Shown: positions 1-64,000 of the stretch, piece after piece
Layout: every line of letters starts with the position of its first letter
Position numbering within the stretch: the stretch's first letter is position 1
NCBI GenBank assembly: GCA_020974905.1
Contig: CP087563.1
Span: 1,612,001-1,676,000, forward strand
Direction of reading: 5' to 3'
Origin: Planctomycetes bacterium syqfu
GTDB taxonomy: Bacteria; Planctomycetota; Phycisphaerae; Phycisphaerales; Phycisphaeraceae
Length of the DNA: 64,000 nucleotides
Program-made: the position numbers and the translations under genes
The notes under the pieces: generated by a model
Database searches by the model: none
What the model was told of the DNA's origin: nothing
The model's input: only the letters and a program-made list of their open reading frames with translations

Positions 1-167
1 GGCAAGTGGAGATAAACGATATGGAATGATCTGAAGTTCCAATGTTCATTTTCGTTCACCCTGTTTGAACAAAACCCCTGATTTTTGCACAGAAGTCCTG
101 ATTAGGAAGACAAAAACGCTTCATGACTTTGCATGGACAATCGCATGCCGGGTAAACTGGCTGGCTT

Positions 168-1610
168 ATGCAGACGCATCCAGTCATTGAAGAGTTGACG
201 CGTGTGGTGGGTGAGAAAAATATTGTCACCGACCCAAACGAGCTGCGTGTCTATGAGTGTGACGGCTTTCCCATTGCCAAGGGCATGCCGCTGGCGGTGG
301 TGTTCCCGGAGAACACCGAGCAAGTCAGCGCGGTGGTCAAGGCACTGAACACGCACGAGCTTGCCATTGTCCCGCGTGGCAGTGGGACGGGTCTGGCGGG
401 CGGCAGCGTGGTCTACGACCAAGGCGTGATCATCTGCACCAGTCGGATGACGGCGATTCAGAAAGTCGATCTGGAAAACCGCGTGGCCGTGGTGCAATCG
501 GGTTGTCGCAACACGTCACTCACCGATGCCATCGCCTGCACCGGACTGCGCTTTTCACCTGACCCATCCAGCCAACGCGCTGCAACCATCGGCGGCAATG
601 TCTGCACCAATGCCGGCGGGATCAACACGCTTAAACACGGCGTAACGACGAATCACATTTTAGGTTTGGAAGTGGTCTTACCCGATGGTGAAATTCTGCT
701 CACCCGCGCCAACCAATGCTACGACGGCATCGGCCCGGACTTGCCGGGGGTGATCTGTGGCAGTGAAGGTATCCTCGGCATTGTCACCCGCGTCTGGTGT
801 CGCCTGGTACCTGACCCCAAGGCATTTCGCACGATTTACGCAGTGTTCAAATCCAACTTCGACGCATGCAAAACCGTTGCTGACGTCATCGCCTCGGGCA
901 TCCTCCCCACCAGTATGGAGATGATGGATGGTACGATGATTCAGGTCGTCGAAAACGCGTTTCACTTCGGCTTTGACACCTCTGCCGGTGCCCTGCTGCT
1001 CATTGAAGTCGATGGCGTGGACGAAATTCTGGATGACGAAATGAAAGTCATCATCGACATCGCCAAAGCCAACCATGCCTTTGACATTCAGTTCTGTAAA
1101 GACGCAGCACGGCGCGCCGAGTTGTGGTCAGCACGCAAGAAGACGTTCGGTGCGATCGGTCGGATCAGTCGCAGTTACTGCACGATGGATGCCTGCGTGC
1201 CCCGCTCGATGCTCCCCGAAGTCGTTGCCAGGGTCACCGAGATTGGCAAGGAATACGATCTGCAAATCAACAACGTCTTTCATGCTGGTGATGGCAACAT
1301 CCATCCCATCCTGCTGTTTAATGAAGATAAGCCCGAAGAAGTTCAGCGTGTCATGCAAGCCAGCGAGAAAATCCTCGAATACTGCGTCACCGTCGGGGGC
1401 ACCATCACCGGTGAACACGGCGTGGGCGTGGAAAAACTCGCACTCATGCATGCCATGTTCGACAAGCCAACTTTGAAAATGTTCCTTGATCTGAAAAAAG
1501 CTTTCGACCCCAAACAACAATTCAACGACGCCAAGCTCATCCCCAGTGACAAGATGGTGGTCGAGTTGCATCAATCCCCCTTGGCCAATGTGCCCGGAGG
1601 TGCGATGTGA
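168..1610 (+). CDS. glcD: Glycolate oxidase FAD subunit GlcD
   Basis: This 480-residue FAD-linked oxidase is the catalytic subunit of glycolate oxidase, which turns glycolate into glyoxylate and passes electrons through GlcE and GlcF to the membrane quinone pool. The N-terminal half has the PCMH-type FAD-binding pattern (PRGSGTGLAGG near residue 70, then GGNVCTNAGG near 145). The C-terminal half has the family signatures HAGDGNIHP (about 370) and TGEHGVG (about 415). Length fits the family. It opens a three-gene operon; its TGA lies inside the start of glcE. The start is the first in-frame ATG before the conserved N-terminus, but no strong ribosome site precedes it. D-lactate dehydrogenase relatives look similar; the glcE and glcF neighbours decide for glycolate. 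Confidence 0.93.
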   Translation: MQTHPVIEELTRVVGEKNIVTDPNELRVYECDGFPIAKGMPLAVVFPENTEQVSAVVKALNTHELAIVPRGSGTGLAGGSVVYDQGVIICTSRMTAIQKVDLENRVAVVQSGCRNTSLTDAIACTGLRFSPDPSSQRAATIGGNVCTNAGGINTLKHGVTTNHILGLEVVLPDGEILLTRANQCYDGIGPDLPGVICGSEGILGIVTRVWCRLVPDPKAFRTIYAVFKSNFDACKTVADVIASGILPTSMEMMDGTMIQVVENAFHFGFDTSAGALLLIEVDGVDEILDDEMKVIIDIAKANHAFDIQFCKDAARRAELWSARKKTFGAIGRISRSYCTMDACVPRSMLPEVVARVTEIGKEYDLQINNVFHAGDGNIHPILLFNEDKPEEVQRVMQASEKILEYCVTVGGTITGEHGVGVEKLALMHAMFDKPTLKMFLDLKKAFDPKQQFNDAKLIPSDKMVVELHQSPLANVPGGAM

Positions 1611-2764
1611 CGTTAACCCTCTCTTCACTGGACCAACTCACCGACGCAGTCAACGAAGCGCGGACCACCCAAACGCCGCTGGTGGACTACGGCATTTATC
1701 ATGCCAAACTCGGTCACCTACCGCCTGAGAAGCATACGCCCTACACCCTCAGCGGTGATATCCTCGAACACTACGTCAACGACTTTACCGTCCGCGCCCA
1801 CGCAGGCATCACCATCGGTCAACTCAATGCCCAACTCTTTGAGCAGAACCAGTTCATCCCCATCAACTGTGATGATGATCTGACGCTCGGCGAAGTGATC
1901 AATCACAATGTCTACGGCTCACTGCGTCTGCGGTATGGCTCAATGCGTGATCAACTGCTGGGGCTGCATTACCTGGACAATGGTGCCAACGACATTCACG
2001 TCGGCGGACGCACCGTCAAGAACGTTGCAGGCCTCGACGTCACACGTTTGATGATCGGCTCGATGGGTGAACTCGGACTCATCCATCAAGCAACGCTGCG
2101 GACTTATGCTTTGCCCGCCGAAGTCGCCCGTGTGGATCTGGAATTCAAGTCGCTGGACTTACTGCCCCAGCAGATCACCGACTGGATGCTGAGCCCTGCC
2201 TATCCAAGCTCGATTTACCTGCGTCGCCTGGGGGATGCCTGGCATATTGAACTGGGTTACCTGGGCAACACCAAAGCCAATGACGTGCAGGTCAAAGCAC
2301 TCAAAGATTCGATCACCAACATTGATGACATCGAGTTAACCGACGAACGTCGCGTCACCGTGCCCGAGCATTTGAAGTTCGGCAATCAGGGTCGAAGCTG
2401 GCAACGCAAAACCAAAACACTCGTCAAAGCCATCTGCCCCCCGCGTGAGATTCCCCTGCTGGCAAACACCCTTGCTGACATGGGCGTCACGCAGATCGGT
2501 GGCTACCCCACGCATGGCTGTCTACTTGCAGCAGGTGCGCTGACATCCGAAATGGACCTCAAACTCCAGGACATGCTCCAGCCTATCGGCGGGATGCGTC
2601 AGTGGATTATCCCACCGGTTTACGATGACGGCCGAACGTCCTGCGTCACTCCCTTTGCCCCCGAGCAACCCGACTGGGCTTTTCTCCGTCGCATCAAGAA
2701 AACCATGGACCCCCGGAATTTATTTAATCCAGGACGCTTTATCGAAACGGAGGAATCAGCATGA
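1607..2764 (+). CDS. glcE: Glycolate oxidase subunit GlcE (FAD-binding)
   Basis: This 385-residue protein is the second FAD-binding subunit of glycolate oxidase. It has a shortened PCMH fold with the motif GGRTVKNVAGLDVTRLM near residues 125-140, typical of GlcE, and ends with the family pattern DPRNLFNPGRF. It starts with GTG, overlapping the glcD stop, and a strong ribosome site (CGGAGG at 1595-1600) sits 6 nt upstream, which settles the start. Its own stop overlaps the glcF start. Together with glcD and glcF it should form the membrane-associated GlcDEF complex feeding glyoxylate into central metabolism. Confidence 0.9.
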   Translation: MTLTLSSLDQLTDAVNEARTTQTPLVDYGIYHAKLGHLPPEKHTPYTLSGDILEHYVNDFTVRAHAGITIGQLNAQLFEQNQFIPINCDDDLTLGEVINHNVYGSLRLRYGSMRDQLLGLHYLDNGANDIHVGGRTVKNVAGLDVTRLMIGSMGELGLIHQATLRTYALPAEVARVDLEFKSLDLLPQQITDWMLSPAYPSSIYLRRLGDAWHIELGYLGNTKANDVQVKALKDSITNIDDIELTDERRVTVPEHLKFGNQGRSWQRKTKTLVKAICPPREIPLLANTLADMGVTQIGGYPTHGCLLAAGALTSEMDLKLQDMLQPIGGMRQWIIPPVYDDGRTSCVTPFAPEQPDWAFLRRIKKTMDPRNLFNPGRFIETEESA

Positions 2765-4137
2765 CGCAGACCTCCACCCCATCTTCATGCAAAGTGGTCT
2801 CCGGACTGGGTGATCAGGCAGCGGGTAAACCCGTCGGGCTGGACATCCTGAATCTGGATGATCATGCCTACGACCGCGCGCTGTCCTGTGTGCACTGTGG
2901 TTTGTGTTTACCGGTCTGCCCGACCTACACGCAAAACGGTCTGGAGTCCGACTCCCCGCGTGGCCGAATTTACATGATGAAAGGCCTTGCTGACGGCGTG
3001 GTTGAACCCACGGACAACGTGCTTAAACACCTTGATCTGTGTCTGGATTGCCAAGCCTGCGAAACCATCTGCCCCTCAGGTGTGGTGTATCACGAACTGC
3101 TTGAAGACACGCGCGCCAAACTCAAACCCAAACGCAAATTCAAGTTCACCGACAAGCTGGTGCAGTCGATTTTCCTTTACGGTTTCACCAAGCCGCTGCG
3201 TTTGAAACTCATGCTTTTACCCGTGCGGATCATGCAGAAACTCGGCTTGTACAAACTCGTTCTCAAATCCGGCATCACCAAAGCACTGCCCAATCAATTC
3301 CAGAAGATGCAGCAGATGCTCCCCGATGACGGACCGCTTTGGGAACGGGGCCTGCAAGCCTACTACCCGCCGACGGACAACACCGTGGATGGCAAGCCCC
3401 GCGCCCGCGTTGCCATGTTCCCCGGCTGTGTCGGCAGTGTGATGTATCAAGACGTCAACCGCAAAACGATTGAAGTCCTGCAACACTTAGGCTGTGAGAT
3501 TATCGTCCCACGCAAGGCGACTTGCTGCGGTGCGATTCATCATCATGCCGGTGAAGACAAAGACGCTCGCGACTTTGCCCGTCAGAACATCAAGGCGTAT
3601 CTGAACGTCAAAGACAAGCCGGACTTTATCGTGAATAACATTGCAGGCTGCGGTGCAGGCTTGCGTGAGTTTGATCATCTGCTTCGTGATGACACGCAGT
3701 ACGCTGATCAAGCCAAGGACTTTGTTTCGCGTGTGCGTGATGTCTGCGAATTGATTGATGAGCTTGATCCGCCGACGCCGTCGAATCGTGTTGCCAAGAC
3801 GATCACGTATCACCATGCTTGTCACTTGCTTCACGCTCAGCGTGCTGGTGATCCGCCGTTGCGTTTGCTCAAACGGGTGATGGGTTTGAAGATCGTGCCC
3901 TTGGAAGAAGCCGACTTTTGCTGCGGTGCTGCGGGGACGTATAACCTGACGCAACCGGAGATGGCCATGGATTTAGCCGAACGCAAAATCCGTCACATCC
4001 AGGAAAGCGGTGCATCGATCGTGGTGATGAGCAACGTGGGCTGCGCCATGCAGATCACCTCCGAAGCCAAAAGGTTGGGTGTAAGCTTGACCACTGAACA
4101 TCCGGTGGAGATTTTGCATCGGGCGTATCTGGGGTGA
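2761..4137 (+). CDS. glcF: Glycolate oxidase iron-sulfur subunit GlcF
   Basis: This 458-residue protein carries electrons from the flavin subunits to quinone. Two 4Fe-4S ferredoxin motifs are visible near the N-terminus (CVHCGLCLPVCPTY near 42-55 and CLDCQACETICPSG near 93-106). Two cysteine-rich CCG domains follow, with CCGAIHHHAGED near 255 and CCGAAGTYN near 385. This is the normal GlcF architecture and length. ATG at 2761 overlaps the glcE stop (ATGA), so translation is probably coupled. No transporter or glyoxylate-handling enzyme follows. The next feature is a tRNA about 40 nt downstream on the same strand. Confidence 0.92.
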   Translation: MTQTSTPSSCKVVSGLGDQAAGKPVGLDILNLDDHAYDRALSCVHCGLCLPVCPTYTQNGLESDSPRGRIYMMKGLADGVVEPTDNVLKHLDLCLDCQACETICPSGVVYHELLEDTRAKLKPKRKFKFTDKLVQSIFLYGFTKPLRLKLMLLPVRIMQKLGLYKLVLKSGITKALPNQFQKMQQMLPDDGPLWERGLQAYYPPTDNTVDGKPRARVAMFPGCVGSVMYQDVNRKTIEVLQHLGCEIIVPRKATCCGAIHHHAGEDKDARDFARQNIKAYLNVKDKPDFIVNNIAGCGAGLREFDHLLRDDTQYADQAKDFVSRVRDVCELIDELDPPTPSNRVAKTITYHHACHLLHAQRAGDPPLRLLKRVMGLKIVPLEEADFCCGAAGTYNLTQPEMAMDLAERKIRHIQESGASIVVMSNVGCAMQITSEAKRLGVSLTTEHPVEILHRAYLG

Positions 4138-4176
4138 ACGTGACATCCACGACATTCTGAATAGCATCAACTATTC

Positions 4177-4289
4177 GGCCGGGTAGGTATAACTGGGAAT
4201 ACCGGCGAGTTTGAAACTCGTTTTGGGGTGGTTTACACCTCAAATGGCGCGAAAGCGGCATAGTGTTGGTTCGAATCCAACCCCGGCCA
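4177..4289 (+). tRNA. tRNA-Ser (anticodon UGA), atypical, 113 nt
   Basis: A full cloverleaf can be drawn. The acceptor stem GGCCGGG (4177-4183) pairs perfectly with 4282-4288. The D stem is GGTA/TACC (4186-4189, 4200-4203). The anticodon stem GCGAG/CTCGT encloses loop TTTGAAA (4210-4216), giving anticodon TGA. The T arm is GTTGG-TTCGAAT-CCAAC (4265-4281). CCA is not encoded. The variable region is 43 nt instead of the usual 15-20 of serine tRNAs. It forms two hairpins: a 9-bp stem with one G-T pair (4222-4230 with 4236-4244) and a GAAA-capped stem (4245-4250 with 4255-4260) containing a G-G mismatch. Position 14 appears to be T instead of the near-invariant A, and the discriminator is A. Serine identity is inferred from the anticodon and long variable arm. 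It may be functional, specialised or decaying. Confidence 0.72.
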
Positions 4290-4346
4290 TTTATCTCAAA
4301 ATACAAACGCAATCGCGCTAAACCGCAAGCGGTTTATGTGTGCTTG

Positions 4347-5387
4347 TTATTTCAAATCGCCCAACAACGTTGGGATGATTTTTTCTGCGACGCTCTTGCC
4401 CAGCAGGTGAATGCCATCGCCGTCGGGGTGGAGCTGGTCGGGCATGTGGTTGACCATGTCAGGGCCGAAGAGTTCCAGGCCATCGAAGTAGAACAGGTGT
4501 TGATCGTTGTCATGCATCTGCACGGTTTGAACAGCGATCTTGACCTGGTTGCGGTAGTCGCTGAGTGACATGCCCACGCCATTGGGGACGTCTTCGCGTG
4601 GCGGGGAACTGATGGGTGAGATGATCATCAGCGGTGTGACGGGGTGCCCTTCTCGGATGGTCTTGATCATGCCAATGACGTTGGGGATGAAGGAGCGTTC
4701 GTTGTAGCTGCAACTGCCCTGAATGTTAATGCCAACGCAGCAACTGATGATGTCTGCTGAACAGCCACGGATGTCGTTAAGCACCATGGGGTCGAGGTGA
4801 CATTGGCCGCCAAAGCCAAGTGAGGTGACGTTCAGCCCACACGCAGCAGCCACCAACACCGGCCAGACTTCCGAGGGGCCGTGTGCCTGTCGACCGTGGG
4901 TGATGGAACTGCCATAGGTCAGCCACTTGGTGCGGGTGTCGTTAAACGGTTTGGTGGTGGCGTTATCATCGATGGCCACACTTTGCACCAGTGTCGGGTG
5001 GAACTGGTCAAGCCAAATCTCCAGTCGGTGTTCGCCTTTGGGGATGTCGATGAATTTGAACTCGCAGACTTTGTTCACTTCGTTGGGAAGTTTGACGCGT
5101 TGATGGAACTTGCCATCGACGGTCAGGTCCATGCGGAACCATTCGTCCATGTTCTCTTCACTGGTGTATCGCTTGTGGGTCGCGGTGACGGTGAGCGTGG
5201 TGGTATCACTGATGAGATTCATGCGAACCCCAGCCGGTGATGAGGCACGACCGATCAGACCTTCGTGGTGATACAACGGCAGGTCATCAAATCGTAGACG
5301 CCAGGGACGAATCCCGTCATCCGATCTTTCGAGACTGATGTGACCGGCGAATTGGATGGGACCGTTTTGGAGTGGGAGATTTTGCAT
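4347..5387 (-). CDS. SGNH/GDSL-family hydrolase
   Basis: This protein of about 346 residues has the SGNH esterase blocks in order: GSSITHG (nucleophile Ser), a Gly block at GFGGQCH, GINIQG, and DQLHPDGDGIHLLG with the catalytic Asp and His. An N-terminal beta-sandwich-like region of about 150 residues precedes the catalytic part, as in carbohydrate esterases acting on acetylated sugars. No signal peptide is seen with the chosen start. Longer in-frame starts exist up to 5525, but those residues look unlike protein, so ATG at 5385-5387 is preferred even though its ribosome site is weak. It is divergent from pdxJ. The substrate cannot be told from sequence. Confidence 0.8.
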   Translation of the reverse strand: MQNLPLQNGPIQFAGHISLERSDDGIRPWRLRFDDLPLYHHEGLIGRASSPAGVRMNLISDTTTLTVTATHKRYTSEENMDEWFRMDLTVDGKFHQRVKLPNEVNKVCEFKFIDIPKGEHRLEIWLDQFHPTLVQSVAIDDNATTKPFNDTRTKWLTYGSSITHGRQAHGPSEVWPVLVAAACGLNVTSLGFGGQCHLDPMVLNDIRGCSADIISCCVGINIQGSCSYNERSFIPNVIGMIKTIREGHPVTPLMIISPISSPPREDVPNGVGMSLSDYRNQVKIAVQTVQMHDNDQHLFYFDGLELFGPDMVNHMPDQLHPDGDGIHLLGKSVAEKIIPTLLGDLK

Positions 5388-5568
5388 GGGGATTGAATGT
5401 AGTTTGACCGGGTCAGTTGTCAAGGATCGAAAACGCGAGCAGTTGGCCCAAGCAATCGGATGGGTGATTGGATGTCTGTTGATTTTGTCATGGTTACGGG
5501 TGCATAACGGTAAAAAAACATCCATAAAAGGTACAACAAGCTCATTTGGAGTAAATAGGCGTCAGAAT

Positions 5569-5625
5569 ACAGATCGGATTTGCGACGAAAATGTCTGAGC
5601 CCCCTGTTACCCATTGCCGATCTGT
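5569..5625 (+). promoter_or_regulatory. Inverted repeat in pdxJ leader
   Basis: ACAGATCGG (5569-5577) and CCGATCTGT (5617-5625) form a perfect 9-bp inverted repeat with a 39-nt loop, ending 15 nt before the pdxJ ATG. It could be an RNA stem that affects translation of pdxJ or a protein site. It matches no riboswitch class that I recognise. Confidence 0.3.
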
Positions 5626-5639
5626 GTTACCTTACTCCG

Positions 5640-6392
5640 ATGATTCAACTTGGTGTCAATATCGATCATGTGGCGACTGTTCGCCAGGCCCGTCGGACGT
5701 ATGAACCGGACCCGGTCTGGGCGGCTGCCGAGGCTCAACTTGGTGGTGCCGACGGGATCACGATGCACTTGCGTGAAGACCGCCGTCACATTCAGGATCA
5801 CGATGTCGAACGTGTCAAGCAGATGTGTCACGTCAAGCTCAATCTGGAGATGGCAGCGACGGACGAAATGGTGAAGATCGCCTGTCGGATCAAGCCTACG
5901 TTATCGATGTTGGTGCCTGAAGGTCGCACGGAAATCACCACCGAAGGCGGGTTGAATGTGCTTGGGCAAAAAAAACGTCTGACGGATGTGGTTGCCCAAT
6001 TACATGATTCGGGTATGCAGGTCAGCGCGTTCATTGACGCGGACGTTGCCCAGATCGAAGCCGCTGCCGAGGTTGGGTTTGATACCTGTGAAATTCACAC
6101 CGGTCCTTATGCCCATGCGTACTACGAAAGTGGTTCGCAGATCTCTGCCCCGGCAGTCCAGGCGGAGTTGGACAAGGTGATTGACGGCGGTAAACGCATT
6201 GTTCAACTGGGGATGCGCTTTAACGCTGGTCATGCGTTAAACTATGTGAATGTTCACCCGATCGCTGCAATCAACGGAATTTGCGAGTTACACATCGGCC
6301 ACGCCATTGTCAGCCGGGCGATTTTTACCGGCTTGAAAAGCGCGGTTTGCGAGATGAAATCACTGATGGTCAGTGCTGCAAAAACCAGCTAA
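5640..6392 (+). CDS. pdxJ: Pyridoxine 5'-phosphate synthase PdxJ
   Basis: This 250-residue TIM-barrel enzyme makes pyridoxine 5'-phosphate from 3-amino-2-oxopropyl phosphate and 1-deoxy-D-xylulose 5-phosphate, in the DXP-dependent vitamin B6 pathway. The N-terminus LGVNIDHVATVRQARRT is the family hallmark. GITMHLREDRRHIQD (near 42), EIHTGPYAHAYY (near 150) and AGHALNYVNV (near 200) match other conserved blocks. The start ATG at 5640 places this N-terminus correctly; an upstream in-frame ATG at 5580 would add 20 residues not seen in the family. It stands alone, with no pdxA nearby. Confidence 0.95.
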   Translation: MIQLGVNIDHVATVRQARRTYEPDPVWAAAEAQLGGADGITMHLREDRRHIQDHDVERVKQMCHVKLNLEMAATDEMVKIACRIKPTLSMLVPEGRTEITTEGGLNVLGQKKRLTDVVAQLHDSGMQVSAFIDADVAQIEAAAEVGFDTCEIHTGPYAHAYYESGSQISAPAVQAELDKVIDGGKRIVQLGMRFNAGHALNYVNVHPIAAINGICELHIGHAIVSRAIFTGLKSAVCEMKSLMVSAAKTS

Positions 6393-6460
6393 AAAGACAG
6401 TTGGAGCCTTTATATTTGTTGAAAGTCGTTCAGTCATACCCCTGATCCACCAAAATGCAC

Positions 6461-6489
6461 TTGCATCGGATGTGACAAGGGTTTAGACT
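6461..6489 (+). promoter_or_regulatory. Candidate sigma70 promoter for secretin gene
   Basis: TTGCAT (6461-6466) and TAGACT (6484-6489) are spaced by 17 nt, a good vegetative promoter match. It would give a leader of about 120 nt before the secretin start. Pattern match only. Confidence 0.4.
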
Positions 6490-6614
6490 GCTGCATCGGG
6501 TTACATAGTCCGGTATTAATGCCGGTCGCGACGTTGGTAACCACACCCACACACACGCGTGTGAATCGTCTGCCGATTCACATGACTCCGTCGGCTATTC
6601 TGACGCAGGGAGGC

Positions 6615-9600
6615 ATGACATTGGTCAAACGCCAATTCTCCGTTTTGTTCCTTCTATGTCATATGGTTCTGTTATGCAGTCTCACGGTGACTGCATTGGC
6701 ACAGGGCTCGGATGACGAAAAACTCTTCAATCAGTTCATGCAACTGGTGGAAAAAGGCGATTATGACGCTGCACAACAGATCAATATCGACGTGCTGCGA
6801 CTTGATGCCAAACAGCGGGTCAAGTACCTGCAAGTCCTCCAGGATCTCGAACGCATGGCGGATGTGAAGACCGACCCGGATGTGCTCTTAGCCTCCGGTC
6901 GTGACGCAGCAGCCAAGAGCCAGACGGTTCGTGCGACAGGCTTTTTCAAAGCCGTCCTCAAGCACCCTAAGGCAAGTAGCGCCCAGCAGCAGCAGGCCTC
7001 CAGTGCACTTGCTGAACTCCGTCGTCAATCTCACCCTGAAATATCCGAAGCCCAGGCCAAGATCGCCCAGGCGACGCAGGCCATTCATGAAGGTGATCTT
7101 GACGGTGCAGAACGCTTGCTTCTCTCAGTCAAGAACTCGAAGGTTGATCTGGGTTGGTTTGAAAATGAACGCATCGCCAAGCAGCTTGATCTGATCAAAC
7201 AAATTCGCAGCGGCAAGGTTCCGGCAACCGCCCGTAACCCGCTGGCTCAAGGCGCTTCCAACGACGCCCTGGCTCAAGCCAAGCAACTCTATGCCCAGGA
7301 AAAGATGGTCGAAGCCCGCCAGGCAGAACGCGAAGGCAACTACCGTCTTGCAGTCGAAGCCTACGAAAAAATTCTCAAGATTGATCCGGACAGCGCCCAG
7401 GCCAAGGAAGGTTTGGCATCGGCTCAGCTTAAGGCCAATCAGCGCCTGATGCCCCGCAGCGTGCTGACCAATGACATGCAGCAGATCCGTCTGCGTGCCG
7501 CTGCCACCGAAGCCGAGTTCAAGGAACTGTACAACAAGGCTGACACCCTTCGTCAGCAAGGCAACTTCACTGCTGCCTCCGAAGCTGTTCAGCAGGCTAA
7601 AGTCACCCTCGACCGTAGCCAGAACTTCCTTTCGGCTTCGCGTTACAGCCAGCTTCGTGAAAGTGCCACCTCACTGGGTGTTCAGATCAGCCAGGAACAG
7701 GAACTTGCCGAAGCCAGCCTCAAGCAGAAGCTTGAAGAGCAGCGTCGCGAAGATGCTTCCAATCGTCGCCAGACGGCTTTGGTCGAACGTGACAAGCAGG
7801 TTCAGGACCTGATGAAACGTGCAGTGGATCTGCGTCGTGAACAGAAATATGAGCGTGCCATCGAACTGCTCAAGCAGGCTCGCTTCCTGGACCCGACCAA
7901 TCCCGCGGTTGCCCTGCTTCAGGAAACCATGGAAGACACGCTGCAGTTTGTCAAAGTCCGTGACCTGCGTCGCGAACGTGGCAAGCTCATGCAGATCAAC
8001 AGCACGGAAAACTTCGAATCCACCCTCCCCTACAACGAACTGATGACCTTCCCCGCCGACTGGCCGGAACTGACTTACCGTCGTCGTCAGACCGCTGCAG
8101 GTGACGATGCAGGCACCTCGGAAATCACCCGTCGTGTTCAGCAGAGTCTCAATGAATCAATCAACGTGGACTTTGAAGCCAACAAACTCGAAACCTCCAT
8201 CGCCTTTATCCGTGACAACACCAACGTCAACTTCGTGATCAACTGGACCGCGATGACCAACGTTGGTGTGGAACCTGACCTGCCGATCACACTCAAGATC
8301 AGCAACGTCCCTGCATCACAGGCGTTGACCTTGGTCCTGCAGCAGGCCTCTGCCAACAACGAACTGGACCCTGTGTCCTACGCTGTCAAAGACGGTATCG
8401 TGGAAATCTCCACACTTCGTGACCTCAAGCGTCGTACCGCCTTCCTGCGTTCCTATGACATCCGCGACCTTCTGGTCCAGGTGCCCAACTTCGACGGCGC
8501 TCCGGACTTTGACCTGGGCTCAGCACTGAGTTCCAGCAGCAGGGTCGGTGGCGGCGGCGGTAGCGGCAGCGGCGGTGGTGGCGGCGGTAACAGCCGTAAC
8601 AACGTCAACCTCTTCGGTGACTCAGACAACGATGACGATGACGATGATGACGAAGATGCCCGCCTCCAACGTGTCACCGAAATCCTCGAACTCATTCGTA
8701 CCCAAACCGGTACGCAGAGTGACTGGGTTGAATTCGGCGGCGACGTGAGCAGCGTCCGTGAACTCAATGGTCTTCTGCTGGTTCGCACCACCCCGGGTAC
8801 ACATGACGAAATCACCACCCTGCTTGATGAACTGCGTCAGACACGTTCGATGCAAATCTCCGTGGAAGCTCGCTTCCTGCTTGTCGACCAGAACTTCCTG
8901 GAAGAAATCGGCGTCGATGTCGACTTGCAAATCGGTGGCTCAGGCACCGATACGGGCTGGAGCAATACCCAGATCGCACAGGACTCCTACGGTGTCACCG
9001 CTCGTCCGTTCTCAACGGGTATTCCCGGTAGCTTTGGCTCGGCGGGTGCTGCCATCGGTGCACTGGAAGACTTCGTGGCAGGTACCGGCTACTCAAGCAC
9101 TGGTCGCGCACTGGACATCGGTTTCTCATATGTCGATGACTGGGCTGTGAACGTCATGATCCGTGCGACGCAGAACCAACGTCGTGCCATCAGCCTCACC
9201 GCCCCGCGTATCACCTTCTTCAATGGTCAGCAGGCCTATGTCACCGTGGCCCGTCAGATCGCCTTCATCAGCGACCTTGAACCGGTTCCCGATGCCAACG
9301 GCATGAACCCCACCCTCAGCTTCACGCAGTCCGGTGTGGTTCTTGCAGTGGAAGGTACCATCAGTGCCGACCGCCGTTATGTCACCATGACCGTCCAGCC
9401 CAGCCTGGCAACGATCTCTGAAATTCGCCGTGTCGAATTCCTCGTTGAACTGGATGACAATACCAATAACAACAATAACAACAATAACACTGATGAAGAT
9501 CAGGCAACCTTTGCCACAGGTGCCATCGAAGCCCCGCAGCTTGAACTGACGCAGCTTGAAACCACAGTCAGCGTTCCTGATCAGGGCACCCTGATGCTCG

Positions 9601-9830
9601 GCGGTCAGCGCCTGGTCGGTGAAATCGAAATCGAGTCCGGCGTGCCCGTGCTCTCCAAGATTCCGTTGGTCAACCGTCTGTTCACCAACCGCACCAAGGT
9701 CAAGGATGAACGCACCCTGCTCATCCTCATCAAGCCCACGATCATCATCCAATCCGAAGAAGAAAACCTCCTCTTCCCCGGCCTGGAAGCCAACCCCGAA
9801 CAGTACAACATCGGCAATCGCCTTCGCTGA
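6615..9830 (+). CDS. Secretin-family outer membrane channel with TPR front half
   Basis: This protein of about 1071 residues has a signal peptide (residues 1-29, hydrophobic core then ALAQG). A TPR/coiled-coil region follows (about 30-440), then an STN/N-domain-like part (VDFEANKLETSIAFIRDNTNVNFVI split by normal spacing), and a C-terminal secretin beta-domain (about 745-1045) ending in the typical SKIPLVNRLF and LLILIKPTII signatures. It should form an outer-membrane ring for a type II secretion or pilus-like system. A Gly-rich then Asp-rich linker lies at about 642-682, and a run of eight Asn at about 950. The start is ATG 6615 because AGGGAGG lies just upstream; a longer frame begins at 6519. 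No other secretion genes adjoin it, but two pseudopilins occur elsewhere in the window. Confidence 0.85.
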   Translation: MTLVKRQFSVLFLLCHMVLLCSLTVTALAQGSDDEKLFNQFMQLVEKGDYDAAQQINIDVLRLDAKQRVKYLQVLQDLERMADVKTDPDVLLASGRDAAAKSQTVRATGFFKAVLKHPKASSAQQQQASSALAELRRQSHPEISEAQAKIAQATQAIHEGDLDGAERLLLSVKNSKVDLGWFENERIAKQLDLIKQIRSGKVPATARNPLAQGASNDALAQAKQLYAQEKMVEARQAEREGNYRLAVEAYEKILKIDPDSAQAKEGLASAQLKANQRLMPRSVLTNDMQQIRLRAAATEAEFKELYNKADTLRQQGNFTAASEAVQQAKVTLDRSQNFLSASRYSQLRESATSLGVQISQEQELAEASLKQKLEEQRREDASNRRQTALVERDKQVQDLMKRAVDLRREQKYERAIELLKQARFLDPTNPAVALLQETMEDTLQFVKVRDLRRERGKLMQINSTENFESTLPYNELMTFPADWPELTYRRRQTAAGDDAGTSEITRRVQQSLNESINVDFEANKLETSIAFIRDNTNVNFVINWTAMTNVGVEPDLPITLKISNVPASQALTLVLQQASANNELDPVSYAVKDGIVEISTLRDLKRRTAFLRSYDIRDLLVQVPNFDGAPDFDLGSALSSSSRVGGGGGSGSGGGGGGNSRNNVNLFGDSDNDDDDDDDEDARLQRVTEILELIRTQTGTQSDWVEFGGDVSSVRELNGLLLVRTTPGTHDEITTLLDELRQTRSMQISVEARFLLVDQNFLEEIGVDVDLQIGGSGTDTGWSNTQIAQDSYGVTARPFSTGIPGSFGSAGAAIGALEDFVAGTGYSSTGRALDIGFSYVDDWAVNVMIRATQNQRRAISLTAPRITFFNGQQAYVTVARQIAFISDLEPVPDANGMNPTLSFTQSGVVLAVEGTISADRRYVTMTVQPSLATISEIRRVEFLVELDDNTNNNNNNNNTDEDQATFATGAIEAPQLELTQLETTVSVPDQGTLMLGGQRLVGEIEIESGVPVLSKIPLVNRLFTNRTKVKDERTLLILIKPTIIIQSEEENLLFPGLEANPEQYNIGNRLR
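8541..8662 (+). repeat. Gly-codon and Asp-codon low-complexity tracts in secretin
   Basis: GGC/GGT codons repeat through 8549-8588, and GAT/GAC codons through about 8631-8655, giving a glycine-rich then an aspartate-rich linker in the secretin. A second tract of AAC/AAT codons lies at 9465-9488. Such trinucleotide tracts can change length by slippage without changing frame. Confidence 0.7.
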
Positions 9831-9855
9831 TCGGTTAAGCAAAATCTTAAATCTC

Positions 9856-9890
9856 AAACACCCCACGGTTCACAACTGTGGGGTGTTTTT
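9856..9890 (+). terminator. Rho-independent terminator after secretin
   Basis: The stem CACCCCAC (9859-9866) pairs with GTGGGGTG (9878-9885) across an 11-nt loop, followed by five or more T. It lies 28 nt after the secretin stop. Confidence 0.85.
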
Positions 9891-9936
9891 GTATGTTCAG
9901 AGCGCTTCGAATCATTAATCTTCATACTCACTCTGA

Positions 9937-10027
9937 TTCCGTCAATCCCGTGCAGGCGGGAATCCAGTGGCATGTAGTTGACGCTTGCATATTTCACTGG
10001 ACTCCCGCCTGCGCTGGAGTGACGGAA
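9937..10027. repeat. REPIN-like palindromic repeat, copy 1
   Basis: This is an imperfect inverted repeat of about 90 nt in an intergenic space. The left arm runs TTCCGTCA then AGGCGGGAATCCAGTGG, and the right arm CACTGGACTCCCGCCTG to TGACGGAA. Each arm holds its own short GC-rich palindrome, so the unit resembles two REP sequences in opposite orientation. Related copies lie at 30564-30650, 40197-40289 and 63480-63564. Confidence 0.8.
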
Positions 10028-10119
10028 AACCCATTTACTATTTGATCTGCTCTTGTGTTTGTGTGTGATAATGCCCCACAAAACATTGGCTTTCAGAAAG
10101 TTTTTTGTATGATGAACGC

Positions 10120-10329
10120 ATGCAACAGAATCCGGGTTTTGACTTCAATCGTATCCGTCGTTCAAGATCAGACCGCTTCCTCGGCGGTGTCTGTGGCGGA
10201 CTTGCCAAAGAAACCAATCTCCCTTCGTGGCTATGGCGCGTGATCTTCGCTGTCCTCATGGGCGCCGGTGTGATCGCGTATGTGATCATGTGGTTCTTTG
10301 TGCCGGATGAGTTTGATCAAATACATTAA
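10120..10329 (+). CDS. Small PspC-domain membrane protein
   Basis: This protein of about 69 residues contains a PspC domain: LGGVCGGLAKETNLPSWLWR followed by one hydrophobic helix ending in WFFVPDE. PspC-type proteins sit in the inner membrane; in enterobacteria PspC senses envelope stress, but many short homologues have no known role. ATG at 10120 is preferred; an upstream TTG at 10105 is possible, and neither has a clear ribosome site. No pspA or pspB is adjacent. Confidence 0.75.
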   Translation: MQQNPGFDFNRIRRSRSDRFLGGVCGGLAKETNLPSWLWRVIFAVLMGAGVIAYVIMWFFVPDEFDQIH

Positions 10330-10360
10330 TTCCCAAAAGACCTTTGCTGGAATATTGAAG

Positions 10361-10723
10361 ATGAAACGTGATGTGACGGTATGGTTGAGTCTTGTCTTTA
10401 TTTTCGTGCCATGGTGTATTGGCACCTCAATGGGAATGACCAACACAATTAACGATGATGACCCGATACTTTTTCACGTTTTCTTTGGAATCATGATTTT
10501 AGGTTGGATTCGCGCAGCCATACTCTGGTTTCAGACACTAATTCATGGCATCAAATATGCCAAGGACGAAAACAGAGTCGCAGTAGTTTTGGCACATATT
10601 TTTCTGAGTATGCCAATGTCGTACCTGTACTATCTCACGATACGTCTGGATTCAAAACGTCAGAAAAAACATCCAGAAGAACATGACCTGTCTTCACTGC
10701 AAGAAACACGAATGGTGAAATAA
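10361..10723 (+). CDS. Uncharacterised membrane protein
   Basis: This protein of about 120 residues has three or more hydrophobic segments (about 7-27, 39-62, 73-95) and a charged C-terminal tail rich in Lys, His and Glu. I recognise no family. It starts 31 nt after the PspC gene on the same strand and may be co-transcribed. ATG 10361 is preceded by GAAG; an upstream in-frame start at 10298 would overlap the PspC gene. Confidence 0.55.
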   Translation: MKRDVTVWLSLVFIFVPWCIGTSMGMTNTINDDDPILFHVFFGIMILGWIRAAILWFQTLIHGIKYAKDENRVAVVLAHIFLSMPMSYLYYLTIRLDSKRQKKHPEEHDLSSLQETRMVK

Positions 10724-10745
10724 CAACCAATCAAGCAGAGAATTC

Positions 10746-11879
10746 TCACTCCACCGGCTTCTGCGGATGGGAAAATTCTAACACGGCTAGCAGCAGTAAC
10801 ACACATCCACTCTGCGTGGCCATCATGATGGCTTGCCAAGCTTCTAAGCGTGGCAACATGCAGCCAGCTAAACCGGTGGCCAAGGTGCAAAGCCAGATCA
10901 CCAGCACGGCCCCGCGGACGGAGAGTCCTTTGCGGACGAGGCGGTGGGAGAAGTGATTGCGGTCGCCGCCCATGATTTTGCGACCCAGAAAATAACGTAC
11001 CGTCGTCACACTGAAAAAGTCATACAGCGGCACGGCCATCACCACCGCAGGCATCAATAAGCCATACCATGCAGCATTGTCGCCTGCACCGAACTCACCT
11101 TGCGGATCGAAGTAGGTCGTGCGGACGGAGATGATACCCAGCAACATGCCGATGACCAGTGAACCGCCATCGCCCATGAACAGTCGGGCCGGATGGAAGT
11201 TGTACCAGAGGAATCCGAGTTGAGCGCCCATGAGTAATGATGCCAATGATGCGATGAACCATTGCCCGCCCATGAGCGTTGCGATGAGATAGATGCCTGC
11301 GATGATGCCGCCGACCCCTGCTGCCAGTCCGTCCATGTTGTCGAGCATGTTCATGGCATTGGTGATCAAGCCAAACCAGAGCACGGTGATCCCGACCGAT
11401 GCGACAAAGCCGATCATGCCGAATTGGTCGAGCATCTGGAACACGCGGATGTCACAGCCAATGACCAGGCTGGTGGCAACGAGCAGTTGGATGAGCAGTT
11501 TGGGTTTGGCAGCCAGGCGAAGGCGATCGTCCACGAGTCCGAGCACGTGCATGGATGTCAAGGCAGCGATCATGCCTACGAGCATACCGGATTGGCGGCG
11601 GAGTCCGGGCATGTGTCGTTGCAGCGGTTCGAGGACACCCTGCCATGTTTCATCGGGGATCAACCGTGATGCGACCAACGCCCCCGCCATCGGCAGGATG
11701 ATCGCCCAGTAAATCCCCACTCCCCCGAGATTGGGGACCGCCTGCGTGTGCTGCTTGTGACCTTCGGTTCCCGGTGTGTCCAGTCGACCGCGTTTGTGGG
11801 CCCATTGCATCACCAATCTGCACAACGGCAGACTCAGGGCAAGACTCACAAACACCATGGACAAGCTGACTGTGATCAT
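10746..11879 (-). CDS. MraY/WecA-family undecaprenyl-phosphate sugar-1-phosphate transferase
   Basis: This multipass protein of about 377 residues belongs to the polyprenyl-phosphate N-acetylhexosamine-1-phosphate transferase family, which loads a sugar phosphate on undecaprenyl phosphate at the cytoplasmic face of the membrane. Conserved blocks are visible: LGLVDDRLRL (the DD pair), NAMNMLDNMDGLAAG, and FMGDGGSLVIG. The N-terminal RGRLDTPG and NLGGVGIYW segments also fit. It is closer to WecA/TagO (surface polysaccharide) than to MraY by these motifs, but the substrate is not certain. Start 11879 places a hydrophobic helix first; upstream in-frame residues look non-coding. It is convergent with the gene at 10361-10723. 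Confidence 0.85.
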   Translation of the reverse strand: MITVSLSMVFVSLALSLPLCRLVMQWAHKRGRLDTPGTEGHKQHTQAVPNLGGVGIYWAIILPMAGALVASRLIPDETWQGVLEPLQRHMPGLRRQSGMLVGMIAALTSMHVLGLVDDRLRLAAKPKLLIQLLVATSLVIGCDIRVFQMLDQFGMIGFVASVGITVLWFGLITNAMNMLDNMDGLAAGVGGIIAGIYLIATLMGGQWFIASLASLLMGAQLGFLWYNFHPARLFMGDGGSLVIGMLLGIISVRTTYFDPQGEFGAGDNAAWYGLLMPAVVMAVPLYDFFSVTTVRYFLGRKIMGGDRNHFSHRLVRKGLSVRGAVLVIWLCTLATGLAGCMLPRLEAWQAIMMATQSGCVLLLLAVLEFSHPQKPVE

Positions 11880-12001
11880 AGACGTATGGATTGTACGCAA
11901 AGACAACGGTTTGGGTTCGAGAACATGGTTGACATCGGTGAGATTGAGGTCATTTTTATTTGACGCGTCAAGCTTTAACAAAGGGATTGGCGTGTTTATG
12001 G

Positions 12002-12089
12002 CAAAGAGCCGCGCACAAAGTAAGCGGTTGCCTTGATCTGTCATGCCTTTGAACAAAAGGCATGCGTTTACTTCGTGCGCGACTCTTTG
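12002..12089. repeat. Long nested hairpin, repeat family with core TTACTTCGTGCGCGACTC
   Basis: The 357-nt gap between the transferase and aminotransferase genes holds an 88-nt palindrome. An outer stem of about 24 bp pairs 12002-12026 with 12065-12089 with three mismatches or wobble pairs. An inner perfect stem CATGCCTTT/AAAGGCATG (12042-12050, 12056-12064) stacks on it. The right arm recurs as a single half-site at 15489-15515. It may be a mobile palindrome, a cruciform or a bidirectional processing signal. Confidence 0.65.
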
Positions 12090-12236
12090 TGTACTCGCCC
12101 TAATCCCCAATCAGGAATGCCTATTCCGCTAAAACCGCGATTAATCGTCTATCGGATTTTTTGCTATTACAGCAAATTTCGCCTATCCTCTTGGCCGTTT
12201 AGGTTTCCCAATTCCCATTTATCAAAGGAAAAAACC

Positions 12237-13427
12237 ATGTTTGAATCAGTGGAAATGGCTGCGCCAGACCCCATCCTGGGCCTCACCGAAGCATTTCTCA
12301 AGGACTCTAACCCCAAGAAAATCAACCTGGGTGTGGGCGTCTATAAATCCAATGAGGGTGTGACCCCCATCCTGGATTGCGTCAAACAGGCGGAAACCAA
12401 ACTCATCTCAACTGAAAAAACCAAAGGCTATAAACCCATCGACGGTGATCCGGCGTACGGCAAAGCGGTGCTTGAACTGATGTTCGGCGCTGATCACGAA
12501 GTGGTCACCTCCGGCCGCGCTGCCACGGCACACTGCCCCGGCGGTACCGGTTCGCTGCGTGTTGCAGGTGAGTACCTTGCCAACAATCACAAAGGCGCCA
12601 CCATCTGGGTCAGCGATCCGACCTGGGCTAACCATGGCAACGTCTTCGCTGCTGCCGGTCTGCCCATCAAGGCTTACCCCTACTTCGATGCCACGACCAA
12701 CGGCTTGAACTTCGATGCGATGCTCGAAGCGCTCAAGCAGATTCCCGCGGGTGATGTGGTCCTGCTTCACGGCTGCTGCCACAACCCCACCGGTGTCGAT
12801 CCGACTACCCAGCAGTGGGAGCAAATCGGCGACGTCCTCGCTGCCAACGGCGTGACCGTGCTGCTTGACTTTGCTTACCAGGGCTTTGGTCTGGGTCTTG
12901 AAGAAGACGCTCAGGGCTTACTCGCATTGGCCAAGCCCGGTCGTGAGATGATCATCTGCTCAAGCTTCTCCAAGAACTTCGGGCTGTACAACGAACGCAC
13001 CGGTGCGCTAACCTTCGTCGGTAAAGACGCGGACACCACCACGAAGGTGATGAGCCAGGCCAAGAAGCTCATCCGTGCCAACTACTCCAACCCGCCAGCA
13101 CACGGTGGCGCGATCGTCAGCACCATCCTCGCTGACAGTGAACTGACCGCCCTGTGGAAGAAGGAATTGGCGGACATGCGTGACCGGATCAACGGCATGC
13201 GTGAACTGTTTGTCGAAACCCTCAAAGCCAAGGGCGTCACCCGTGACTTTGAGTTCATCAAGCAGCAGCTGGGTATGTTCAGCTTCTCCGGCTTGAACAA
13301 GGACCAGGTCAACACACTCAAAACCGAACACGGCGTGTACATCGTCGGGTCCGGCCGCATCAGTGTCGCAGGCATGACGCCCAGCAACATGGATTATCTG
13401 TGCGAATCCATCGCTGCTGTGCTGTAA
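12237..13427 (+). CDS. Aspartate/aromatic amino acid aminotransferase
   Basis: This 396-residue PLP enzyme of fold type I (class I aspartate/tyrosine aminotransferase group) moves amino groups between aspartate or aromatic amino acids and 2-oxoglutarate. The N-terminus NLGVGVYK, the block HGCCHNPTGVDPT (near 180) and the PLP-lysine region SSFSKNFGLYNERTG (near 243-257) match the E. coli AspC/TyrB type. The start ATG 12237 has AAAGGA upstream and gives the normal length; upstream in-frame codons are not coding-like. A strong terminator follows. Confidence 0.92.
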   Translation: MFESVEMAAPDPILGLTEAFLKDSNPKKINLGVGVYKSNEGVTPILDCVKQAETKLISTEKTKGYKPIDGDPAYGKAVLELMFGADHEVVTSGRAATAHCPGGTGSLRVAGEYLANNHKGATIWVSDPTWANHGNVFAAAGLPIKAYPYFDATTNGLNFDAMLEALKQIPAGDVVLLHGCCHNPTGVDPTTQQWEQIGDVLAANGVTVLLDFAYQGFGLGLEEDAQGLLALAKPGREMIICSSFSKNFGLYNERTGALTFVGKDADTTTKVMSQAKKLIRANYSNPPAHGGAIVSTILADSELTALWKKELADMRDRINGMRELFVETLKAKGVTRDFEFIKQQLGMFSFSGLNKDQVNTLKTEHGVYIVGSGRISVAGMTPSNMDYLCESIAAVL

Positions 13428-13451
13428 GACACAACCGAATATCAAAAACAA

Positions 13452-13490
13452 AAACGGGCATCCATCTTCAATGACGGATGCCCGTTTTTT
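13452..13490 (+). terminator. Rho-independent terminator after aminotransferase gene
   Basis: ACGGGCATCC (13454-13463) pairs with GGATGCCCGT (13476-13485), followed by six T. A preceding A-run makes it potentially usable from the opposite strand too. Confidence 0.88.
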
Positions 13491-13507
13491 GTTGGTTTTA
13501 TCAGATT

Positions 13508-13584
13508 CAAAGCCGTATCTCTCCTGAGATACGGGTGGTTGTTATCAGCATGACTTCAAGCAACCCGTGCCACAGGAGTGACAC
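13508..13584 (-). other. Hairpin-rich region after lipoprotein gene
   Basis: CCGTATCTC/GAGATACGG and a second imperfect stem around CCGTG/CACGG lie between AAAGCCGT (13508-13515) and ACGGCTTT (13577-13584). It may end transcription of the minus-strand lipoprotein gene, but the T-run is short. Confidence 0.4.
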
Positions 13585-13605
13585 GGCTTTGGTTTGAATA
13601 CGTGA

Positions 13606-14241
13606 TCACAACGCAGCTTTTTCACGGTCGGTCTTGGCTTCGACCATCACCTTGTAACCAAGCTTGCCAGCCAACTCGGACTCAAGGGCTTTGAGTGCTG
13701 CTTCGACTTTGGCATCGTCACGGGTGACCTTGAGATTGCCATCGATCTGGACACGACCAAGACGATCTGCAAAGCCCTTGGATGCGTGCAACAGTTCCAT
13801 GGCACCGTCCCAGATACCACCGCTGATCCGATCCTTGCCGGGCTTCTGTTTCGGATAGTAGTAGCCCCCACCGCCGTAGACTCCGACAATACTGCGATCA
13901 TCGCCTGCAAAGACGATGTGTTTGAATGAGGCGTTGGTGGCATTGCGATTCACCGGCGTCTTGGAGCCACGCGGCAACCAGAGCATGCGCACAATCAGGA
14001 TTTGCTCCGGCGATGTTTCATCACCTTCAAAGAGCAGCAGCGTCATGCGGTTGTCATCATGGTAAGCGTAGTATCCGGTCTTGAACTTGCCGGTGAGACT
14101 GACGCCGGGGTGGACGATACTGCGGATGGACAGGTCACCGATTTTTTTGCCCGAAGGCGATTTGGGTGCCCCACAACCCGTAAGTGTCAGAAGCAGAAGG
14201 CAAACAAGTGACATACCGATCAGGCCGGTCAATTTGGACAT
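13606..14241 (-). CDS. Uncharacterised lipoprotein
   Basis: This protein of about 211 residues begins with a lipoprotein signal peptide (MSKLTGLIGMSLVCLLLLTL then lipobox TGC), so it should be lipid-anchored in a membrane facing the periplasm. The mature part is beta-rich in the middle (a GGGGYYYP segment near 150) and ends in a Lys/Glu-rich helix. I recognise no domain. The chosen start at 14241 gives a standard signal peptide; an upstream ATG at 14274 would add 11 residues. It is followed by hairpins and preceded by the amidohydrolase gene on the same strand. Confidence 0.65.
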   Translation of the reverse strand: MSKLTGLIGMSLVCLLLLTLTGCGAPKSPSGKKIGDLSIRSIVHPGVSLTGKFKTGYYAYHDDNRMTLLLFEGDETSPEQILIVRMLWLPRGSKTPVNRNATNASFKHIVFAGDDRSIVGVYGGGGYYYPKQKPGKDRISGGIWDGAMELLHASKGFADRLGRVQIDGNLKVTRDDAKVEAALKALESELAGKLGYKVMVEAKTDREKAAL

Positions 14242-14308
14242 GCGTCGTATCCTGTACGTTGAAAAATCAATCACGATTCAGAGTGTTAACAAGTGCGTAA
14301 GAGTCTAC

Positions 14309-15361
14309 TTAATTTCGATCCACCAGGCGACCAGCTCCCGGTGCTCCCGGATCATCTGGATCATCCGGATCGTCATGGTCCTCGGAGTCTGGCTCATCCG
14401 ATGCGCTGATGCGTGTAACCACCACCTTGGCTCGCTGTCGATCTTCAGACTCGGAGTCGGGTTTGGCTTTATCACTTTCATCAAGCATTTTTTCCGAACG
14501 CTCTGGCAATTGAATTTTGCCCGAGAGTCCGAGTACCGCCAACGTGTCGCGTTCAATGATGCTCGAAAGCACATGTCGCGGGATGGTTGGCATGGACGTA
14601 CCTTTGGTGAAGTGATTGACGGTGTAAAGATTGTAAATCACATCCTCTGGCGAACTGAACGGGAAGTCACTGCCGAGCAAAAGCGAGTCGGTGACATTCT
14701 GCTGTACCGCCGTGAGCAGGGTGTTGTACAACTGCCAGGGACGGGAACTGATGTCCGAAAGATCAGCAAAAAAGTTCGGATGCTTGGAGAGCAGCAGAAT
14801 CGCTTCATCCACCCAGGGATGTCCAAGCTGCGAGAAAATCAATTTGAGTTTGGGGAACGTGCGACCGATTTCGTCAAACAGGAACGGCTGAGAGAATGCC
14901 ATCACTGCCGCGGTCGCCATGTGCGTCCCGGGATGATGCAGAACGGGGAGTCCCAATTCCTCACACTTTTCAAACAGATACATCGCGCGGGTATGTGTCG
15001 GGTGACAGTTCTGAGCAGCAGCACTGAAACACACGCCGACCAACCCAAGGTCCACCGCTTCCTTGAGTTTGTCTTTCCAGTCGGTTGCCAACGGATCAAT
15101 GCCCGCAAAGCCCAGGTACTTGTTTGGGCGTCGCTTGACATAGTTGGCAATTTGTTCATTGGAAATCGATGCACCGAGATACTGGCTTTCAAAGCCGAGA
15201 ATGACCGAGGCATCCACGGCTTTCATCGCCTGATCATACGCCCAACCCGATGCATTGATCGGTTCGTGCACCATCATGGCTTTGAGTCGCTGGGCGGTCC
15301 CATCACCAAGTTGCTCGGGGCGTTCCCACAGGTGTGTATGTACGTCAACAATCATGCCCAT
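14309..15361 (-). CDS. Amidohydrolase-family metal-dependent hydrolase with acidic tail
   Basis: This protein of about 350 residues belongs to the amidohydrolase_2 (PF04909-like) group of TIM-barrel metal enzymes, which includes decarboxylases and hydrolases. It starts with the metal site MIVDVHTHLWE; LPVLHHPGTH and SQLGHPWVDEA supply further His, and LLGSDFPFSSPED the conserved Asp. The last 50 residues are an unusual acidic, proline-rich tail with DDP repeats, not part of the fold. Start is ATG at 15361 or 15355; longer frames to 15430 look non-coding. The substrate is unknown. Confidence 0.8.
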   Translation of the reverse strand: MGMIVDVHTHLWERPEQLGDGTAQRLKAMMVHEPINASGWAYDQAMKAVDASVILGFESQYLGASISNEQIANYVKRRPNKYLGFAGIDPLATDWKDKLKEAVDLGLVGVCFSAAAQNCHPTHTRAMYLFEKCEELGLPVLHHPGTHMATAAVMAFSQPFLFDEIGRTFPKLKLIFSQLGHPWVDEAILLLSKHPNFFADLSDISSRPWQLYNTLLTAVQQNVTDSLLLGSDFPFSSPEDVIYNLYTVNHFTKGTSMPTIPRHVLSSIIERDTLAVLGLSGKIQLPERSEKMLDESDKAKPDSESEDRQRAKVVVTRISASDEPDSEDHDDPDDPDDPGAPGAGRLVDRN

Positions 15362-15488
15362 GATTATCGGATATTGCGTCGATGGGGACAAGTGCTCAGC
15401 CGACCAACACCGGTTGATGTGTTGAGACAAACGTCACTTAAGAGCTGCACGCGGAGTATGCAGCCGGTTTAATCAAGTGACAATCAGG

Positions 15489-15515
15489 AACCGCTTACTT
15501 CGTGCGCGACTCGTT
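15489..15515 (+). repeat. Single half-site of the TTACTTCGTGCGCGACTC repeat
   Basis: This 27-nt stretch closely matches the right arm of the palindrome at 12002-12089 and the reverse complement of its left arm. It lies between gcvH and the amidohydrolase gene, downstream of gcvH, and has no partner arm here. Confidence 0.6.
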
Positions 15516-15577
15516 GAATCACCCTGTTTAGGATGACTGATGCAGTATTCAAGCTGCCAGGGGTCCGGGGTCGGGGG

Positions 15578-15952
15578 TTAGCTCTTGGCGTCGTAGTCTT
15601 CAGCGGAGAGCAGGCTCTTGACCTGATCGGGATTGGAAGGTTTGACCTTGATCATCCAGCCGGCATCCCACGGATCATCGTTGACGGTCTGGGGGCTGTC
15701 GACCAGTTCGTTGTTGACTTCGACCACTTCGCCGTCGATGCCGCAGTAGAGTTCACTGGTGGCTTTGACGGATTCGATTTCACCGAAGGTATCGCCTGCG
15801 GAGATGCTGCCGGACTCCTTGGCATACTCGATGAAGGTGATGTCGGAGAGTTCATCGACAGCATGCTGTGAGATGCCGATGACGACGAGGTCACCTTCGA
15901 CTTTGTGCCATTCGTGAGATTCAAGGTAGGTGCGGTCGGTTTTGGAAGCCAT
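15578..15952 (-). CDS. gcvH: Glycine cleavage system H protein
   Basis: This 124-residue lipoyl carrier protein shuttles the aminomethyl intermediate between the P, T and L proteins of the glycine cleavage complex. It has the H-protein core: YLESHEWHKVEGD at the N-terminus, then GEIESVKATSELY with the lipoylated Lys, and NDDPWDAGWMIKV. Length is normal. GGAG lies about 8 nt before the ATG. gcvT and gcvP are not in this window, so the gene is separated from the rest of its complex. Confidence 0.95.
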   Translation of the reverse strand: MASKTDRTYLESHEWHKVEGDLVVIGISQHAVDELSDITFIEYAKESGSISAGDTFGEIESVKATSELYCGIDGEVVEVNNELVDSPQTVNDDPWDAGWMIKVKPSNPDQVKSLLSAEDYDAKS

Positions 15953-16200
15953 GTGCTAACTCCGTGGGCTTGAGGCCGAGTGTATGTTTTTGCTAACCGG
16001 ACACAAATTGCCGGTGATGGAAAGACACAGATTATCAGATTTAGACGGTTTCGTCTTGTGGTTTTGATGCATTTCGTCAACTCGCTGTCAAGGTATGTGT
16101 CTTGATCCGATACCCGGCTGAATCGCGCATCACAAGTGATGCGGCTAAATGGGAAATGTCATCTGGTTGGAAATCTCGCTGCCATGTCCACGCAATCAAT

Positions 16201-16238
16201 AAAAAACAACCGACGACCCTGAAGGCCGACGGTTGTTG
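16201..16238 (-). terminator. Terminator after B12-domain gene
   Basis: On the minus strand a GC-rich stem (AACAACCG with CGGTTGTT, 16205-16212 and 16230-16237, with further pairs inside) is followed by six T. It lies about 70 nt beyond the stop of the gene at 16310. The rest of the 357-nt gap up to gcvH shows nothing else I recognise. Confidence 0.75.
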
Positions 16239-16309
16239 ATGGTCAAGCGATTGCGTCTCGCTTTTCTTTCGATCACTGATGCGGATGTGTATGTTTGTTT
16301 TGTTGTCTC

Positions 16310-17014
16310 TCAGGCTGCCATCTTCGTGCGACGCTTGCGGCCGACGGTGCGTTGGTCTTCGTCCATGCGCTTCATCGGATTGGCATCCATTTCCTGTACC
16401 AGTTCCAACGGTGTGGAAGCCCACAGGTCCGCACCGATTTCCTCAGCCAGACCTTCAGCACGGTTAAAGACACCGCCGCCGACGCAGATCTGAACCTTCG
16501 GAGCCGAACCGATCTCGTGCAGGTGATCGATGAGCAGACGTGTGAACGGCACGGTGGAAGGCACCACGCCAAAGACCACGAGCTTATCAATATTCAATTC
16601 GGCAACCTTGTTGACGATTTCGTCATTGGCCACGCCACCACCGATGTAGTACACGTCGTAACCGTCGGCTTCGAGCATGTCGGCGACCATCTGGCCACCG
16701 ATTTCTTCGGACTCTTCGGGACCGGTGAACACAATCGCGGTCAAGCCACGTCTTTCTGCCATCGGCAGACGCATCTGCATTTGGTCCACCATGCTCCGAA
16801 GCATGCGGGTCGCAAAATTAAAACCAATGGCGGCCAGTTGATCGTTGCGGTACATGTTCTGAATGTGCTCAAGCACAGGCCAGAACAACTCGCTCATGAT
16901 GGTCTGTGCAGGTAGATCCGCGCCGATCATCTGGTCGACAAGTTCGCGGCATGCCGGACGATTACCGCTGATTAGTGAAGTGAAGAACCGTTCCATAATG
17001 GCTTCTTTACGCAT
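16310..17014 (-). CDS. B12-binding-domain protein lacking the cobalt-ligating His
   Basis: This protein of about 234 residues has an N-terminal helical cap (B12-binding-2 like, about 1-85) and a Rossmann-like B12-binding domain (about 90-215). Cobalamin proteins of this fold carry DxHxxG at the first loop; here the same place reads TGPEESEEIGG, so the His ligand is replaced by Glu. The later GGG patterns (YYIGGG, CVGGG) are kept. It may bind cobalamin differently, or act as a fold-only sensor or regulator. A basic tail (GRKRRTKMAA) closes it. Start 17014 is chosen because GGAG is 8 nt upstream. No methyltransferase is adjacent. Confidence 0.7.
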   Translation of the reverse strand: MRKEAIMERFFTSLISGNRPACRELVDQMIGADLPAQTIMSELFWPVLEHIQNMYRNDQLAAIGFNFATRMLRSMVDQMQMRLPMAERRGLTAIVFTGPEESEEIGGQMVADMLEADGYDVYYIGGGVANDEIVNKVAELNIDKLVVFGVVPSTVPFTRLLIDHLHEIGSAPKVQICVGGGVFNRAEGLAEEIGADLWASTPLELVQEMDANPMKRMDEDQRTVGRKRRTKMAA

Positions 17015-17551
17015 GACACATCTCTCCGTTGCCCTGTGTTTCAAGGACTTTTCGCAACCATCTCATCCGTCCGTGTCGATGAGTCAGTTCCGTTTTTTCA
17101 ATCACTCGCCCGAGCCTTCCGACGCTCGGCACCGGCATCAACCGGTTTGCGTTTCTCCCACCTAATTCATCGACAGCCAATCCGAAATTCTTCACCAGTT
17201 CATACGATTGCTACAAACAAACCCCATAATCATGCAACGGATGTGCGTTATCCAGAGGCTTTCCCCAAGGCCTGTTCAATTCGCCAACACCCACGTCCAC
17301 TAATAAATCCCCCTCCTGACCTGTCTGAGCCATGCTCTGAATTTCCAACGTCTGATAACCTTCTCCCTCCCCACATCAAATGACAGCGTCCAATAATCTT
17401 GCCTTGCTTTGTCGCAAAGCGGACGATCGGATTGTTATTCGGACGTAGCGTGCGTGCTGGTATGATATTGGTAGACTGTAACGGCTGAATAACACGCTCT
17501 GACAACTGCGTGATCAGTGTTGACCAACCGGATATCAAGTGGAGAAACCCT
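17015..17551. other. Divergent intergenic region, 537 nt
   Basis: This gap separates the divergent B12-domain and M48 protease genes. Apart from the promoter-like site at 17438-17466 I see no gene-like or RNA-like structure in it. Confidence 0.5.
17438..17466 (+). promoter_or_regulatory. Candidate promoter for M48 protease operon
   Basis: TATGAT (17461-17466) is preceded by TGG, an extended -10 pattern (TGCTGGTATGAT). A weak -35 (TTCGGA) lies 17 nt upstream. It is about 85 nt before the protease start. Confidence 0.35.
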
Positions 17552-18535
17552 ATGAAATCGATACACAAACTTGCTGTGATGCTCTTCACCGGGGCCATGA
17601 TGGTGTTAACAGGATGCTCAGTGAACCCTGCCACCGGCCAACGTCAACTCAATGCCATCAGTACCAGCCAGGAAATCTCCATGGGTGCCCAGGCAGCCCC
17701 GCAGTTTATCCAAAGCTATGGTGGTGAAGTTCCTTCAGCAACCGTTCGTAATTATGTCACCGAAATGGGGGGCAAACTCGTTAACGTCTGCGAAAGACCC
17801 GACCTGCCCTGGGAGTTCACCATTGTTGACTCCTCGGTCCTCAACGCGTTCGCCCTGCCTGGTGGCAAGGTTTTCCTCTCACGTGGTCTTGCAGAAAAAC
17901 TCACCAATGAAGCGCAACTCGCTGGTGTCATCGGCCACGAAATCGGTCACGTCACCGCCCAACACATCGGCCAACAAATGACGCGTGCGATGATCATTCA
18001 GGGCATCGGTGTCGGCCTGGCCGTCGCTGGTGATCAAACCGACAACCAGACACTCAAAGTTCTCGGTGTCGGTGCGACAGCAGGCGGTACCGTGTACATG
18101 CTCAAGTTCGGCCGCGATCAGGAATCACAAGCTGACGAATTGGGTGTCCGTTACATGACCAAAGTCGGCTACAACCCCATGGGGCAGGTGCAAGTCATGG
18201 AGGTCCTCAAGGAAGCATCCGGCGGTGGTGGTGGTCAAATGGAAATTCTCTCGACGCACCCCCTGCCTCAGACGCGTATCGATCGACTCAATGATCTGAT
18301 CTCCCGACAGTATCCTGCTGCGATGAGTTCAAGCAATGACATGTACAAGTTCAATGCATCATCGTATCAATCACGCATGCTCAATGTCCTCAAGTCTCTG
18401 CCCCCTGCCAAGCACAATCAAAACAGTGCGAACATGATCCAACCGATAGACGGGGACAATGCCGTTGCCGCACTGGATCCGACGGACTATTGTTTGTTCT
18501 GCCGTCATCAAGCCCAACACACATCGGATAACTAA
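17552..18535 (+). CDS. M48-family metalloprotease lipoprotein
   Basis: This 327-residue protein has a lipoprotein signal peptide ending in the lipobox LTGC and the zinc protease motif HEIGH near residue 129, with the third ligand Glu in QESQADELG near 200. It resembles periplasmic LoiP/BepA-like M48 peptidases that tend the outer membrane. STHPLPQTRIDRL is the conserved family element near 235. The last 70 residues are not conserved in the family and may be a short appendage. GGAG 9 nt before ATG 17552 sets the start; a frame from 17510 would hide the signal peptide. menG follows 8 nt later, so they are probably co-transcribed. Confidence 0.88.
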   Translation: MKSIHKLAVMLFTGAMMVLTGCSVNPATGQRQLNAISTSQEISMGAQAAPQFIQSYGGEVPSATVRNYVTEMGGKLVNVCERPDLPWEFTIVDSSVLNAFALPGGKVFLSRGLAEKLTNEAQLAGVIGHEIGHVTAQHIGQQMTRAMIIQGIGVGLAVAGDQTDNQTLKVLGVGATAGGTVYMLKFGRDQESQADELGVRYMTKVGYNPMGQVQVMEVLKEASGGGGGQMEILSTHPLPQTRIDRLNDLISRQYPAAMSSSNDMYKFNASSYQSRMLNVLKSLPPAKHNQNSANMIQPIDGDNAVAALDPTDYCLFCRHQAQHTSDN

Positions 18536-18543
18536 ACCACCTC

Positions 18544-19317
18544 ATGACCCAATCCCCCAAGCAACAAGCCGGTGAACCTGCCTGGTCGCAGGACAACCTG
18601 TCCAACCCGCATCTTGTCGACGACAAAGCCAAACGTGTCGAGGCGATGTTCAATGCCATCGCCGACAGCTATGACCTGAACAACCGGGTGCACTCACTGT
18701 GGCGTGATCAATCATGGCGTCGCACTGCGGTGAAGATGGCCAACATTGATGCGAACAGTGATGTACTCGACGTTGCCTGCGGGACCGGTGACTTGTCGAT
18801 GGCCTTTGCCGACGCCGGGGTCAAATCGGTAACGGGTGTGGACTTCACGTACAACATGCTCGCGGTCGCCAATCACAAACTCGCGCAATGCAAAGGTGTT
18901 AAACCGACTTATTTTCAGGGTGATGCGATGAAGCTGCCCATTGAAGATAACACCATGGATGTGGTGAGTATCGCCTTTGGTATCCGTAATGTTGCTCGCC
19001 CCGAAATCGCGATGGCAGAGTTCTACCGCGTGCTCAAACCCGGTGGCCGATTAATCGTATTGGAATTCTCATTACCCCGTAACAAGTTGCTGCTTGCTGG
19101 CTACAACTTCTACTTCCGACACATCATGCCCCGCACCGCGACGTGGATCGCCCGAGATAAAAGTGGTGCCTACAAGTATCTGCCTCAAAGCGTCAACACG
19201 TTCATCGGCCGAGAACAAATGCGCGAGATGTTCGACGGATGCGGCTTTACCGACTTTACGCAGAAGGTGCTGACATGCGGGATTGCTCTGGTCTATCGCG
19301 GCATTAAAACCATGTGA
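18544..19317 (+). CDS. menG: Demethylmenaquinone methyltransferase (MenG/UbiE)
   Basis: This 257-residue SAM-dependent methyltransferase performs the C-methylation step of menaquinone synthesis. It has the class I methyltransferase motif VLDVACGTGDLSMAFA (near 75), the UbiE signature FGIRNV (near 146) and RVLKPGGRLIVLEFSLP (near 160-180). The N-terminal helix MFNAIADSYDLNNRVHS also matches. An organism with only menaquinone would use it as MenG; I see no ubiquinone genes to decide. It follows the M48 gene by 8 nt. Confidence 0.92.
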   Translation: MTQSPKQQAGEPAWSQDNLSNPHLVDDKAKRVEAMFNAIADSYDLNNRVHSLWRDQSWRRTAVKMANIDANSDVLDVACGTGDLSMAFADAGVKSVTGVDFTYNMLAVANHKLAQCKGVKPTYFQGDAMKLPIEDNTMDVVSIAFGIRNVARPEIAMAEFYRVLKPGGRLIVLEFSLPRNKLLLAGYNFYFRHIMPRTATWIARDKSGAYKYLPQSVNTFIGREQMREMFDGCGFTDFTQKVLTCGIALVYRGIKTM

Positions 19318-19332
19318 TCTTCAGGAGACATT

Positions 19333-19668
19333 ATGATCACAGGTTGGATTCAAAAAAATGCAATGATTGGTGTCATGCTGATCATGGCCAGCGCAGGCTT
19401 GAATTTCCTGCTTATCCCGGGGCTCATCATTGGCTTCATCATCCAACTCCAATTACCCGGACTTTTTGAATTATTCATGTTGTTGTTCGCAGTACTCAAT
19501 AACATCATCGCAGCATTATTGATTTGCAAAATTTGGAGCTGGCCTGAGCAACGGGTTGTATGGGGGTTCCGTCGTCAACTTTGGAAAATCTTTTTAGCAA
19601 CATCATACGGCCTGGGACTCACTGGCCTTGTGTCACTCATGATCTTACATCATTTCAATCTTGGTTGA
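19333..19668 (+). CDS. Uncharacterised small membrane protein
   Basis: This 111-residue protein has three hydrophobic segments (about 8-38, 45-66, 85-107) and few charged residues. I recognise no family. It lies 15 nt after menG on the same strand with AGGAG just upstream, so it is probably the last gene of the M48-menG operon. Confidence 0.6.
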   Translation: MITGWIQKNAMIGVMLIMASAGLNFLLIPGLIIGFIIQLQLPGLFELFMLLFAVLNNIIAALLICKIWSWPEQRVVWGFRRQLWKIFLATSYGLGLTGLVSLMILHHFNLG

Positions 19669-19689
19669 ATACAAAAACAACAGCCTCAA

Positions 19690-20475
19690 TCACGGATTGG
19701 GCACATCATCCTGCGAGCCACCGTTGCCAACGTGATCACCATTTTGGACCAGTTGGTCGAGCAGGACAGGGAAGCTGCCTGCACCGGGGAAGTCCGACTC
19801 ATCGACGGAGAACACATTCTTTTCACCGTTATTGGAATAGCGCACGACACGACCATCCGTAAACATCAAGTTGGAGGCTTTGTTTTTGTGATTGGTGCGT
19901 GTGCCACTGGGGATGGATGGGAAAACGGACTGTCGATCCATGGCAAGTACGGTTGGCTTTTGTCCGAGGCTGTTGGTGGTTTGAGAGGAGAGTCGGGTAT
20001 CGCCGTTGATTTCATCGAGTTGTCGATAGAAGTAGGAACCGTAGGAGTCGGTACCAGTGCCGATGTTGTTCAGTTCGGTATCGGTGTCGGTGATGTCATC
20101 GTCATCGGGACAGAAAAACGCCTGTCGGTTTTCCAGGTATCCGTGATGGAGCACGCCCATGCCGGTGTAGTTGCGTGTTGCACCAGCGGTTCCCCCATCG
20201 CCGATCCAGAGTTGGTTATCCATTGAGTTGAAATATTTGTTGCCGGTGATGATGTGATGATCAGCATCAGGTCCGACGGGAATCTGTCCTTTGAAGTCCG
20301 AGCCATAGGCAAAGATGGCAACACCGACCTGCTTAAGTCGCATCCCACAGACCACGAGTTTTGCGGTATGACGTGCGCTGGAGAGCGCGGGAAGAAGTAT
20401 GCCAATGAGTAGTGCGATGATGCTGATGACCACCAACAGTTCGATGAGTGTAAAAGCAAATGGCTTTCGAAGCAT
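19690..20475 (-). CDS. Type II pseudopilin with H-X-DG motif
   Basis: This 261-residue protein has a class III prepilin leader: short basic start, then [20 protein letters not shown], cleaved before the Phe-Thr-Leu segment and methylated by a prepilin peptidase. The C-terminal part has NHKNKASNLMFTDGRVV, a form of the H-X(9-10)-DG motif of planctomycete pseudopilins (DUF1559-like group). Members probably form short surface or periplasmic pseudopili; their cargo is not known. AGGA upstream of ATG 20475 selects this start over 20499. It lies just downstream of the TMTC-like gene. Confidence 0.85.
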   Translation of the reverse strand: MLRKPFAFTLIELLVVISIIALLIGILLPALSSARHTAKLVVCGMRLKQVGVAIFAYGSDFKGQIPVGPDADHHIITGNKYFNSMDNQLWIGDGGTAGATRNYTGMGVLHHGYLENRQAFFCPDDDDITDTDTELNNIGTGTDSYGSYFYRQLDEINGDTRLSSQTTNSLGQKPTVLAMDRQSVFPSIPSGTRTNHKNKASNLMFTDGRVVRYSNNGEKNVFSVDESDFPGAGSFPVLLDQLVQNGDHVGNGGSQDDVPNP

Positions 20476-20542
20476 GGCAGGTTCCTGGCCGGTAAACAAA
20501 TCCGAATCATAGTTTAGCGAACTTGCATCCAGACGTATCCGT

Positions 20543-22447
20543 TTAATCTTCCAGAACTGTTGCTTTTACGGGAAACTGCTTAGGTTTGGGGTAATAGGAT
20601 TGGGGATTTTCCACACCAAGAATTTCGTTGACGCGTTGAAGATTTTTCATGGGATCGATCATGTCGTTGCCACCGGATTTTCCACACCAAGAATTTCGTT
20701 GCGCCTTTTCATACTGCTTGGTTTTGGCATAGAGAATGCCCAGTTGATTCCAACCGGTACTACCTGACGAAGCAACCTGTTTTTTCTCATTCATATTGAA
20801 ATAAACAGCCTGCTCCAACCAGTAAATGGCCTTTTCAATCTTGTCCTGCTCGATATACAGAAAGGCAATATTCTGTTTTGCCAGACTGTTGTATGGGGAA
20901 AGTTTTACAGCCTGTCGGAATTGTGCCATCGCCAAATCGTATTCCTGATTTTGGGCATAGGCCATACCTAGCTTGTCATAAAACGGCACGTGTTCGGGGT
21001 GTTGCTTGATGAGATCTTGCAGATCCGTAATGGCTTGTTGATTGCGGCCGAGTTTGAGCAATGTGGTGATGCGGTCATATTGGGCTTGTGGTGAATCAGG
21101 CCAGTGGCTTAGCAATTGGTCGTAGACATCCAAGGCTTTGACATAATCTTGATGGGTGAAATACCACGCAGCAAGGTTTCGCATCGCTCGTTTGTGATTG
21201 GGGAATTTGGCGATGTTGTCTTCATAGAGTTTGATCTGAGATTGGTAAGTGTGTGCGTGCTGCCATGTGACGGATGCCAACACCAGGCAGACAATCAACA
21301 TGACGGGCTTGCACGCAACCTGAGCTTTGAAACGTTTGAGCAACATGGCAAGCAAACATGTGAGAACCACCAGCACAGCCAACGTTGGCAAATACATCCG
21401 CCTGAGTGCTGCGATCTCCGTGACAATGGGAATGAAACTGGATGTCGGTGCGAGAATGACAAAAAACCACATGCCCCAGAATCCGAGTTTGTGACGTTTG
21501 ATCAACAGCCACAGGGAAGCCATGAGAAGTCCGACGATGACGATGCCATACGGCCAAATCTCAGCAATGGACGCTGCACGTTCAAAGAATGGATCGATCG
21601 CCAGACGATTGGGCCAAACGACTTGCCAAAGGTAGTAACAGATTACCTGTGATTGGGTCAACAAATAATGCCAATTGTCCCAGCCGTGGATGTTACCCGT
21701 TGATGCTGAACGCGGATACAGAAACATCAAGACTGCCACAATGCTGCATGTCATCGTCAGAGATGCATAAAACCATGGGTGTTTTTTGAGTTGCTTCCAA
21801 GGTGTGACCTGAGATTGAATACTTGCTGCAAGCAAGACCAGTAACGGCGTGACCACCATCAGTTCCTTGCAGAACATGCCCAAAGCACACAGCAACACGG
21901 CGGACTTGCGATGGCCCTTCAGTGAGCAGACCAATGTTGCAAGGATAAAAAAGCTGACGAGTAATTCGCTTTGCTGGGAGATGTATAACACCGCGTCGGT
22001 TTGGATCGGATGCAAGGCCCATATCGCGGTGATAAACCAACACACCGTTCTGCGATCTTTGCCCAAGAGTTGCGTCAGTAACAGGCATACCAACCCGACA
22101 TTGAGCACATGCAAAGCGAGACTCACCGCATGATATGCCCAAGGCAGGCTTTCCATCGAGGTGGGATCCGGCATATCCTGCACAGTTTCACTGGTATGAA
22201 AGAGATAAGCTTGCGTGGTGAACAGAACTTTGAGCAGCGGCCGGCCATACGGCACAGTGTCCGGCATGACAGGATAGTTGAGCAAGGTTTGCCAATAACG
22301 ATTGGGCGTGGCCCTGAATTCAAGTGCCCCTTGCCATTGCGTATCATCAAACACAAATGGCCCGCGCATCCCCGGCCAATAGGTGATGATGCAAAGCAAG
22401 ACCAGCAGCAGATACATCAACCAAGATTTACGCAAAAGCTCTCTCAT
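20543..22447 (-). CDS. TMTC-like membrane protein with C-terminal TPRs
   Basis: This 634-residue protein starts with about 10-12 membrane segments (1-395) and ends with TPR repeats (about 410-590). The first external loop has GPFVFDDTQW, like the DD motif of TMTC/Pmt-type glycosyltransferases, which use a polyprenyl-linked sugar. The TPRs follow regular spacing (AMRNLAAWYFTHQDY, QYDRITTLLKLGRN, YDKLGMAYAQNQEY). A protein O-glycosyltransferase role is an inference from architecture only. Near the C-terminus the DNA has a 27-nt direct repeat that alters the local reading frame, so residues around 595-610 (RNSWCGKSGG) may be recent. Confidence 0.72.
   Translation of the reverse strand: MRELLRKSWLMYLLLVLLCIITYWPGMRGPFVFDDTQWQGALEFRATPNRYWQTLLNYPVMPDTVPYGRPLLKVLFTTQAYLFHTSETVQDMPDPTSMESLPWAYHAVSLALHVLNVGLVCLLLTQLLGKDRRTVCWFITAIWALHPIQTDAVLYISQQSELLVSFFILATLVCSLKGHRKSAVLLCALGMFCKELMVVTPLLVLLAASIQSQVTPWKQLKKHPWFYASLTMTCSIVAVLMFLYPRSASTGNIHGWDNWHYLLTQSQVICYYLWQVVWPNRLAIDPFFERAASIAEIWPYGIVIVGLLMASLWLLIKRHKLGFWGMWFFVILAPTSSFIPIVTEIAALRRMYLPTLAVLVVLTCLLAMLLKRFKAQVACKPVMLIVCLVLASVTWQHAHTYQSQIKLYEDNIAKFPNHKRAMRNLAAWYFTHQDYVKALDVYDQLLSHWPDSPQAQYDRITTLLKLGRNQQAITDLQDLIKQHPEHVPFYDKLGMAYAQNQEYDLAMAQFRQAVKLSPYNSLAKQNIAFLYIEQDKIEKAIYWLEQAVYFNMNEKKQVASSGSTGWNQLGILYAKTKQYEKAQRNSWCGKSGGNDMIDPMKNLQRVNEILGVENPQSYYPKPKQFPVKATVLED
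20604..20701 (-). repeat. 27-nt direct repeat within TMTC-like gene
   Basis: The same 27 nt (core GGATTTTCCACACCAAG) occur at 20604-20630 and 20675-20701, 71 nt apart. Because 71 is not a multiple of three the two copies are read in different frames of the gene (NEILGVENP in one, RNSWCGKS in the other). Confidence 0.85.
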
Positions 22448-22482
22448 CGTGATAACAGAATACCAGAGTTGCGTAACGCATA

Positions 22483-22515
22483 AAAAACGAGCATCGGTTT
22501 AAAAGGCCGATGCTC
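22483..22515 (-). terminator. Terminator of NSS symporter-metS operon
   Basis: On the minus strand CGAGCATCGG (22515-22506) pairs perfectly with CCGATGCTCG (22497-22488) across an 8-nt loop, followed by six T. It ends the operon about 85 nt after the small gene. Confidence 0.88.
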
Positions 22516-22600
22516 GAAGCTGTGTTGTTGTTATTTGTGATCCGTCAGATTCGTCTTCAACTCTTCTGGCGACATGTGTTGTTGATGTCAATCACTTGCG

Positions 22601-22756
22601 TTAATCGTCATCATCATCGTGTGGGTCAATGTCGTTTTGGGTGTGCAGGTGTTCGCTGCTGCCGGGGGTTGAAAGAACTTTGTAAACGCACCACCCCAGC
22701 AAGGTGGACATGCCGCCGACGGAAAGGCTCATGATGATCCAGCCACCGATATTCAT
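22601..22756 (-). CDS. Very small MetS-like partner of NSS transporter
   Basis: A 51-codon frame starts with ATG overlapping the stop of the symporter gene (ATGA) and encodes one hydrophobic helix (NIGGWIIMSLSVGGMSTLLG then CVYKVL), followed by a polar tail ending HDDDDD. In Corynebacterium and others, NSS-family importers (MetP) need such a one-helix subunit, MetS, encoded directly after the transporter. The position, the coupled start and the single helix fit that role. The acidic tail is unlike typical MetS. Family assignment rests on context and topology. Confidence 0.7.
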   Translation of the reverse strand: MNIGGWIIMSLSVGGMSTLLGWCVYKVLSTPGSSEHLHTQNDIDPHDDDDD

Positions 22757-24435
22757 TGTGACACCTTGCCTTTCTCCAATTTGTTCCAGCGTTTGGTTGC
22801 AGAGGCAATCAGTAGCAGGAAGAAGGTCAACATGATCCCGATAAAGCCTAATGCCAGACCTTCGACATGACTGATATTTTCGATGCGTTTGGGTAATGCC
22901 TTGAAAATCCAGACTGCAAAGATGATCAGCAGGAACAAGGGGCTGACATATTTGACGATGAACTTGAAGGACTTGTGGACTTTGATTTCCGCGCCGGTCA
23001 TCAGTTCATCGTAACCTTCATCCACGCCGAGCACCCAGCCGAAGATGATCACCTGCACAGTTGCCAGGACATAGATGCAGAACGTTGCGACCCAGAAGTC
23101 GATGGCATCGAGTGCTGCCAGGTTTTCCGAGAAGTAGACCACGAACATGGTGCCGACAAAGGTCACAAAACCGAGGATGGTCACCGACATTTTGCGGTTG
23201 ATGTCCAGGCCTTCTTCCAGAAACGCGATAGCTGGTTGGAGCATGGACAATGAACTGGTCACCGCTGCAAGAAACAGCAGGAAGAAGAACAGGAATCCGA
23301 AGAACTGTCCGCCGGGCATCTGAGCAAAGACCTGGGGCAGGACCATAAACCCGAGTTGGAAGGCCGAGTTGAGTGTCTTCTCATCGAGCACACCGAGAAA
23401 GACAAATGCAGCAGGGATCAGGATCATCCCGCCCAACGCCACTTCGCAAAAGCCGTTGCCTGCTGCTGCCGTGAGTGAACTCAGCGCGACGTCATCGTCT
23501 TTCTTGAGATAACTCGAATAGGTAATGATCACGCCAAAGCCCACGGACAATGAGAAGAAAATCTGCCCCGCCGCTGCCAACCAGATTTCTGGGTCCGACA
23601 AGGTGGTCAGCAGACTTTTCTTTTGAGGTGTTGCATCCGAGACGGCCTCGGTGGCGACGGCTGCCACTTCGCTTACTGCTTCGGGCGCTTCAGCGGGTAA
23701 TGTCTCAGGCATGACGATCCCGCCGGGGTTCCACATGTAGCCAAGGCCGTTGATGACATTTTGATTTTCGTTAACGGGATTCGGTGCCAGAGTCAGCACA
23801 CGGATGAGCACGATCACCGCACAAAGCACCAAGGCAGGCATGGCCCATTTGCAGAACCATTCAATGCCTTTGTTAAGACCGCGATAGATCAATACGAAGT
23901 TCAGGACAAAGCAGATGAGCAAATGGACCAGTGATGAACCAAAGAAGTTATGGAACAGTGAGCCGTTCTCTTTGATGCCAACGAAGTCCAGCACGTAGGT
24001 CCCGGTGGTGACATCGGTATCCGTTGCGGTCCCCAGCAAGGCCGGGTCTCCGATGAGATACTTCCAGGCAAAGCCCAGGCACCATGCTTCGATGAAGACA
24101 TAGAACATGTAAATCATCACCGGCACGAGCAGGCCGAGGACACCCATGTAGGCAGCGGGTCGGCTACGGTTACAGATTGCAAAGTAGCATCCGGGGGTGG
24201 AGTTGAATCCATACTTGCCACCGTAGCGTCCCATGGCCCATTCGACCCATGCGATGGGCAGTCCCAAAATCAGGAATGCCACGGCATAGGGGATCATGAA
24301 CGCCCCGCCCTCAAATTGTGCAGCCAAACCGGGGAATCGCAGAAAGTTGCCCAGTCCCACTGCGCTGCCGGTCACCGCAAGGATAACCCCCAGGCGTGTT
24401 CCCCACGATTCGCCTGATCCATTTGGTTGATTCAT
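22753..24435 (-). CDS. NSS-family sodium-dependent amino acid symporter
   Basis: This 560-residue protein has about 12 membrane helices of the LeuT fold. The first helix GSAVGLGNFLRFPGLAAQFEG holds the unwound substrate/sodium region, and GAFMIPYAVAFLILGLP follows. It should import a neutral amino acid with sodium ions across the inner membrane. A loop of about 60 residues near 250 is Ala/Glu-rich (EAVSEVAAVATEAVSD) and is longer than in LeuT. Start 24435 (MNQPNGSGES) has GAGG upstream and leaves the first helix at the expected place; upstream in-frame residues look non-coding. A MetS-like gene overlaps its end. Confidence 0.88.
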   Translation of the reverse strand: MNQPNGSGESWGTRLGVILAVTGSAVGLGNFLRFPGLAAQFEGGAFMIPYAVAFLILGLPIAWVEWAMGRYGGKYGFNSTPGCYFAICNRSRPAAYMGVLGLLVPVMIYMFYVFIEAWCLGFAWKYLIGDPALLGTATDTDVTTGTYVLDFVGIKENGSLFHNFFGSSLVHLLICFVLNFVLIYRGLNKGIEWFCKWAMPALVLCAVIVLIRVLTLAPNPVNENQNVINGLGYMWNPGGIVMPETLPAEAPEAVSEVAAVATEAVSDATPQKKSLLTTLSDPEIWLAAAGQIFFSLSVGFGVIITYSSYLKKDDDVALSSLTAAAGNGFCEVALGGMILIPAAFVFLGVLDEKTLNSAFQLGFMVLPQVFAQMPGGQFFGFLFFFLLFLAAVTSSLSMLQPAIAFLEEGLDINRKMSVTILGFVTFVGTMFVVYFSENLAALDAIDFWVATFCIYVLATVQVIIFGWVLGVDEGYDELMTGAEIKVHKSFKFIVKYVSPLFLLIIFAVWIFKALPKRIENISHVEGLALGFIGIMLTFFLLLIASATKRWNKLEKGKVSQ

Positions 24436-24875
24436 CAGTCTTGCGTCCTCCAAAGACGTGTTTCCGTGCATGCACAACTTAGCGACTACACTTGGAAAAT
24501 ACCAGTGATAACCGGTAAAGAGTCGCGTGTCTGATATGCAATCATGGTTGATATGCTCCCAAGCGTGAGACTGAATCCGCTTTCCGACACAAAACCGTCG
24601 GGACTGATGCGCTTTTGCCATTGCATCCACCCTGACCGCCGGTATCATAAACAACTCATGCAGCAGCAGACCATTTCATCCAATGTCTTCGGACGCAAAG
24701 CACAACGTGCCAAGGGTATGGTCCGCACCAATCGCCCCAGCCCACCATGCTGCTAAACCAAACTCTGATTTGCATCACGTATCTCCGTGCATGACACGTC
24801 TGTCGTGCAATCTTCAATATTCAAAATCGTTCACAACCGACAACCGCGCCACGACTCTCAAAGGAGCAAATAAAC
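24436..24875. other. Divergent intergenic region, 440 nt
   Basis: This gap separates the divergent symporter and isomerase genes. A 32-codon basic frame at 24658-24756 has no ribosome site and is not supported. I see nothing else definite. Confidence 0.4.
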
Positions 24876-26522
24876 ATGGCCAAATCGTCCACAACCCCCA
24901 CCGTCCTGCTGCTCGCCAACGGCGACCTGCGCGTCTCTGCCAACCAGGTCTGCTGGGATGCGCAGAATGAAATGGAACAAACCTTGATGAAAGCCGTCAA
25001 GGGCATGGGCTACAAAATCAAGCGTGCCCATCCGTACAAGAAAGACGTGAAGCACGGCTTTATCCAATCGCAAAAAGAAGGCATGGCCGTCTTCTCCAAG
25101 ATTGATCCCAACGCACCGATCATCATCGCCGAAGCCGTTTGGCAGTATTCGCATCACATGCTTCACGGCCTGCTGACGCACAAAGGCCCGATCCTCACCG
25201 TCGCCAACTGGTCGGGTACCTGGCCCGGTCTCGTCGGCATGCTCAACCTCAACGGCTCCATGACCAAGGCAGGCATCAAGTACTCCACGCTCTGGTCCGA
25301 CGACTTCACCGACAAGTACTTCCTGGGGCGCCTGGAAAAATGGCTTAAGACCGGCAAGTGCACCCATCCCACCAAACACGTCAAAAAGTTCAAAGACGTC
25401 AAAGTCCCCGCGGCTGTCCAGAAGACCGGCGAGAAACTGGCTGCCGAACTGATCAAGGACAAAGCCATCCTCGGTGTGTTCGACGAAGGCTGCATGGGTA
25501 TGTTCAATGCCATCATCCCCGATCACCTGCTTAATCCCACCGGTGTCTTCAAGGAACGCTTGAGTCAGTCCGCCCTGTACTACGAGTCCACACAGGTGTC
25601 CGACAAGGAAGCCAAGGAAGTCTACGACTGGTACATCAAGAAAGGCATGACCTTCCACCTGGGTAAGAACGAAGAAACAGAACTGACCAAGAACCAGATA
25701 CTGCTTCAGTGCAAGATGTACATCGCTGCGGTGCGCATCGCTGACGACTTTGGTTGTCACACCATTGGTATCCAGTATCAGCAAGGTCTCAAGGATCTGC
25801 TGCCAGCATCGGACCTCGTCGAAGGCACACTCAACAACGCGGATCGTCCCCCGGTGAAAAGCCGTGACGGCAAGCGCGTCCTGTACAAGGGTCAGCCCAT
25901 CCCGCACTTTAATGAAGTCGACGAATGTGCTGGTCTTGATGGTCTGATGACCTACCGTGTGCACAAGGAAATGAAGCAGCCCGTCGAAAACACGCTGCAC
26001 GACCTGCGCTGGGGTGACTGGGATCAGAGTGGCACCACCGAAGACTACGTGTGGGTCTTCCTGATCTCCGGCAGTGCCCCGCCAGCCCATCACATCGGTG
26101 GTTGGAAAGGCTCGGACGGTCTGCGTCAACCGGGCATGTACTTCCGCCTGGGCGGTTCGACATTGCGTGGTATTGCCAAGACTGGCGAAATCGTCTGGTC
26201 CCGCGTGTGGGTTGATGGCTCCAAGCCGGGTGGCAAACTCTGCATGGACCTGGGACGTGCAGAAGTCATCAAACTTCCCGAAGCTGAAACCCAGCGTCGT
26301 TGGGACGAAACCACCGTCCAGTGGCCGATCATGCATGCGGTGACCTACGGCGTGACCCGCGAACAGATGATGGCCCGCCACAAGAGTAACCACATCCAGT
26401 GCGTCTACGCCAAGGATGCAAAGTCCGCCGACGAAGCCATGCTCGCCAAGGCTGCCATGGCCGAAGCGATGGGCATGGAAGTCGCCATCTGTGGCACCAA
26501 GAAGGACGGCAAAGCCTGGTAA
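24876..26522 (+). CDS. L-fucose/arabinose isomerase-like protein
   Basis: This 548-residue protein resembles the L-fucose isomerase superfamily, which interconverts aldoses and ketoses using a divalent metal. The N-terminal Rossmann-like domain starts [14 protein letters not shown]. The middle domain has [10 protein letters not shown] and [16 protein letters not shown]; possible metal ligands are the Glu/Asp of [11 protein letters not shown] (near 349) and the His pair of [11 protein letters not shown] (near 410). It differs from classical FucI in length and details, so the sugar is not certain. AAAGGAG 9 nt before the ATG supports the start. It is monocistronic with a terminator behind it. 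Confidence 0.72.
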
Positions 26523-26561
26523 ATCCAGACTGACCGACAACTGAATATCCAAATAAACTCA

Positions 26562-26604
26562 AACGCGGAGATGTGTCATCAGGCATGTCTCCGCGTTTTT
26601 TTAC
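26562..26604 (+). terminator. Terminator after isomerase gene
   Basis: AAACGCGGAGA (26563-26573) pairs with TCTCCGCGTTT (26589-26599), extended inside by imperfect pairs, and is followed by a T-run to 26603. Confidence 0.88.
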
Positions 26605-26623
26605 GTGAACCTTTCGACACGTC

Positions 26624-26671
26624 ACAAGGCCCCCGCGGGAATCCGCTGCGCGACTTCCCGCGGCTTTGTGA
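26624..26671. repeat. GC-rich palindrome between isomerase and macro-domain genes
   Basis: CACAAGGCCCCCGCGGGAA on the left pairs with TTCCCGCGGCTTTGTG on the right, with a small bulge, forming a stem of about 15 bp around a GC-rich loop. No T-run follows on either side, so it is not a classical terminator. It looks like a REP-type palindrome; no second copy was found in the window. Confidence 0.55.
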
Positions 26672-26769
26672 GCTTGATGAATCACCACGGATTGACGAAT
26701 GACACTGCAAAGCCGCATGAAGCTGCAAAGCAGATTCGTGCGGGTGTCTTGATTCGAATCACATTAATT

Positions 26770-27357
26770 TCAAAACGGCTGGACGCGTTTGCGACTGGTC
26801 ATCCATTCATTGCGGGACTCGATCACCTGGTGATACACCGCAGCGTCTTCCTGGCTAAAGCAACAGAAGGTCACCTGCTGGGGGAAGGGATGGTGGGTAA
26901 GAAAATCATAGACATGGCCAAAGGCAATCTTGGCAGCACGCTCTTTGGGGAAACCATATACACCTGTGCTGATAGCGGGAAACGCCAGGGTCTTGATTTC
27001 ATGCTCCAATGCCAACGTCAAGGATTGGTGATAACACGAAGCGAGCAGCACGTCTTCATGCGTGTTGGACAGACCTGCGGACTCGTCACCATGCCAGACC
27101 GGGCCGACGGTGTGAATGATGTGCTTGATGCCGATTGCTTCCAGATCGAAACCGGGAGTGATTTTTGCAAGACCGGTTGGGCATCCCCCCAATGTCCGAT
27201 TGTGTTCAAGCAGACGTGGGCCGGCAGCACGGTGGATCGCGCCATCGACTCCCCCACCACCGAGTAACGACTCATTGGCAGCATTGACAATCGCATCGAC
27301 AGTCAACTGTGTGATGTCGCCGACACAGATGTGGATTCGATTCAGCAATTCAATCAT
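26770..27357 (-). CDS. Macro-domain protein (probable ADP-ribose hydrolase)
   Basis: This 195-residue protein is a MacroD-type macro domain that likely removes ADP-ribose or deacetylates O-acetyl-ADP-ribose. The binding motifs are clear: [20 protein letters not shown] (res 13-32), [15 protein letters not shown] (33-47), [13 protein letters not shown] (57-69) and [12 protein letters not shown] (near 128-139). The length is that of a stand-alone domain. Its ATG overlaps the stop of the upstream coiled-coil gene (ATGA), so the two are probably translated together. The cellular target is not known. Confidence 0.9.
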
Positions 27358-28172
27358 GACAGTCCTGATTCAGCTTGTCGTAATGCCACCGGCGGATCGA
27401 GAATTTCCTTGAGAATGATCGCTTTGCGTAGTGCGTTGCGATCAAGTTTCATATCTCCCATGATCACAGCAGCACCGCGCGGTTTGGCTTGATCGACATG
27501 AACATCATCGACATGGCGGTGAATGATTTGAAGATCACCATGTTTTTCATGGGAAACCTGACTGGCCCCACGTCCCAATTGGGCCGCTTTCTGACGCAGG
27601 AGTTCTTCGCGTTTTTTGATTTGTGCTTCACGTTGACGAAGCATCTGTTCTTCACGCTGACGGACCTTGGACAGTTCCATCTCGCGTTTACGATTGGATG
27701 CAGCGATGGTCTGAGGATGTTCCTGAGATGAAATCGAATCCTTGGGAGTTACGCTTTGACTGCGCGTGGGTGGTGCCTGGGTGTGGGTGGAAGATTGGGG
27801 ACTTACTGGCTGACTGCTGCGCCCCTGTTGCTGTTGCATCTGACGCAAGGCTTCGGCACGGCGTTCGTAAAGTGTCTTGGCCTGCTGACGTTCGCCAGAC
27901 TGTTGCGGGGTGATGTTGGTGGGTGGCGCGGCCGTCGATTGATGCTGATGTTGTGAGGCGAGTCGCTGCAACTCCGCGCGACGTTTGGCAGCCAACTGTT
28001 CCAGACGCTCAGCACGCGACTGCCCGGATGTGTCACCAGAGGAAGCGGACGCGCCATTTTGCTCATTGGTCTTGTTGATCCCCTTGGCAAGCAGGTTGCC
28101 AATGAAAATCACCAGCGCAATCGAGACGCCGATCACTTCAGCCCACCCTGCTGCCAGTGTCAGTGGTAACAT
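27354..28172 (-). CDS. Membrane-anchored Gln/Arg-rich coiled-coil protein
   Basis: This 272-residue protein has one N-terminal membrane helix (about 5-30) and then a long Gln-, Arg- and Ser-rich region with coiled-coil stretches (about 50-75, 98-115, 160-195, with KRREMELSK and [20 protein letters not shown]-like heptads). The last 45 residues ([22 protein letters not shown]) are more regular, matching the short segment seen at the end of many planctomycete proteins of this kind. I recognise no function. It overlaps the macro-domain gene by 4 nt. Confidence 0.65.
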
Positions 28173-28206
28173 GCGTCACCTCCGGTGTGAGAAATAAAGT
28201 CCGTCA

Positions 28207-28998
28207 TTATTGTACAACAGGACGCGACAAAAGAATGGGGCGCTGTGAAAAGTCGTGCTCCAGGCGTTCAAACGCCATGCGATACACCGGCCCAAGCACG
28301 TCAGGCGTCATCACGCTCTGCCAATCCCCTGTTGCAACAAATCGTCCCTGGTCCATCAACCAGACTTCGTCAGCATATTGTATCGCCAGGTTCAGATCAT
28401 GAAGCACCACCACGATGGCCAACCCCTGCTCTGCAAGCTTTTGGAGTTGGAGCATCATCTGGTGGGATCGCGACAAATCCATCGCACTAACCGGTTCGTC
28501 GAGCAACATCGCAACCGTCTGCGGGCCAACCTGTGCCATGGCTCGCGCGAGCAGGACACGCTGCTGTTGACCGGCAGAAAGATGGTTAAACGGGCGATGT
28601 CGGATCGGCAATACATCGGTTGCTGCCATCACCTGCTCAACGTGTTGCGGATCAGCCCCCAGCGATAAGCGTCCCATACTCACCACATGTTCGACATCAA
28701 ACCCAAAGCTGCTGGCCGATTGCTGTGGGACGAAACTTAACAATCGAGCACGTTGCCGGGCGTCGAGCATGGCATTGTCCAACTCCCCCAACCGAATCTC
28801 CCCCTGCTGCGGCGAAAGAATCCCGAGCATGAGTTTGAGCAGCGTGGTCTTACCCGTGGCATTGGGACCCAGTAGGACATGAATCTTGCCCGGGTGGACC
28901 TGCACATTGATCCCATTGAGTACCGGCAGCGAATTCTCGTAAGCAAAGCTCAAATCCTTGACAGCCATGACAACAGATTGTGTTTGAGATGTTGTCAT
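28207..28998 (-). CDS. FecE/BtuD-type ABC transporter ATP-binding protein
   Basis: This 263-residue ATPase matches the iron-siderophore/heme/cobalamin importer group. It has Walker A GPNATGKTT (near 44), Q-loop FVPQQSA, signature LSAGQQQR (near 140), Walker B VAMLLDEPVSAMD (near 162) and H-loop VVLHDLNLA (near 198). The Walker A reads NAT where the group usually has NGA/S, still with the essential GKT. No permease or binding protein adjoins it, so it must pair with partners elsewhere or be a leftover. It is the first gene before coiled-coil and macro-domain genes on the same strand. Confidence 0.85.
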   Translation of the reverse strand: MTTSQTQSVVMAVKDLSFAYENSLPVLNGINVQVHPGKIHVLLGPNATGKTTLLKLMLGILSPQQGEIRLGELDNAMLDARQRARLLSFVPQQSASSFGFDVEHVVSMGRLSLGADPQHVEQVMAATDVLPIRHRPFNHLSAGQQQRVLLARAMAQVGPQTVAMLLDEPVSAMDLSRSHQMMLQLQKLAEQGLAIVVVLHDLNLAIQYADEVWLMDQGRFVATGDWQSVMTPDVLGPVYRMAFERLEHDFSQRPILLSRPVVQ

Positions 28999-29291
28999 GA
29001 TGGATTCCAGTTCAAGATCAAATGCCAGTCTACGGTAACTATCTTACCATACAACAGTTCGGCCTGACTCCGCTAAGCTTCCCAACACATGGCGATGAGG
29101 TTAAACCCCGACACTGGCATCAAACCGACGATTCATTCTATATGGATGGGTGTCGAATATAGCAGGAAAAATGTGTCGGATTGAAGGATTGGAGTTGCCA
29201 GAATTTTAAAATTTAGTACAGTTTGCGACCCGAGATTTGGGAAATAGCGCAAAAAACTGTTCTAAGCGCCGTTTTTACAGGCAGCTTGCAC

Positions 29292-29319
29292 TTGACAAAC
29301 GCACGCCTGACAGTAAACT
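29292..29319 (+). promoter_or_regulatory. Candidate rplM-rpsI promoter and leader hairpin
   Basis: TTGACA (29292-29297), a 16-nt spacer and TAAACT (29314-29319) form a strong vegetative promoter 44 nt before rplM. GGCGA (29321-29325) can pair with TCGCC (29337-29341) in the leader, possibly a small regulatory stem. The remaining part of this 364-nt gap shows nothing definite. Confidence 0.5.
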
Positions 29320-29362
29320 TGGCGATTCGACCTTAGTCGCCCTGATAAGAGGCAATACAACG

Positions 29363-29797
29363 ATGAACCGACAGACGTATTTAGCGAAAAATGATGAAGT
29401 GAAGCAGGACTGGTATCATGTCGATGCCACCGACCTTGTGATGGGTCGTTTGTCCGCCAAGCTGGCTACCATTCTCATGGGCAAGCACAAGCCGCAGTAC
29501 ACCCCGCACACCGACACCGGTGACTTCGTGGTGGTGACCAACGCAAGCAAGCTCAAGATCACCGGCTCCAAGGGCGACAGCAAGTTCTTCCGTCGCTTCT
29601 CCGGTTACCCCAGTGGTCAGACGCTCCGCAGCTACACCTGGATGCTGGAAAACCAGCCCGACGTGCTGCTTGAACGTTCTGTCCGTCGCATGCTGCCCAA
29701 GAACAAGCTTGGCCAGAAGATGCTCAAGAAGCTCAAGGTGTATGCAGGTGAAGCCCATCCGCATTCAGCCCAGTCGCCCAAGGCCCTGAGCGTGTGA
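29363..29797 (+). CDS. rplM: 50S ribosomal protein L13
   Basis: This 144-residue protein is ribosomal protein L13 of the large subunit. It shows the family blocks WYHVDATDLVMGRLSAKLA, LMGKHKPQYTPHTDTGD, the G-K-x-x-x-F-F-R-R-F-S-G-Y-P segment and AVRRMLPKN-like VRRMLPKNKLG. Start ATG 29363 gives the usual N-terminus; a longer frame from 29237 runs through the promoter. It is followed by rpsI after 51 nt, the normal bacterial L13-S9 operon. Confidence 0.97.
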   Translation: MNRQTYLAKNDEVKQDWYHVDATDLVMGRLSAKLATILMGKHKPQYTPHTDTGDFVVVTNASKLKITGSKGDSKFFRRFSGYPSGQTLRSYTWMLENQPDVLLERSVRRMLPKNKLGQKMLKKLKVYAGEAHPHSAQSPKALSV

Positions 29798-29848
29798 TCG
29801 TTTTAAACTGATTTTCAAAACAGGCTGATTTGCCAAGGAAATATGCAG

Positions 29849-30319
29849 ATGTCTGAAGAACAGACCACTCCCGTCACCGAAGAAGTCCAAGCCGCACCGG
29901 CGCCCGTTGAATCCATCTCCAAGCCCCAGAAGTTTGGTTACTGGTGGGGAACCGGCCGTCGTAAAGCTGCCGTCGCTCGCGTTCGTATCCGTCCGGGCTC
30001 TGGCAAAATCCAGATCAACAAGCGTGACGTGGATGTGTACTTCACCGAACTGCAGGACCAGAAGGACGTCACCGCCCCGCTGGAAGCCACCAAGACCGAC
30101 GAAAAGATTGATGTCTTCGTCAACGTCAAGGGTGGTGGCATCACCGGTCAAGCCGGTGCCATCAAGATGGGTCTGGCTCGTGCCCTGAAGGATTATGATT
30201 CGGCTCTGGAACCCGTCCTTCGCGAATACAACTTCCTTTCACGTGACTCCCGTAAGGTCGAACGTAAGAAATACGGTCAACCCGGTGCACGTAAGCGCTT
30301 CCAATTCTCCAAGCGTTAA
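29849..30319 (+). CDS. rpsI: 30S ribosomal protein S9
   Basis: This protein of about 156 residues is ribosomal protein S9. The core is WGTGRRKAAVARVRI, GSGKIQINKRDVDVYF, NVKGGGITGQAGAIKMGLARAL and the C-terminal KKYGQPGARKRFQFSKR, whose tail reaches the P-site tRNA. An acidic, Pro/Ala-rich N-terminal extension of about 30 residues precedes the core. ATG 29849 is 8 nt after AAGGAA; the in-frame ATG at 29843 is too close to it. Confidence 0.97.
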   Translation: MSEEQTTPVTEEVQAAPAPVESISKPQKFGYWWGTGRRKAAVARVRIRPGSGKIQINKRDVDVYFTELQDQKDVTAPLEATKTDEKIDVFVNVKGGGITGQAGAIKMGLARALKDYDSALEPVLREYNFLSRDSRKVERKKYGQPGARKRFQFSKR

Positions 30320-30343
30320 CCCCCGGAAGTATCCCCCGGAAGT
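30320..30343 (+). repeat. Tandem CCCCCGGAAGT motif after rpsI stop
   Basis: CCCCCGGAAGT occurs at 30320-30330 and again at 30333-30343, directly after the rpsI TAA. The same motif is in sense orientation at the galE stop (31302-31313), after atpE (55584-55595) and after the lipoprotein gene at 58820. Confidence 0.6.
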
Positions 30344-30398
30344 TGCCCCGGCACACCGGCAGGTTTCCTGGAAAATCTGGGAACACAACGAATATCAA

Positions 30399-30431
30399 AA
30401 CGAGTCGCTCAATTGGGCGACTCGTTTTTTT
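30399..30431 (+). terminator. Terminator of rplM-rpsI operon
   Basis: AACGAGTCGC (30399-30408) pairs perfectly with GCGACTCGTT (30417-30426) around an 8-nt loop and is followed by a T-run to 30431. Confidence 0.92.
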
Positions 30432-30563
30432 GTGCGCGTATCTATGCAGCGTCACTGTGTCACTTGCGTCTACGAGACAACAGCATCACGCAGTGATACA
30501 GCTATTGCGCTGTTTGTGTGATTAGAGCATGTTCAAAATGAATCGCTATGTCGTCTCTGCTTT

Positions 30564-30650
30564 CGTCATTCCCGCGCAGGGACATTATGCACGTGGCATT
30601 CTGTGCGCACGTGCATGTTCCACTGGACTCCCGCCTGCACGGGAGTGACG
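30564..30650. repeat. REPIN-like repeat, copy 2 (left arm altered)
   Basis: The ends CGTCATTCCCGCGCAGG and CTCCCGCCTGCACGGGAGTGACG match the family, but the inner part of the left arm (GGGAATCCAG in other copies) is replaced by unrelated sequence with its own GCACGTG/CACGTGC pairing. It lies between rpsI and the VOC gene. Confidence 0.7.
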
Positions 30651-30703
30651 ATGGATAGAGATTAATGATTTGAGATGTTCTAGCTACAACGCTTGCGATG
30701 CGT

Positions 30704-31072
30704 TTACGCCCCACTCTGTCGGAAATGCCAGCAGACACCTGCGGGGTCTGCGATGTGCATCTCACGGCCCCAGGGGTAATCCGTTGGCTCCTTGATGCGG
30801 ACGCCTGGGAATTGAGCGGGTAAGTCCATTGCAACAAGCTCCGCGTGATAGGCTTCCAGATCATCCACTTCGATGGTGAGCATCTGGTTTTCCTGCCAGT
30901 CTTTGTTCTCGTATTTCTGCAACATGAAATAGGCACCGCCCCACTTCATGCCAGCAATGTCACCCGCATTCCACGACGTCTCAAAGCCGATGGCATTGAA
31001 GAACCGGATTGCAAGATCGAAATCGGGGCCGGAGGGGACAAACGGATACAACACGGTGGCAGTGGTTTTCAT
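30704..31072 (-). CDS. VOC-family (glyoxalase-like) protein
   Basis: This 122-residue protein is a vicinal-oxygen-chelate fold protein: a beta-alpha-beta-beta-beta module with DLAIRFFNAIGFETSWN, then VDDLEAYHAELVAMDL, and GREMHIADPAGVCWHF, where the Asp-Pro-Asp/Ala-Gly end is typical. Relatives include bleomycin-resistance and glyoxalase I proteins, but short VOC proteins have many roles and the reaction is unknown. AAGGAA 6 nt upstream supports ATG at 31072. Confidence 0.85.
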   Translation of the reverse strand: MKTTATVLYPFVPSGPDFDLAIRFFNAIGFETSWNAGDIAGMKWGGAYFMLQKYENKDWQENQMLTIEVDDLEAYHAELVAMDLPAQFPGVRIKEPTDYPWGREMHIADPAGVCWHFRQSGA

Positions 31073-31119
31073 GAGGTGTTCCTTGAGATGTAATACATGT
31101 TCAAGTCGATTGTACCCAC

Positions 31120-31152
31120 AAAAAAACAGGAGACCGTCAGCCGATCTCCTGT
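31120..31152 (-). terminator. Terminator after galE
   Basis: On the minus strand ACAGGAGA (31152-31145) pairs with TCTCCTGT (31133-31126), followed by seven T. It separates galE from the VOC gene. Confidence 0.85.
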
Positions 31153-31299
31153 CTTTGGTTTACTTGCGTTCATTTAAGCACCAGATGTCAATCCGATGCA
31201 AGCGCGGTGTTACCCGCATATCCTGCACCGCATTGACATGCGGTGCTCAACGAATCAACGTGAGGATCTGTATCCACTGCCGGGGTTAAATTCCGAGGA

Positions 31300-32301
31300 T
31301 TAACTTCCGGGGGTGGGATTGTAGCCGCCGGGGTGGTCCTTGAACCATTTCCATGCGGTGGCCACGATGTCATCGAGGTTGGTGTACTTGGGCTCCCAGC
31401 CGGTGGCTTGACGGAGTTTGGTGGCGTTGGCATAAAGCTCTGCCGGATCACCTGCACGGCGCGGGCCGTATTCCACGGGGATGTCCGCGCCGGTAACGCG
31501 TTTACAGGAATCGATGATCTGCTTGACAGAGTAACCGTTGCCGATCCCCAGGTTAAAGAAGTTCTGCTGACCGTCTTCGAGTTTGGCCATGCAGAGCATG
31601 TGTGCGGAGATCAGGTCTTCAACGTGGATATAGTCGCGGATACACGTGCCATCTTCGGTCGGGTAATCGGTGCCGAAGACGGTGACCTTTTCGTTGATCC
31701 CCAGCACGGTGTTGAGGACCACGGGGATGATGTGCGTTTCAGGATCGTGATCTTCACCAATCGAGCCATCGGCTGCACAACCGCAGACGTTGAAGTAACG
31801 CAACGCGGTGAAAGCGAACTTGGGATTGGAGGCGATGTAATCCTTGAGGATATGTTCGACGAGAAGCTTGCTGCGACCGTAGGGATTGATCGGGTCTTGA
31901 TTCATCGTTTCGACAATCGGCATGGCTTCAGGTTGACCGTACGTTGCACAGGTCGAACTGAACACCAGGCGATTGACACCCGCGTTTTTCATCGCGATGA
32001 GCAGACTGGTCGTGCCCCACGTGTTGTTGTCGTAGTACATCAAGGGATCACCGACGGACTCGCCGACGAAAGCATGAGCCGCAAAATGGTAGACCGCTTC
32101 GATGTTGTGTTTTTCCAGGACTTCCTGCACCGCTTGGGTGTCACGGAGGTCGATTTTTTCAAACGGGACATCCGTGGGAACCGCTTCGATGTGGCCACGG
32201 AAGAGGTTGTCCAGAACGACGACGTGGTCGCCGTTTTCCTTGAGTTGCTTGACGCAGTGCGAGCCGATGTAGCCTGCGCCGCCGGTGACGAGTACGTTCA
32301 T
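31300..32301 (-). CDS. galE: UDP-glucose 4-epimerase GalE
   Basis: This 333-residue short-chain dehydrogenase-type epimerase interconverts UDP-glucose and UDP-galactose for surface sugar synthesis and galactose use. It has the NAD-binding motif VTGGAGYIGSHC, the FSSTCATYG block and the catalytic Tyr/Lys in NPYGRSKLLVEHIL (near 145). TEDGTCIRDYIHVEDL and GDPAELYANATKL complete the signature. Its ATG comes one base after the stop of the DedA-like gene, so the two form an operon. The C-terminal PTPGS ends on the CCCCCGGAAGT motif. Confidence 0.95.
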   Translation of the reverse strand: MNVLVTGGAGYIGSHCVKQLKENGDHVVVLDNLFRGHIEAVPTDVPFEKIDLRDTQAVQEVLEKHNIEAVYHFAAHAFVGESVGDPLMYYDNNTWGTTSLLIAMKNAGVNRLVFSSTCATYGQPEAMPIVETMNQDPINPYGRSKLLVEHILKDYIASNPKFAFTALRYFNVCGCAADGSIGEDHDPETHIIPVVLNTVLGINEKVTVFGTDYPTEDGTCIRDYIHVEDLISAHMLCMAKLEDGQQNFFNLGIGNGYSVKQIIDSCKRVTGADIPVEYGPRRAGDPAELYANATKLRQATGWEPKYTNLDDIVATAWKWFKDHPGGYNPTPGS

Positions 32302-32302
32302 A

Positions 32303-32953
32303 TCAATGCATCCACTTCAAAAGAGCAAAACCGCCGATTAACAATAGAGTGAAGATGATACACAAAATATTGAAGTAGCGGTCGATGATAGGGCCGGCTT
32401 TGGGGCCGATGAGCCAAAAAAGTCCAGCCACGAAGTAAAACCGCCCCGCCCTGCCGATGATGCAGGCGAGGGTGAAGATCAGCAGATTCATCTTGGCAAA
32501 ACCTGCTGTAATTGTCAGTAACTTAAACGGGATCGGCGTGAGTGCTGCGATAAAGACATACAAACTACCGCGAACATCAAACTCCTTTGCCAGCGTATCA
32601 ATTCCCTCCTGCGTGATCTTGGGAATCATCAACGCCAGGTCGATCATGGCATAACCGATGTAGTACCCCAGGAACGCACCGAGCACGCTGCCGAGTGTGC
32701 ATACCGTCGCAAACCACATGGACTTTTTGCGATTGCCCATACACAACGGTGCCAGCAGAACATCCGGCGGGATCGGGAAAAAGCTCGACTCCACAAAGCT
32801 CAAGACAAACAGTGCGGTCGTCGAATGTTTGTGATGCGCAAAGGAGAGCACCCAGTCATACAGGCGACGATGAATCGCCCATGCCGGGACCGGCTTGACA
32901 GTCTGAGGTGCATCAACAGCGGCGGTATTGGAGGTGTCATTCACGCGAGGCAT
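32303..32953 (-). CDS. DedA/YqaA-family membrane protein
   Basis: This 216-residue protein has four to five membrane segments and the SNARE-associated (DedA/VTT) pattern: VESSFFPIPPDVLLAPL near 53-69, GSVLGAFLGYYIG, and TPIPFKLLTITAGFA near 138-152. This matches the YqaA branch. DedA proteins act as undecaprenyl-phosphate or phospholipid translocases in several bacteria; that role is inferred. It is directly upstream of galE on the same strand. Confidence 0.85.
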   Translation of the reverse strand: MPRVNDTSNTAAVDAPQTVKPVPAWAIHRRLYDWVLSFAHHKHSTTALFVLSFVESSFFPIPPDVLLAPLCMGNRKKSMWFATVCTLGSVLGAFLGYYIGYAMIDLALMIPKITQEGIDTLAKEFDVRGSLYVFIAALTPIPFKLLTITAGFAKMNLLIFTLACIIGRAGRFYFVAGLFWLIGPKAGPIIDRYFNILCIIFTLLLIGGFALLKWMH

Positions 32954-33009
32954 TATGACGGATCACGGGTTGGATGACAAAACATGGTGACGAGATATAA
33001 ATAAATGTA

Positions 33010-33051
33010 TTGGATGGAACCGACACTGTGTATATACTATGTGTATACACA
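33010..33051 (+). promoter_or_regulatory. Promoter and operator of the toxin-antitoxin pair
   Basis: TTGGAT (33010-33015) and TATACT (33033-33038) are 17 nt apart. A perfect inverted repeat TGTGTATA (33027-33034) / TATACACA (33044-33051) overlaps the -10 box and start point. This is the expected place for binding of the antitoxin as autorepressor. Confidence 0.6.
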
Positions 33052-33063
33052 AGGAGCCGAATA

Positions 33064-33291
33064 ATGATGAAAAATCTGATCAAACATGGAAACAGTCTGG
33101 CATTGGTTATCGACAAACCTATTCTGGACATGCTTCAAATCTCAGCTGACACACCGTTGGAAATTAATACCAATGGTGACGTGCTGATGGTCAGTCCTGT
33201 CAGAGATAAAAAACGTCAAAGTAAAATCAAAGCATCACTAGAGAAAATCAACAACCAATATGCAGACGATTTGAAACGGCTGGCGGAGTGA
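33064..33291 (+). CDS. AbrB/MazE-type antitoxin
   Basis: This 75-residue protein has the SpoVT/AbrB swapped-hairpin start (MKNLIKHGNSLALVIDKPIL) seen in MazE- and Phd-partner antitoxins, and a charged C-terminal tail that should bind the toxin. AAGGAG lies 7 nt before ATG 33064. The TGA overlaps the GTG start of the toxin gene, the usual translational coupling. It probably represses its own promoter via the inverted repeat just upstream. Confidence 0.85.
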   Translation: MMKNLIKHGNSLALVIDKPILDMLQISADTPLEINTNGDVLMVSPVRDKKRQSKIKASLEKINNQYADDLKRLAE

Positions 33292-33680
33292 CGACCGTGC
33301 CAGACTTCCTCCAACTTCCGGACATTCTGCAAATTCATGCAGACCAAATCGAGCGCTATGGTGGCTCACTGGGCGTCAGAGATTCAGGACTTCTCGAATC
33401 AGCTATTGCTCAACCACAAGCAGGTTTTAGCGGTGAGTATCTTCATGATTTTCCTTTCACCATGGCTGCAGCATACATGTTCCACATCGTCCAGAACCAT
33501 CCATTTATCGACGGGAATAAACGTGCTGGTGTTGTTGCCGCATTGCTTTTCCTGGAAATCAATGGTTACAGCATCAATGCGCCACAAGGCAGTCTTTTCG
33601 ATCTGACCATCCTTGTCGCCACCGGCAAAGCGGACAAGTCCGACATTGCTGCGTTTTTCAAGCAGCATCATCTCCAATAA
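33288..33680 (+). CDS. doc: Doc-like Fic-domain toxin
   Basis: This 130-residue protein is a death-on-curing (Doc) toxin. It carries the Fic motif as HPFIDGNKRAG (near 71-81), with the catalytic His and the Asp/Gly-Asn-Lys-Arg anion site; Doc phosphorylates and inactivates elongation factor Tu. The N-terminal GSLGVRDSGLLESAIAQP is also characteristic. It begins with GTG overlapping the antitoxin stop. Pairing Doc with an AbrB-type rather than Phd-type antitoxin is known from other bacteria. All visible key residues are present, so the toxin looks active. Confidence 0.9.
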   Translation: MTTVPDFLQLPDILQIHADQIERYGGSLGVRDSGLLESAIAQPQAGFSGEYLHDFPFTMAAAYMFHIVQNHPFIDGNKRAGVVAALLFLEINGYSINAPQGSLFDLTILVATGKADKSDIAAFFKQHHLQ

Positions 33681-33684
33681 AAAA

Positions 33685-33717
33685 CACGGCAATGATCAAT
33701 CACCATTGCCGTGTCTT
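33685..33717 (+). terminator. Bidirectional terminator between doc and deacetylase
   Basis: CACGGCAATG (33685-33694) pairs with CATTGCCGTG (33703-33712). A-rich sequence lies before it and T-rich after it, so it can serve both convergent genes. Confidence 0.8.
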
Positions 33718-33741
33718 TGCTACATGATGGTCTGTATCAAC

Positions 33742-35175
33742 TCATTGTGCGGAAGCCTGTTTCTCTCTGAGTGTTTGAGCGTATTCCGATGGCAGGACAA
33801 AAGTCGCGCCATGATCGATCAGGAACTCGACAATCCTGGTGAACTGCTCAAAGCTGTAGTCGTCCCACATGACCGGATGGCCTTGCAAAGTAAAATAGTC
33901 ACGATCAGGATACTTCAGGTAACCACGGACAAAACGCTCAAAGTGCGGGCGTCCGACGGAGGCTTCAATGCCAACGCTCCAGACGCGGTCAAGGATGACG
34001 ATCTTGTTGTTACTCTTGGCCATGGTTTCTTTGCCGAGTTTGTCCATGGGTTGAGGATAGATCCATGAAGTCATGTACGGATCTTCGATCATCATGCGAT
34101 GGGTGTTGGCATCCTGTGAGCCATTACCCACACCACCGGGAGGTCCGAAGCTGGTGAAATGAAAGCCAAGGTGTTCGTAGCAGAGCTTCTGGGACTGATC
34201 CAAGCGTGCTTTCTGCTCTTCGAAGGTGCGGTGGTTGAACTCGTTGTATTTCTTGCCATCCTCAGCGACATGGGTTTTGTGATCCCAACCGTGGAACCAG
34301 ATTTCCCAATTGCCTGATTCGTGTTGCTTTTTGACCCACTGGATATATTCAGGTGTCGGATTTTCCAGCGAGTTGGCAAGCATGCCCATGGTGCCTTTGA
34401 CGCCTTTGCTGTTGAGGTAGTCGACCACGCGGGTCCAGCGTGGATGTTGCGCCTTGCCATGCATTTTCAGGTCATCGAGTTTGATGACGATCGACAACGG
34501 CTTTTGGCGTTTGGGGATGTTGTCAAAATCGATCGGCTTGGGTTTGGGTTTGGCGACATAGGCTGCGGGTAAGATGGGTTTGACATCCGCGGGCAAGCCT
34601 GTGATTTGAAAGTCATCCAGGTCCGCATCGATCATGGCGGTGGACCATGTGTGCACCCAAAGCTTAAGCGTCTTGGCATTGTCAGGTGGCGTGACGACCT
34701 TGGTGTACTGCTTCCAATCACTGCCGGACTTTTTGAGTGTCATCGTCGGATACCCGCCTTTGATCGCCGGGTCTTTGACATACCCCTTGCCGTCTTCACC
34801 AGCATACATGACATAGACAGCAGCACCGGTGTTGGCCGTTCGCGCCCAGAATGAAATGGTCACGGGTTCGCCGGGTGTCACCGGTATTGATGCGCTGGTT
34901 GCATTGGAACCGCGTGGCTTGGTGCGGTCATTGGTGATGCGCAGGCCCATCTTGCCGGTGCGTGCAGACTCCGCCAGGACATCCGAATCGCCCTCTCCGA
35001 TGGACCATCCTGTCTTGCCGTCTTCAAATCCGGGGTTGGGCAGTACATTGGCTGTCTCTTCTGCCAATAAACTTTGACTGCCGATCATCAGGCCGAGCAT
35101 CAGCATGATCAGTCCAATGCGTTTGACCTTTGTAAGACAAGTAAGAATCGCCTGCCGATTCAATGACCTATTCAT
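33742..35175 (-). CDS. Secreted polysaccharide deacetylase with carbohydrate-binding module
   Basis: This protein of about 477 residues has a signal peptide (hydrophobic 20-38), a CBM4/9-like jelly-roll (about 45-200, LPNPGFEDGKTGW to DADLDDFQITGL), a Pro/Lys linker and a NodB-like deacetylase domain (about 225-465). The first metal motif is IKLDD (near 233) and the His pair lies in WFHGWDHKTH (near 300); LQGHPVMWDD gives the last His. It should remove acetyl groups from an extracellular polysaccharide. GGAG 6 nt before ATG 35175 sets the start. It follows the pseudopilin gene on the same strand. Confidence 0.8.
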   Translation of the reverse strand: MNRSLNRQAILTCLTKVKRIGLIMLMLGLMIGSQSLLAEETANVLPNPGFEDGKTGWSIGEGDSDVLAESARTGKMGLRITNDRTKPRGSNATSASIPVTPGEPVTISFWARTANTGAAVYVMYAGEDGKGYVKDPAIKGGYPTMTLKKSGSDWKQYTKVVTPPDNAKTLKLWVHTWSTAMIDADLDDFQITGLPADVKPILPAAYVAKPKPKPIDFDNIPKRQKPLSIVIKLDDLKMHGKAQHPRWTRVVDYLNSKGVKGTMGMLANSLENPTPEYIQWVKKQHESGNWEIWFHGWDHKTHVAEDGKKYNEFNHRTFEEQKARLDQSQKLCYEHLGFHFTSFGPPGGVGNGSQDANTHRMMIEDPYMTSWIYPQPMDKLGKETMAKSNNKIVILDRVWSVGIEASVGRPHFERFVRGYLKYPDRDYFTLQGHPVMWDDYSFEQFTRIVEFLIDHGATFVLPSEYAQTLREKQASAQ

Positions 35176-35209
35176 AAAACACTCCATGGGTCAGAAATTA
35201 TTGGTTGAA

Positions 35210-35965
35210 TTAATAAAACTTGTAGGTGAACTGGATTTTTTCGGTGTTGGTCATGTCCTGAAACATGTCCGTGGTGACACGACTGACGTGCCCGTCACCG
35301 TAGAGGAAGTTGCTGTTGTGCCCGGGGTGACCAGAGACATCGATATCCGGGTTAGGCCAACACCATGGCCAACTGCTTGAGGGCGTCGAGGAATTGGTCA
35401 GCGATAGGACCGGGTGGAAGTCGTAATACTGTTGGGTCGCGTACCACGTTGCACGCGCTTCGCCGTAAAGGAATCCGCGTGAATCGACAATCTCCAAACG
35501 TGGCAAGGGTGCAATGCGTCCACTGCCATAGTCGCGACGCCCGCCCATGTATTGGTTAATGCCATAGGTGAAGTTGTAACTCGGATCACGCAGCGGGGAG
35601 ACCTGTGTCCAGGCTTCAGGACACTTGATGGGTGAATCTTCGCCCCACCCGTTGTAGAGTCCAGCAGGAACGGCTTTTTCGTACCACTTGGTGGGACTGG
35701 TATCCACCCATGTCGCAGACCAACTGGTATCACCGTGTGTCGGCAAAATGCCGTTGCTATCGGCAGCATACGTCATGGCCCATGTCCCGATCTGCTTCAT
35801 GATCGAGCCACAGACAATCGCCCGAGAAGACTTGCGCGCCTGCCCCAAAGCGGGTAACAAAATAGAGATCAACAAGGCAATGATCGAAATCACCACCAAT
35901 AACTCAATGAGCGTAAAGCCAAATTGACGCGTCTGAGACGTGTCGTGTTTCGGGCGATTGATCAT
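35210..35965 (-). CDS. Type II pseudopilin with H-X-DG motif
   Basis: This 251-residue protein has the prepilin leader [20 protein letters not shown] and the C-terminal [16 protein letters not shown], the histidine and Asp-Gly motif of PVC-group pseudopilins. Between them is a Trp/Tyr/Gly-rich region that may bind carbohydrate. It lies beside a LacI regulator, a deacetylase and glycoside hydrolase genes, which suggests a part in sensing or holding polysaccharide on the surface (inference). AAGGAG lies 9 nt before ATG 35965. Two operator-like sites are in the gap toward lacI. Confidence 0.85.
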
Positions 35966-36100
35966 GCAGGGTCTCCTTGAGTCTGACAGGAAAAGAGACT
36001 TCGCCTGTCATTGAAACATCCAATATCCGTTGAACCAGGTCAATGAATCTTTTCCCAAACCAAACGTTGACCTGCTTGATGTCACTGTTATGATTAAATT

Positions 36101-36151
36101 CGCTAACGTTTAGCATTTCAAGCAAATTGATTGAATTCGCTAAAGTTTGCA
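36101..36151. promoter_or_regulatory. Pair of LacI-type operator-like sites
   Basis: CGCTAACGTTTAGCA (36101-36115) and CGCTAAAGTTTGCA (36139-36152), each preceded by AATT, are two similar near-palindromic sites about 38 nt apart in the gap between the pseudopilin and the LacI-family gene. They fit binding of the adjacent regulator, possibly with looping. Confidence 0.55.
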
Positions 36152-36232
36152 AATTCAAATTTAACCCAACAAAACACAATATGTTACAAAATAACGACTT
36201 GTATCAAAATAATTAAAGTGAGTTATTCTCAA

Positions 36233-37321
36233 ATGTCTGTAACGCTCAAGGAAATCGCTGCCGAGGCCGGTGTTTCGATTTACACCGTTTCGCGCGTCCT
36301 CAACGGGAAAAACAAGGACGCCTACCAACCGGCTGCCAGGCGCGCTGAAAAAATTCGTGATGTCGCCAGGCGGATGGGTTTCATCCCCAACGCCTCGGCT
36401 CGGGCCATGCGACGCAGCGGTCAGACCAAGGTCATCGGCCTGCTGGTTCCCGAGATTTATTTTGCAAGCATCGTCGACTTTGAGACCATGCTCGGCCTGA
36501 ATCAACGCCTTGAAGACCATGGTTACCTGCTCACGCTCATCCGCTCCACCGAAGTCTCCAAGCCGGCTCGTGACTTACCACAAGACTTGGCGGACGATCA
36601 GGACCGGGCGCAGTGGCTCGTCGAGCATCCCTCCCCCGTCTTTCAGGAACGGATGCTCGATGGCATGGTGGTCATGGGGCTCATCCCCCCCGCCATGTGC
36701 CAGTTGGTCAGTCATATCACCCCGGCTTGTCTCTGGCTGGATACCAACATCACCGAAGATCAAAACAGCCTCAGGCGCGATGAATTTGAAGCAGGCAAAC
36801 TCCTGGGTAAACAAATGCTCCGACGGGGATATCGCAAAATCATTGCCATCCTCCCAAGCTATCCCGAAGAGCCCGTCAGACACTACTCCTTTTCCGAACG
36901 CGTCCGTGGCATGATGTCCGTCGTCGAATCAACCGACGTGCAGGTCGAAGAAAAACTCCTCCAGTATATTGAGGATGACGAGTTCACCATCGCCCCTTTG
37001 CTCGAAGCAATCAAGGACCAATTAGCACCCGACGTGGCCATCATGGCAGCAACCGACCGCGTGGCCATCTCCCTGCTCGTGGAAATGGCATCGCTGGGTA
37101 TCCGACCCGGTGTCGATGTTGGCATCGCAGCCTGTGACCGGACTCGTTGGACCCAGTCCCACTGGCCGACACTCAGTTGCGTCGATGTTCAGCGTTTTGA
37201 CCTGGGTACACAGGCAGCGGACATGATCGTGTCCATCATCAAAAGCCCCAAACACACCTGTAAATCCAAGACCATCAAATGGGGGTGGCATGAAGGCAAG
37301 ACCCTCCCCGCCGTCAAATAA
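36233..37321 (+). CDS. LacI-family transcriptional regulator
   Basis: This 362-residue protein has the LacI helix-turn-helix (VTLKEIAAEAGVSIYTVSRV near 3-22), hinge, and a periplasmic-binding-like effector domain (about 68-345). It should repress genes for carbohydrate use and release them when a sugar binds. The effector domain has an extra loop after residue 105. Start ATG 36233 gives the standard HTH position; its ribosome site is weak. It is divergent from the pseudopilin-deacetylase pair and upstream of the large glycoside hydrolase. Confidence 0.92.
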   Translation: MSVTLKEIAAEAGVSIYTVSRVLNGKNKDAYQPAARRAEKIRDVARRMGFIPNASARAMRRSGQTKVIGLLVPEIYFASIVDFETMLGLNQRLEDHGYLLTLIRSTEVSKPARDLPQDLADDQDRAQWLVEHPSPVFQERMLDGMVVMGLIPPAMCQLVSHITPACLWLDTNITEDQNSLRRDEFEAGKLLGKQMLRRGYRKIIAILPSYPEEPVRHYSFSERVRGMMSVVESTDVQVEEKLLQYIEDDEFTIAPLLEAIKDQLAPDVAIMAATDRVAISLLVEMASLGIRPGVDVGIAACDRTRWTQSHWPTLSCVDVQRFDLGTQAADMIVSIIKSPKHTCKSKTIKWGWHEGKTLPAVK

Positions 37322-37401
37322 ACGCAACACAAATATTTCATCACCGCATAATCACTAACTGCGACACACCCTGTCGCTGATTCGACACACCGGAGACACA
37401 C

Positions 37402-40011
37402 ATGAAGCGTATTGTTCTGCATCTGTCCTTGTTCCTCACACTCGCTCTATCGAGTCTGACCTTCGCTCAAACGGACAACGATTGGTTTGACTTCTGCCCG
37501 CCATGGGATGACGCAACGCCGGGGACCATCACCGACATGTCGCATCTCAACGTCAAACCTGCAGGCAAGAACGGCTATATCCAAACCAAGGGCGATGTCT
37601 TCATCGAATCCAACACCGGTGACCGCATCCGATTCCTGGCAACCAACACCACGGCATGGCACTGCTTCCCCGATAAAGCTGCTGCGGAAAAAGGCGAAGC
37701 GCGTATGGCCAAGTTCGGCATCAACCTTGTCCGACTCCATCACATGGACAACATCTGGAGCATCCACACCGGCTCAAGTATCTGGAAACGTGACAGCAAA
37801 GGGGCTCTGCACATCGACCCCGAACAACTGGACAAACTCGACTACTTCGTCGCCCAACTCAAAAAACACGGCATCTACGTCAACATCAACCTCAAGGTCA
37901 GCAAAGAGGTTTCACCTGCAGACGGATTCCCCAAAGCCATCGAAGAACTGGATAAATTCAAATATCACAAACGCGTTGACCGCTTTGATCGCTTGATGAT
38001 TGAACACCAGAAAAAATATGCACGTGATTTACTCACGCACGTCAATCCCTACACCAAACTCACCTATGCCAATGATCCGGCGGTGGCAGTTGTGGAGATC
38101 AACAACGAAAACGGCCTGCTCGGATTTACATGGGGCTCCATCGGTGCCGGTCTGGAAAAACTCCCCCAACCCTATCTCGGTGATCTTCAAGCACGCTGGA
38201 ATGACTGGCTTAAAACGAAGTACAACTCGGATACGCAACTTGCCAAAGCCTGGCAGGATGACACCCCCATCCAATCCGAGCCGGTGTTTGATGCCAAGAG
38301 CAAATGGGGCTTGGGCACACAGGGCGCAGCTCAAGGCAAACTCAATCAATCAGCAGACGGTCCAATGCATATCGCCATCTCAAAAGCCGATGGCAAGAGC
38401 TATCACATTGAACTGCATCGGCCCAACATTCACATTCAGGATGACTACAGCTATGTCCTGTCCTTCAAAGCCAAGGCCGCATCGCCGCGACAGATCAGTG
38501 TCTCAGTCATGCGTGATCGCGAAGACTACCGCAGTGCCGGCCTGCTGAAAAACATCAAACTCAACACGGATTGGCAGGACTTTGAAATCACCTTTCAGGG
38601 TTACAAGGTCGATCCCGGTCACACGCGTTTGACCTTTAAAATGGGGCAATCCGACAGCGATGTGTGGCTTGATGATGTTGCCATCACCCCCGGTTCCAAG
38701 GGCATCGGACTTCTGGATGGTGAATCCCTTGCAAAAGGCAATGTCCATATCCCCACCGCTTTCAGCGAGCAACAACGCAAGGATTGGCTGAGTTTTCTCG
38801 TCGATCTTGAGACGAAGTTCGCAAGAGAAATGCGCAGCTACCTGAAAAACGATCTGGGCGTCAAAGCCATGATCATCGACAGCCAGATCAATTGGGGTGG
38901 TATGGCAGGTTACGAACGTGAAAAACACATGGACTATGCAGACGTCCATACCTATTGGCAACACCCCCACTTCCCCGGCAAACCCTGGGACCGTGGCAAC
39001 TGGACCATCGAAAACAGCTCTCTGATCAATACCTGGGCACAAGGCAAAACCGGCACCCTCGACAAGCTTGCGATCCTTCGCATGATGGATCGGCCTTACA
39101 GTGTTTCAGAATATGACCATTCAGCTCCGTCGGAGTACAACAGCGAATGCATGCCCCTGCTGGCAACCATTGCTGCGACGCAGGATTGGGATGCGATTTA
39201 CAGCTTTGAGTATGGCCCATGGAATAGTGCCAAAGAGCAAAACCGCATCTCGCAATTTTTCGATCATGGTTCGCATCCCGCCAAGATCACGTTTTATCCT
39301 GCTGCTGCTGTGATTTTCCGCCAAGGCGCGTTAACACCCAATCGCAGTGAAGGTGTTCTCCAATTAGCGGACCGCCCCTACCTGCAGGCTGACCGTGTGC
39401 AGGATGCCTGGCGGAAGACCGATGCGTCACTCAAAGCGACGGATGTTCTGTCCAGCCGCATGGGCATGCAATATGCAACGAGTCCATCTCAGACGAAGAT
39501 GCGTTATGACGAAATGGTTCCCGCACAAGTCACCGCAGGTGAACCGCAAATTCGCAAGGTCGATGAAGGTGGCATCTTCACCGCTTTCTCCGACAAGGCT
39601 GCTGTCATCGCAGGCCAGATCGGCGGGGAGTCCGCCCATGCTGGCGTTCTTGAAATCCAATGCCCAACCTTCGAAAAGAACTTTGGCACGCTGACACTTA
39701 CTGCGATGGATCAAAAAGAAATCACCAACTCCAAAAGCCTGCTGCTCACTGCCGTAGCCCAAGCACGCAACCAGGACATGACTTGGAATGAGTATCACAA
39801 CAGTGTCGGCAAAAACTGGGGACATGGCCCCACACAGGTTCTGGCGGTCCCCGGCAAAGTCACCATTCATTCACAGTCAGCCAACAAAGTCTATGCATTG
39901 GATCAGACCGGCAACCGCGACCACGAAGTCACCGTCAAACGCGTTGGCAAAACAATCACATTCGACATCTCCGGCGAACACAAAACCGTCTGGTATGAGT
40001 TGACGGAATAA
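37402..40011 (+). CDS. Large secreted clan GH-A glycoside hydrolase with inserted CBM
   Basis: This 869-residue protein begins with a signal peptide (1-22, ending LTFAQ). A TIM-barrel cellulase-like domain is interrupted by a CBM4/9-like jelly-roll (about 305-430) and resumes to about 650. A C-terminal beta region ends the protein. The likely acid/base is Glu of VEINNENG (near 236) and the likely nucleophile Glu of YSVSEYDHSAPSEY (near 569), as in clan GH-A families. The exact family (GH42- or GH5-like) cannot be set by eye. GGAG before the ATG supports the start. It follows lacI by 80 nt and is probably controlled by it. Confidence 0.75.
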   Translation: MKRIVLHLSLFLTLALSSLTFAQTDNDWFDFCPPWDDATPGTITDMSHLNVKPAGKNGYIQTKGDVFIESNTGDRIRFLATNTTAWHCFPDKAAAEKGEARMAKFGINLVRLHHMDNIWSIHTGSSIWKRDSKGALHIDPEQLDKLDYFVAQLKKHGIYVNINLKVSKEVSPADGFPKAIEELDKFKYHKRVDRFDRLMIEHQKKYARDLLTHVNPYTKLTYANDPAVAVVEINNENGLLGFTWGSIGAGLEKLPQPYLGDLQARWNDWLKTKYNSDTQLAKAWQDDTPIQSEPVFDAKSKWGLGTQGAAQGKLNQSADGPMHIAISKADGKSYHIELHRPNIHIQDDYSYVLSFKAKAASPRQISVSVMRDREDYRSAGLLKNIKLNTDWQDFEITFQGYKVDPGHTRLTFKMGQSDSDVWLDDVAITPGSKGIGLLDGESLAKGNVHIPTAFSEQQRKDWLSFLVDLETKFAREMRSYLKNDLGVKAMIIDSQINWGGMAGYEREKHMDYADVHTYWQHPHFPGKPWDRGNWTIENSSLINTWAQGKTGTLDKLAILRMMDRPYSVSEYDHSAPSEYNSECMPLLATIAATQDWDAIYSFEYGPWNSAKEQNRISQFFDHGSHPAKITFYPAAAVIFRQGALTPNRSEGVLQLADRPYLQADRVQDAWRKTDASLKATDVLSSRMGMQYATSPSQTKMRYDEMVPAQVTAGEPQIRKVDEGGIFTAFSDKAAVIAGQIGGESAHAGVLEIQCPTFEKNFGTLTLTAMDQKEITNSKSLLLTAVAQARNQDMTWNEYHNSVGKNWGHGPTQVLAVPGKVTIHSQSANKVYALDQTGNRDHEVTVKRVGKTITFDISGEHKTVWYELTE

Positions 40012-40027
40012 ACAACACGATCAATAC

Positions 40028-40142
40028 ACAAGCCGCCAGATGAGACCACAAAGTGAACGAATCTGACGGGTAGCTCAGTCAATCAATGCACTGGGGATAC
40101 CCGTCAGATTCACTCCCGTTGGTCATTCATCTGGCGGCTTGT
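40028..40142. repeat. Nested 115-nt palindrome
   Basis: ACAAGCCGCCAGATGA (40028-40043) pairs perfectly with 40127-40142. Inside, GAATCTGACGGGTA (40059-40072) pairs perfectly with 40098-40111. It starts 16 nt after the glycoside hydrolase stop. A T-rich stretch follows (CTTTTAATT), so it may end transcription, but the size and double-stem layout are unusual. Confidence 0.75.
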
Positions 40143-40196
40143 CTTTTAATTGCAATGATCGCTATTTTTACAGCGAATATTTGTATTGCCAAGATC

Positions 40197-40289
40197 CGTC
40201 ATTCCCGCGAAGGCGGGAATCCAGTGGCATACAGTAGACGCATGCAGATATCACTGAACTCCCGCTTTCCGGGGCGAGTGGGAGTGACG
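40197..40289. repeat. REPIN-like repeat, copy 3
   Basis: The left arm CGTCATTCCCGCGAAGGCGG then GAATCCAGTGGCAT matches copies 1 and 4; the right arm (CACTGAACTCCCGC to GGGAGTGACG) has an insertion of several bases in its GC-rich core. It is in the gap between convergent genes. Confidence 0.78.
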
Positions 40290-40331
40290 TTGATATGATC
40301 ACTTGTATGTTGTGTTACGAAGCCATGATTT

Positions 40332-41360
40332 TCAAAGCAGCTTTTCCAGTGCTTTGAATGCGGGGTCGGCGTAGAAACGATGACCGCCGTTGCCGATGAC
40401 CAGCTTGACTTTGTTCTCTACGCCTGCAGCTTTGTAAATCGACTTGATCTGTTTAAACGCCTTACGGACACCCGGCAACGGGAAGATTTCATCCTCGCGA
40501 CCGGCAACCACCACCAACGGACGCGGTGCAATCAAGCCGACCACATCGCCGGACTCCGCAAAGTTGAGCAGGTCGGGAATGTAGTTATCCGCACAGTGAT
40601 AAATCGACATGATCGATTGGGCATAAGTACACGTGCTGCAGGACGGCATGGCATAGGCGATGCGTTTGGGCATGGTCGCTGCTGCAAAGGTCGTGATACT
40701 CCCGCCACCGGAGTTCCCCATAATGCCGACGTTTTTCATATTGCAATCACCACGACTTTGCAGGTAGTCAATCCCACGGTCGACATCGTAAACACGTTCG
40801 CCAGCCAAAGTCCGACCGAGCATCAGCGCATGCATGGCTGCATCATGACAGGTGTGATCACTCTTGATTTTCTGGGCTGTCTCAGCGCGATAACCAAAGG
40901 CACGTTGCTCGATACACAATGCCGCAAGACCACGCTTCATGCAGTGGAGGGCAAAGTCGCGATCTCCCTGGATCACCATGGATTTGAACTCATCATCCAA
41001 CGCAACGCCGATGGAATTGTGCATGCCCGTGGAATGGCCCTGCAAGCAGATCACGAAGTTGTATGGCGGTTTGACGTCTTTGGGTAGACACACATAGGCC
41101 AGCACATCCGCACCAGGCTCGCTGGCAAAGCTGATCTTCTCGATGGTACCCAGTTCGTGATCCTGCTTCCAAAGTGTCTTGGGTTTAAGCGGGAGACGCT
41201 CTTTGGGCATCTTGTCCAGGCCTAGCAATTTGCAGAGTTTATTGCGGAGTTTACGCTGCCAACTGGCAAAGTCCTGTGAAGGATCAAATGCCATGGCCTG
41301 CCTGGTCTGTTTGACGAGATGTTGATGTACCAATGACGGTGAGAGTTTCGCAGAGGCCAT
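40332..41360 (-). CDS. Alpha/beta-hydrolase (acetyl-xylan-esterase-like)
   Basis: This 342-residue protein has the alpha/beta-hydrolase core with VICLQGHSTGMH (oxyanion region), the nucleophile elbow GIMGNSGGGSITT (Ser near 222), a late Asp in VVAGREDEIFPL and the His of IGNGGHRFY. This layout is that of the dienelactone hydrolase/acetyl xylan esterase group (abhydrolase_7). No signal peptide is seen, so it should act in the cytoplasm on oligosaccharides or other esters. AGGAG lies upstream of ATG 41360. It follows the alpha/alpha-toroid gene on the same strand. Confidence 0.8.
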   Translation of the reverse strand: MASAKLSPSLVHQHLVKQTRQAMAFDPSQDFASWQRKLRNKLCKLLGLDKMPKERLPLKPKTLWKQDHELGTIEKISFASEPGADVLAYVCLPKDVKPPYNFVICLQGHSTGMHNSIGVALDDEFKSMVIQGDRDFALHCMKRGLAALCIEQRAFGYRAETAQKIKSDHTCHDAAMHALMLGRTLAGERVYDVDRGIDYLQSRGDCNMKNVGIMGNSGGGSITTFAAATMPKRIAYAMPSCSTCTYAQSIMSIYHCADNYIPDLLNFAESGDVVGLIAPRPLVVVAGREDEIFPLPGVRKAFKQIKSIYKAAGVENKVKLVIGNGGHRFYADPAFKALEKLL

Positions 41361-41405
41361 GATTGCTCCTGGTGTTTGGGCGTCATATCAGTTGTAGCGG
41401 ATCAG

Positions 41406-43073
41406 TTAATCAAGATACCCCTGGCAGACGGTTGGAACCTGCACTTGCAAGTCCTGCCATGATGCTGAGTATCCGTTGTGGCCAACGGGTTCAATCGCCA
41501 GTTTGTCGGTCGATGCGTTCTGTGACAGGGGAATGAGTTCCAGCGCGCAGGCCAGTTTAAAATCGTTGACCTGATTCAGGTCAATCTCTTTGGGCTGACC
41601 TTGATAACCGATGGCTTTAAGTGTGACACCGCGTTCCATCTGGCCAATCTCCCATTTGACGGCCTGCCCCATGAAGCTGGCAAAACCGGTGTGCAGAACC
41701 GCGCGATAATCACCGGCAGACAGTTCATAGCGGTGTTCATCAATGGCATCAATATTCACACCAATGCCCTCCAACTCCCATTGCAGGGCCAACTCTGTAA
41801 ACGTGAAGATGGGCTTTTCCGGGCAATCCAGAGTGATATGGGTGTCACCACGATCATTCACAAAACTCAATGCACATAGCACTCGGTGATCGACTTGATG
41901 CGTCCGGATCATGCCCGATGCAAAGTCGTACCCGTCATGCATGAGGCGAACGCGCAACGATACGGCTGGATCCTGATCCGTCTTCCAGTAAGCGAGTATC
42001 GGGCGGCGTTGGTTCCAGGTGTCTTCCCAATTGATCGAACCGAGTGTCGCAATGTCGTTCATCCAGGTTGTACCAATTTGTGATTGGGCTTGATGCTTGA
42101 TGAACTGACGCTGAATAAAGATCGGCGTCTGAGTTTTCTCTGGTGTAAAGAGGCTTTGCAACTCAACCGGACACGGCTGGGTCGGCACCATCGCGGCAAC
42201 GGCGTCGGCGACAGCATGATTCAGTGGATGCAGCGGGATACGCTGATCCAAACCCTCCTCAAGGATTTGCACTGCCATGGGACCGATGAGTTGCGAATAC
42301 GCACGCGCGTGCGGGCCGGCCCATTGGTGCGTCGCGGGATGGAAATGCTCGCCGATGACTTCCCATGCCTTGACCAACAGTTCATGACTCAAAGCGCGAA
42401 CCAACGGGTCTTCACAGAACAGGAAGATGCGCGAGAGTTCCTCAAGAAGCACAATGCTGTAGGTCGGCGAGTTGTACTCGGTAAATGAGCCATTGGCAGC
42501 CACGTGATCAACGACATTCTGCAGTCGGATCTGGGCATATTTGAGCAACCGTGGTTCGGAGAGTAACTCCCCTGCTGCTGCGGTACATCCGGCTCCCATG
42601 ACAGCAATGTTGGTGTAGCCAGCATGCATGTTCCGTCGGAAGATCGACCAGGCGGCATGATCCAGCGCGGCTCTCATGCGCTTAACCAATGCGTCATCCA
42701 ATTGGTCGGCATGACACTTGAGCATCTGCGCGATACGTACGCCGATGAAGTCCGCCCAGTTCCAGTCCGGCGGTGACATCTCTTCCAGAGACTCTTCAAA
42801 TGTCCATGGCCAGATGCCAAAGGTCTTTTTCGTAGGGTCGGTTTCCTGAAGATCCAGAACCTGGTTAACGATTTTGGGAACCCGTTCCGATGCCTGCGGA
42901 TCATTGGCGACGAGCAATGCCAAGGCATAGTCCATAGCTTCGCGGGTGTGATGCACCCATGTCCCCTCGGGAATCAGCGAATGATACCCCGGACCTTTGA
43001 AGGCTTTGCCGGGCAAGGATGTCTTGGGATCGAGAGTGGGTTGGTAATGTTGCAGATAGGCCTGAAGGTCCAT
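41406..43073 (-). CDS. Uncharacterised probable alpha/alpha-toroid protein
   Basis: This 555-residue cytoplasmic protein looks like an alpha/alpha toroid followed by beta-strands, the layout of heparinase-like lyases and some glycoside hydrolases. Visible conserved-looking blocks are FGIWPWTFEESLEEM (near 85), NWADFIGVRIAQML, RRNMHAGYTNIAVMGAGC (near 147-164) and NGSFTEYNSPTYSIVLLEEL (near 195). I do not recognise the family and assign no reaction. The His-Ala-Gly-Tyr and Glu-Tyr-Asn segments could hold catalytic residues. It is 46 nt upstream of the esterase gene, so a shared carbohydrate pathway is likely. Confidence 0.6.
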   Translation of the reverse strand: MDLQAYLQHYQPTLDPKTSLPGKAFKGPGYHSLIPEGTWVHHTREAMDYALALLVANDPQASERVPKIVNQVLDLQETDPTKKTFGIWPWTFEESLEEMSPPDWNWADFIGVRIAQMLKCHADQLDDALVKRMRAALDHAAWSIFRRNMHAGYTNIAVMGAGCTAAAGELLSEPRLLKYAQIRLQNVVDHVAANGSFTEYNSPTYSIVLLEELSRIFLFCEDPLVRALSHELLVKAWEVIGEHFHPATHQWAGPHARAYSQLIGPMAVQILEEGLDQRIPLHPLNHAVADAVAAMVPTQPCPVELQSLFTPEKTQTPIFIQRQFIKHQAQSQIGTTWMNDIATLGSINWEDTWNQRRPILAYWKTDQDPAVSLRVRLMHDGYDFASGMIRTHQVDHRVLCALSFVNDRGDTHITLDCPEKPIFTFTELALQWELEGIGVNIDAIDEHRYELSAGDYRAVLHTGFASFMGQAVKWEIGQMERGVTLKAIGYQGQPKEIDLNQVNDFKLACALELIPLSQNASTDKLAIEPVGHNGYSASWQDLQVQVPTVCQGYLD

Positions 43074-43243
43074 GCCTGTTTCCTTGGCAAGTGGAGCGAA
43101 TGAAAAACAAGCATGTCATTATGAAAGCTCCTGATCCCATAACAAGGGGGTAAGGTCGATTTTACGGATTTTTTCGCATATTTATGTCCAAAGACCATCA
43201 GGACATGCCTGCGCGTCTGACATCTGGAGCGGGTCTGGTTATC

Positions 43244-44443
43244 ATGTCTGGCATGCAAGACATACAGAACACACTCAAAGAACTCCAACGCGGCGTCGAC
43301 AGCATCTACAGCATTGAAGAACTCAAGCGAAAGCTCGAATCCGGCCGCACGTTGAATATCAAACTCGGCATGGACCCCACGGCCCCGGATATCCACATGG
43401 GACATACCGTGGTCCTTCGGAAGATGCGTCAGTTCCAGGACCTTGGCCACAAAGCCACCCTGATCATCGGCGACTACACCGCTAAGATCGGTGACCCCAC
43501 CGGTCGTGACACCACGCGCCCGATTCTGGATGAAGCGACCATCGCTGCCAACGCCGAAACCTATCTCCAACAGGCGGGCAAGATTCTTGATACCTCCGAA
43601 GACAAACTCGAAGTCCGTTACAACTCCGAGTGGCTGGCCAAGCTCAGCTTTGCCGACGTGCTCAAACTCACCGGGCAGGTCACCGTCGGCCAGATGCTCC
43701 ACCGCGAGAACTTCAAGAACCGCATGGCTCAGGAAAAAGAGATCATGATCAGCGAGTTCATGTACCCACTGATGCAGGCCTATGACTCCGTGGTGATCAA
43801 GGCGGATGTTGAACTCGGTGGTACGGACCAGACCTTCAACAACCTTATGGGACGCCAACTCCAGGAACGTGACGGCCAGGAAAAACAGGTCGTCATCGTC
43901 ATGCCGATTCTCGTCGGACTTGATGGCCATGAGAAGATGAGCAAGTCCAAGGGCAATTACATCGGGGTGACCGACGAACCCAACGACATGTTCGGCAAAG
44001 TCATGAGCATTCCCGACAGCCTGATGAAAAATTACTACGAACTGCTCACCAGCATACCCGCGCCGCGCATCGGTTCATTGCTTGATGAACAGGAAACCCA
44101 CCCACGTGAAGCCAAGGACATTCTCGGTCGCGTGATCGTCGAGGAGTTCCACTCTCCCGAAGCCGCGGTGGCTGCCAGCGAGGAATTCCGTCGCCGGTTT
44201 GCTGAAAACCAATTGCCAACCGACCTGGAAACCATCAGCATTTCTGAGAACCCCATCGGACTGCTCAATCTTATCTGCGAAGCCGGGTTTGCATCCAGTA
44301 ACTCCGAAGCCCGCCGGTTTGTCCAACAAGGGGCAGTGAGTCTGGATAACGACAAGATCACCGACCCCAAGGCTCAGGTCACCGTCTCGGGAACTCAGGT
44401 TCTGAAAGTCGGCAAACGCAAGATTTGTCAGATTCAAGCCTGA
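43244..44443 (+). CDS. tyrS: Tyrosyl-tRNA synthetase
   Basis: This protein of about 399 residues charges tRNA-Tyr. It has the class I signatures LGMDPTAPDIHMGHTVVLRK (HIGH-type HMGH, near 43-62) and KMSKSKGNYIG (near 227), the Tyr-binding block with GGTDQTFNNLMG (near 190), and a C-terminal S4 RNA-binding domain. It matches the TyrRS-TyrZ-like branch with HMGH. The start is uncertain: ATG at 43244 or 43253 is preferred, while 43184 would add 20 residues. It stands between divergent and convergent unrelated genes. Confidence 0.95.
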   Translation: MSGMQDIQNTLKELQRGVDSIYSIEELKRKLESGRTLNIKLGMDPTAPDIHMGHTVVLRKMRQFQDLGHKATLIIGDYTAKIGDPTGRDTTRPILDEATIAANAETYLQQAGKILDTSEDKLEVRYNSEWLAKLSFADVLKLTGQVTVGQMLHRENFKNRMAQEKEIMISEFMYPLMQAYDSVVIKADVELGGTDQTFNNLMGRQLQERDGQEKQVVIVMPILVGLDGHEKMSKSKGNYIGVTDEPNDMFGKVMSIPDSLMKNYYELLTSIPAPRIGSLLDEQETHPREAKDILGRVIVEEFHSPEAAVAASEEFRRRFAENQLPTDLETISISENPIGLLNLICEAGFASSNSEARRFVQQGAVSLDNDKITDPKAQVTVSGTQVLKVGKRKICQIQA

Positions 44444-44612
44444 TCGTAATCGGACTCTGATGACAAAATGTCCGTTTGTAGGTTGTGTATCGTTGAAAAA
44501 AGCGATCCACGTTTACCAATAACCCAAGTGGACGCACAGTGTAATCGATGATTGACATAACACTGAATCAGCTACCCGCTGTCTCAGGTGACGTTGCACA
44601 TTTGTGCACTTT

Positions 44613-46919
44613 ATGCGCAGGTCAATCATCATGCCGATACAGAATTCATCCTGGCAGCATCTCAAAGCCATCCTCAGGCATGTCCGGCTGGCTTATTCCA
44701 CGCCGATGCCCCTACGTGTGCTTTTGATCATGATGACCACCACGCTGAGTTTGTGGGGCGTGGCCTTGTGGAGTTACCACGCCTGGTCCGTGCAACATCA
44801 CGATAAGCAAAACAAACAACTGACCAGCCATATCCTCAATCAATTCCAACGCTATGAAACGGTCCTGCTTGGCTGCAAAAGCCTGCACATTGCCAGCGAA
44901 AAAGTCACCGTTGAGGAGTGGGCGCAGTACATCTATGGTCTTGAAATCACATCCAACTATCAGGCCGTGACCGACATTGCCATCATCGAATTTCAAAACC
45001 AACCTTTGGACAAACAAACTACAGACACCCATCCCGATCAATGGCAGGCGGTTGTCAAAAAACGGTTCTGTTTCCGGGCTCATCAAACAGCCGATTTGAT
45101 CAATTTCGACACCACGGACCTGATCCGTCGCAAACTCATGCAAGCGGCACAGGAGAACATGATCGTGTGTTTACCCACGATCAGCACATGGCAATGTTCA
45201 GACCAATCATCAACTTTGATCCTTCCGCTTTACGAGAAAGATTACTTTGATGCACCTAACGTCGACCGCATGAGTAGGCTCAAAGGTTGGGTTGCTATGG
45301 CAGTGGACTTGGAAACGCTGATTGAGCTCAATGAACAATATCTCATGGACGGCGAACAGATCTCACTGCAATACATCTCCCCGGAATCGATTGAAAACAA
45401 TCATGTTCTACTTGAAAATCTCCAGGTCAACCTCAATCAAAGCAATACATTTTCCACCCACCACATGGCAGGCGGCGTCTGGGCGGTACAGATCAGCAAC
45501 ACCAGTTCGACGCAATCAAGCATCGTTTTGCTTCTGCTTAACAGTATCTTTGCAGCAGCAGTGATTATCAGCCTGCTGTTCAGCGGCCTGCTTGGGGCAA
45601 GCATCTCCAGTCATCAACATGCCATGCAGATCATCAAGATCAAAAGCAAAGCCCTTGATGAATCTGAACACAGAACGCGAGAAATTCTCGATACCGCCAA
45701 CGAAGCTTTCTTTGCCTGCAACTTCTCAGGGCATATCGTCGACTGGAGCAAACAGGCCCAGCGTCTGTTTGGCTACAGAACCGATCAAATCATCGGCCAG
45801 ACCATTTCTCAAACCATTCTCCCGACGACCAGTAAGCAGGACACCACCCACGGCGGACTGCGCAAGATTCTTGCAGGTTCCCCCGAAGATGAAGGGAGCG
45901 GGCAACGCATTGAACTGGAGGCCCGTGATGCAAACGGCAGGCTTTTCCCAATCGAACTTTCCATCGCACCGATGAAGACCACCGAGGGGTTTGTTTTCAA
46001 TGCCTTTGCTCATGACATCACCTCACGCAAGGAATTGCAGACCCAGTTGGCTCACGCTCAGAAACTCGAATCCATCGGTGAATTGGCGGCAGGCATCGCA
46101 CACGAGATTAATACGCCAACCCAGTACGTCGGCGATAACACACGCTTTCTCAAAGATGCATTTGAAGAATTGGATCAGGCACAAACCGCATTGCTCCAGT
46201 ACATTAATGAGACAAAAAATGATCCGGTCTCACAGAGCCCCCATTTTCAAAAACTTCTCAGCGAACTTGAATCACTTGATCTGGAATTTCTCCACGAGGA
46301 AATCCCCTCCGCCATCACACAGACACTCGACGGGATTCAACGCGTTGCTGAGATTGTCCGTTCAATGAAAAACTTTGCGCATCCGGGTACGGAAACCAAG
46401 CAACTTAGCGATTTGAATCAAGCGATCAAGAGTACCACCGTCGTCAGCCGAAACGTCTGGAAATATGTATCAGATCTGAAACTGGATTTGGATCCAAACT
46501 TACCCAAAGTGAATTGCACCCCAGGCGAGATCAACCAGGTCATCCTCAACCTCATCGTCAATGCTGCTCATGCCATTGAAGACAAGCAGAAACTCAAAGG
46601 CAGCGAATCGATGGGCACCATTGAAATTCGTACGAAACACGATGGCGAAAATGTCATCATTCAAGTCATAGACACAGGTAACGGGATTGACCAAACCATA
46701 CGCGAGCGTATTTACGATCCGTTTACCACAACCAAACAGGTCGGCCGTGGAACTGGGCAAGGGCTAGCCATTGCCCGAACAGTCATCGTCGACAAACATC
46801 AAGGTCAGATCAGTTTCCAAACCGAAGAAGGCGTGGGAACCACCTTTACCATTGTTTTACCAGTTGACTCTGAAACCAACGTTTTATCTGAAAATTTAGA
46901 TCAACCTGTAAGCCAATAA
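44613..46919 (+). CDS. CHASE-PAS sensor histidine kinase
   Basis: This protein of about 768 residues has two membrane helices (about 36-57 and 305-328) around a CHASE sensor domain, then a PAS domain (about 345-465), HisKA and HATPase_c. The phospho-acceptor box is HEINTPTQYVGDNTRFLKD, a subtype often paired with HDOD or HD-GYP response regulators. ATP-binding boxes NLIVNAAHAIED, DTGNGID and GTGQGLAIA are intact. It heads an operon with three response regulators and should phosphorylate them. The start is uncertain; GTG 44604, ATG 44613 and ATG 44631 are all possible. Confidence 0.88.
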   Translation: MRRSIIMPIQNSSWQHLKAILRHVRLAYSTPMPLRVLLIMMTTTLSLWGVALWSYHAWSVQHHDKQNKQLTSHILNQFQRYETVLLGCKSLHIASEKVTVEEWAQYIYGLEITSNYQAVTDIAIIEFQNQPLDKQTTDTHPDQWQAVVKKRFCFRAHQTADLINFDTTDLIRRKLMQAAQENMIVCLPTISTWQCSDQSSTLILPLYEKDYFDAPNVDRMSRLKGWVAMAVDLETLIELNEQYLMDGEQISLQYISPESIENNHVLLENLQVNLNQSNTFSTHHMAGGVWAVQISNTSSTQSSIVLLLLNSIFAAAVIISLLFSGLLGASISSHQHAMQIIKIKSKALDESEHRTREILDTANEAFFACNFSGHIVDWSKQAQRLFGYRTDQIIGQTISQTILPTTSKQDTTHGGLRKILAGSPEDEGSGQRIELEARDANGRLFPIELSIAPMKTTEGFVFNAFAHDITSRKELQTQLAHAQKLESIGELAAGIAHEINTPTQYVGDNTRFLKDAFEELDQAQTALLQYINETKNDPVSQSPHFQKLLSELESLDLEFLHEEIPSAITQTLDGIQRVAEIVRSMKNFAHPGTETKQLSDLNQAIKSTTVVSRNVWKYVSDLKLDLDPNLPKVNCTPGEINQVILNLIVNAAHAIEDKQKLKGSESMGTIEIRTKHDGENVIIQVIDTGNGIDQTIRERIYDPFTTTKQVGRGTGQGLAIARTVIVDKHQGQISFQTEEGVGTTFTIVLPVDSETNVLSENLDQPVSQ

Positions 46920-46941
46920 TTCATCACGGTTGGAGCACGAG

Positions 46942-48132
46942 ATGCCAGAAAAACTAAAAATTGTGTTTGTTGATGACGAGTTGAATATTCTTCAAGGTCT
47001 TCGTCGTCAACTGCGCAGTTTTCGTAATGCATGGGAAATGTACTTCGTTGACAGTGGTGCAGCAGCATTGGAGTTGCTCAAGGAGCATCACTTTGACGTA
47101 ATCGTCAGTGACATGCGTATGCCAGAGATGGACGGCGCTGATTTACTATCCCGGATCAAACAGCAATACCCGCATATGGTGCGCATTGTCCTCTCGGGTT
47201 ACAGCGATCAGAGCCTGACATTGCGTGCAGCCGAATCGGCTCATCGCTATCTCTCCAAGCCCTGCGATGCAGAAGAACTCCGCCAAACGGTTATTAAAAC
47301 ACTGGCCTTTCAACAATCGATTAACAGTCGTGCGTTATTGGATCTTGTTGCACGGGTGGATTCCCTGCCATCTCCGCCGACGCTTTACCAGGAATTGTCT
47401 GAGTTGATCCAATCCGAATTTTCCAATGTTCAGATCATCAGCCATACGATCCGTAAAGACCCTGCCATGACCGCCAAGATTCTGCAGTTGGTAAACTCCA
47501 GCTTCTTTGGTCTGCGGCAGCGGGTGACCAATGTGGGAGATGCGGTGAAGCTGTTGGGGCGTGCGTTGATTCATTCCATTGCACTGTCAGCCAATCTGTT
47601 CCGCCAGCTTGAACATCAGCACCAGCAACTGAATCGGCTTTGGGAACACAGCTATGAAGTCGCCTGTATGGCGCGACAGATTGTTTTGATGCAGCAACAA
47701 TCCAAGGACATGGCAGATGCTGCATTTACCGCGGGACTGCTTCACGACACGGGCAAGCTTGTCCTCTCGACACGTTTGCCTGAGAAGTACACACAGATTC
47801 TCGAAGCTTCCGAAGCCGATAATCAACCAGAATGGCAAGTCGAAAAACAGATGCTTGGTTTTAACCATGCTGACATCGGCGGGTACCTGCTCAAACTTTG
47901 GGGGCTGCCGGACCATGTGGTTGCGGCAGTGGTCTTTCATCACGAACCGTTAGCGAGCATGGAAGATTCTTTCTCCCTGTTAACGGCAGTCCATGTAGCA
48001 AACCATCTGATTGACAAACTGCGTCATCCAACTCATGTCAATCGCCTGGACCGGGGATATATCGAAAAGCTGGCTTTAGCCGAAGCACTCGAAACATGGG
48101 AGACATACAGTAAGAAACCCACAGCAGCATAG
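46942..48132 (+). CDS. Response regulator with HDOD output domain
   Basis: This 396-residue protein has a receiver domain (1-120: VDDE, phospho-Asp in SDMRMP, Ser in LSG, Lys in SKPC) and an HDOD domain (about 140-345). HDOD is related to HD phosphohydrolases and usually lacks enzyme activity; here LLHDTGK keeps an HD pair. HDOD proteins take part in signalling in proteobacteria, often with cyclic-di-GMP control. GGAG 6 nt before ATG 46942 defines the start. It follows the kinase by 22 nt. Confidence 0.88.
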   Translation: MPEKLKIVFVDDELNILQGLRRQLRSFRNAWEMYFVDSGAAALELLKEHHFDVIVSDMRMPEMDGADLLSRIKQQYPHMVRIVLSGYSDQSLTLRAAESAHRYLSKPCDAEELRQTVIKTLAFQQSINSRALLDLVARVDSLPSPPTLYQELSELIQSEFSNVQIISHTIRKDPAMTAKILQLVNSSFFGLRQRVTNVGDAVKLLGRALIHSIALSANLFRQLEHQHQQLNRLWEHSYEVACMARQIVLMQQQSKDMADAAFTAGLLHDTGKLVLSTRLPEKYTQILEASEADNQPEWQVEKQMLGFNHADIGGYLLKLWGLPDHVVAAVVFHHEPLASMEDSFSLLTAVHVANHLIDKLRHPTHVNRLDRGYIEKLALAEALETWETYSKKPTAA

Positions 48133-48143
48133 GAATGTTAATC

Positions 48144-49469
48144 ATGACTACGGCCATGCCCCCGGAAAATATTCTTTTTGTTGATGACGAACCCAATGTC
48201 CTCAGTGGCATTCGTCGCCAGTTGCATAAGCATTTTCATGTAACAATGGCTGAAGGTTCAATCAAAGCGTTGGAGATTATCAAACAGGCACAGCGTCCCT
48301 TTGCCATCGTCGTTGCTGACATGCGCATGCCGGAGATGAATGGCGTGGAGATGCTCAAACAGGTTGCCCTTCTGACTCCCAACAGTATCCGTATGATGCT
48401 CACGGGTAATGCCGACCAGCAAACCGCGATCGATGCCATTAATCAAGGTAATATCTTCCGTTTTCTGAATAAGCCCTGTAGTCCGGAACAACTCGCTCAA
48501 GCCTTAAATGCAGGTATCAAACAGTACCGTCTGGTGACTGCTGAGCGAGAATTGCTCGAACAAACCTTGCGTGGCAGTATCCGTATCCTCACCGAAATTT
48601 TATCCATGGTGGATCCCGAAAGCTTCGGGCGCAGCGAACGGATTCGTGAAAAAATCAAACTGATTTTACCCAAAATGGAGATCACCAAAGCATGGGAGAT
48701 CGATTTGGCTGCCATGCTCGCGCCGCTGGGTTCAGTGACCATCCCACGTGATCTGATCATCAAGCAAGCCAATGACGAATCGCTGCTTGCCAACGAACGA
48801 CAAGTCCTCGACAGTATCCCTGAAGTTGCCCATCGCCTGATTCAAAATATCCCGCGCATGGGTGAAGTCTCTCAAATCATTCTCTATCAAAACAAAAACT
48901 ACGACGGCAGCGGTTTTCCCGCCAACGATGTCAAAGGCGCAGACATTCCATTAGGTGCACGTCTGTTGCGCGTGCTATCCGATATGGTCCAGCTTGAGGA
49001 TTTTGGACATCCAGCAACAGAAGTCGTCTCGTACATGCGGAAAAAAAATCAATTTTATGATCCACATTTACTTGATCTTGCTTTGGGAACATTGGCCCAG
49101 GAAAAACCATCGGTACGCAAAACCATCAGTGTTATGGATATTCGTGTCAGCATGATTCTCGCAGAGGATGTCTGCATGCGCAATGGCGCGCTGTTGATTC
49201 GCAGTGGCCAGGTCATATCAAATACCCTCAAAGAACGGTTGATCAATTACTTTTTCACCAACCGTATCAGTGAGGACATTACCATCCTGACAACCGAATC
49301 TGATGAGAACGAATCAGCTGCCCAACCAGAGAAAGCAGCGGCAGATCAATCGAATCAAATGCTTATGTCAGATGATTCCCCGGATCCCAACCATGCTGCA
49401 AAATCCCCGGAACCCCCTGCTCACAAACCCAAAAGCAAGACATATCGCTCTATTGGGTATCACCTGTAA
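48144..49469 (+). CDS. Response regulator with degenerate HD-GYP domain
   Basis: This protein of about 441 residues has a receiver (phospho-Asp in ADMRMP, Thr in LTG, Lys in NKPC) and an RpfG-like HD-GYP region (about 145-350). The HD pair expected in AALLHDIGK is AAMLAPLGS, and the GYP segment is YDGSGFP, so the metal site for cyclic-di-GMP hydrolysis is probably lost. The output may be a binding or scaffold role. A disordered Pro/Ser/Glu tail closes it. ATG 48144 lies 9 nt after AGGA; ATG 48135 is an alternative. Confidence 0.85.
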   Translation: MTTAMPPENILFVDDEPNVLSGIRRQLHKHFHVTMAEGSIKALEIIKQAQRPFAIVVADMRMPEMNGVEMLKQVALLTPNSIRMMLTGNADQQTAIDAINQGNIFRFLNKPCSPEQLAQALNAGIKQYRLVTAERELLEQTLRGSIRILTEILSMVDPESFGRSERIREKIKLILPKMEITKAWEIDLAAMLAPLGSVTIPRDLIIKQANDESLLANERQVLDSIPEVAHRLIQNIPRMGEVSQIILYQNKNYDGSGFPANDVKGADIPLGARLLRVLSDMVQLEDFGHPATEVVSYMRKKNQFYDPHLLDLALGTLAQEKPSVRKTISVMDIRVSMILAEDVCMRNGALLIRSGQVISNTLKERLINYFFTNRISEDITILTTESDENESAAQPEKAAADQSNQMLMSDDSPDPNHAAKSPEPPAHKPKSKTYRSIGYHL

Positions 49470-49663
49470 ACAGACTTAATCATCTGTAAACATGGTTATT
49501 ATAGGCAATTGACCTTCTCAAGCTTCGCCAATCCCTACACCCGTCATAATCCATCGCGCGTCCGAGAAGTTGTTTGTACAACTAAAGCACTAAAAAATTG
49601 CAAATCGTATGGTTCACATATCTCCGGGAGATGCTTCCGAGAGAATTGTTGAAAGGACGCTAT

Positions 49664-50863
49664 ATGTCACAACATACTGATCGAATCATATTCGTCGATG
49701 ACGACCCCCAGGTTCTCCGCGCTTTGGAAGTCCTGCTTCGCAGCCGCAAGGATCAATGGGAAGTCCATTACCTGAACAGTGGCCAGGCTGCGTTGAATCT
49801 CATGGCAACGCAGCGGGTCGATGTCCTGGTCACCGACATGATGATGCCTGCCATGGACGGGGCGACCCTGCTGAGCCATGTCGTCGATCGTCATCCTGAA
49901 GTCTTCCGCGTTGTGCTGTCGGCAAACAGTGATCGTCAGCAGACACTTGATCATCTGGACCTGATCCACCAGTACATCTCCAAACCGGTGTCAGGACAGG
50001 AACTGATTCACGTGGTGGACCGTGCTTGTGAATTACGGAAGATTGTCCAGCATGAAGGACTGCGCAAACACATCGCGCAGATTCAAACGCTGCCCTCTCG
50101 GCCGCAGACGTATCACATGCTCCGACATCTTCTGACGCGTGAACCCTATCAACACGAGGCCATCAGCCATGTCATTCGCCGAGACCCGGGCATGACCAGC
50201 AAGATTCTCCAATGGGTGAACTCCAATTTCTTTGGCATCCAACAACGCATCACCGATGTGCATGACGCGGTGATGTTGCTGGGCTCGGACTTGCTGCATG
50301 ACATCGTCGATAAATTCGAGGCCTTCGATGAGGCTTGCACACTCAGCCCACGCCAGATTGAACTCAACCAACTCTGGGACCATAGCGTCCGCGTTGCAGC
50401 TTTCTCCAAGGCCATCATGGTCAATCAGGAAAATGTCCAGCCGCGCGATATTGAAGATGCCTACACCGCTGGTTTACTGCATGATGTCGGCAAGTTGATC
50501 ATGGTTGAATACTTTGGCAGTCGCTACAGTCAGTTGATGCACAAAGCACATAACCAATCCCTGAACCTGCGTGAGTTGGAACTTGATGAACTCGGTGTCA
50601 CCCATGCCCAGGTTGGCGCGTATCTGCTGGGACTCTGGGGCTTGCCTGACTGTATTGTCGAAGCGGTGGCCCAACACGATCAACCGGCTGAACACGCGAC
50701 GTCGCTACCTGCGGTGGTGTACATGGCCAACATGATGGACCAGAACGAAGCTGGCCCGCGTCATCATCCCAACATGCAGGCCATCGACCCGGACATGCTC
50801 ATCGACTCACTGCGTCATGACATCGTCGGTCGACTTGATCTGGCAATCAGCATCGCAGCGTAA
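49664..50863 (+). CDS. Response regulator with HDOD output domain (second)
   Basis: This 399-residue protein repeats the receiver-HDOD layout of the gene at 46942 (phospho-Asp in TDMMMP, Ser in LSA, Lys in SKPV; LLHDVGKLIM in the HDOD part). Its sequence is clearly diverged, so it is an old paralogue and not a recent copy. AAAGGA lies upstream of ATG 49664. A gap of 194 nt separates it from the HD-GYP gene, so it may have its own promoter as well as read-through. Confidence 0.88.
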   Translation: MSQHTDRIIFVDDDPQVLRALEVLLRSRKDQWEVHYLNSGQAALNLMATQRVDVLVTDMMMPAMDGATLLSHVVDRHPEVFRVVLSANSDRQQTLDHLDLIHQYISKPVSGQELIHVVDRACELRKIVQHEGLRKHIAQIQTLPSRPQTYHMLRHLLTREPYQHEAISHVIRRDPGMTSKILQWVNSNFFGIQQRITDVHDAVMLLGSDLLHDIVDKFEAFDEACTLSPRQIELNQLWDHSVRVAAFSKAIMVNQENVQPRDIEDAYTAGLLHDVGKLIMVEYFGSRYSQLMHKAHNQSLNLRELELDELGVTHAQVGAYLLGLWGLPDCIVEAVAQHDQPAEHATSLPAVVYMANMMDQNEAGPRHHPNMQAIDPDMLIDSLRHDIVGRLDLAISIAA

Positions 50864-50886
50864 AACATCGACCACATCTTAAAAAA

Positions 50887-50922
50887 AAACAGGCTCCGCG
50901 TGATATCACACGGAGCCTGTTT
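50887..50922. terminator. Bidirectional terminator between HDOD gene and gltA
   Basis: AAACAGGCTCCG (50888-50899) pairs with CGGAGCCTGTTT (50911-50922); an internal C-A mismatch separates this from a GTGA/TCAC apex. A-run before and T-run after allow use on both strands for the convergent genes. Confidence 0.88.
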
Positions 50923-50949
50923 GTTTGATGACAGAGTTAAATCGCGAAC

Positions 50950-52242
50950 TTAGCGTTGATCGATCGGAACGTAGTCACGCTCGTTGGAACCGACGTAAAT
51001 CTGACGCGGGCGGGAAATGCGGCCGGTCGGGTTGTCGAAGGCTTCTTTCCAGTGAGCGATCCAGCCGGGCATACGACCGATGGCAAACATCACGGTGAAC
51101 ATGTTCAGCGGAATGCCCATGGCACGGAGAATGATGCCCGAGTAGAAGTCGACGTTCGGGTACAGGTTACGATCCTTGAAGTAGCTGTCGTTGAGCGCAA
51201 CTTCTTCCAGTTCGCGAGCCAGGTCAAGCAACGGATCTTCAACACCGAGTTTGGCGAGGACCTTGTCGGCCGCCCCCTTGAGAATCTTGGCGCGGGGGTC
51301 AAAGCTCTTGTAAACGCGGTGACCAAAGCCCCAAAGCAGTTCTTCCTTGTTGCGGACACGTTCGAGATACTTGTCCATGGGCATCTTCGAGTCCTTGATG
51401 TACTGGAGCATCTTGAGCACGGCCATGTTCGCACCGCCGTGCTTGGGACCCCACAGTGCACAAACGCCCGCAGAGCAACTGGCAAAAAGGTTAGCGCCGG
51501 AGGAGGCGACCATCTTCACCGTCGAAGTTGAGCAGTTCTGTTCGTGGTCTGCGTGAAGAATCAGGAACAGACGCAGTGCGTGTGCCACATCCGGATCCGG
51601 TTCGTGATTCTGGAACGGGATGGAGAACATCATGTGCAGGAAGTTGTTGCAGTAAGACAAATCAGGACGCGGGTAAATGATCGGTTCACCGATGGAGGTC
51701 TTGTAGGCGGCAGCGGCAATGGTGCGCACCTTGGAGATCAAACGGGCGGCGGCGGCTTCGAACGTGCTGTCGTCTTCCATGGTCATCACGCCGGGGTGAT
51801 AGCAACTCACGGCATTGATCATGGCTGAGAGAATCGCCATCGGGTGAGCGTTGGCGGGGAAACCGTCATAGCTCTTATGCAGACCTTCGTGAAGCATTTC
51901 ATGCTCGGTGAGCTTGTCACGGAAACTTTTGAGATGCTCCTGGGTCGGCAGTTCGCCATACATCAGAAGTAGCGCGGTTTCGATGAACGTGCTGTTCTCA
52001 GCCAACTGTTCGATGGGGATACCACGGTAACGCAGGATGCCTTTTTCACCATCAATGAAGGTGATGGCAGACTTGCAGGAACCGGTGTTGCCGTAGCCGT
52101 CATCAAGGGTGATGTAACCGGTTTGAGCACGGAGCTTGGAGATATCCACCCCATGCTCGTTTTCCGTACCAACCACGACGGGCAGATCAATTTCCTGATC
52201 GCCCAAATTCAATTTTGCTGTTTCACTTGCTGTTGCTGTCAT
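50950..52242 (-). CDS. gltA: Citrate synthase
   Basis: This 430-residue enzyme joins acetyl-CoA and oxaloacetate at the entry of the citric acid cycle. It has the type II citrate synthase layout with the N-terminal beta-rich extension, RGIPIEQLAENS, the catalytic-His regions HADHEQNCST (near 237) and ALWGPKHGGAN (near 265), and GFGHRVYKSFDPRAKIL (near 310). The Asp of the C-terminal active site lies in NVDFYSGII. AGGTAGGAG precedes the ATG. It lies behind the ATP synthase operon on the same strand, separated by 437 nt. Confidence 0.96.
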   Translation of the reverse strand: MTATASETAKLNLGDQEIDLPVVVGTENEHGVDISKLRAQTGYITLDDGYGNTGSCKSAITFIDGEKGILRYRGIPIEQLAENSTFIETALLLMYGELPTQEHLKSFRDKLTEHEMLHEGLHKSYDGFPANAHPMAILSAMINAVSCYHPGVMTMEDDSTFEAAAARLISKVRTIAAAAYKTSIGEPIIYPRPDLSYCNNFLHMMFSIPFQNHEPDPDVAHALRLFLILHADHEQNCSTSTVKMVASSGANLFASCSAGVCALWGPKHGGANMAVLKMLQYIKDSKMPMDKYLERVRNKEELLWGFGHRVYKSFDPRAKILKGAADKVLAKLGVEDPLLDLARELEEVALNDSYFKDRNLYPNVDFYSGIILRAMGIPLNMFTVMFAIGRMPGWIAHWKEAFDNPTGRISRPRQIYVGSNERDYVPIDQR

Positions 52243-52679
52243 CGTACTCCTACCTGTCTGACGGGGTTAAGTGTATGTAGTGCAATTAGGTCAAAACGTA
52301 TTACATCCTTGTTGTCGATCTGAATTGATCAAACAGACAATTCTATCTCTAAATCAACTTGAACAAAGAACTTGCCGGAATGAGACCGTTATGATCTTCC
52401 ACCGGATTCATCTTAGCAATGCTTTTGCTTTCAGGCCAGTCCCCAAAGTGTCGCAGGGGCGAAAATAAACCGAAAGCCGCTATTCGGACCCTTCGCACGT
52501 CCAATCATGCACAAACAGTCTGAGTGAAAGCAAACACCCATCCATGGCTTGTGTCACGTACAAAATACCGTCAAAACACACCTAATGACCGTGCCCCAGA
52601 CACGATCCCGTGGCATGATGTCCCCGACCGCCCCAAAAGATGGTTCATCCCTGATTGGCGGAGGGAAATTATTTACCAA
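52243..52679. other. Intergenic region between atpA and gltA, 437 nt
   Basis: This space is where gamma, beta and epsilon ATP synthase genes would normally follow atpA; none is present. No clear terminator with a T-run was found after atpA. The gltA promoter must lie here but I cannot place it with confidence. Confidence 0.5.
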
Positions 52680-54221
52680 TTACTGACCGGACTTCCAGGT
52701 CGACTTGAACTGCTTGATCGACTCGGAGAGCTTGCCAGCCAATTCATCGTTAATGGCCTTGGCGGCAACCAACTCTTCGCGGATGGCGCTGCCGGCGGAC
52801 TTGAAGTGTTCGAGCAGGTCGATGGCAAACTTGGGCACGTCGGTCTTGCTGAGATTGTCAAGGAAGCCCTTGGAGCCGGCGAAAATTTGAATCACCTGGT
52901 CGATGACGTCCATCGGGACATACTGCGGCTGCTTGAGCAGTTCGACCATGGCGGCACCGCGGTCAAGCTGACGCTGCGTCGCGGCATCGAGGTCCGTACC
53001 CAACTGGGCGAACGCTTCGAGTTCACGGAACGCAGCAAGGTCCAGACGCAGTGATCCGGCCACCTGTTTCATGGCCTTGATCTGAGCGTTACCACCCACG
53101 CGGGACACCGAAATACCGACGTTAATAGCTGGACGCACACCTGCGAAGAACAGTTCGGGTTCCAGGTAAATCTGGCCGTCGGTAATCGAAATCACGTTGG
53201 TCGGAATGTATGCCGACACGTCGCCTTCCATCGTTTCAATGATGGGAAGTGCGGTCAGTGAACCACCACCGTTTTCGTCGGACAACTTGGTTGCACGTTC
53301 CAGAAGACGGCTATGCAGATAGAACACGTCACCGGGGTAAGCTTCACGGCCCGGAGGACGCTTAAGCAGCAGGGATAACTGGCGGTAAGCCACAGCCTGC
53401 TTGGACAAGTCGTCATACACACACAAAACGTGCTTGCCCTTCCACATGAAGTATTCGCCCATCGCACAACCGGCGTAAGGCGCGATGTACTGCATGGGAG
53501 CCGAGTCCGCAGCAGAAGCACAGACCACGGTGGTGTATTCCATTGCACCGTTTTCCGTCAACGCATCGACGACTGCTGCGACGGTCGATTCTTTCTGACC
53601 GACAGCAACGTAGATGCAGTAAACCGGTTCGTCGGTCTGGTGGGTGTATTTCTGGTTGATGATGGTGTCGATGGCAACAGCCGTCTTACCGGTTTTACGG
53701 TCGCCAATGATCAGTTCACGCTGGCCACGACCGATGGGAATCATTGAGTCAACAGCCTTAAGGCCGGTCTGCATGGGTTGCGTGACGGGTTGACGGTCAG
53801 CGATGCCCGGGGCAATGATGTCCATCTTGCGTTGTTCAGAAGACTGAACCGGACCCTTGCCGTCGATGGGTTCACCCAGCGGGTTGAGCACGCGACCCAA
53901 GACGCCTTCACCGACGGGAACCGAAAGCAGGTCACCGGTGGAGCGGACAGAGTCGCCTTCTTTAATCTTGAGATAGTCACCAAAGATAACGGCACCGACG
54001 AGATCGTTTTCAAGGTTGAACACCTGGCCGGAGATTTTTTCGCCGTTCTCGGATTCAAACTCGAGCATTTCGCCTGCACGTGCTTCTGAGAGGCCGTAGA
54101 TGCGGGCGATACCGTCACCGACTTCAATGACCTGGCCGACCTGGGAGACTTCCAGTTCAGCGGAATAACGTTCGACTTCTTGTTTGATGACGTTGGTGAT
54201 TTCGTCGGTTCTGATCTTCAT
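52680..54221 (-). CDS. atpA: ATP synthase subunit alpha
   Basis: This 513-residue F1 subunit is the non-catalytic nucleotide-binding partner of beta. It has the P-loop [18 protein letters not shown] (near 170), the DELSEED-side blocks [22 protein letters not shown] and the signature [14 protein letters not shown] (near 363). The N-terminal helix for delta binding is present. Length is normal. It is the last gene of this atp cluster; atpG, atpD and atpC do not follow. Confidence 0.97.
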
Positions 54222-54292
54222 CGAGGTTGATCCTTTAGCCTCTTGCTACAAAGTTGTTTTGTTAACCTGTATGGATTGCTTGTTTATTTAAG

Positions 54293-54895
54293 TTACTCAG
54301 TGATGAGTTGGGTTAAATCGTTCTTAGCCTTCTCGCGTCCCTCTGCAATGATCTTACGTTCGAGGATTTTGAGTTGGGTGACGATACTGCCGTCAATGAG
54401 TTTGTCACCGACACGGAGTTTTAAGCCACCGATGAGTTTTTCATCGACTTTCTGATTGAGAATGACATTGCGTGAAATCGCCCCGCCGATTTTCTGGGCC
54501 AGGCTGTCCAGTGCATCCTTGGTCAGTTCGGTTGCGACGTAGGCTTCGACTTCCACGATGCCGTTGCGCTGGTCAATGATTCGCAGGACGGACTTGAAAA
54601 TACCCGGCAATTTATCCAGACGGTCTTTGCGGTTGACGGTCTGAATGAAGTTGTAGACCAGTTCGCTGAGTTGGCTTTTAAAGAGGCGCTCAATGCTGGC
54701 TGCTTTTTCGCTGGTTCCAAGAACCTGGCTTGCCAGGAGCTTCATGAGTTGCGGTTCGCTACCCAGCAACTTGGAGAGTTCCTGGACTTCTTCAGCGACC
54801 TCGTCAAGCGTGCCTGCCTTATGAGCCATCTCCACGAGTGCAAGACCGTAAATGTCTTCAACCGTGCGGGCGACTTTTTCAATGTGTTCGGGCAT
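54293..54895 (-). CDS. atpH: ATP synthase subunit delta
   Basis: This protein of 200 residues is the delta (OSCP-like) subunit that ties the F1 head to the b stalk. The N-terminal six-helix region (VARTVEDIYGLALVEMAHKAG onward) and the C-terminal GLKLRVGDKLIDGSIVTQL (near 155-172) fit the family. It lies between atpF and atpA, the usual order. Confidence 0.88.
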   Translation of the reverse strand: MPEHIEKVARTVEDIYGLALVEMAHKAGTLDEVAEEVQELSKLLGSEPQLMKLLASQVLGTSEKAASIERLFKSQLSELVYNFIQTVNRKDRLDKLPGIFKSVLRIIDQRNGIVEVEAYVATELTKDALDSLAQKIGGAISRNVILNQKVDEKLIGGLKLRVGDKLIDGSIVTQLKILERKIIAEGREKAKNDLTQLITE

Positions 54896-54965
54896 TGTGT
54901 CAATCTTTTCAAGACATCAGCAACACGCAGTGTTGCAGTTATTGTCACAGTATCAAAGTACGCGT

Positions 54966-55517
54966 TTAGTTGTTCTCAGCTTTGAGCTGGGCAAGCGATT
55001 CGTCGACGATGGCCTGCTGGTCATCGGCATTGAGTTCACGCTTGAGAATCCGGCCTGCGATCTGCGTGCTCATGATGGCAGCCTGCGTGTACAACTCGGT
55101 GAGTGCCTGTTCCTTGGCAGCGTTGATATCGCGAGCAGCCTTGTCCTTCATCTGCGTGATTTCAGTCTGCGTCTGATCCTTGAGCTGGGCAGCAACACGC
55201 TGAGCATCGCCGCGGGCTTCTTCGATGAGCTTGCGGGATTCTTCCTGGGCAGCGGCGAGCTTGGCTTCGTACTGCTTCAAGGTCGCGGTCGCATCCTTGG
55301 CTGACTTTTCCGCTTCTTCCAGATCGGTCTTGATCTTGTTTTCACGATCCTGAAGCCCCGTGAGAATCGGACCCCAGGCAAGCTTCTTGAGGATCACCAA
55401 CACCACGATGAAAACGATGGCGGCGGCGATGCCCTGATAAATCGTACCGGCGAAGGGATTGTCGCCTCCAGCGGCCAAAACCAGGTTCAAAACGGACGGT
55501 TGCATGCTCATGGTCAT
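54966..55517 (-). CDS. atpF: ATP synthase subunit b
   Basis: This 183-residue protein is the peripheral stalk subunit. It has a membrane helix near residues 27-47 (GIAAAIVFIVVLVILKKLAWGP split by normal spacing) and a long, highly charged Ala/Lys/Glu-rich helix (about 55-175). The first 25 residues are hydrophobic and might be a short leader. It lies between atpE and atpH with a gap of 161 nt after atpE that contains the CCCCCGGAAGT motif. Confidence 0.9.
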   Translation of the reverse strand: MTMSMQPSVLNLVLAAGGDNPFAGTIYQGIAAAIVFIVVLVILKKLAWGPILTGLQDRENKIKTDLEEAEKSAKDATATLKQYEAKLAAAQEESRKLIEEARGDAQRVAAQLKDQTQTEITQMKDKAARDINAAKEQALTELYTQAAIMSTQIAGRILKRELNADDQQAIVDESLAQLKAENN

Positions 55518-55583
55518 TCCTTTTATCTACCGAGCTTCCAAGTCAACTTCCAGTCGTGTGTGCAGGTCAACTTGCCTTGCGCT

Positions 55584-55595
55584 CACTTCCGGGGG
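55584..55595 (-). repeat. CCCCCGGAAGT motif after atpE
   Basis: On the coding (minus) strand CCCCCGGAAGTG lies about 85 nt after the atpE stop and before atpF. It matches the motif at the ends of rpsI, galE and the 58539 gene. Confidence 0.5.
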
Positions 55596-55678
55596 TCGAA
55601 TGCTTGAACACCGTGAAGCTTCAGGGGGCTCAAGCATACGACCCAAAATCGAATCGTATGCCTTGTGATTTGTATCGC

Positions 55679-56023
55679 TTATTTCAGGGCGATCAGCAGG
55701 GTCACAACCACACCGAAGAGGCTGACGCCTTCGATCAGAGCGGCGGACAGAAGCATGGCACCTGAGATGTCCTTGGAAGCTTCGGGCTGACGAGCCATCG
55801 ACTCAACAGCCGAACCACCGATGCGACCGATACCCTTGGCGGCACCGATGGCAACCAGACCGGCACCAATGGCGGCACCGAAGTAAGCACCGAAAGCACC
55901 ACCGTTGCTGACAACAGCACCGACGGCTTCAACTGCGGCTTCGACGTGTTCGCCTTCTTGAGCCATGGCGGGGACGGCAGCGAAAAGAACTGCCAACATT
56001 GAAAGCATTGCGAATTTCTTCAT
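55679..56023 (-). CDS. atpE: ATP synthase subunit c with N-terminal leader
   Basis: This protein of about 114 residues forms the rotor ring. After a signal-like leader (MKKFAMLSMLAVLFAAVPAM then AQEG) come two helices: AYFGAAIGAGLVAIGAAKGI and AMLLSAALIEGVSLFGVVVT. The ion-binding Glu is in LIEGVS. The first helix has no Gln, and no Ser/Thr follows the Glu, so proton rather than sodium coupling is likely. GGAG 9 nt before ATG 56023 sets the start. The leader must be cleaved or kept outside the ring; c subunits with leaders are known from several phyla. Confidence 0.92.
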   Translation of the reverse strand: MKKFAMLSMLAVLFAAVPAMAQEGEHVEAAVEAVGAVVSNGGAFGAYFGAAIGAGLVAIGAAKGIGRIGGSAVESMARQPEASKDISGAMLLSAALIEGVSLFGVVVTLLIALK

Positions 56024-56137
56024 CTTGAAGATCTCCATAAACGTTGTTTTGATGTGGCAAGAACACATCGGTTTCATACCCCGCCTGTCACGGTCAAAAG
56101 GCTGTCTCACTCAACCTTCGGGGCGTTATAAGCTTTT

Positions 56138-57082
56138 TTAGTGTGTCGTCGGGGCCTGGTGATCCATATCCACATTCATCACATGACCATGATCGTCATG
56201 ACCGTGTTCATGCCCATGATCGTGATCATGAACAATCAACTGGCTCAAAAACAGGCCGGTCAGATATGTGAAAATAAAGGCCTGAATGAAAGCCACCAAC
56301 ACTTCAAGCATGTAAATGGCGATCGTCCCAAGCAAAGGCAGTAACGCCAGACCATGTCCGGCAATGCCACCTAATCCAATACTCAGTGAAACGACAAAGC
56401 CAAGCAACGTACCGACGATGATGTGACCACCGGTCATGTTGGCAAAGAGTCGTAAAGACAAAGCAAACGGCTTGACGAACGTACCGATGATTTCCACGGG
56501 AACCATGATCGGCCACATGAAGACCGGCGCGCCAGCCGTCAGATGCTTGAAGAATCCGACGAAGTCTTTCTTCAAGGCGGTCCCGTTCATGAAGATGAAG
56601 GCGATGATCGCCAAGGCACTGGTGACCCAGATGGACTGCGTGGCGGTGCCACCAATCCCCACGTAGGTCGTGCCGTGATCGGTCGGCATGGCGTTGATCT
56701 TAAACATCGCCAGGATGTCCGCTAAGGGAACCAAGCCCAGCAGGTTGTTGATGAGGATAAACCAGAAGAACGTCCAGAGCACGCCGATGTATTTGTCGGT
56801 GTCTTCGCGGAGTAGTGGCTTGAAGATTTCGTCACGCAGGTACAGGCAGATCACCTCGATGAGGTTAGCCAACGTGCCCTTGGCACGCAGGTCTTCGAGC
56901 GTGCCTGACTTGCCGGTGGCAATTTTCCTTGCAGCCGGGATCAGAACCAGCAGCGTCACGATCGCGCTGAGAATGAGCATGACGGTGGCATTGCTGATGC
57001 CCCATTGTCCGTAGATGGGCTTGTCAATGACGTGGCCCACGGGGCTTCCGGCTGCCAATGTTGTCAGAGCGAATAAATTCAT
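56138..57082 (-). CDS. atpB: ATP synthase subunit a
   Basis: This 314-residue membrane protein forms the proton channel beside the c ring. It has about six helices with ILINNLLGLVPLA and the essential Arg in FALSLRLFANMTGGH (near 222), then LEVLVAFIQAFIFTYLTGLF. The C-terminal tail is rich in His and Asp (HDHDHGHEHGHDDHGH), which could bind metal ions. ATG 57082 overlaps the stop of the upstream gene and has GGAGG about 10 nt before; GTG 57091 is less likely. Confidence 0.95.
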   Translation of the reverse strand: MNLFALTTLAAGSPVGHVIDKPIYGQWGISNATVMLILSAIVTLLVLIPAARKIATGKSGTLEDLRAKGTLANLIEVICLYLRDEIFKPLLREDTDKYIGVLWTFFWFILINNLLGLVPLADILAMFKINAMPTDHGTTYVGIGGTATQSIWVTSALAIIAFIFMNGTALKKDFVGFFKHLTAGAPVFMWPIMVPVEIIGTFVKPFALSLRLFANMTGGHIIVGTLLGFVVSLSIGLGGIAGHGLALLPLLGTIAIYMLEVLVAFIQAFIFTYLTGLFLSQLIVHDHDHGHEHGHDDHGHVMNVDMDHQAPTTH

Positions 57083-57549
57083 GAGGTGCACACCTCCGTG
57101 TGAGCAGGACCATGGGTGTCCGCCGGCTTGGCGTTCTCATCGGTCCAATTGTGATGCGTAATGTAATGCCAGACCAGGTAGGTCTCCACTGCCAGGAGTC
57201 CGAAATACAGGACACACAGGTCAATGACTGTCCATAAGGGGTCAATCTTCAAGACCTTGACATTCAAGGCCACGGCGATGAGGCAGACGACCAGTCGCGG
57301 TCCCGCTGCCACCAATGCCGCCTGGGTCAAACGCCAGGGTCCGAATTTGGCAAAGTGAGTGATGATAATCAATCCTAACACCATTGCGACCCAGAGCATA
57401 CCGGCCATGAGCCCCGTGCCGTGCAATGCATCGACATCAAAGGCCATATGCAGCCCCAGCAAAATAAGACTGCTGACCAAAATGGTCGCGCTAAGACTCA
57501 CAAGCATACCGATCACAGGAAATGGATTGGATGATTGAGATTCTGTCAT
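57079..57549 (-). CDS. AtpI-like membrane protein of the atp operon
   Basis: This 156-residue protein has four hydrophobic segments (about 14-34, 46-64, 77-98, 105-128) and a polar tail with Asp, His and Thr. Position at the head of the operon directly before atpB is that of AtpI, which helps assemble the c ring in some bacteria. Sequence alone gives weak support. Its stop overlaps the atpB start (ATGA). Confidence 0.6.
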   Translation of the reverse strand: MTESQSSNPFPVIGMLVSLSATILVSSLILLGLHMAFDVDALHGTGLMAGMLWVAMVLGLIIITHFAKFGPWRLTQAALVAAGPRLVVCLIAVALNVKVLKIDPLWTVIDLCVLYFGLLAVETYLVWHYITHHNWTDENAKPADTHGPAHTEVCTS

Positions 57550-57586
57550 GTAGTGCGCCCAACACCCTTAAGCATACACCCTGCGT

Positions 57587-57775
57587 TTAGTCACGATCCG
57601 CGTATTGGTCACGCCAGATCAACCAAAGTTTGCAACCCAAACCGAACATCCCGAACAAAGCCCCCGCTAACATCAGCCAGGGCGTGGTCTGAAATTTCTG
57701 ATCTGCCCACCACCCCAAAGCCATCATGACAATGAGGATACCAGCCAGTTCAACCCCAAGCGTTGCATGCTTCAT
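57587..57775 (-). CDS. AtpZ-type small membrane protein
   Basis: This 62-residue protein has two helices with the pattern GVELAGILIVMMALGWWADQ and PWLMLAGALFGMFGLG, matching AtpZ/AtpI (small F0F1 accessory proteins found at the start of atp operons). In Bacillus the AtpZ-AtpI pair may carry Mg or Ca ions. It is the first gene of this operon, with AGGAG upstream of the ATG. Confidence 0.8.
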   Translation of the reverse strand: MKHATLGVELAGILIVMMALGWWADQKFQTTPWLMLAGALFGMFGLGCKLWLIWRDQYADRD

Positions 57776-57871
57776 TGGGGTCTGTCTCCTGTCTTAACCG
57801 ATTATTTCGTGGTGCCTAAAAAAAAGAGAAGCATCTGAAAAAACCGGGCTCACAACCATGTGTGAAAGCAG

Positions 57872-57900
57872 AGAGTAGCGGGGTAAATTTTCAGTGTCAA
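57872..57900 (-). promoter_or_regulatory. ATP synthase operon promoter
   Basis: On the minus strand TTGACA (57900-57895), a 17-nt spacer and TACTCT (57877-57872) form a strong vegetative promoter about 95 nt before atpZ. The leader has a T-run after a weak hairpin, too weak to call an attenuator. Confidence 0.6.
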
Positions 57901-58068
57901 ATTGTGATAAATGCACGATAATTCTACATTTTTGTCTTTTAAGTTCCGCTTTGCAAGTCTTTTTCTTCACCATTTGCATATTCAATTCGTCTAATGGATC
58001 ATACACCAGCCATCAATCCGACTTTTGATTGTCAGAAAGAAACCACTTTGACGAATCGAATCACTGAT

Positions 58069-58413
58069 ATGACCACGATTTACCACAATCCACGCTGTTC
58101 AAAAAGCCGCCAGACACTCCAACTTCTCAAAGCCAATGGCATTGAGCCCAATGTTGTTGAATATCTGAAGATGCCGCCGGATCAAGAGGAGCTTCGCCGG
58201 ATTTTAACTTTGCTTAAAATGCGCCCCATCGACCTGGTGCGCACCAAGGAGTCCTTGTTCAGCGAACTGGGACTCGACACCAAACGTGATGATGATCAGG
58301 CGATTCTGGCTGCCATGCTCGAACATCCCCAACTCATCGAGCGTCCGATTGTCATCCATGACAACAAGGCTGCCATCGGACGCCCGCCGGAAAAAGTCAT
58401 TGACCTGTTGTGA
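58069..58413 (+). CDS. arsC: ArsC-family (thioredoxin-fold) reductase
   Basis: This 114-residue protein is of the glutaredoxin-linked arsenate reductase/Spx group. It starts TTIYHNPRCSKSRQTLQLL with one redox Cys in NPRCSKS; the family Arg sites and RPIVIHDNKAAIGRPPEKV end the protein. It could reduce arsenate to arsenite or be a YffB-like relative; no ars regulator or efflux pump is adjacent, so arsenic use is not proven. ATG 58069 fits the family N-terminus. Confidence 0.88.
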   Translation: MTTIYHNPRCSKSRQTLQLLKANGIEPNVVEYLKMPPDQEELRRILTLLKMRPIDLVRTKESLFSELGLDTKRDDDQAILAAMLEHPQLIERPIVIHDNKAAIGRPPEKVIDLL

Positions 58414-58538
58414 ACCGTGATCGTTTTGTAATGAGTCATGATAAGTTGGATCATCAGAGTTGTTTCGGTTGACATGATCGAGCAATTCGCTGACAATCCA
58501 TCTATAGATGTATCAGGCATTTTCTTACTGAGGACACG

Positions 58539-58820
58539 ATGAGCATGATTCGACTTTCTCGCACGACAATGTTTACGCTGGCAGCCGGTCTCTTGGCAAC
58601 GTTGATGATCGGTTGCTCGTCGGAAAAGCCCATTCTCATCGACCAGGTTCGCAGCAACCCGGCACCTGAAATGCAGACCATTGCACGCACCCCGGAACAA
58701 CGCAAGAACGAACACGCGATTGTCAAGAATTACAACAAACGCCAGATCGGTGACGATATCGATGCCATCCTGCTACTGGATCGCCCCGTGCGTCTGTCAC
58801 CTTATGTGATGCCTCAGTAA
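58539..58820 (+). CDS. Small uncharacterised lipoprotein
   Basis: This 93-residue protein has a lipoprotein leader with lipobox LMIGC and a mature part of about 65 residues, rich in Arg, Glu and Asp, including TPEQRKNEHAIVKNYNKRQI. I recognise no domain; the pattern of an N-terminal disordered stretch and a short amphipathic helix is common in envelope lipoproteins of this group. GAGGAC precedes the ATG. Confidence 0.7.
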   Translation: MSMIRLSRTTMFTLAAGLLATLMIGCSSEKPILIDQVRSNPAPEMQTIARTPEQRKNEHAIVKNYNKRQIGDDIDAILLLDRPVRLSPYVMPQ

Positions 58821-58842
58821 CCCCCCCCGGAACCCCCGGAAG
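58821..58842 (+). repeat. C-rich CCCCCGGAAGT motif after lipoprotein stop
   Basis: The stop TAA (58818-58820) is followed at once by CCCCCCCCGGAA and then CCCCCGGAAGT (58833-58843). It resembles the tandem motif after rpsI. Confidence 0.55.
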
Positions 58843-58971
58843 TTTTCTTTGGCGCAACTTTCAATGATGGGTTAAGCGACAACGAAATTCCTGGTGTTTC
58901 AAACCGCCTCGCCTGATTGGGATGTCAAGGCAAATGCATCAGCCAGATGCCAAACCGCAGAGTGTGAACGT

Positions 58972-59991
58972 ATGACCGAACACCTCTCGGGCCCGGCAAG
59001 GACGCTAACGCCCTCCAACACCGGGCCGGACTCATCGCCAAACGCCCCCCACTCACCTTCTGATGAGCAAGGCCATATTCCCAGTGGCCATGAACTCGAA
59101 CAAGAAATCTACGAAGCATGCGGCGGTCGCCTTATCGACTTCCATTGGTTTCGAACCGATTGGCAACGCGGTGGTGCCTACACAGCCAAAGGGATGTACC
59201 ACGTTGATGATTTGAAGACCGTCAATGTCGTCATCAAATTCCCCATCCCGTCCGTCGAACGTCTCTGGCTCACACGCTTATCAGAAACAGGCAATGACAT
59301 CGTCCCCAGAATTTATGCTCATGGTGACCGACTCGGCAGCTATCCCATCGAGTGGATCGTCATGGAACACCTGCCCTATGGTCCGCTGAGTTCCAAGTGG
59401 GATGGTGCAGAGTTTGACCTGCTCGTGGAAGCCTACGGCCGGATGGCTGATGCAATGAATGAATTCCCGGTCGATGAGCAACCGCATCGCAAAGACTGGG
59501 AAGAGATTTGGCAAAAGTCCCGCCAGAATGTCCATGCCCATGCCATCCCCAATGAACAGCGTTGGAACAAAGCCCTCAAGCAGGCTCACCGTAAACTCAA
59601 GGGTTGGTTAACGACCCTCGACGATCAGCCCATGGATCACTGGGTTCATGGTGATCTGCATCTGGGTAACGCCTTATCCCGTGTCGCCCCGCCCAACGGC
59701 CCCGCCCAACTCATCGACTTCGCCTGCGTGCGCGCTGGACATTGGCTTGATGACGCGGTCTATCTCGAACATCTGTATTGGGCCCGTCGTGACATGCTCA
59801 AGGGACGCAAGCTTTGCAGCATGATTGCCAAAGAGCGCAAGAAGCACGGACTGCGTGTTTGTGCAGATTGGCCACAGTGGGCACAGATTAACCGTGCATT
59901 ATTAGCCATGAGCACCCCCGCCATGCTCGAACACGATGGCAGCCCCGCCCACGTCCAAGCCGCGCTTGAGATACTTGAAGCGAATGTGTGA
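58972..59991 (+). CDS. APH-family kinase-like phosphotransferase
   Basis: This protein of about 339 residues has the aminoglycoside/choline kinase fold. The Brenner motif is HGDLHLGNAL (near 226) and the metal-binding Asp lies in LIDFACVRAGHWLDD (near 248). The N-lobe has VVIKFP with the ATP Lys. The family phosphorylates small alcohol-bearing molecules, and the substrate here is unknown; resistance to antibiotics is not implied. Start ATG 58972 is a guess; GTG 58894 is an alternative with 26 more residues. It is convergent with the zinc-ribbon genes. Confidence 0.75.
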   Translation: MTEHLSGPARTLTPSNTGPDSSPNAPHSPSDEQGHIPSGHELEQEIYEACGGRLIDFHWFRTDWQRGGAYTAKGMYHVDDLKTVNVVIKFPIPSVERLWLTRLSETGNDIVPRIYAHGDRLGSYPIEWIVMEHLPYGPLSSKWDGAEFDLLVEAYGRMADAMNEFPVDEQPHRKDWEEIWQKSRQNVHAHAIPNEQRWNKALKQAHRKLKGWLTTLDDQPMDHWVHGDLHLGNALSRVAPPNGPAQLIDFACVRAGHWLDDAVYLEHLYWARRDMLKGRKLCSMIAKERKKHGLRVCADWPQWAQINRALLAMSTPAMLEHDGSPAHVQAALEILEANV

Positions 59992-60039
59992 CCGTTGATC
60001 GTAATCTTGAATATTGAATTTACATCTATTGATGCAACA

Positions 60040-60159
60040 GCGACACGTGGTGTCGCAGCGATTTTCCAATTCAATTGACATGTCATTGTGTGATCGTTAA
60101 TCGAATCACAAAATGCAGGCGAGCCGCGTTGTGTCAACGCGGGATTCGACGAAGTCGAA
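60040..60159. other. Cluster of three short perfect hairpins
   Basis: In the gap between convergent genes: GCGACAC-GTG-GTGTCGC (60040-60056), CCGCGTTG-TGT-CAACGCGG (60124-60142) and TTCGAC-GAA-GTCGAA (60145-60159). All have three-base loops and no T-run, so they are not standard terminators. Confidence 0.6.
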
Positions 60160-60198
60160 AGCTAGATTCGTTGCTGTTACACAACCTATCAATCCAAC

Positions 60199-60678
60199 TC
60201 AATCATCATCCCCCAACCGCTGCTTGATCTCACGATCCAAGGGATTGACTGGCCCTACTATTTTCTGAGGATGTGTCTCTGCTTCGCCACCACATTCCGG
60301 ACATTGGCCATCCGAACCCCGCATGTCATAACCACACTTCGTGCACTGTGGGAACCAGACCACAAAGCGATTGACCAACCCGAATCGCAGGTAATAAAAA
60401 CACATGAATAAGACACACGACAGCAACGAAAACACGCAAACATCTTGGGTATAAATCAAGAACCCGATATCGATCAACAGAAACAGAGCCATCAAACAAA
60501 GCATGACGGAAACGGTCTTGAATGATTTGTCTTTGACCTGTTTGAGATACGTCCCACAGCCCGGGCACATGTAGACCAACTTAACCTGACGCGTCACAAC
60601 TCTCTCGTGCGCATCGTAATCATAAATCCGCTGCCCACACGCCGGACACGTACATCGTCCCTGCCCCAGCCAACTCAT
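60199..60678 (-). CDS. Two-zinc-ribbon membrane protein (zf1)
   Basis: This protein of about 159 residues has an N-terminal Cys4-like ribbon (CTCPACGQRIYDYD and YMCPGCG), two membrane helices (about 57-75 and 80-103) and a C-terminal zinc ribbon (CTKCGYDMRG and CPECGGEAE). The function is unknown. The C-terminal ribbon type is common in planctomycete membrane proteins. ATG 60678 is preceded by GAAGGG; upstream ATGs at 60693 and 60720 are possible. Its 5' part lies in a duplicated unit (second copy at 61251-61655). Confidence 0.75.
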   Translation of the reverse strand: MSWLGQGRCTCPACGQRIYDYDAHERVVTRQVKLVYMCPGCGTYLKQVKDKSFKTVSVMLCLMALFLLIDIGFLIYTQDVCVFSLLSCVLFMCFYYLRFGLVNRFVVWFPQCTKCGYDMRGSDGQCPECGGEAETHPQKIVGPVNPLDREIKQRLGDDD

Positions 60679-60752
60679 GCCTTTGCCCTTCATTGACAGC
60701 GACAAGTGGTGTCGAACCACAATGCTGTTTGTTGAAAATCACACTTGTTCAT

Positions 60753-61227
60753 TCAACGAGAATCAGGATGTATTTCGGCATCACCGCCACACTCAGGACA
60801 TTTACTGCCATGGGGTAACTCACGCATGTCATAATGACACTGATGACATTGCGGAGCCCACAACTTGAAGCGATACATTCGCCTAAACAACATCTGTCCC
60901 ATAATCCAATAACCAACTGCAAAAATCAACGGAACAAACAGCACAGGTAACGCTATAACATACACCGGATTGACATGCTTAAAGAGCATGGAAGAAAACT
61001 GCATGTGGATCAGCATCACAGGGCCGAATATGCAACCATAAAGAACTTGCATCCGGCCTTTGCCCCATGCCCAATCCGCGGCTGAGCCATGCTTGACAGA
61101 ACCGACATTGATAGGGTCTATTAACAACTTTGCGAAAGACGACAAACTTAAACCCAATGTCAGATGGCTTGAGCAATTTACCACAACAAGGACAATGCGA
61201 ATGATACCGCTGAACTTGATCTGACAT
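60753..61227 (-). pseudogene. Frameshifted copy of zf2
   Basis: This is the unit 1 copy of the zinc-ribbon gene intact at 61730-62203. One extra G near 61080 shifts the frame, so the first part reads 48 residues correctly (to CQAWLS) and then enters a wrong frame that stops at 60979. The second half (LFRRMYRFKLWAPQCHQCHYD) is still open in the other frame from about 61070 to 60753. It is probably non-functional. Confidence 0.85.
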
Positions 61228-61246
61228 GATTCCCCCTTGAAGTTAA

Positions 61247-61342
61247 TTATTCATGTGAAGTCGCAACCTGCTGCAGACTTGCCACCGGCGTCGTCGAATA
61301 CCGTCGTGGTACATGCCAACTCAGGCGACACAGCATTTCGTA
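61247..61342 (-). pseudogene. 3' fragment of alr made by the duplication
   Basis: These 96 bp are identical to the last 96 bp of alr (62223-62318), including its stop. They have no start and are a remnant at the end of unit 1. Confidence 0.9.
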
Positions 61343-61655
61343 AGCGATTGACCAACCCGAATCGCAGGTAATAAAAACACATGAATAAGACACACGACAG
61401 CAACGAAAACACGCAAACATCTTGGGTATAAATCAAGAACCCGATATCGATCAACAGAAACAGAGCCATCAAACAAAGCATGACGGAAACGGTCTTGAAT
61501 GATTTGTCTTTGACCTGTTTGAGATACGTCCCACAGCCCGGGCACATGTAGACCAACTTAACCTGACGCGTCACAACTCTCTCGTGCGCATCGTAATCAT
61601 AAATCCGCTGCCCACACGCCGGACACGTACATCGTCCCTGCCCCAGCCAACTCAT
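61251..61655 (-). pseudogene. Truncated zf1 copy fused to out-of-frame alr tail
   Basis: This frame of about 134 residues is the unit 2 copy of zf1. It is identical to zf1 up to RFGLVNR, then crosses the duplication junction and reads the alr fragment in a different frame (LRNAVSPELACTTTVFDDAG). It keeps the first zinc ribbon and both membrane helices but lacks the C-terminal zinc ribbon. It may be expressed as a chimera or be decaying. Confidence 0.8.
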
Positions 61656-62318
61656 GCCTTTGCCCTTCATTGACAGCGACAAGTGGTGTCGAACCACAAT
61701 GCTGTTTGTTGAAAATCACACTTGTTCATTCAACGAGAATCAGGATGTATTTCGGCATCACCGCCACACTCAGGACATTTACTGCCATGGGGTAACTCAC
61801 GCATGTCATAATGACACTGATGACATTGCGGAGCCCACAACTTGAAGCGATACATTCGCCTAAACAACATCTGTCCCATAATCCAATAACCAACTGCAAA
61901 AATCAACGGAACAAACAGCACAGGTAACGCTATAACATACACCGGATTGACATGCTTAAAGAGCATGGAAGAAAACTGCATGTGGATCAGCATCACAGGG
62001 CCGAATATGCAACCATAAAGAACTTGCATCCGGCCTTTGCCCCATGCCCAATCCGCGCTGAGCCATGCTTGACAGAACCGACATTGATAGGGTCTATTAA
62101 CAACTTTGCGAAAGACGACAAACTTAAACCCAATGTCAGATGGCTTGAGCAATTTACCACAACAAGGACAATGCGAATGATACCGCTGAACTTGATCTGA
62201 CATGATTCCCCCTTGAAGTTAATTATTCATGTGAAGTCGCAACCTGCTGCAGACTTGCCACCGGCGTCGTCGAATACCGTCGTGGTACATGCCAACTCAG
62301 GCGACACAGCATTTCGTA
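61343..62318. repeat. Tandem duplication, unit 2 (976 bp)
   Basis: This is the second copy of the direct repeat. It holds the intact zf2 gene and flows into alr, so it represents the original right-hand context, while unit 1 keeps the original left-hand context (full zf1). Confidence 0.95.
61730..62203 (-). CDS. Two-zinc-ribbon membrane protein (zf2)
   Basis: This 157-residue protein is a distant relative of zf1: an N-terminal ribbon (CPCCGKLLKPSD with CRFCQAWL), two membrane helices (about 62-80 and 86-110) and a C-terminal zinc ribbon (CHQCHYDMREL and CPECGGDAE). Function is unknown. It begins 19 nt after the alr stop on the same strand and is probably in the alr operon. AGGGGGAA upstream of the ATG supports the start. 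Confidence 0.78.
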   Translation of the reverse strand: MSDQVQRYHSHCPCCGKLLKPSDIGFKFVVFRKVVNRPYQCRFCQAWLSADWAWGKGRMQVLYGCIFGPVMLIHMQFSSMLFKHVNPVYVIALPVLFVPLIFAVGYWIMGQMLFRRMYRFKLWAPQCHQCHYDMRELPHGSKCPECGGDAEIHPDSR

Positions 62319-63401
62319 GACGTGGGTATTGCCTAACTCGGCAAGTTTGACCAATGAGCATTCGCTGTCACGGGAGTCGTCGATGACTTGGACGTTGGTG
62401 CCGACGGCTAGTCCGCTGCCGTTGATGTCGGTGAGGTCCAGGACGATTTGGTCCATGTTGACGCGGCCGATGACGGGGACGATTTTTTCGCCAGTGTCGG
62501 TCATGACTTTGACTTTGCCCAGACTGCTTAAACTCAGCGGATACCCATCGGCAAACCCCACCGGCACGACACCGAGCAGGCTTTGGCGTTGGAGGGTGAA
62601 GGTGCTGCCGTACCCGACCACGCGCCCTGCTGGATAGCTTTGGACGTGCATGAGTTTGCTACACCACTTCATCACCGGCTGAAGGTCTTCGCATAACCCG
62701 TGATCATAGCCAAGCAGACTCAGGCCGACGCGGACCATGTCAAAGTGATAGGACGCACCGCGACAGGTTGCAGCCGAGTTGGCCATATGCAGCGTGACAT
62801 CGTCCTGCAGGTCAGGGTCGACCATCTTCACTGCCTGGACGAAGCGTTCGCGTTGGGTGTTGAGAAACGCTTCATCGGCTTCGGCGGTGGCGGCATGCGT
62901 CATCAAGCCGGTGAGCTCCACGCCGGGCATGTCATGGGTGAGTTTGACGGCTGCACCAAACTGCTCAAACGAGAGTCCGGAGCGACTCATGCCGGTGTCG
63001 AGCATCAGGTGGACGGGGATGGCAGCGGAGCGATCAATGCCGATCTGGTTGACCTGTTTGAGATGCGTCAGATCATGGATGGTAAAGTGCAATCGCTGCT
63101 GAGCGATGAGTTCGTCGAGGGGTTCAGGATGGACCAGCGTGCGAACCGGTGCCATGAGCAGGATAGGTTGCGTGAAGGCGCGGAAGCTCAACGCCCGGGC
63201 CTGATCGGCACCGAAGACGGCGAACATATCCGTCCCACATTGGCTCAAAACCCCCACCAACGGGTCGGCACCAACACCATAGCCGTCGGCCTTGACCACC
63301 GCACACATGGAGGCACCGCTGGGCGCCAACTTGCGTTTGATCACCGAGGCGTTGGCGGCAACTTTGCCTAAATCAATCTCTATCCAACTGTTATCGCTCA
63401 C
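62223..63401 (-). CDS. alr: Alanine racemase
   Basis: This 392-residue PLP enzyme makes D-alanine for peptidoglycan. The N-terminal PLP-lysine motif is AVVKADGYGVGA (Lys near 38) and the catalytic Tyr is in VVGYGSTF (near 265); MDQIVLDLT (near 312) is also conserved. A PVHLMLDTGMSRSG block near 130 matches. Its presence supports a peptidoglycan cell wall. The last 96 bp lie in the duplicated unit. The start ATG at 63401 fits the family N-terminus SWIEIDLGKVAANA. Confidence 0.95.
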   Translation of the reverse strand: MSDNSWIEIDLGKVAANASVIKRKLAPSGASMCAVVKADGYGVGADPLVGVLSQCGTDMFAVFGADQARALSFRAFTQPILLMAPVRTLVHPEPLDELIAQQRLHFTIHDLTHLKQVNQIGIDRSAAIPVHLMLDTGMSRSGLSFEQFGAAVKLTHDMPGVELTGLMTHAATAEADEAFLNTQRERFVQAVKMVDPDLQDDVTLHMANSAATCRGASYHFDMVRVGLSLLGYDHGLCEDLQPVMKWCSKLMHVQSYPAGRVVGYGSTFTLQRQSLLGVVPVGFADGYPLSLSSLGKVKVMTDTGEKIVPVIGRVNMDQIVLDLTDINGSGLAVGTNVQVIDDSRDSECSLVKLAELGNTHVYEMLCRLSWHVPRRYSTTPVASLQQVATSHE

Positions 63402-63479
63402 GGGAAAATCCTGCTTCCCTGCCTGTTGTCTTTTCCCTAGAACATTTGCAATCTTTCATCTCCACGCGATTCGGTATTT

Positions 63480-63564
63480 CGTCATTCCCGCGCAGGCGGG
63501 AATCCAGTGGCATTCTGTGTGCCTTTGCAAGTTCCACTGGACTCCCGCCTGCGCGGGAGTGACG
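63480..63564. repeat. REPIN-like repeat, copy 4
   Basis: This is the most regular copy: CGTCATTCCCGCGCAGGCGG with GAATCCAGTGGCATT on the left and TTCCACTGGACTCCCGCC to GCGGGAGTGACG on the right, around a short spacer. It lies just upstream of alr. Confidence 0.85.
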
Positions 63565-63735
63565 GAAGGTGTAGATGAATTTTTGAAACGCTCTAGCTTG
63601 ATTTTGCTAGTCACGAGTTCAAAATCGTCTTTTCGATTCTGAGCTTTCAGAATAACGACTTAGCCGTTAGAATACCATGCTGTTAACTGTGCAGGAAAGA
63701 AATTCACGTCAATTGGACGATGTTTCCTGTATCAG

Positions 63736-63866
63736 AGGATGCTGAGTGAATGGTGCTGGAGGTTGTGCCCGCCCTGGAGAAGTTGGTTCATCGGGTCTTC
63801 CAGGATTCGACCCCATGGCGATTTTGAAAGACAGCCCAACTTCCAGCACTGAGCACTCAGCATCCT
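63736..63866 (+). ncRNA. Candidate structured RNA
   Basis: AGGATGCTGAGTG (63736-63748) pairs perfectly over 13 bp with 63854-63866. After a small internal loop (AATG / TGAG), GTGCTGGAGGTTG (63753-63765) pairs over 13 bp with 63837-63849 with one G-T pair. Inside is a smaller stem CCTGGA(G)AAG / CTTCCAGG. No reading frame fits. The long double stem with a large inner bubble recalls 6S-type RNA, but the length (about 131 nt) and loops do not prove it. SRP RNA, tmRNA and known riboswitch cores were not recognised. Orientation is not certain. Confidence 0.5.
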
Positions 63867-63919
63867 AACCGCCCTTCCAATCGACAATGTGTCTAACCGA
63901 TGGGCGATGCAAACTTTTC

Positions 63920-63950
63920 GACCACTATGATTACCGTCGTGGTCATGTTT
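63920..63950 (+). other. Hairpin with T-run before final gene
   Basis: GACCAC (63920-63925) pairs with GTGGTC (63939-63944), followed by ATGTTTT. It could be a weak terminator for an RNA transcribed from the left, or a leader stem of the gene starting at 63973. Confidence 0.35.
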
Positions 63951-63972
63951 TCAAACAGGATGATTGTTTTTC

Positions 63973-64000
63973 ATGAGTGAAGAAACCGCAGAACAAGCTC
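63973..64000 (+). CDS. Start of a gene cut by the window edge
   Basis: ATG at 63973 opens a frame reading MSEETAEQA to the window end. CAGGA lies about 14 nt upstream, a little far. An acidic N-terminus of this kind is common in many proteins and no family can be named from nine residues. Confidence 0.4.

Follow-up and report, generated by a model that had tools for sequence, protein, structure and literature searches.

Locus and architecture

The window is a stretch of 64,000 nucleotides (G000:C1:1612001-1676000) from a 7.38-Mb single-contig genome, designated G000; G001, G002 and G003 are other genomes of the same genus. Near its left end, a 113-nt tRNA-type gene is located between a glcF-like gene and a convergent hydrolase gene (Table 1), and the neighbors that we examined comprise glcDEF-like genes, the GDSL hydrolase and pdxJ. 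A preliminary description, made from the letters alone, had proposed a tRNA with a UGA anticodon at this position. It proved sound: cmscan gave exactly the same coordinates, strand and length, and the gene matched the general tRNA family RF00005 over the full model (1-71 of 71) with 46.6 bits (E 8.5e-7), well over the curated cut-off of 29. This is the sole Rfam match in the window at gathering scores. ARAGORN, at the settings used here, missed the gene, and a gene finder of this kind can, at such settings, miss tRNA genes of this build. The minimum-energy fold from RNAfold has -54.2 kcal/mol (z -6.0), and none of 200 shuffled sequences folded as well.

Table 1. Position of the two-hairpin tRNA, its parts and its flanks (numbering of the window)
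Feature	Position	Strand	Basis
Upstream neighbor, glcF-like iron-sulfur protein	2761-4137	+	PF02754 (CCG), Fer4 domains
Candidate sigma-70-like promoter, GTGACA-16-TAGCAT	4140-4167	+	consensus scan; function putative
tRNA-type RNA, anticodon UGA, A73, no encoded CCA	4177-4289	+	RF00005, fold, G001 copy
Acceptor stem, 5' strand GGCCGGG, pairs with 4282-4288	4177-4183	+	fold
D-arm, 5-bp stem GGUAU/AUACC, loop AACUGGGA	4186-4203	+	fold
Anticodon arm, 5 bp, loop UUUGAAA, UGA at 4212-4214	4205-4221	+	cmscan
Variable-region hairpin 1, 8-9 bp, loop GUUUA	4222-4244 (4223-4243 in the minimum-energy fold)	+	
Variable-region hairpin 2, GAAA loop, then 3-nt linker AGU before the T-stem	4244-4261	+	
T-arm, GUUGG UUCGAAU CCAAC	4265-4281	+	cmscan
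Discriminator base A73	4289	+	tRNA numbering
Hairpin repeat, AAACCGCAAGCGGTTT core, possible terminator	4313-4337	+	recurs in genus
Downstream neighbor, GDSL/SGNH hydrolase, convergent	4347-5525	-	PF21181, PF14606, PF13472

The stems of the cloverleaf (acceptor 7 bp; D, anticodon and T 5 bp each) are all intact, as the preliminary description had said of the four standard arms, and the acceptor/T arrangement is 7/5. The anticodon stem, U33, G18G19 and the T-loop are all canonical. The variable region is 43 nt long and is predicted to form two hairpins, of which the second is capped by GAAA, again as first described; folded alone, this region has a z of -4.8. The nine pairs originally drawn for hairpin 1 stand as an alternative drawing, the minimum-energy fold having eight; in the same fold hairpin 2 consists of 3+3 pairs around a G.G mismatch and takes in A68. 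Hairpin 2 lies near the T-arm in the manner of the single V-arm of class II tRNAs, and hairpin 1 is the extra element, 5' of the V-arm. The variable region is thus long, as in class II, yet with two predicted hairpins in place of one. Among 47 other numbered tRNAs of G000 (the 49 Rfam matches less the two-hairpin tRNA and one weak match, from a list that may be incomplete with 150 of 272 candidates scored), variable regions measure 4-22 nt: 4-5 nt in most, and 13-22 nt in 11 tRNAs for Ser, Leu, Tyr and Cys. Hairpin 1 was also considered as a repeated element and rejected as such, for it occurs at one place in G000 at up to three mismatches.

The D-arm allows two readings. Taking the stem as 4 bp starting from G10 places U at position 14 and a G-C pair at 11-24, neither of which is seen in any of the other 47 numbered tRNAs, all of which have A14. 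When the fifth pair is regarded as an extra basal pair, A14, A15, G18, G19, A21 and U11-A24 (pyrimidine-11/purine-24) are regained, and the loop AACUGGGA is one base removed from the loop AAUUGGGA of the G000 tRNA-Ala(CGC). We take the extra basal pair to be the better reading, with the D-loop then normal. The departure from A at position 14, noted at the outset, accordingly belongs to the 4-bp reading and is largely an effect of numbering. A 5-bp D-stem is not special alone, as it is found in 3 of the 48 other tRNA matches in G000 under a loose pairing test. An A15-U48 pair is possible. Positions 8-9 are U8-A9, compared to U8-G9 in all 11 long-arm tRNAs of G000; in this genome U8-A9 and a D-stem paired throughout are traits of class I tRNAs, and we counted them against a serine reading.

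The candidate promoter matches the consensus at 9 of 12 positions (0.3 such sites are expected in shuffles of the region) and ends 9 nt before the 5' end of the tRNA. Both hexamers are kept in G001, where the spacer is 17 nt. Downstream, the 25-nt hairpin repeat shows no change in G001, within a spacer that has otherwise diverged, and it may be a terminator; the terminator scan did not flag it on the plus strand, and flagged 4360-4374, within the terminal part of the hydrolase gene. The repeat, with its AAACCGCAAGCGGTTT core, was found at 12 further places in G000 among 13 scored out of 118 candidates, and it matches many places in G000, G001 and G003. The lack of an encoded CCA is normal for this genome, as CCA follows none of its 49 tRNA matches.

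Isotype, conservation and distribution

The ordinary serine tRNAs of G000 carry the anticodons UGA, GCU, CGA and GGA. The search for a normal tRNA-Ser(UGA), which the preliminary description had called for, located it at G000:C1:3783099-3783185, and the two-hairpin tRNA gene is therefore supernumerary. The latter has the serine anticodon UGA, which reads UCA, and the pairs G1-C72 and G2-C71 (GGCCGGG/CCCGGCC) expected of a tRNA-Ser. Its discriminator base is A73, compared to G73 in all four serine tRNAs of G000; in E. coli, G73 acts in vivo as a determinant for serine (PMC9976931). From the V-arm to the T-stem the linker measures 3 nt, in comparison with 1 nt in the four serine tRNAs and 2 nt in those for leucine. 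We compared the bodies of the tRNAs over 63 numbered positions, leaving out the anticodon, the variable region and one D-stem pair of the two-hairpin tRNA. Its body agrees with the four serine tRNAs (UGA, GCU, CGA, GGA) at 36, 36, 33 and 33 positions, with those for leucine at 27-40, with tRNA-Cys at 43, and at most at 45, with an initiator-like tRNA. Each serine tRNA has another serine tRNA as its nearest neighbor (47-54 of 63), a grouping from which the two-hairpin tRNA stays apart. In a plain alignment without hairpin 1, tRNA-Cys is nearest and tRNA-Leu(UAA) second.

Covariance models built from 8 serine and 9 leucine tRNAs gave a similar picture. With the serine model, the two-hairpin tRNA scored 41.4 bits, the same as tRNA-Lys(UUU), below the Tyr, Cys and Leu tRNAs tested, and against 103.4-104.3 for tRNA-Ser(UGA); the leucine model gave 44.5 bits, compared to 43.6 for tRNA-Lys(UUU) and 93.8-96.4 for real leucine tRNAs. 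The extra hairpin lowers the scores of the two-hairpin tRNA somewhat, and the training sets included some of the high-scoring tRNAs, though not L108, L081 and L097. The gene is a tRNA by the family test and departs from a standard tRNA-Ser in two tested features. The earlier notion of a specialized serine tRNA has its main basis in the anticodon; the body is no nearer to serine than to several other isotypes, and A73 and the 3-nt linker also speak against it. Judged from sequence, only the anticodon is clearly serine-like. Each of the four congeneric genomes (G000-G003) has one full match to SerRS; no extra SerRS was seen in them, apart from 19-bit matches in G002 and G003 that are weak and partial. 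The codon UCA accounts for 137 of 902 serine codons (15%) in the 37 long non-overlapping ORFs of the window.

G001 has a copy at the same place with 111 of 113 bases identical, so the comparison of homologous loci shows the cloverleaf to be kept in one relative. Hairpin 2 accounts for both differences, the first replacing the G.G mismatch by a U.G pair and the second falling in the loop. Hairpin 1 is identical in the two genomes. The glcF genes are identical at 1250 of 1377 positions (127 differ), with differences at 105 of 459 third codon positions. In the upstream spacer 35 of 40 columns are identical, and in the 55 columns downstream of the tRNA 37 (67%). Under a binomial model, two or fewer differences in 113 would arise with a probability of about 1e-10 if the third-codon rate (105/459) applied, and of 0.0014 under the whole-glcF rate (127/1377). 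As a yardstick we took the 39 further tRNA matches that the Rfam search listed for G001: 36 are identical to a tRNA of G000, and the remaining three have 1, 2 and 5 differences from the nearest G000 tRNA of equal length; the two-hairpin tRNA therefore behaves nearly like an ordinary tRNA. With only two genomes carrying it, there is almost no covariation support for the structure. The rates of 2/113 and 105/459, from this one genome pair, do not point to relaxed constraint, and they contradict the suggestion of a decaying gene. The gene does not look like one in visible decay, and it is very probably real and under selection.

The two-hairpin tRNA was found in two of 51 genomes of the family, G000 and G001 (140-141 bits with the element model). 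At E 1e-5 the model matched 12 of the 51, the other ten matches being ordinary tRNAs for Leu (4), Ser (4) and Cys (2) of 83-88 nt and at most 48 bits. In wider samples, for which the best 9-12 candidates per genome were scored and diverged forms could be missed, the matches were the two carriers, the tRNA-Leu of G025 already found in the family, and an 85-nt match in G179 (93.8 bits with the leucine model) among 301 genomes of the order, G000 and an 86-nt match in G478 (leucine model 96.1) among 397 genomes of the class, and G000 only among 392 genomes of the phylum. BLAST against 400 genomes of the order returned the two carriers only, with the best two candidates per genome considered. An exact-pattern scan over 84,980 species hit six contigs, of which the element model confirms only that of Phycisphaeraceae bacterium NAT22, and no further carrier. 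The phages and plasmids searched gave no match to the two-hairpin tRNA. Of six pattern scans of IMG/VR, four gave none either, and the matches obtained in the other two score 11-12 bits with the element model.

Within the genus, G002 (78% complete) has the hydrolase gene about 45 nt after glcF, compared to 209 nt in the window, with a hydrolase protein 66% identical and no tRNA between the two genes. In G003 (95% complete) no hydrolase gene was seen within 1.5 kb downstream of glcF. No tRNA match longer than 91 nt was seen among the candidates scored in G002 (150 of 199) or G003 (150 of 273). Since GlcF identity to G000 is 97% in G001, 87% in G003 and 78% in G002, the simplest history has one gain, in the ancestor shared by G000 and G001; the alternative, loss in both G002 and G003, is less simple.

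Interpretation and alternatives

The best reading of these sequences is, in our opinion, that of a recently gained, selected and unconventional accessory tRNA. Our full account, which we hold only tentatively and at somewhat less than even odds, is that of a functioning tRNA gene that is supernumerary, confined to this lineage and unusual in build; that its RNA is processed as a tRNA is probable. The ancestor shared by G000 and G001 would most simply have gained it, between glcF and the hydrolase gene, as a small unit of promoter, tRNA and hairpin repeat. It would be transcribed from its own promoter, the RNA would be trimmed by RNase P and 3' nucleases and then given CCA, and both hairpins would be kept in the mature molecule. 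Charging with serine by the single SerRS, by way of the long variable region and G1-C72/G2-C71, has in our estimate less than an even chance, and so does weak or conditional decoding of UCA alongside the normal tRNA-Ser(UGA). We lean to this pair of steps because the frequency of UCA (137 of 902 serine codons) would make efficient insertion of another residue costly. Hairpin 1 may be a tolerated or a protein-binding extra, by analogy with aptamer-tagged V-arm tRNAs from the laboratory. PMC7590224 describes allo-tRNAs with small hairpins as the V-arm tip that were made translationally active in E. coli, and states that earlier aptamer-fused tRNAs usually lost activity, with an aptamer in the V-loop leaving marginal activity only.

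The chief rival is an RNA that works off the ribosome. Here the cloverleaf would serve processing and stability, and perhaps charging, and the doubled variable region would bind a protein, the RNA acting as an adaptor for non-ribosomal aminoacyl transfer or as a regulatory RNA. The redundant anticodon is consistent with such a role, as are the identity of hairpin 1 in both species and a body unlike any isotype of G000 (at most 45 of 63, to the initiator-like tRNA, with tRNA-Cys nearest in the plain alignment). The canonical anticodon stem, U33, G18G19 and T-loop argue against it, since a non-decoding RNA need not keep these, and no partner gene is evident among the glcDEF-like genes, the GDSL hydrolase gene and pdxJ. 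We consider this rival possible and on balance unlikely. A natural "tagged" charged tRNA, in which the second variable-region hairpin would dock a dedicated protein and the amino acid would go to conditional UCA decoding or to non-ribosomal transfer, is a speculative proposal to which we attach little weight.

A recently acquired passenger or functionless tRNA pseudogene, conserved by chance or by the closeness of the genomes, would account for the occurrence in just two of 51 family genomes, the supernumerary anticodon and the low tRNA score. It sits poorly with intact cloverleaf stems, conserved promoter hexamers, and two differences in 113 where 23% of third codon positions and 33% of the downstream spacer differ, and we judge it improbable. 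The preliminary description had tied a pseudogene to a normal tRNA-Ser(UGA) elsewhere combined with decay; the former exists, and conservation speaks against the conclusion. Still less probable is a missense tRNA that would carry some amino acid other than serine and read UCA at a low level for regulated mistranslation. A73 with A15-U48, as in the five leucine tRNAs of G000, and the leucine score slightly above the serine score suggest it; tRNA-Lys(UUU) does nearly as well with the same leucine model, and a share of 15% of serine codons for UCA weighs against it. Finally, hairpin 1 could be an intron-like insert removed from the precursor, which by inspection would leave one V-arm of about the usual length near the T-arm of an ordinary class II tRNA; we regard this as very improbable, as hairpin 1 does not differ between the two species and has a single place in the genome, the rest of the molecule would still not be serine-like, and we know of no bacterial machinery for intron removal at this tRNA position. 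The inserted or processed hairpin of the preliminary description thus survives as an insertion, which fits the anatomy; nothing seen suggests removal.

Known systems and other tRNA-like loci

The accessory tRNA has in common with class II tRNAs (Ser, Leu, Tyr) the 7/5 arms, a long variable region with a hairpin near the T-arm, a canonical T-loop and G18G19. It differs from them in its 43 nt and two hairpins (13-22 nt in the 11 long-arm tRNAs of G000), U8-A9, the paired D-stem, the 3-nt linker (1 in Ser, 2 in Leu) and A73 with a serine anticodon. Allo-tRNAs, which also occur in an 8/4 kind, and tRNA-Sec, whose anticodon is UCA, had been set aside in the preliminary description on account of the 7/5 arms, and we agree. 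A (9/3) or 8/4 allo-tRNA is rejected on its branch, which is 7/5 here. The resemblance to (9/3) allo-tRNAs (PMC7590224) is in a long D-stem, a long V-arm and a place outside the normal tRNA set; the present gene has two hairpins and is found in assembled genomes, in G000 beside a normal tRNA of the same anticodon. Its likeness to tRNA-Sec (RF01852) is in a D-stem longer than the common 4 bp, a large variable region and supernumerary status. tRNA-Sec is rejected on anatomy: the anticodon is UGA, and the 7/5 arms make an acceptor branch of 12 bp, compared to the 13 bp given for tRNA-Sec in PMC7609411. Moreover, cmscan prefers RF00005, and the gene is absent among the RF01852 matches listed (150 of 1,121 candidates scored).

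The aptamer-tagged V-arm tRNAs (Mukai 2020, PMC7590224) share an extra small hairpin in the variable region of a complete tRNA; theirs forms the tip of one V-arm, whereas here the second hairpin is 5' of the V-arm and natural. We recognized no description of a natural tRNA with two variable-region hairpins in the open-licence literature, which is weak evidence of absence, and the sections of the 2020 review of non-canonical tRNAs that concern us (PMC7609411) contain no such tRNA. For the name tRNA-ReLu, no relevant description was found in the same literature. Should both hairpins persist in a mature, charged RNA, a natural tRNA would be seen to accommodate a second helix in its variable region. 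The known range of tRNA shapes would then be wider, and engineered, tagged tRNAs would have a natural model.

Several other tRNA-like loci in these genomes are of note. At L153:1464-4105 (G000:C1:237463-240104) there are two modules in inverted orientation, alike in their small genes: lipoprotein-like ORFs at 1464-2033 (+) and 3611-4105 (-), and small ORFs at 2185-2559 (+) and 2972-3370 (-). Each lipoprotein-like ORF is followed by a tRNA-like RNA, which is a weak tRNA at 2073-2143 (+; 31.7 bits) in one module and an 85-nt RNA at 3521-3605 (-) in the other; the latter matches both ends of the tmRNA model (59.9 bits) and is too short for its middle. Six ORFs of this locus gave no match to PHROGs at E 0.01. 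It is possibly a small mobile element carrying tRNA mimics. At G000:C1:4152825-4152989 (L152:2326-2490) lie two adjacent diverged tRNAs, the first an initiator-like CAU tRNA with C33 (43.2 bits) and the second called Glu(UUC) by ARAGORN and not listed by Rfam at the gathering score. A tRNA-Leu with the anticodon AAG is present at L009 (G000:C1:5254920-5255005), and ARAGORN named no GAG leucine tRNA among the tRNA loci examined. Lastly, the tRNA-Cys(GCA) of four Phycisphaeraceae loci (L008, L061, L079 and L080) has a long variable region of the class II type; that of L008 measures 14 nt and is accompanied by U8-G9.
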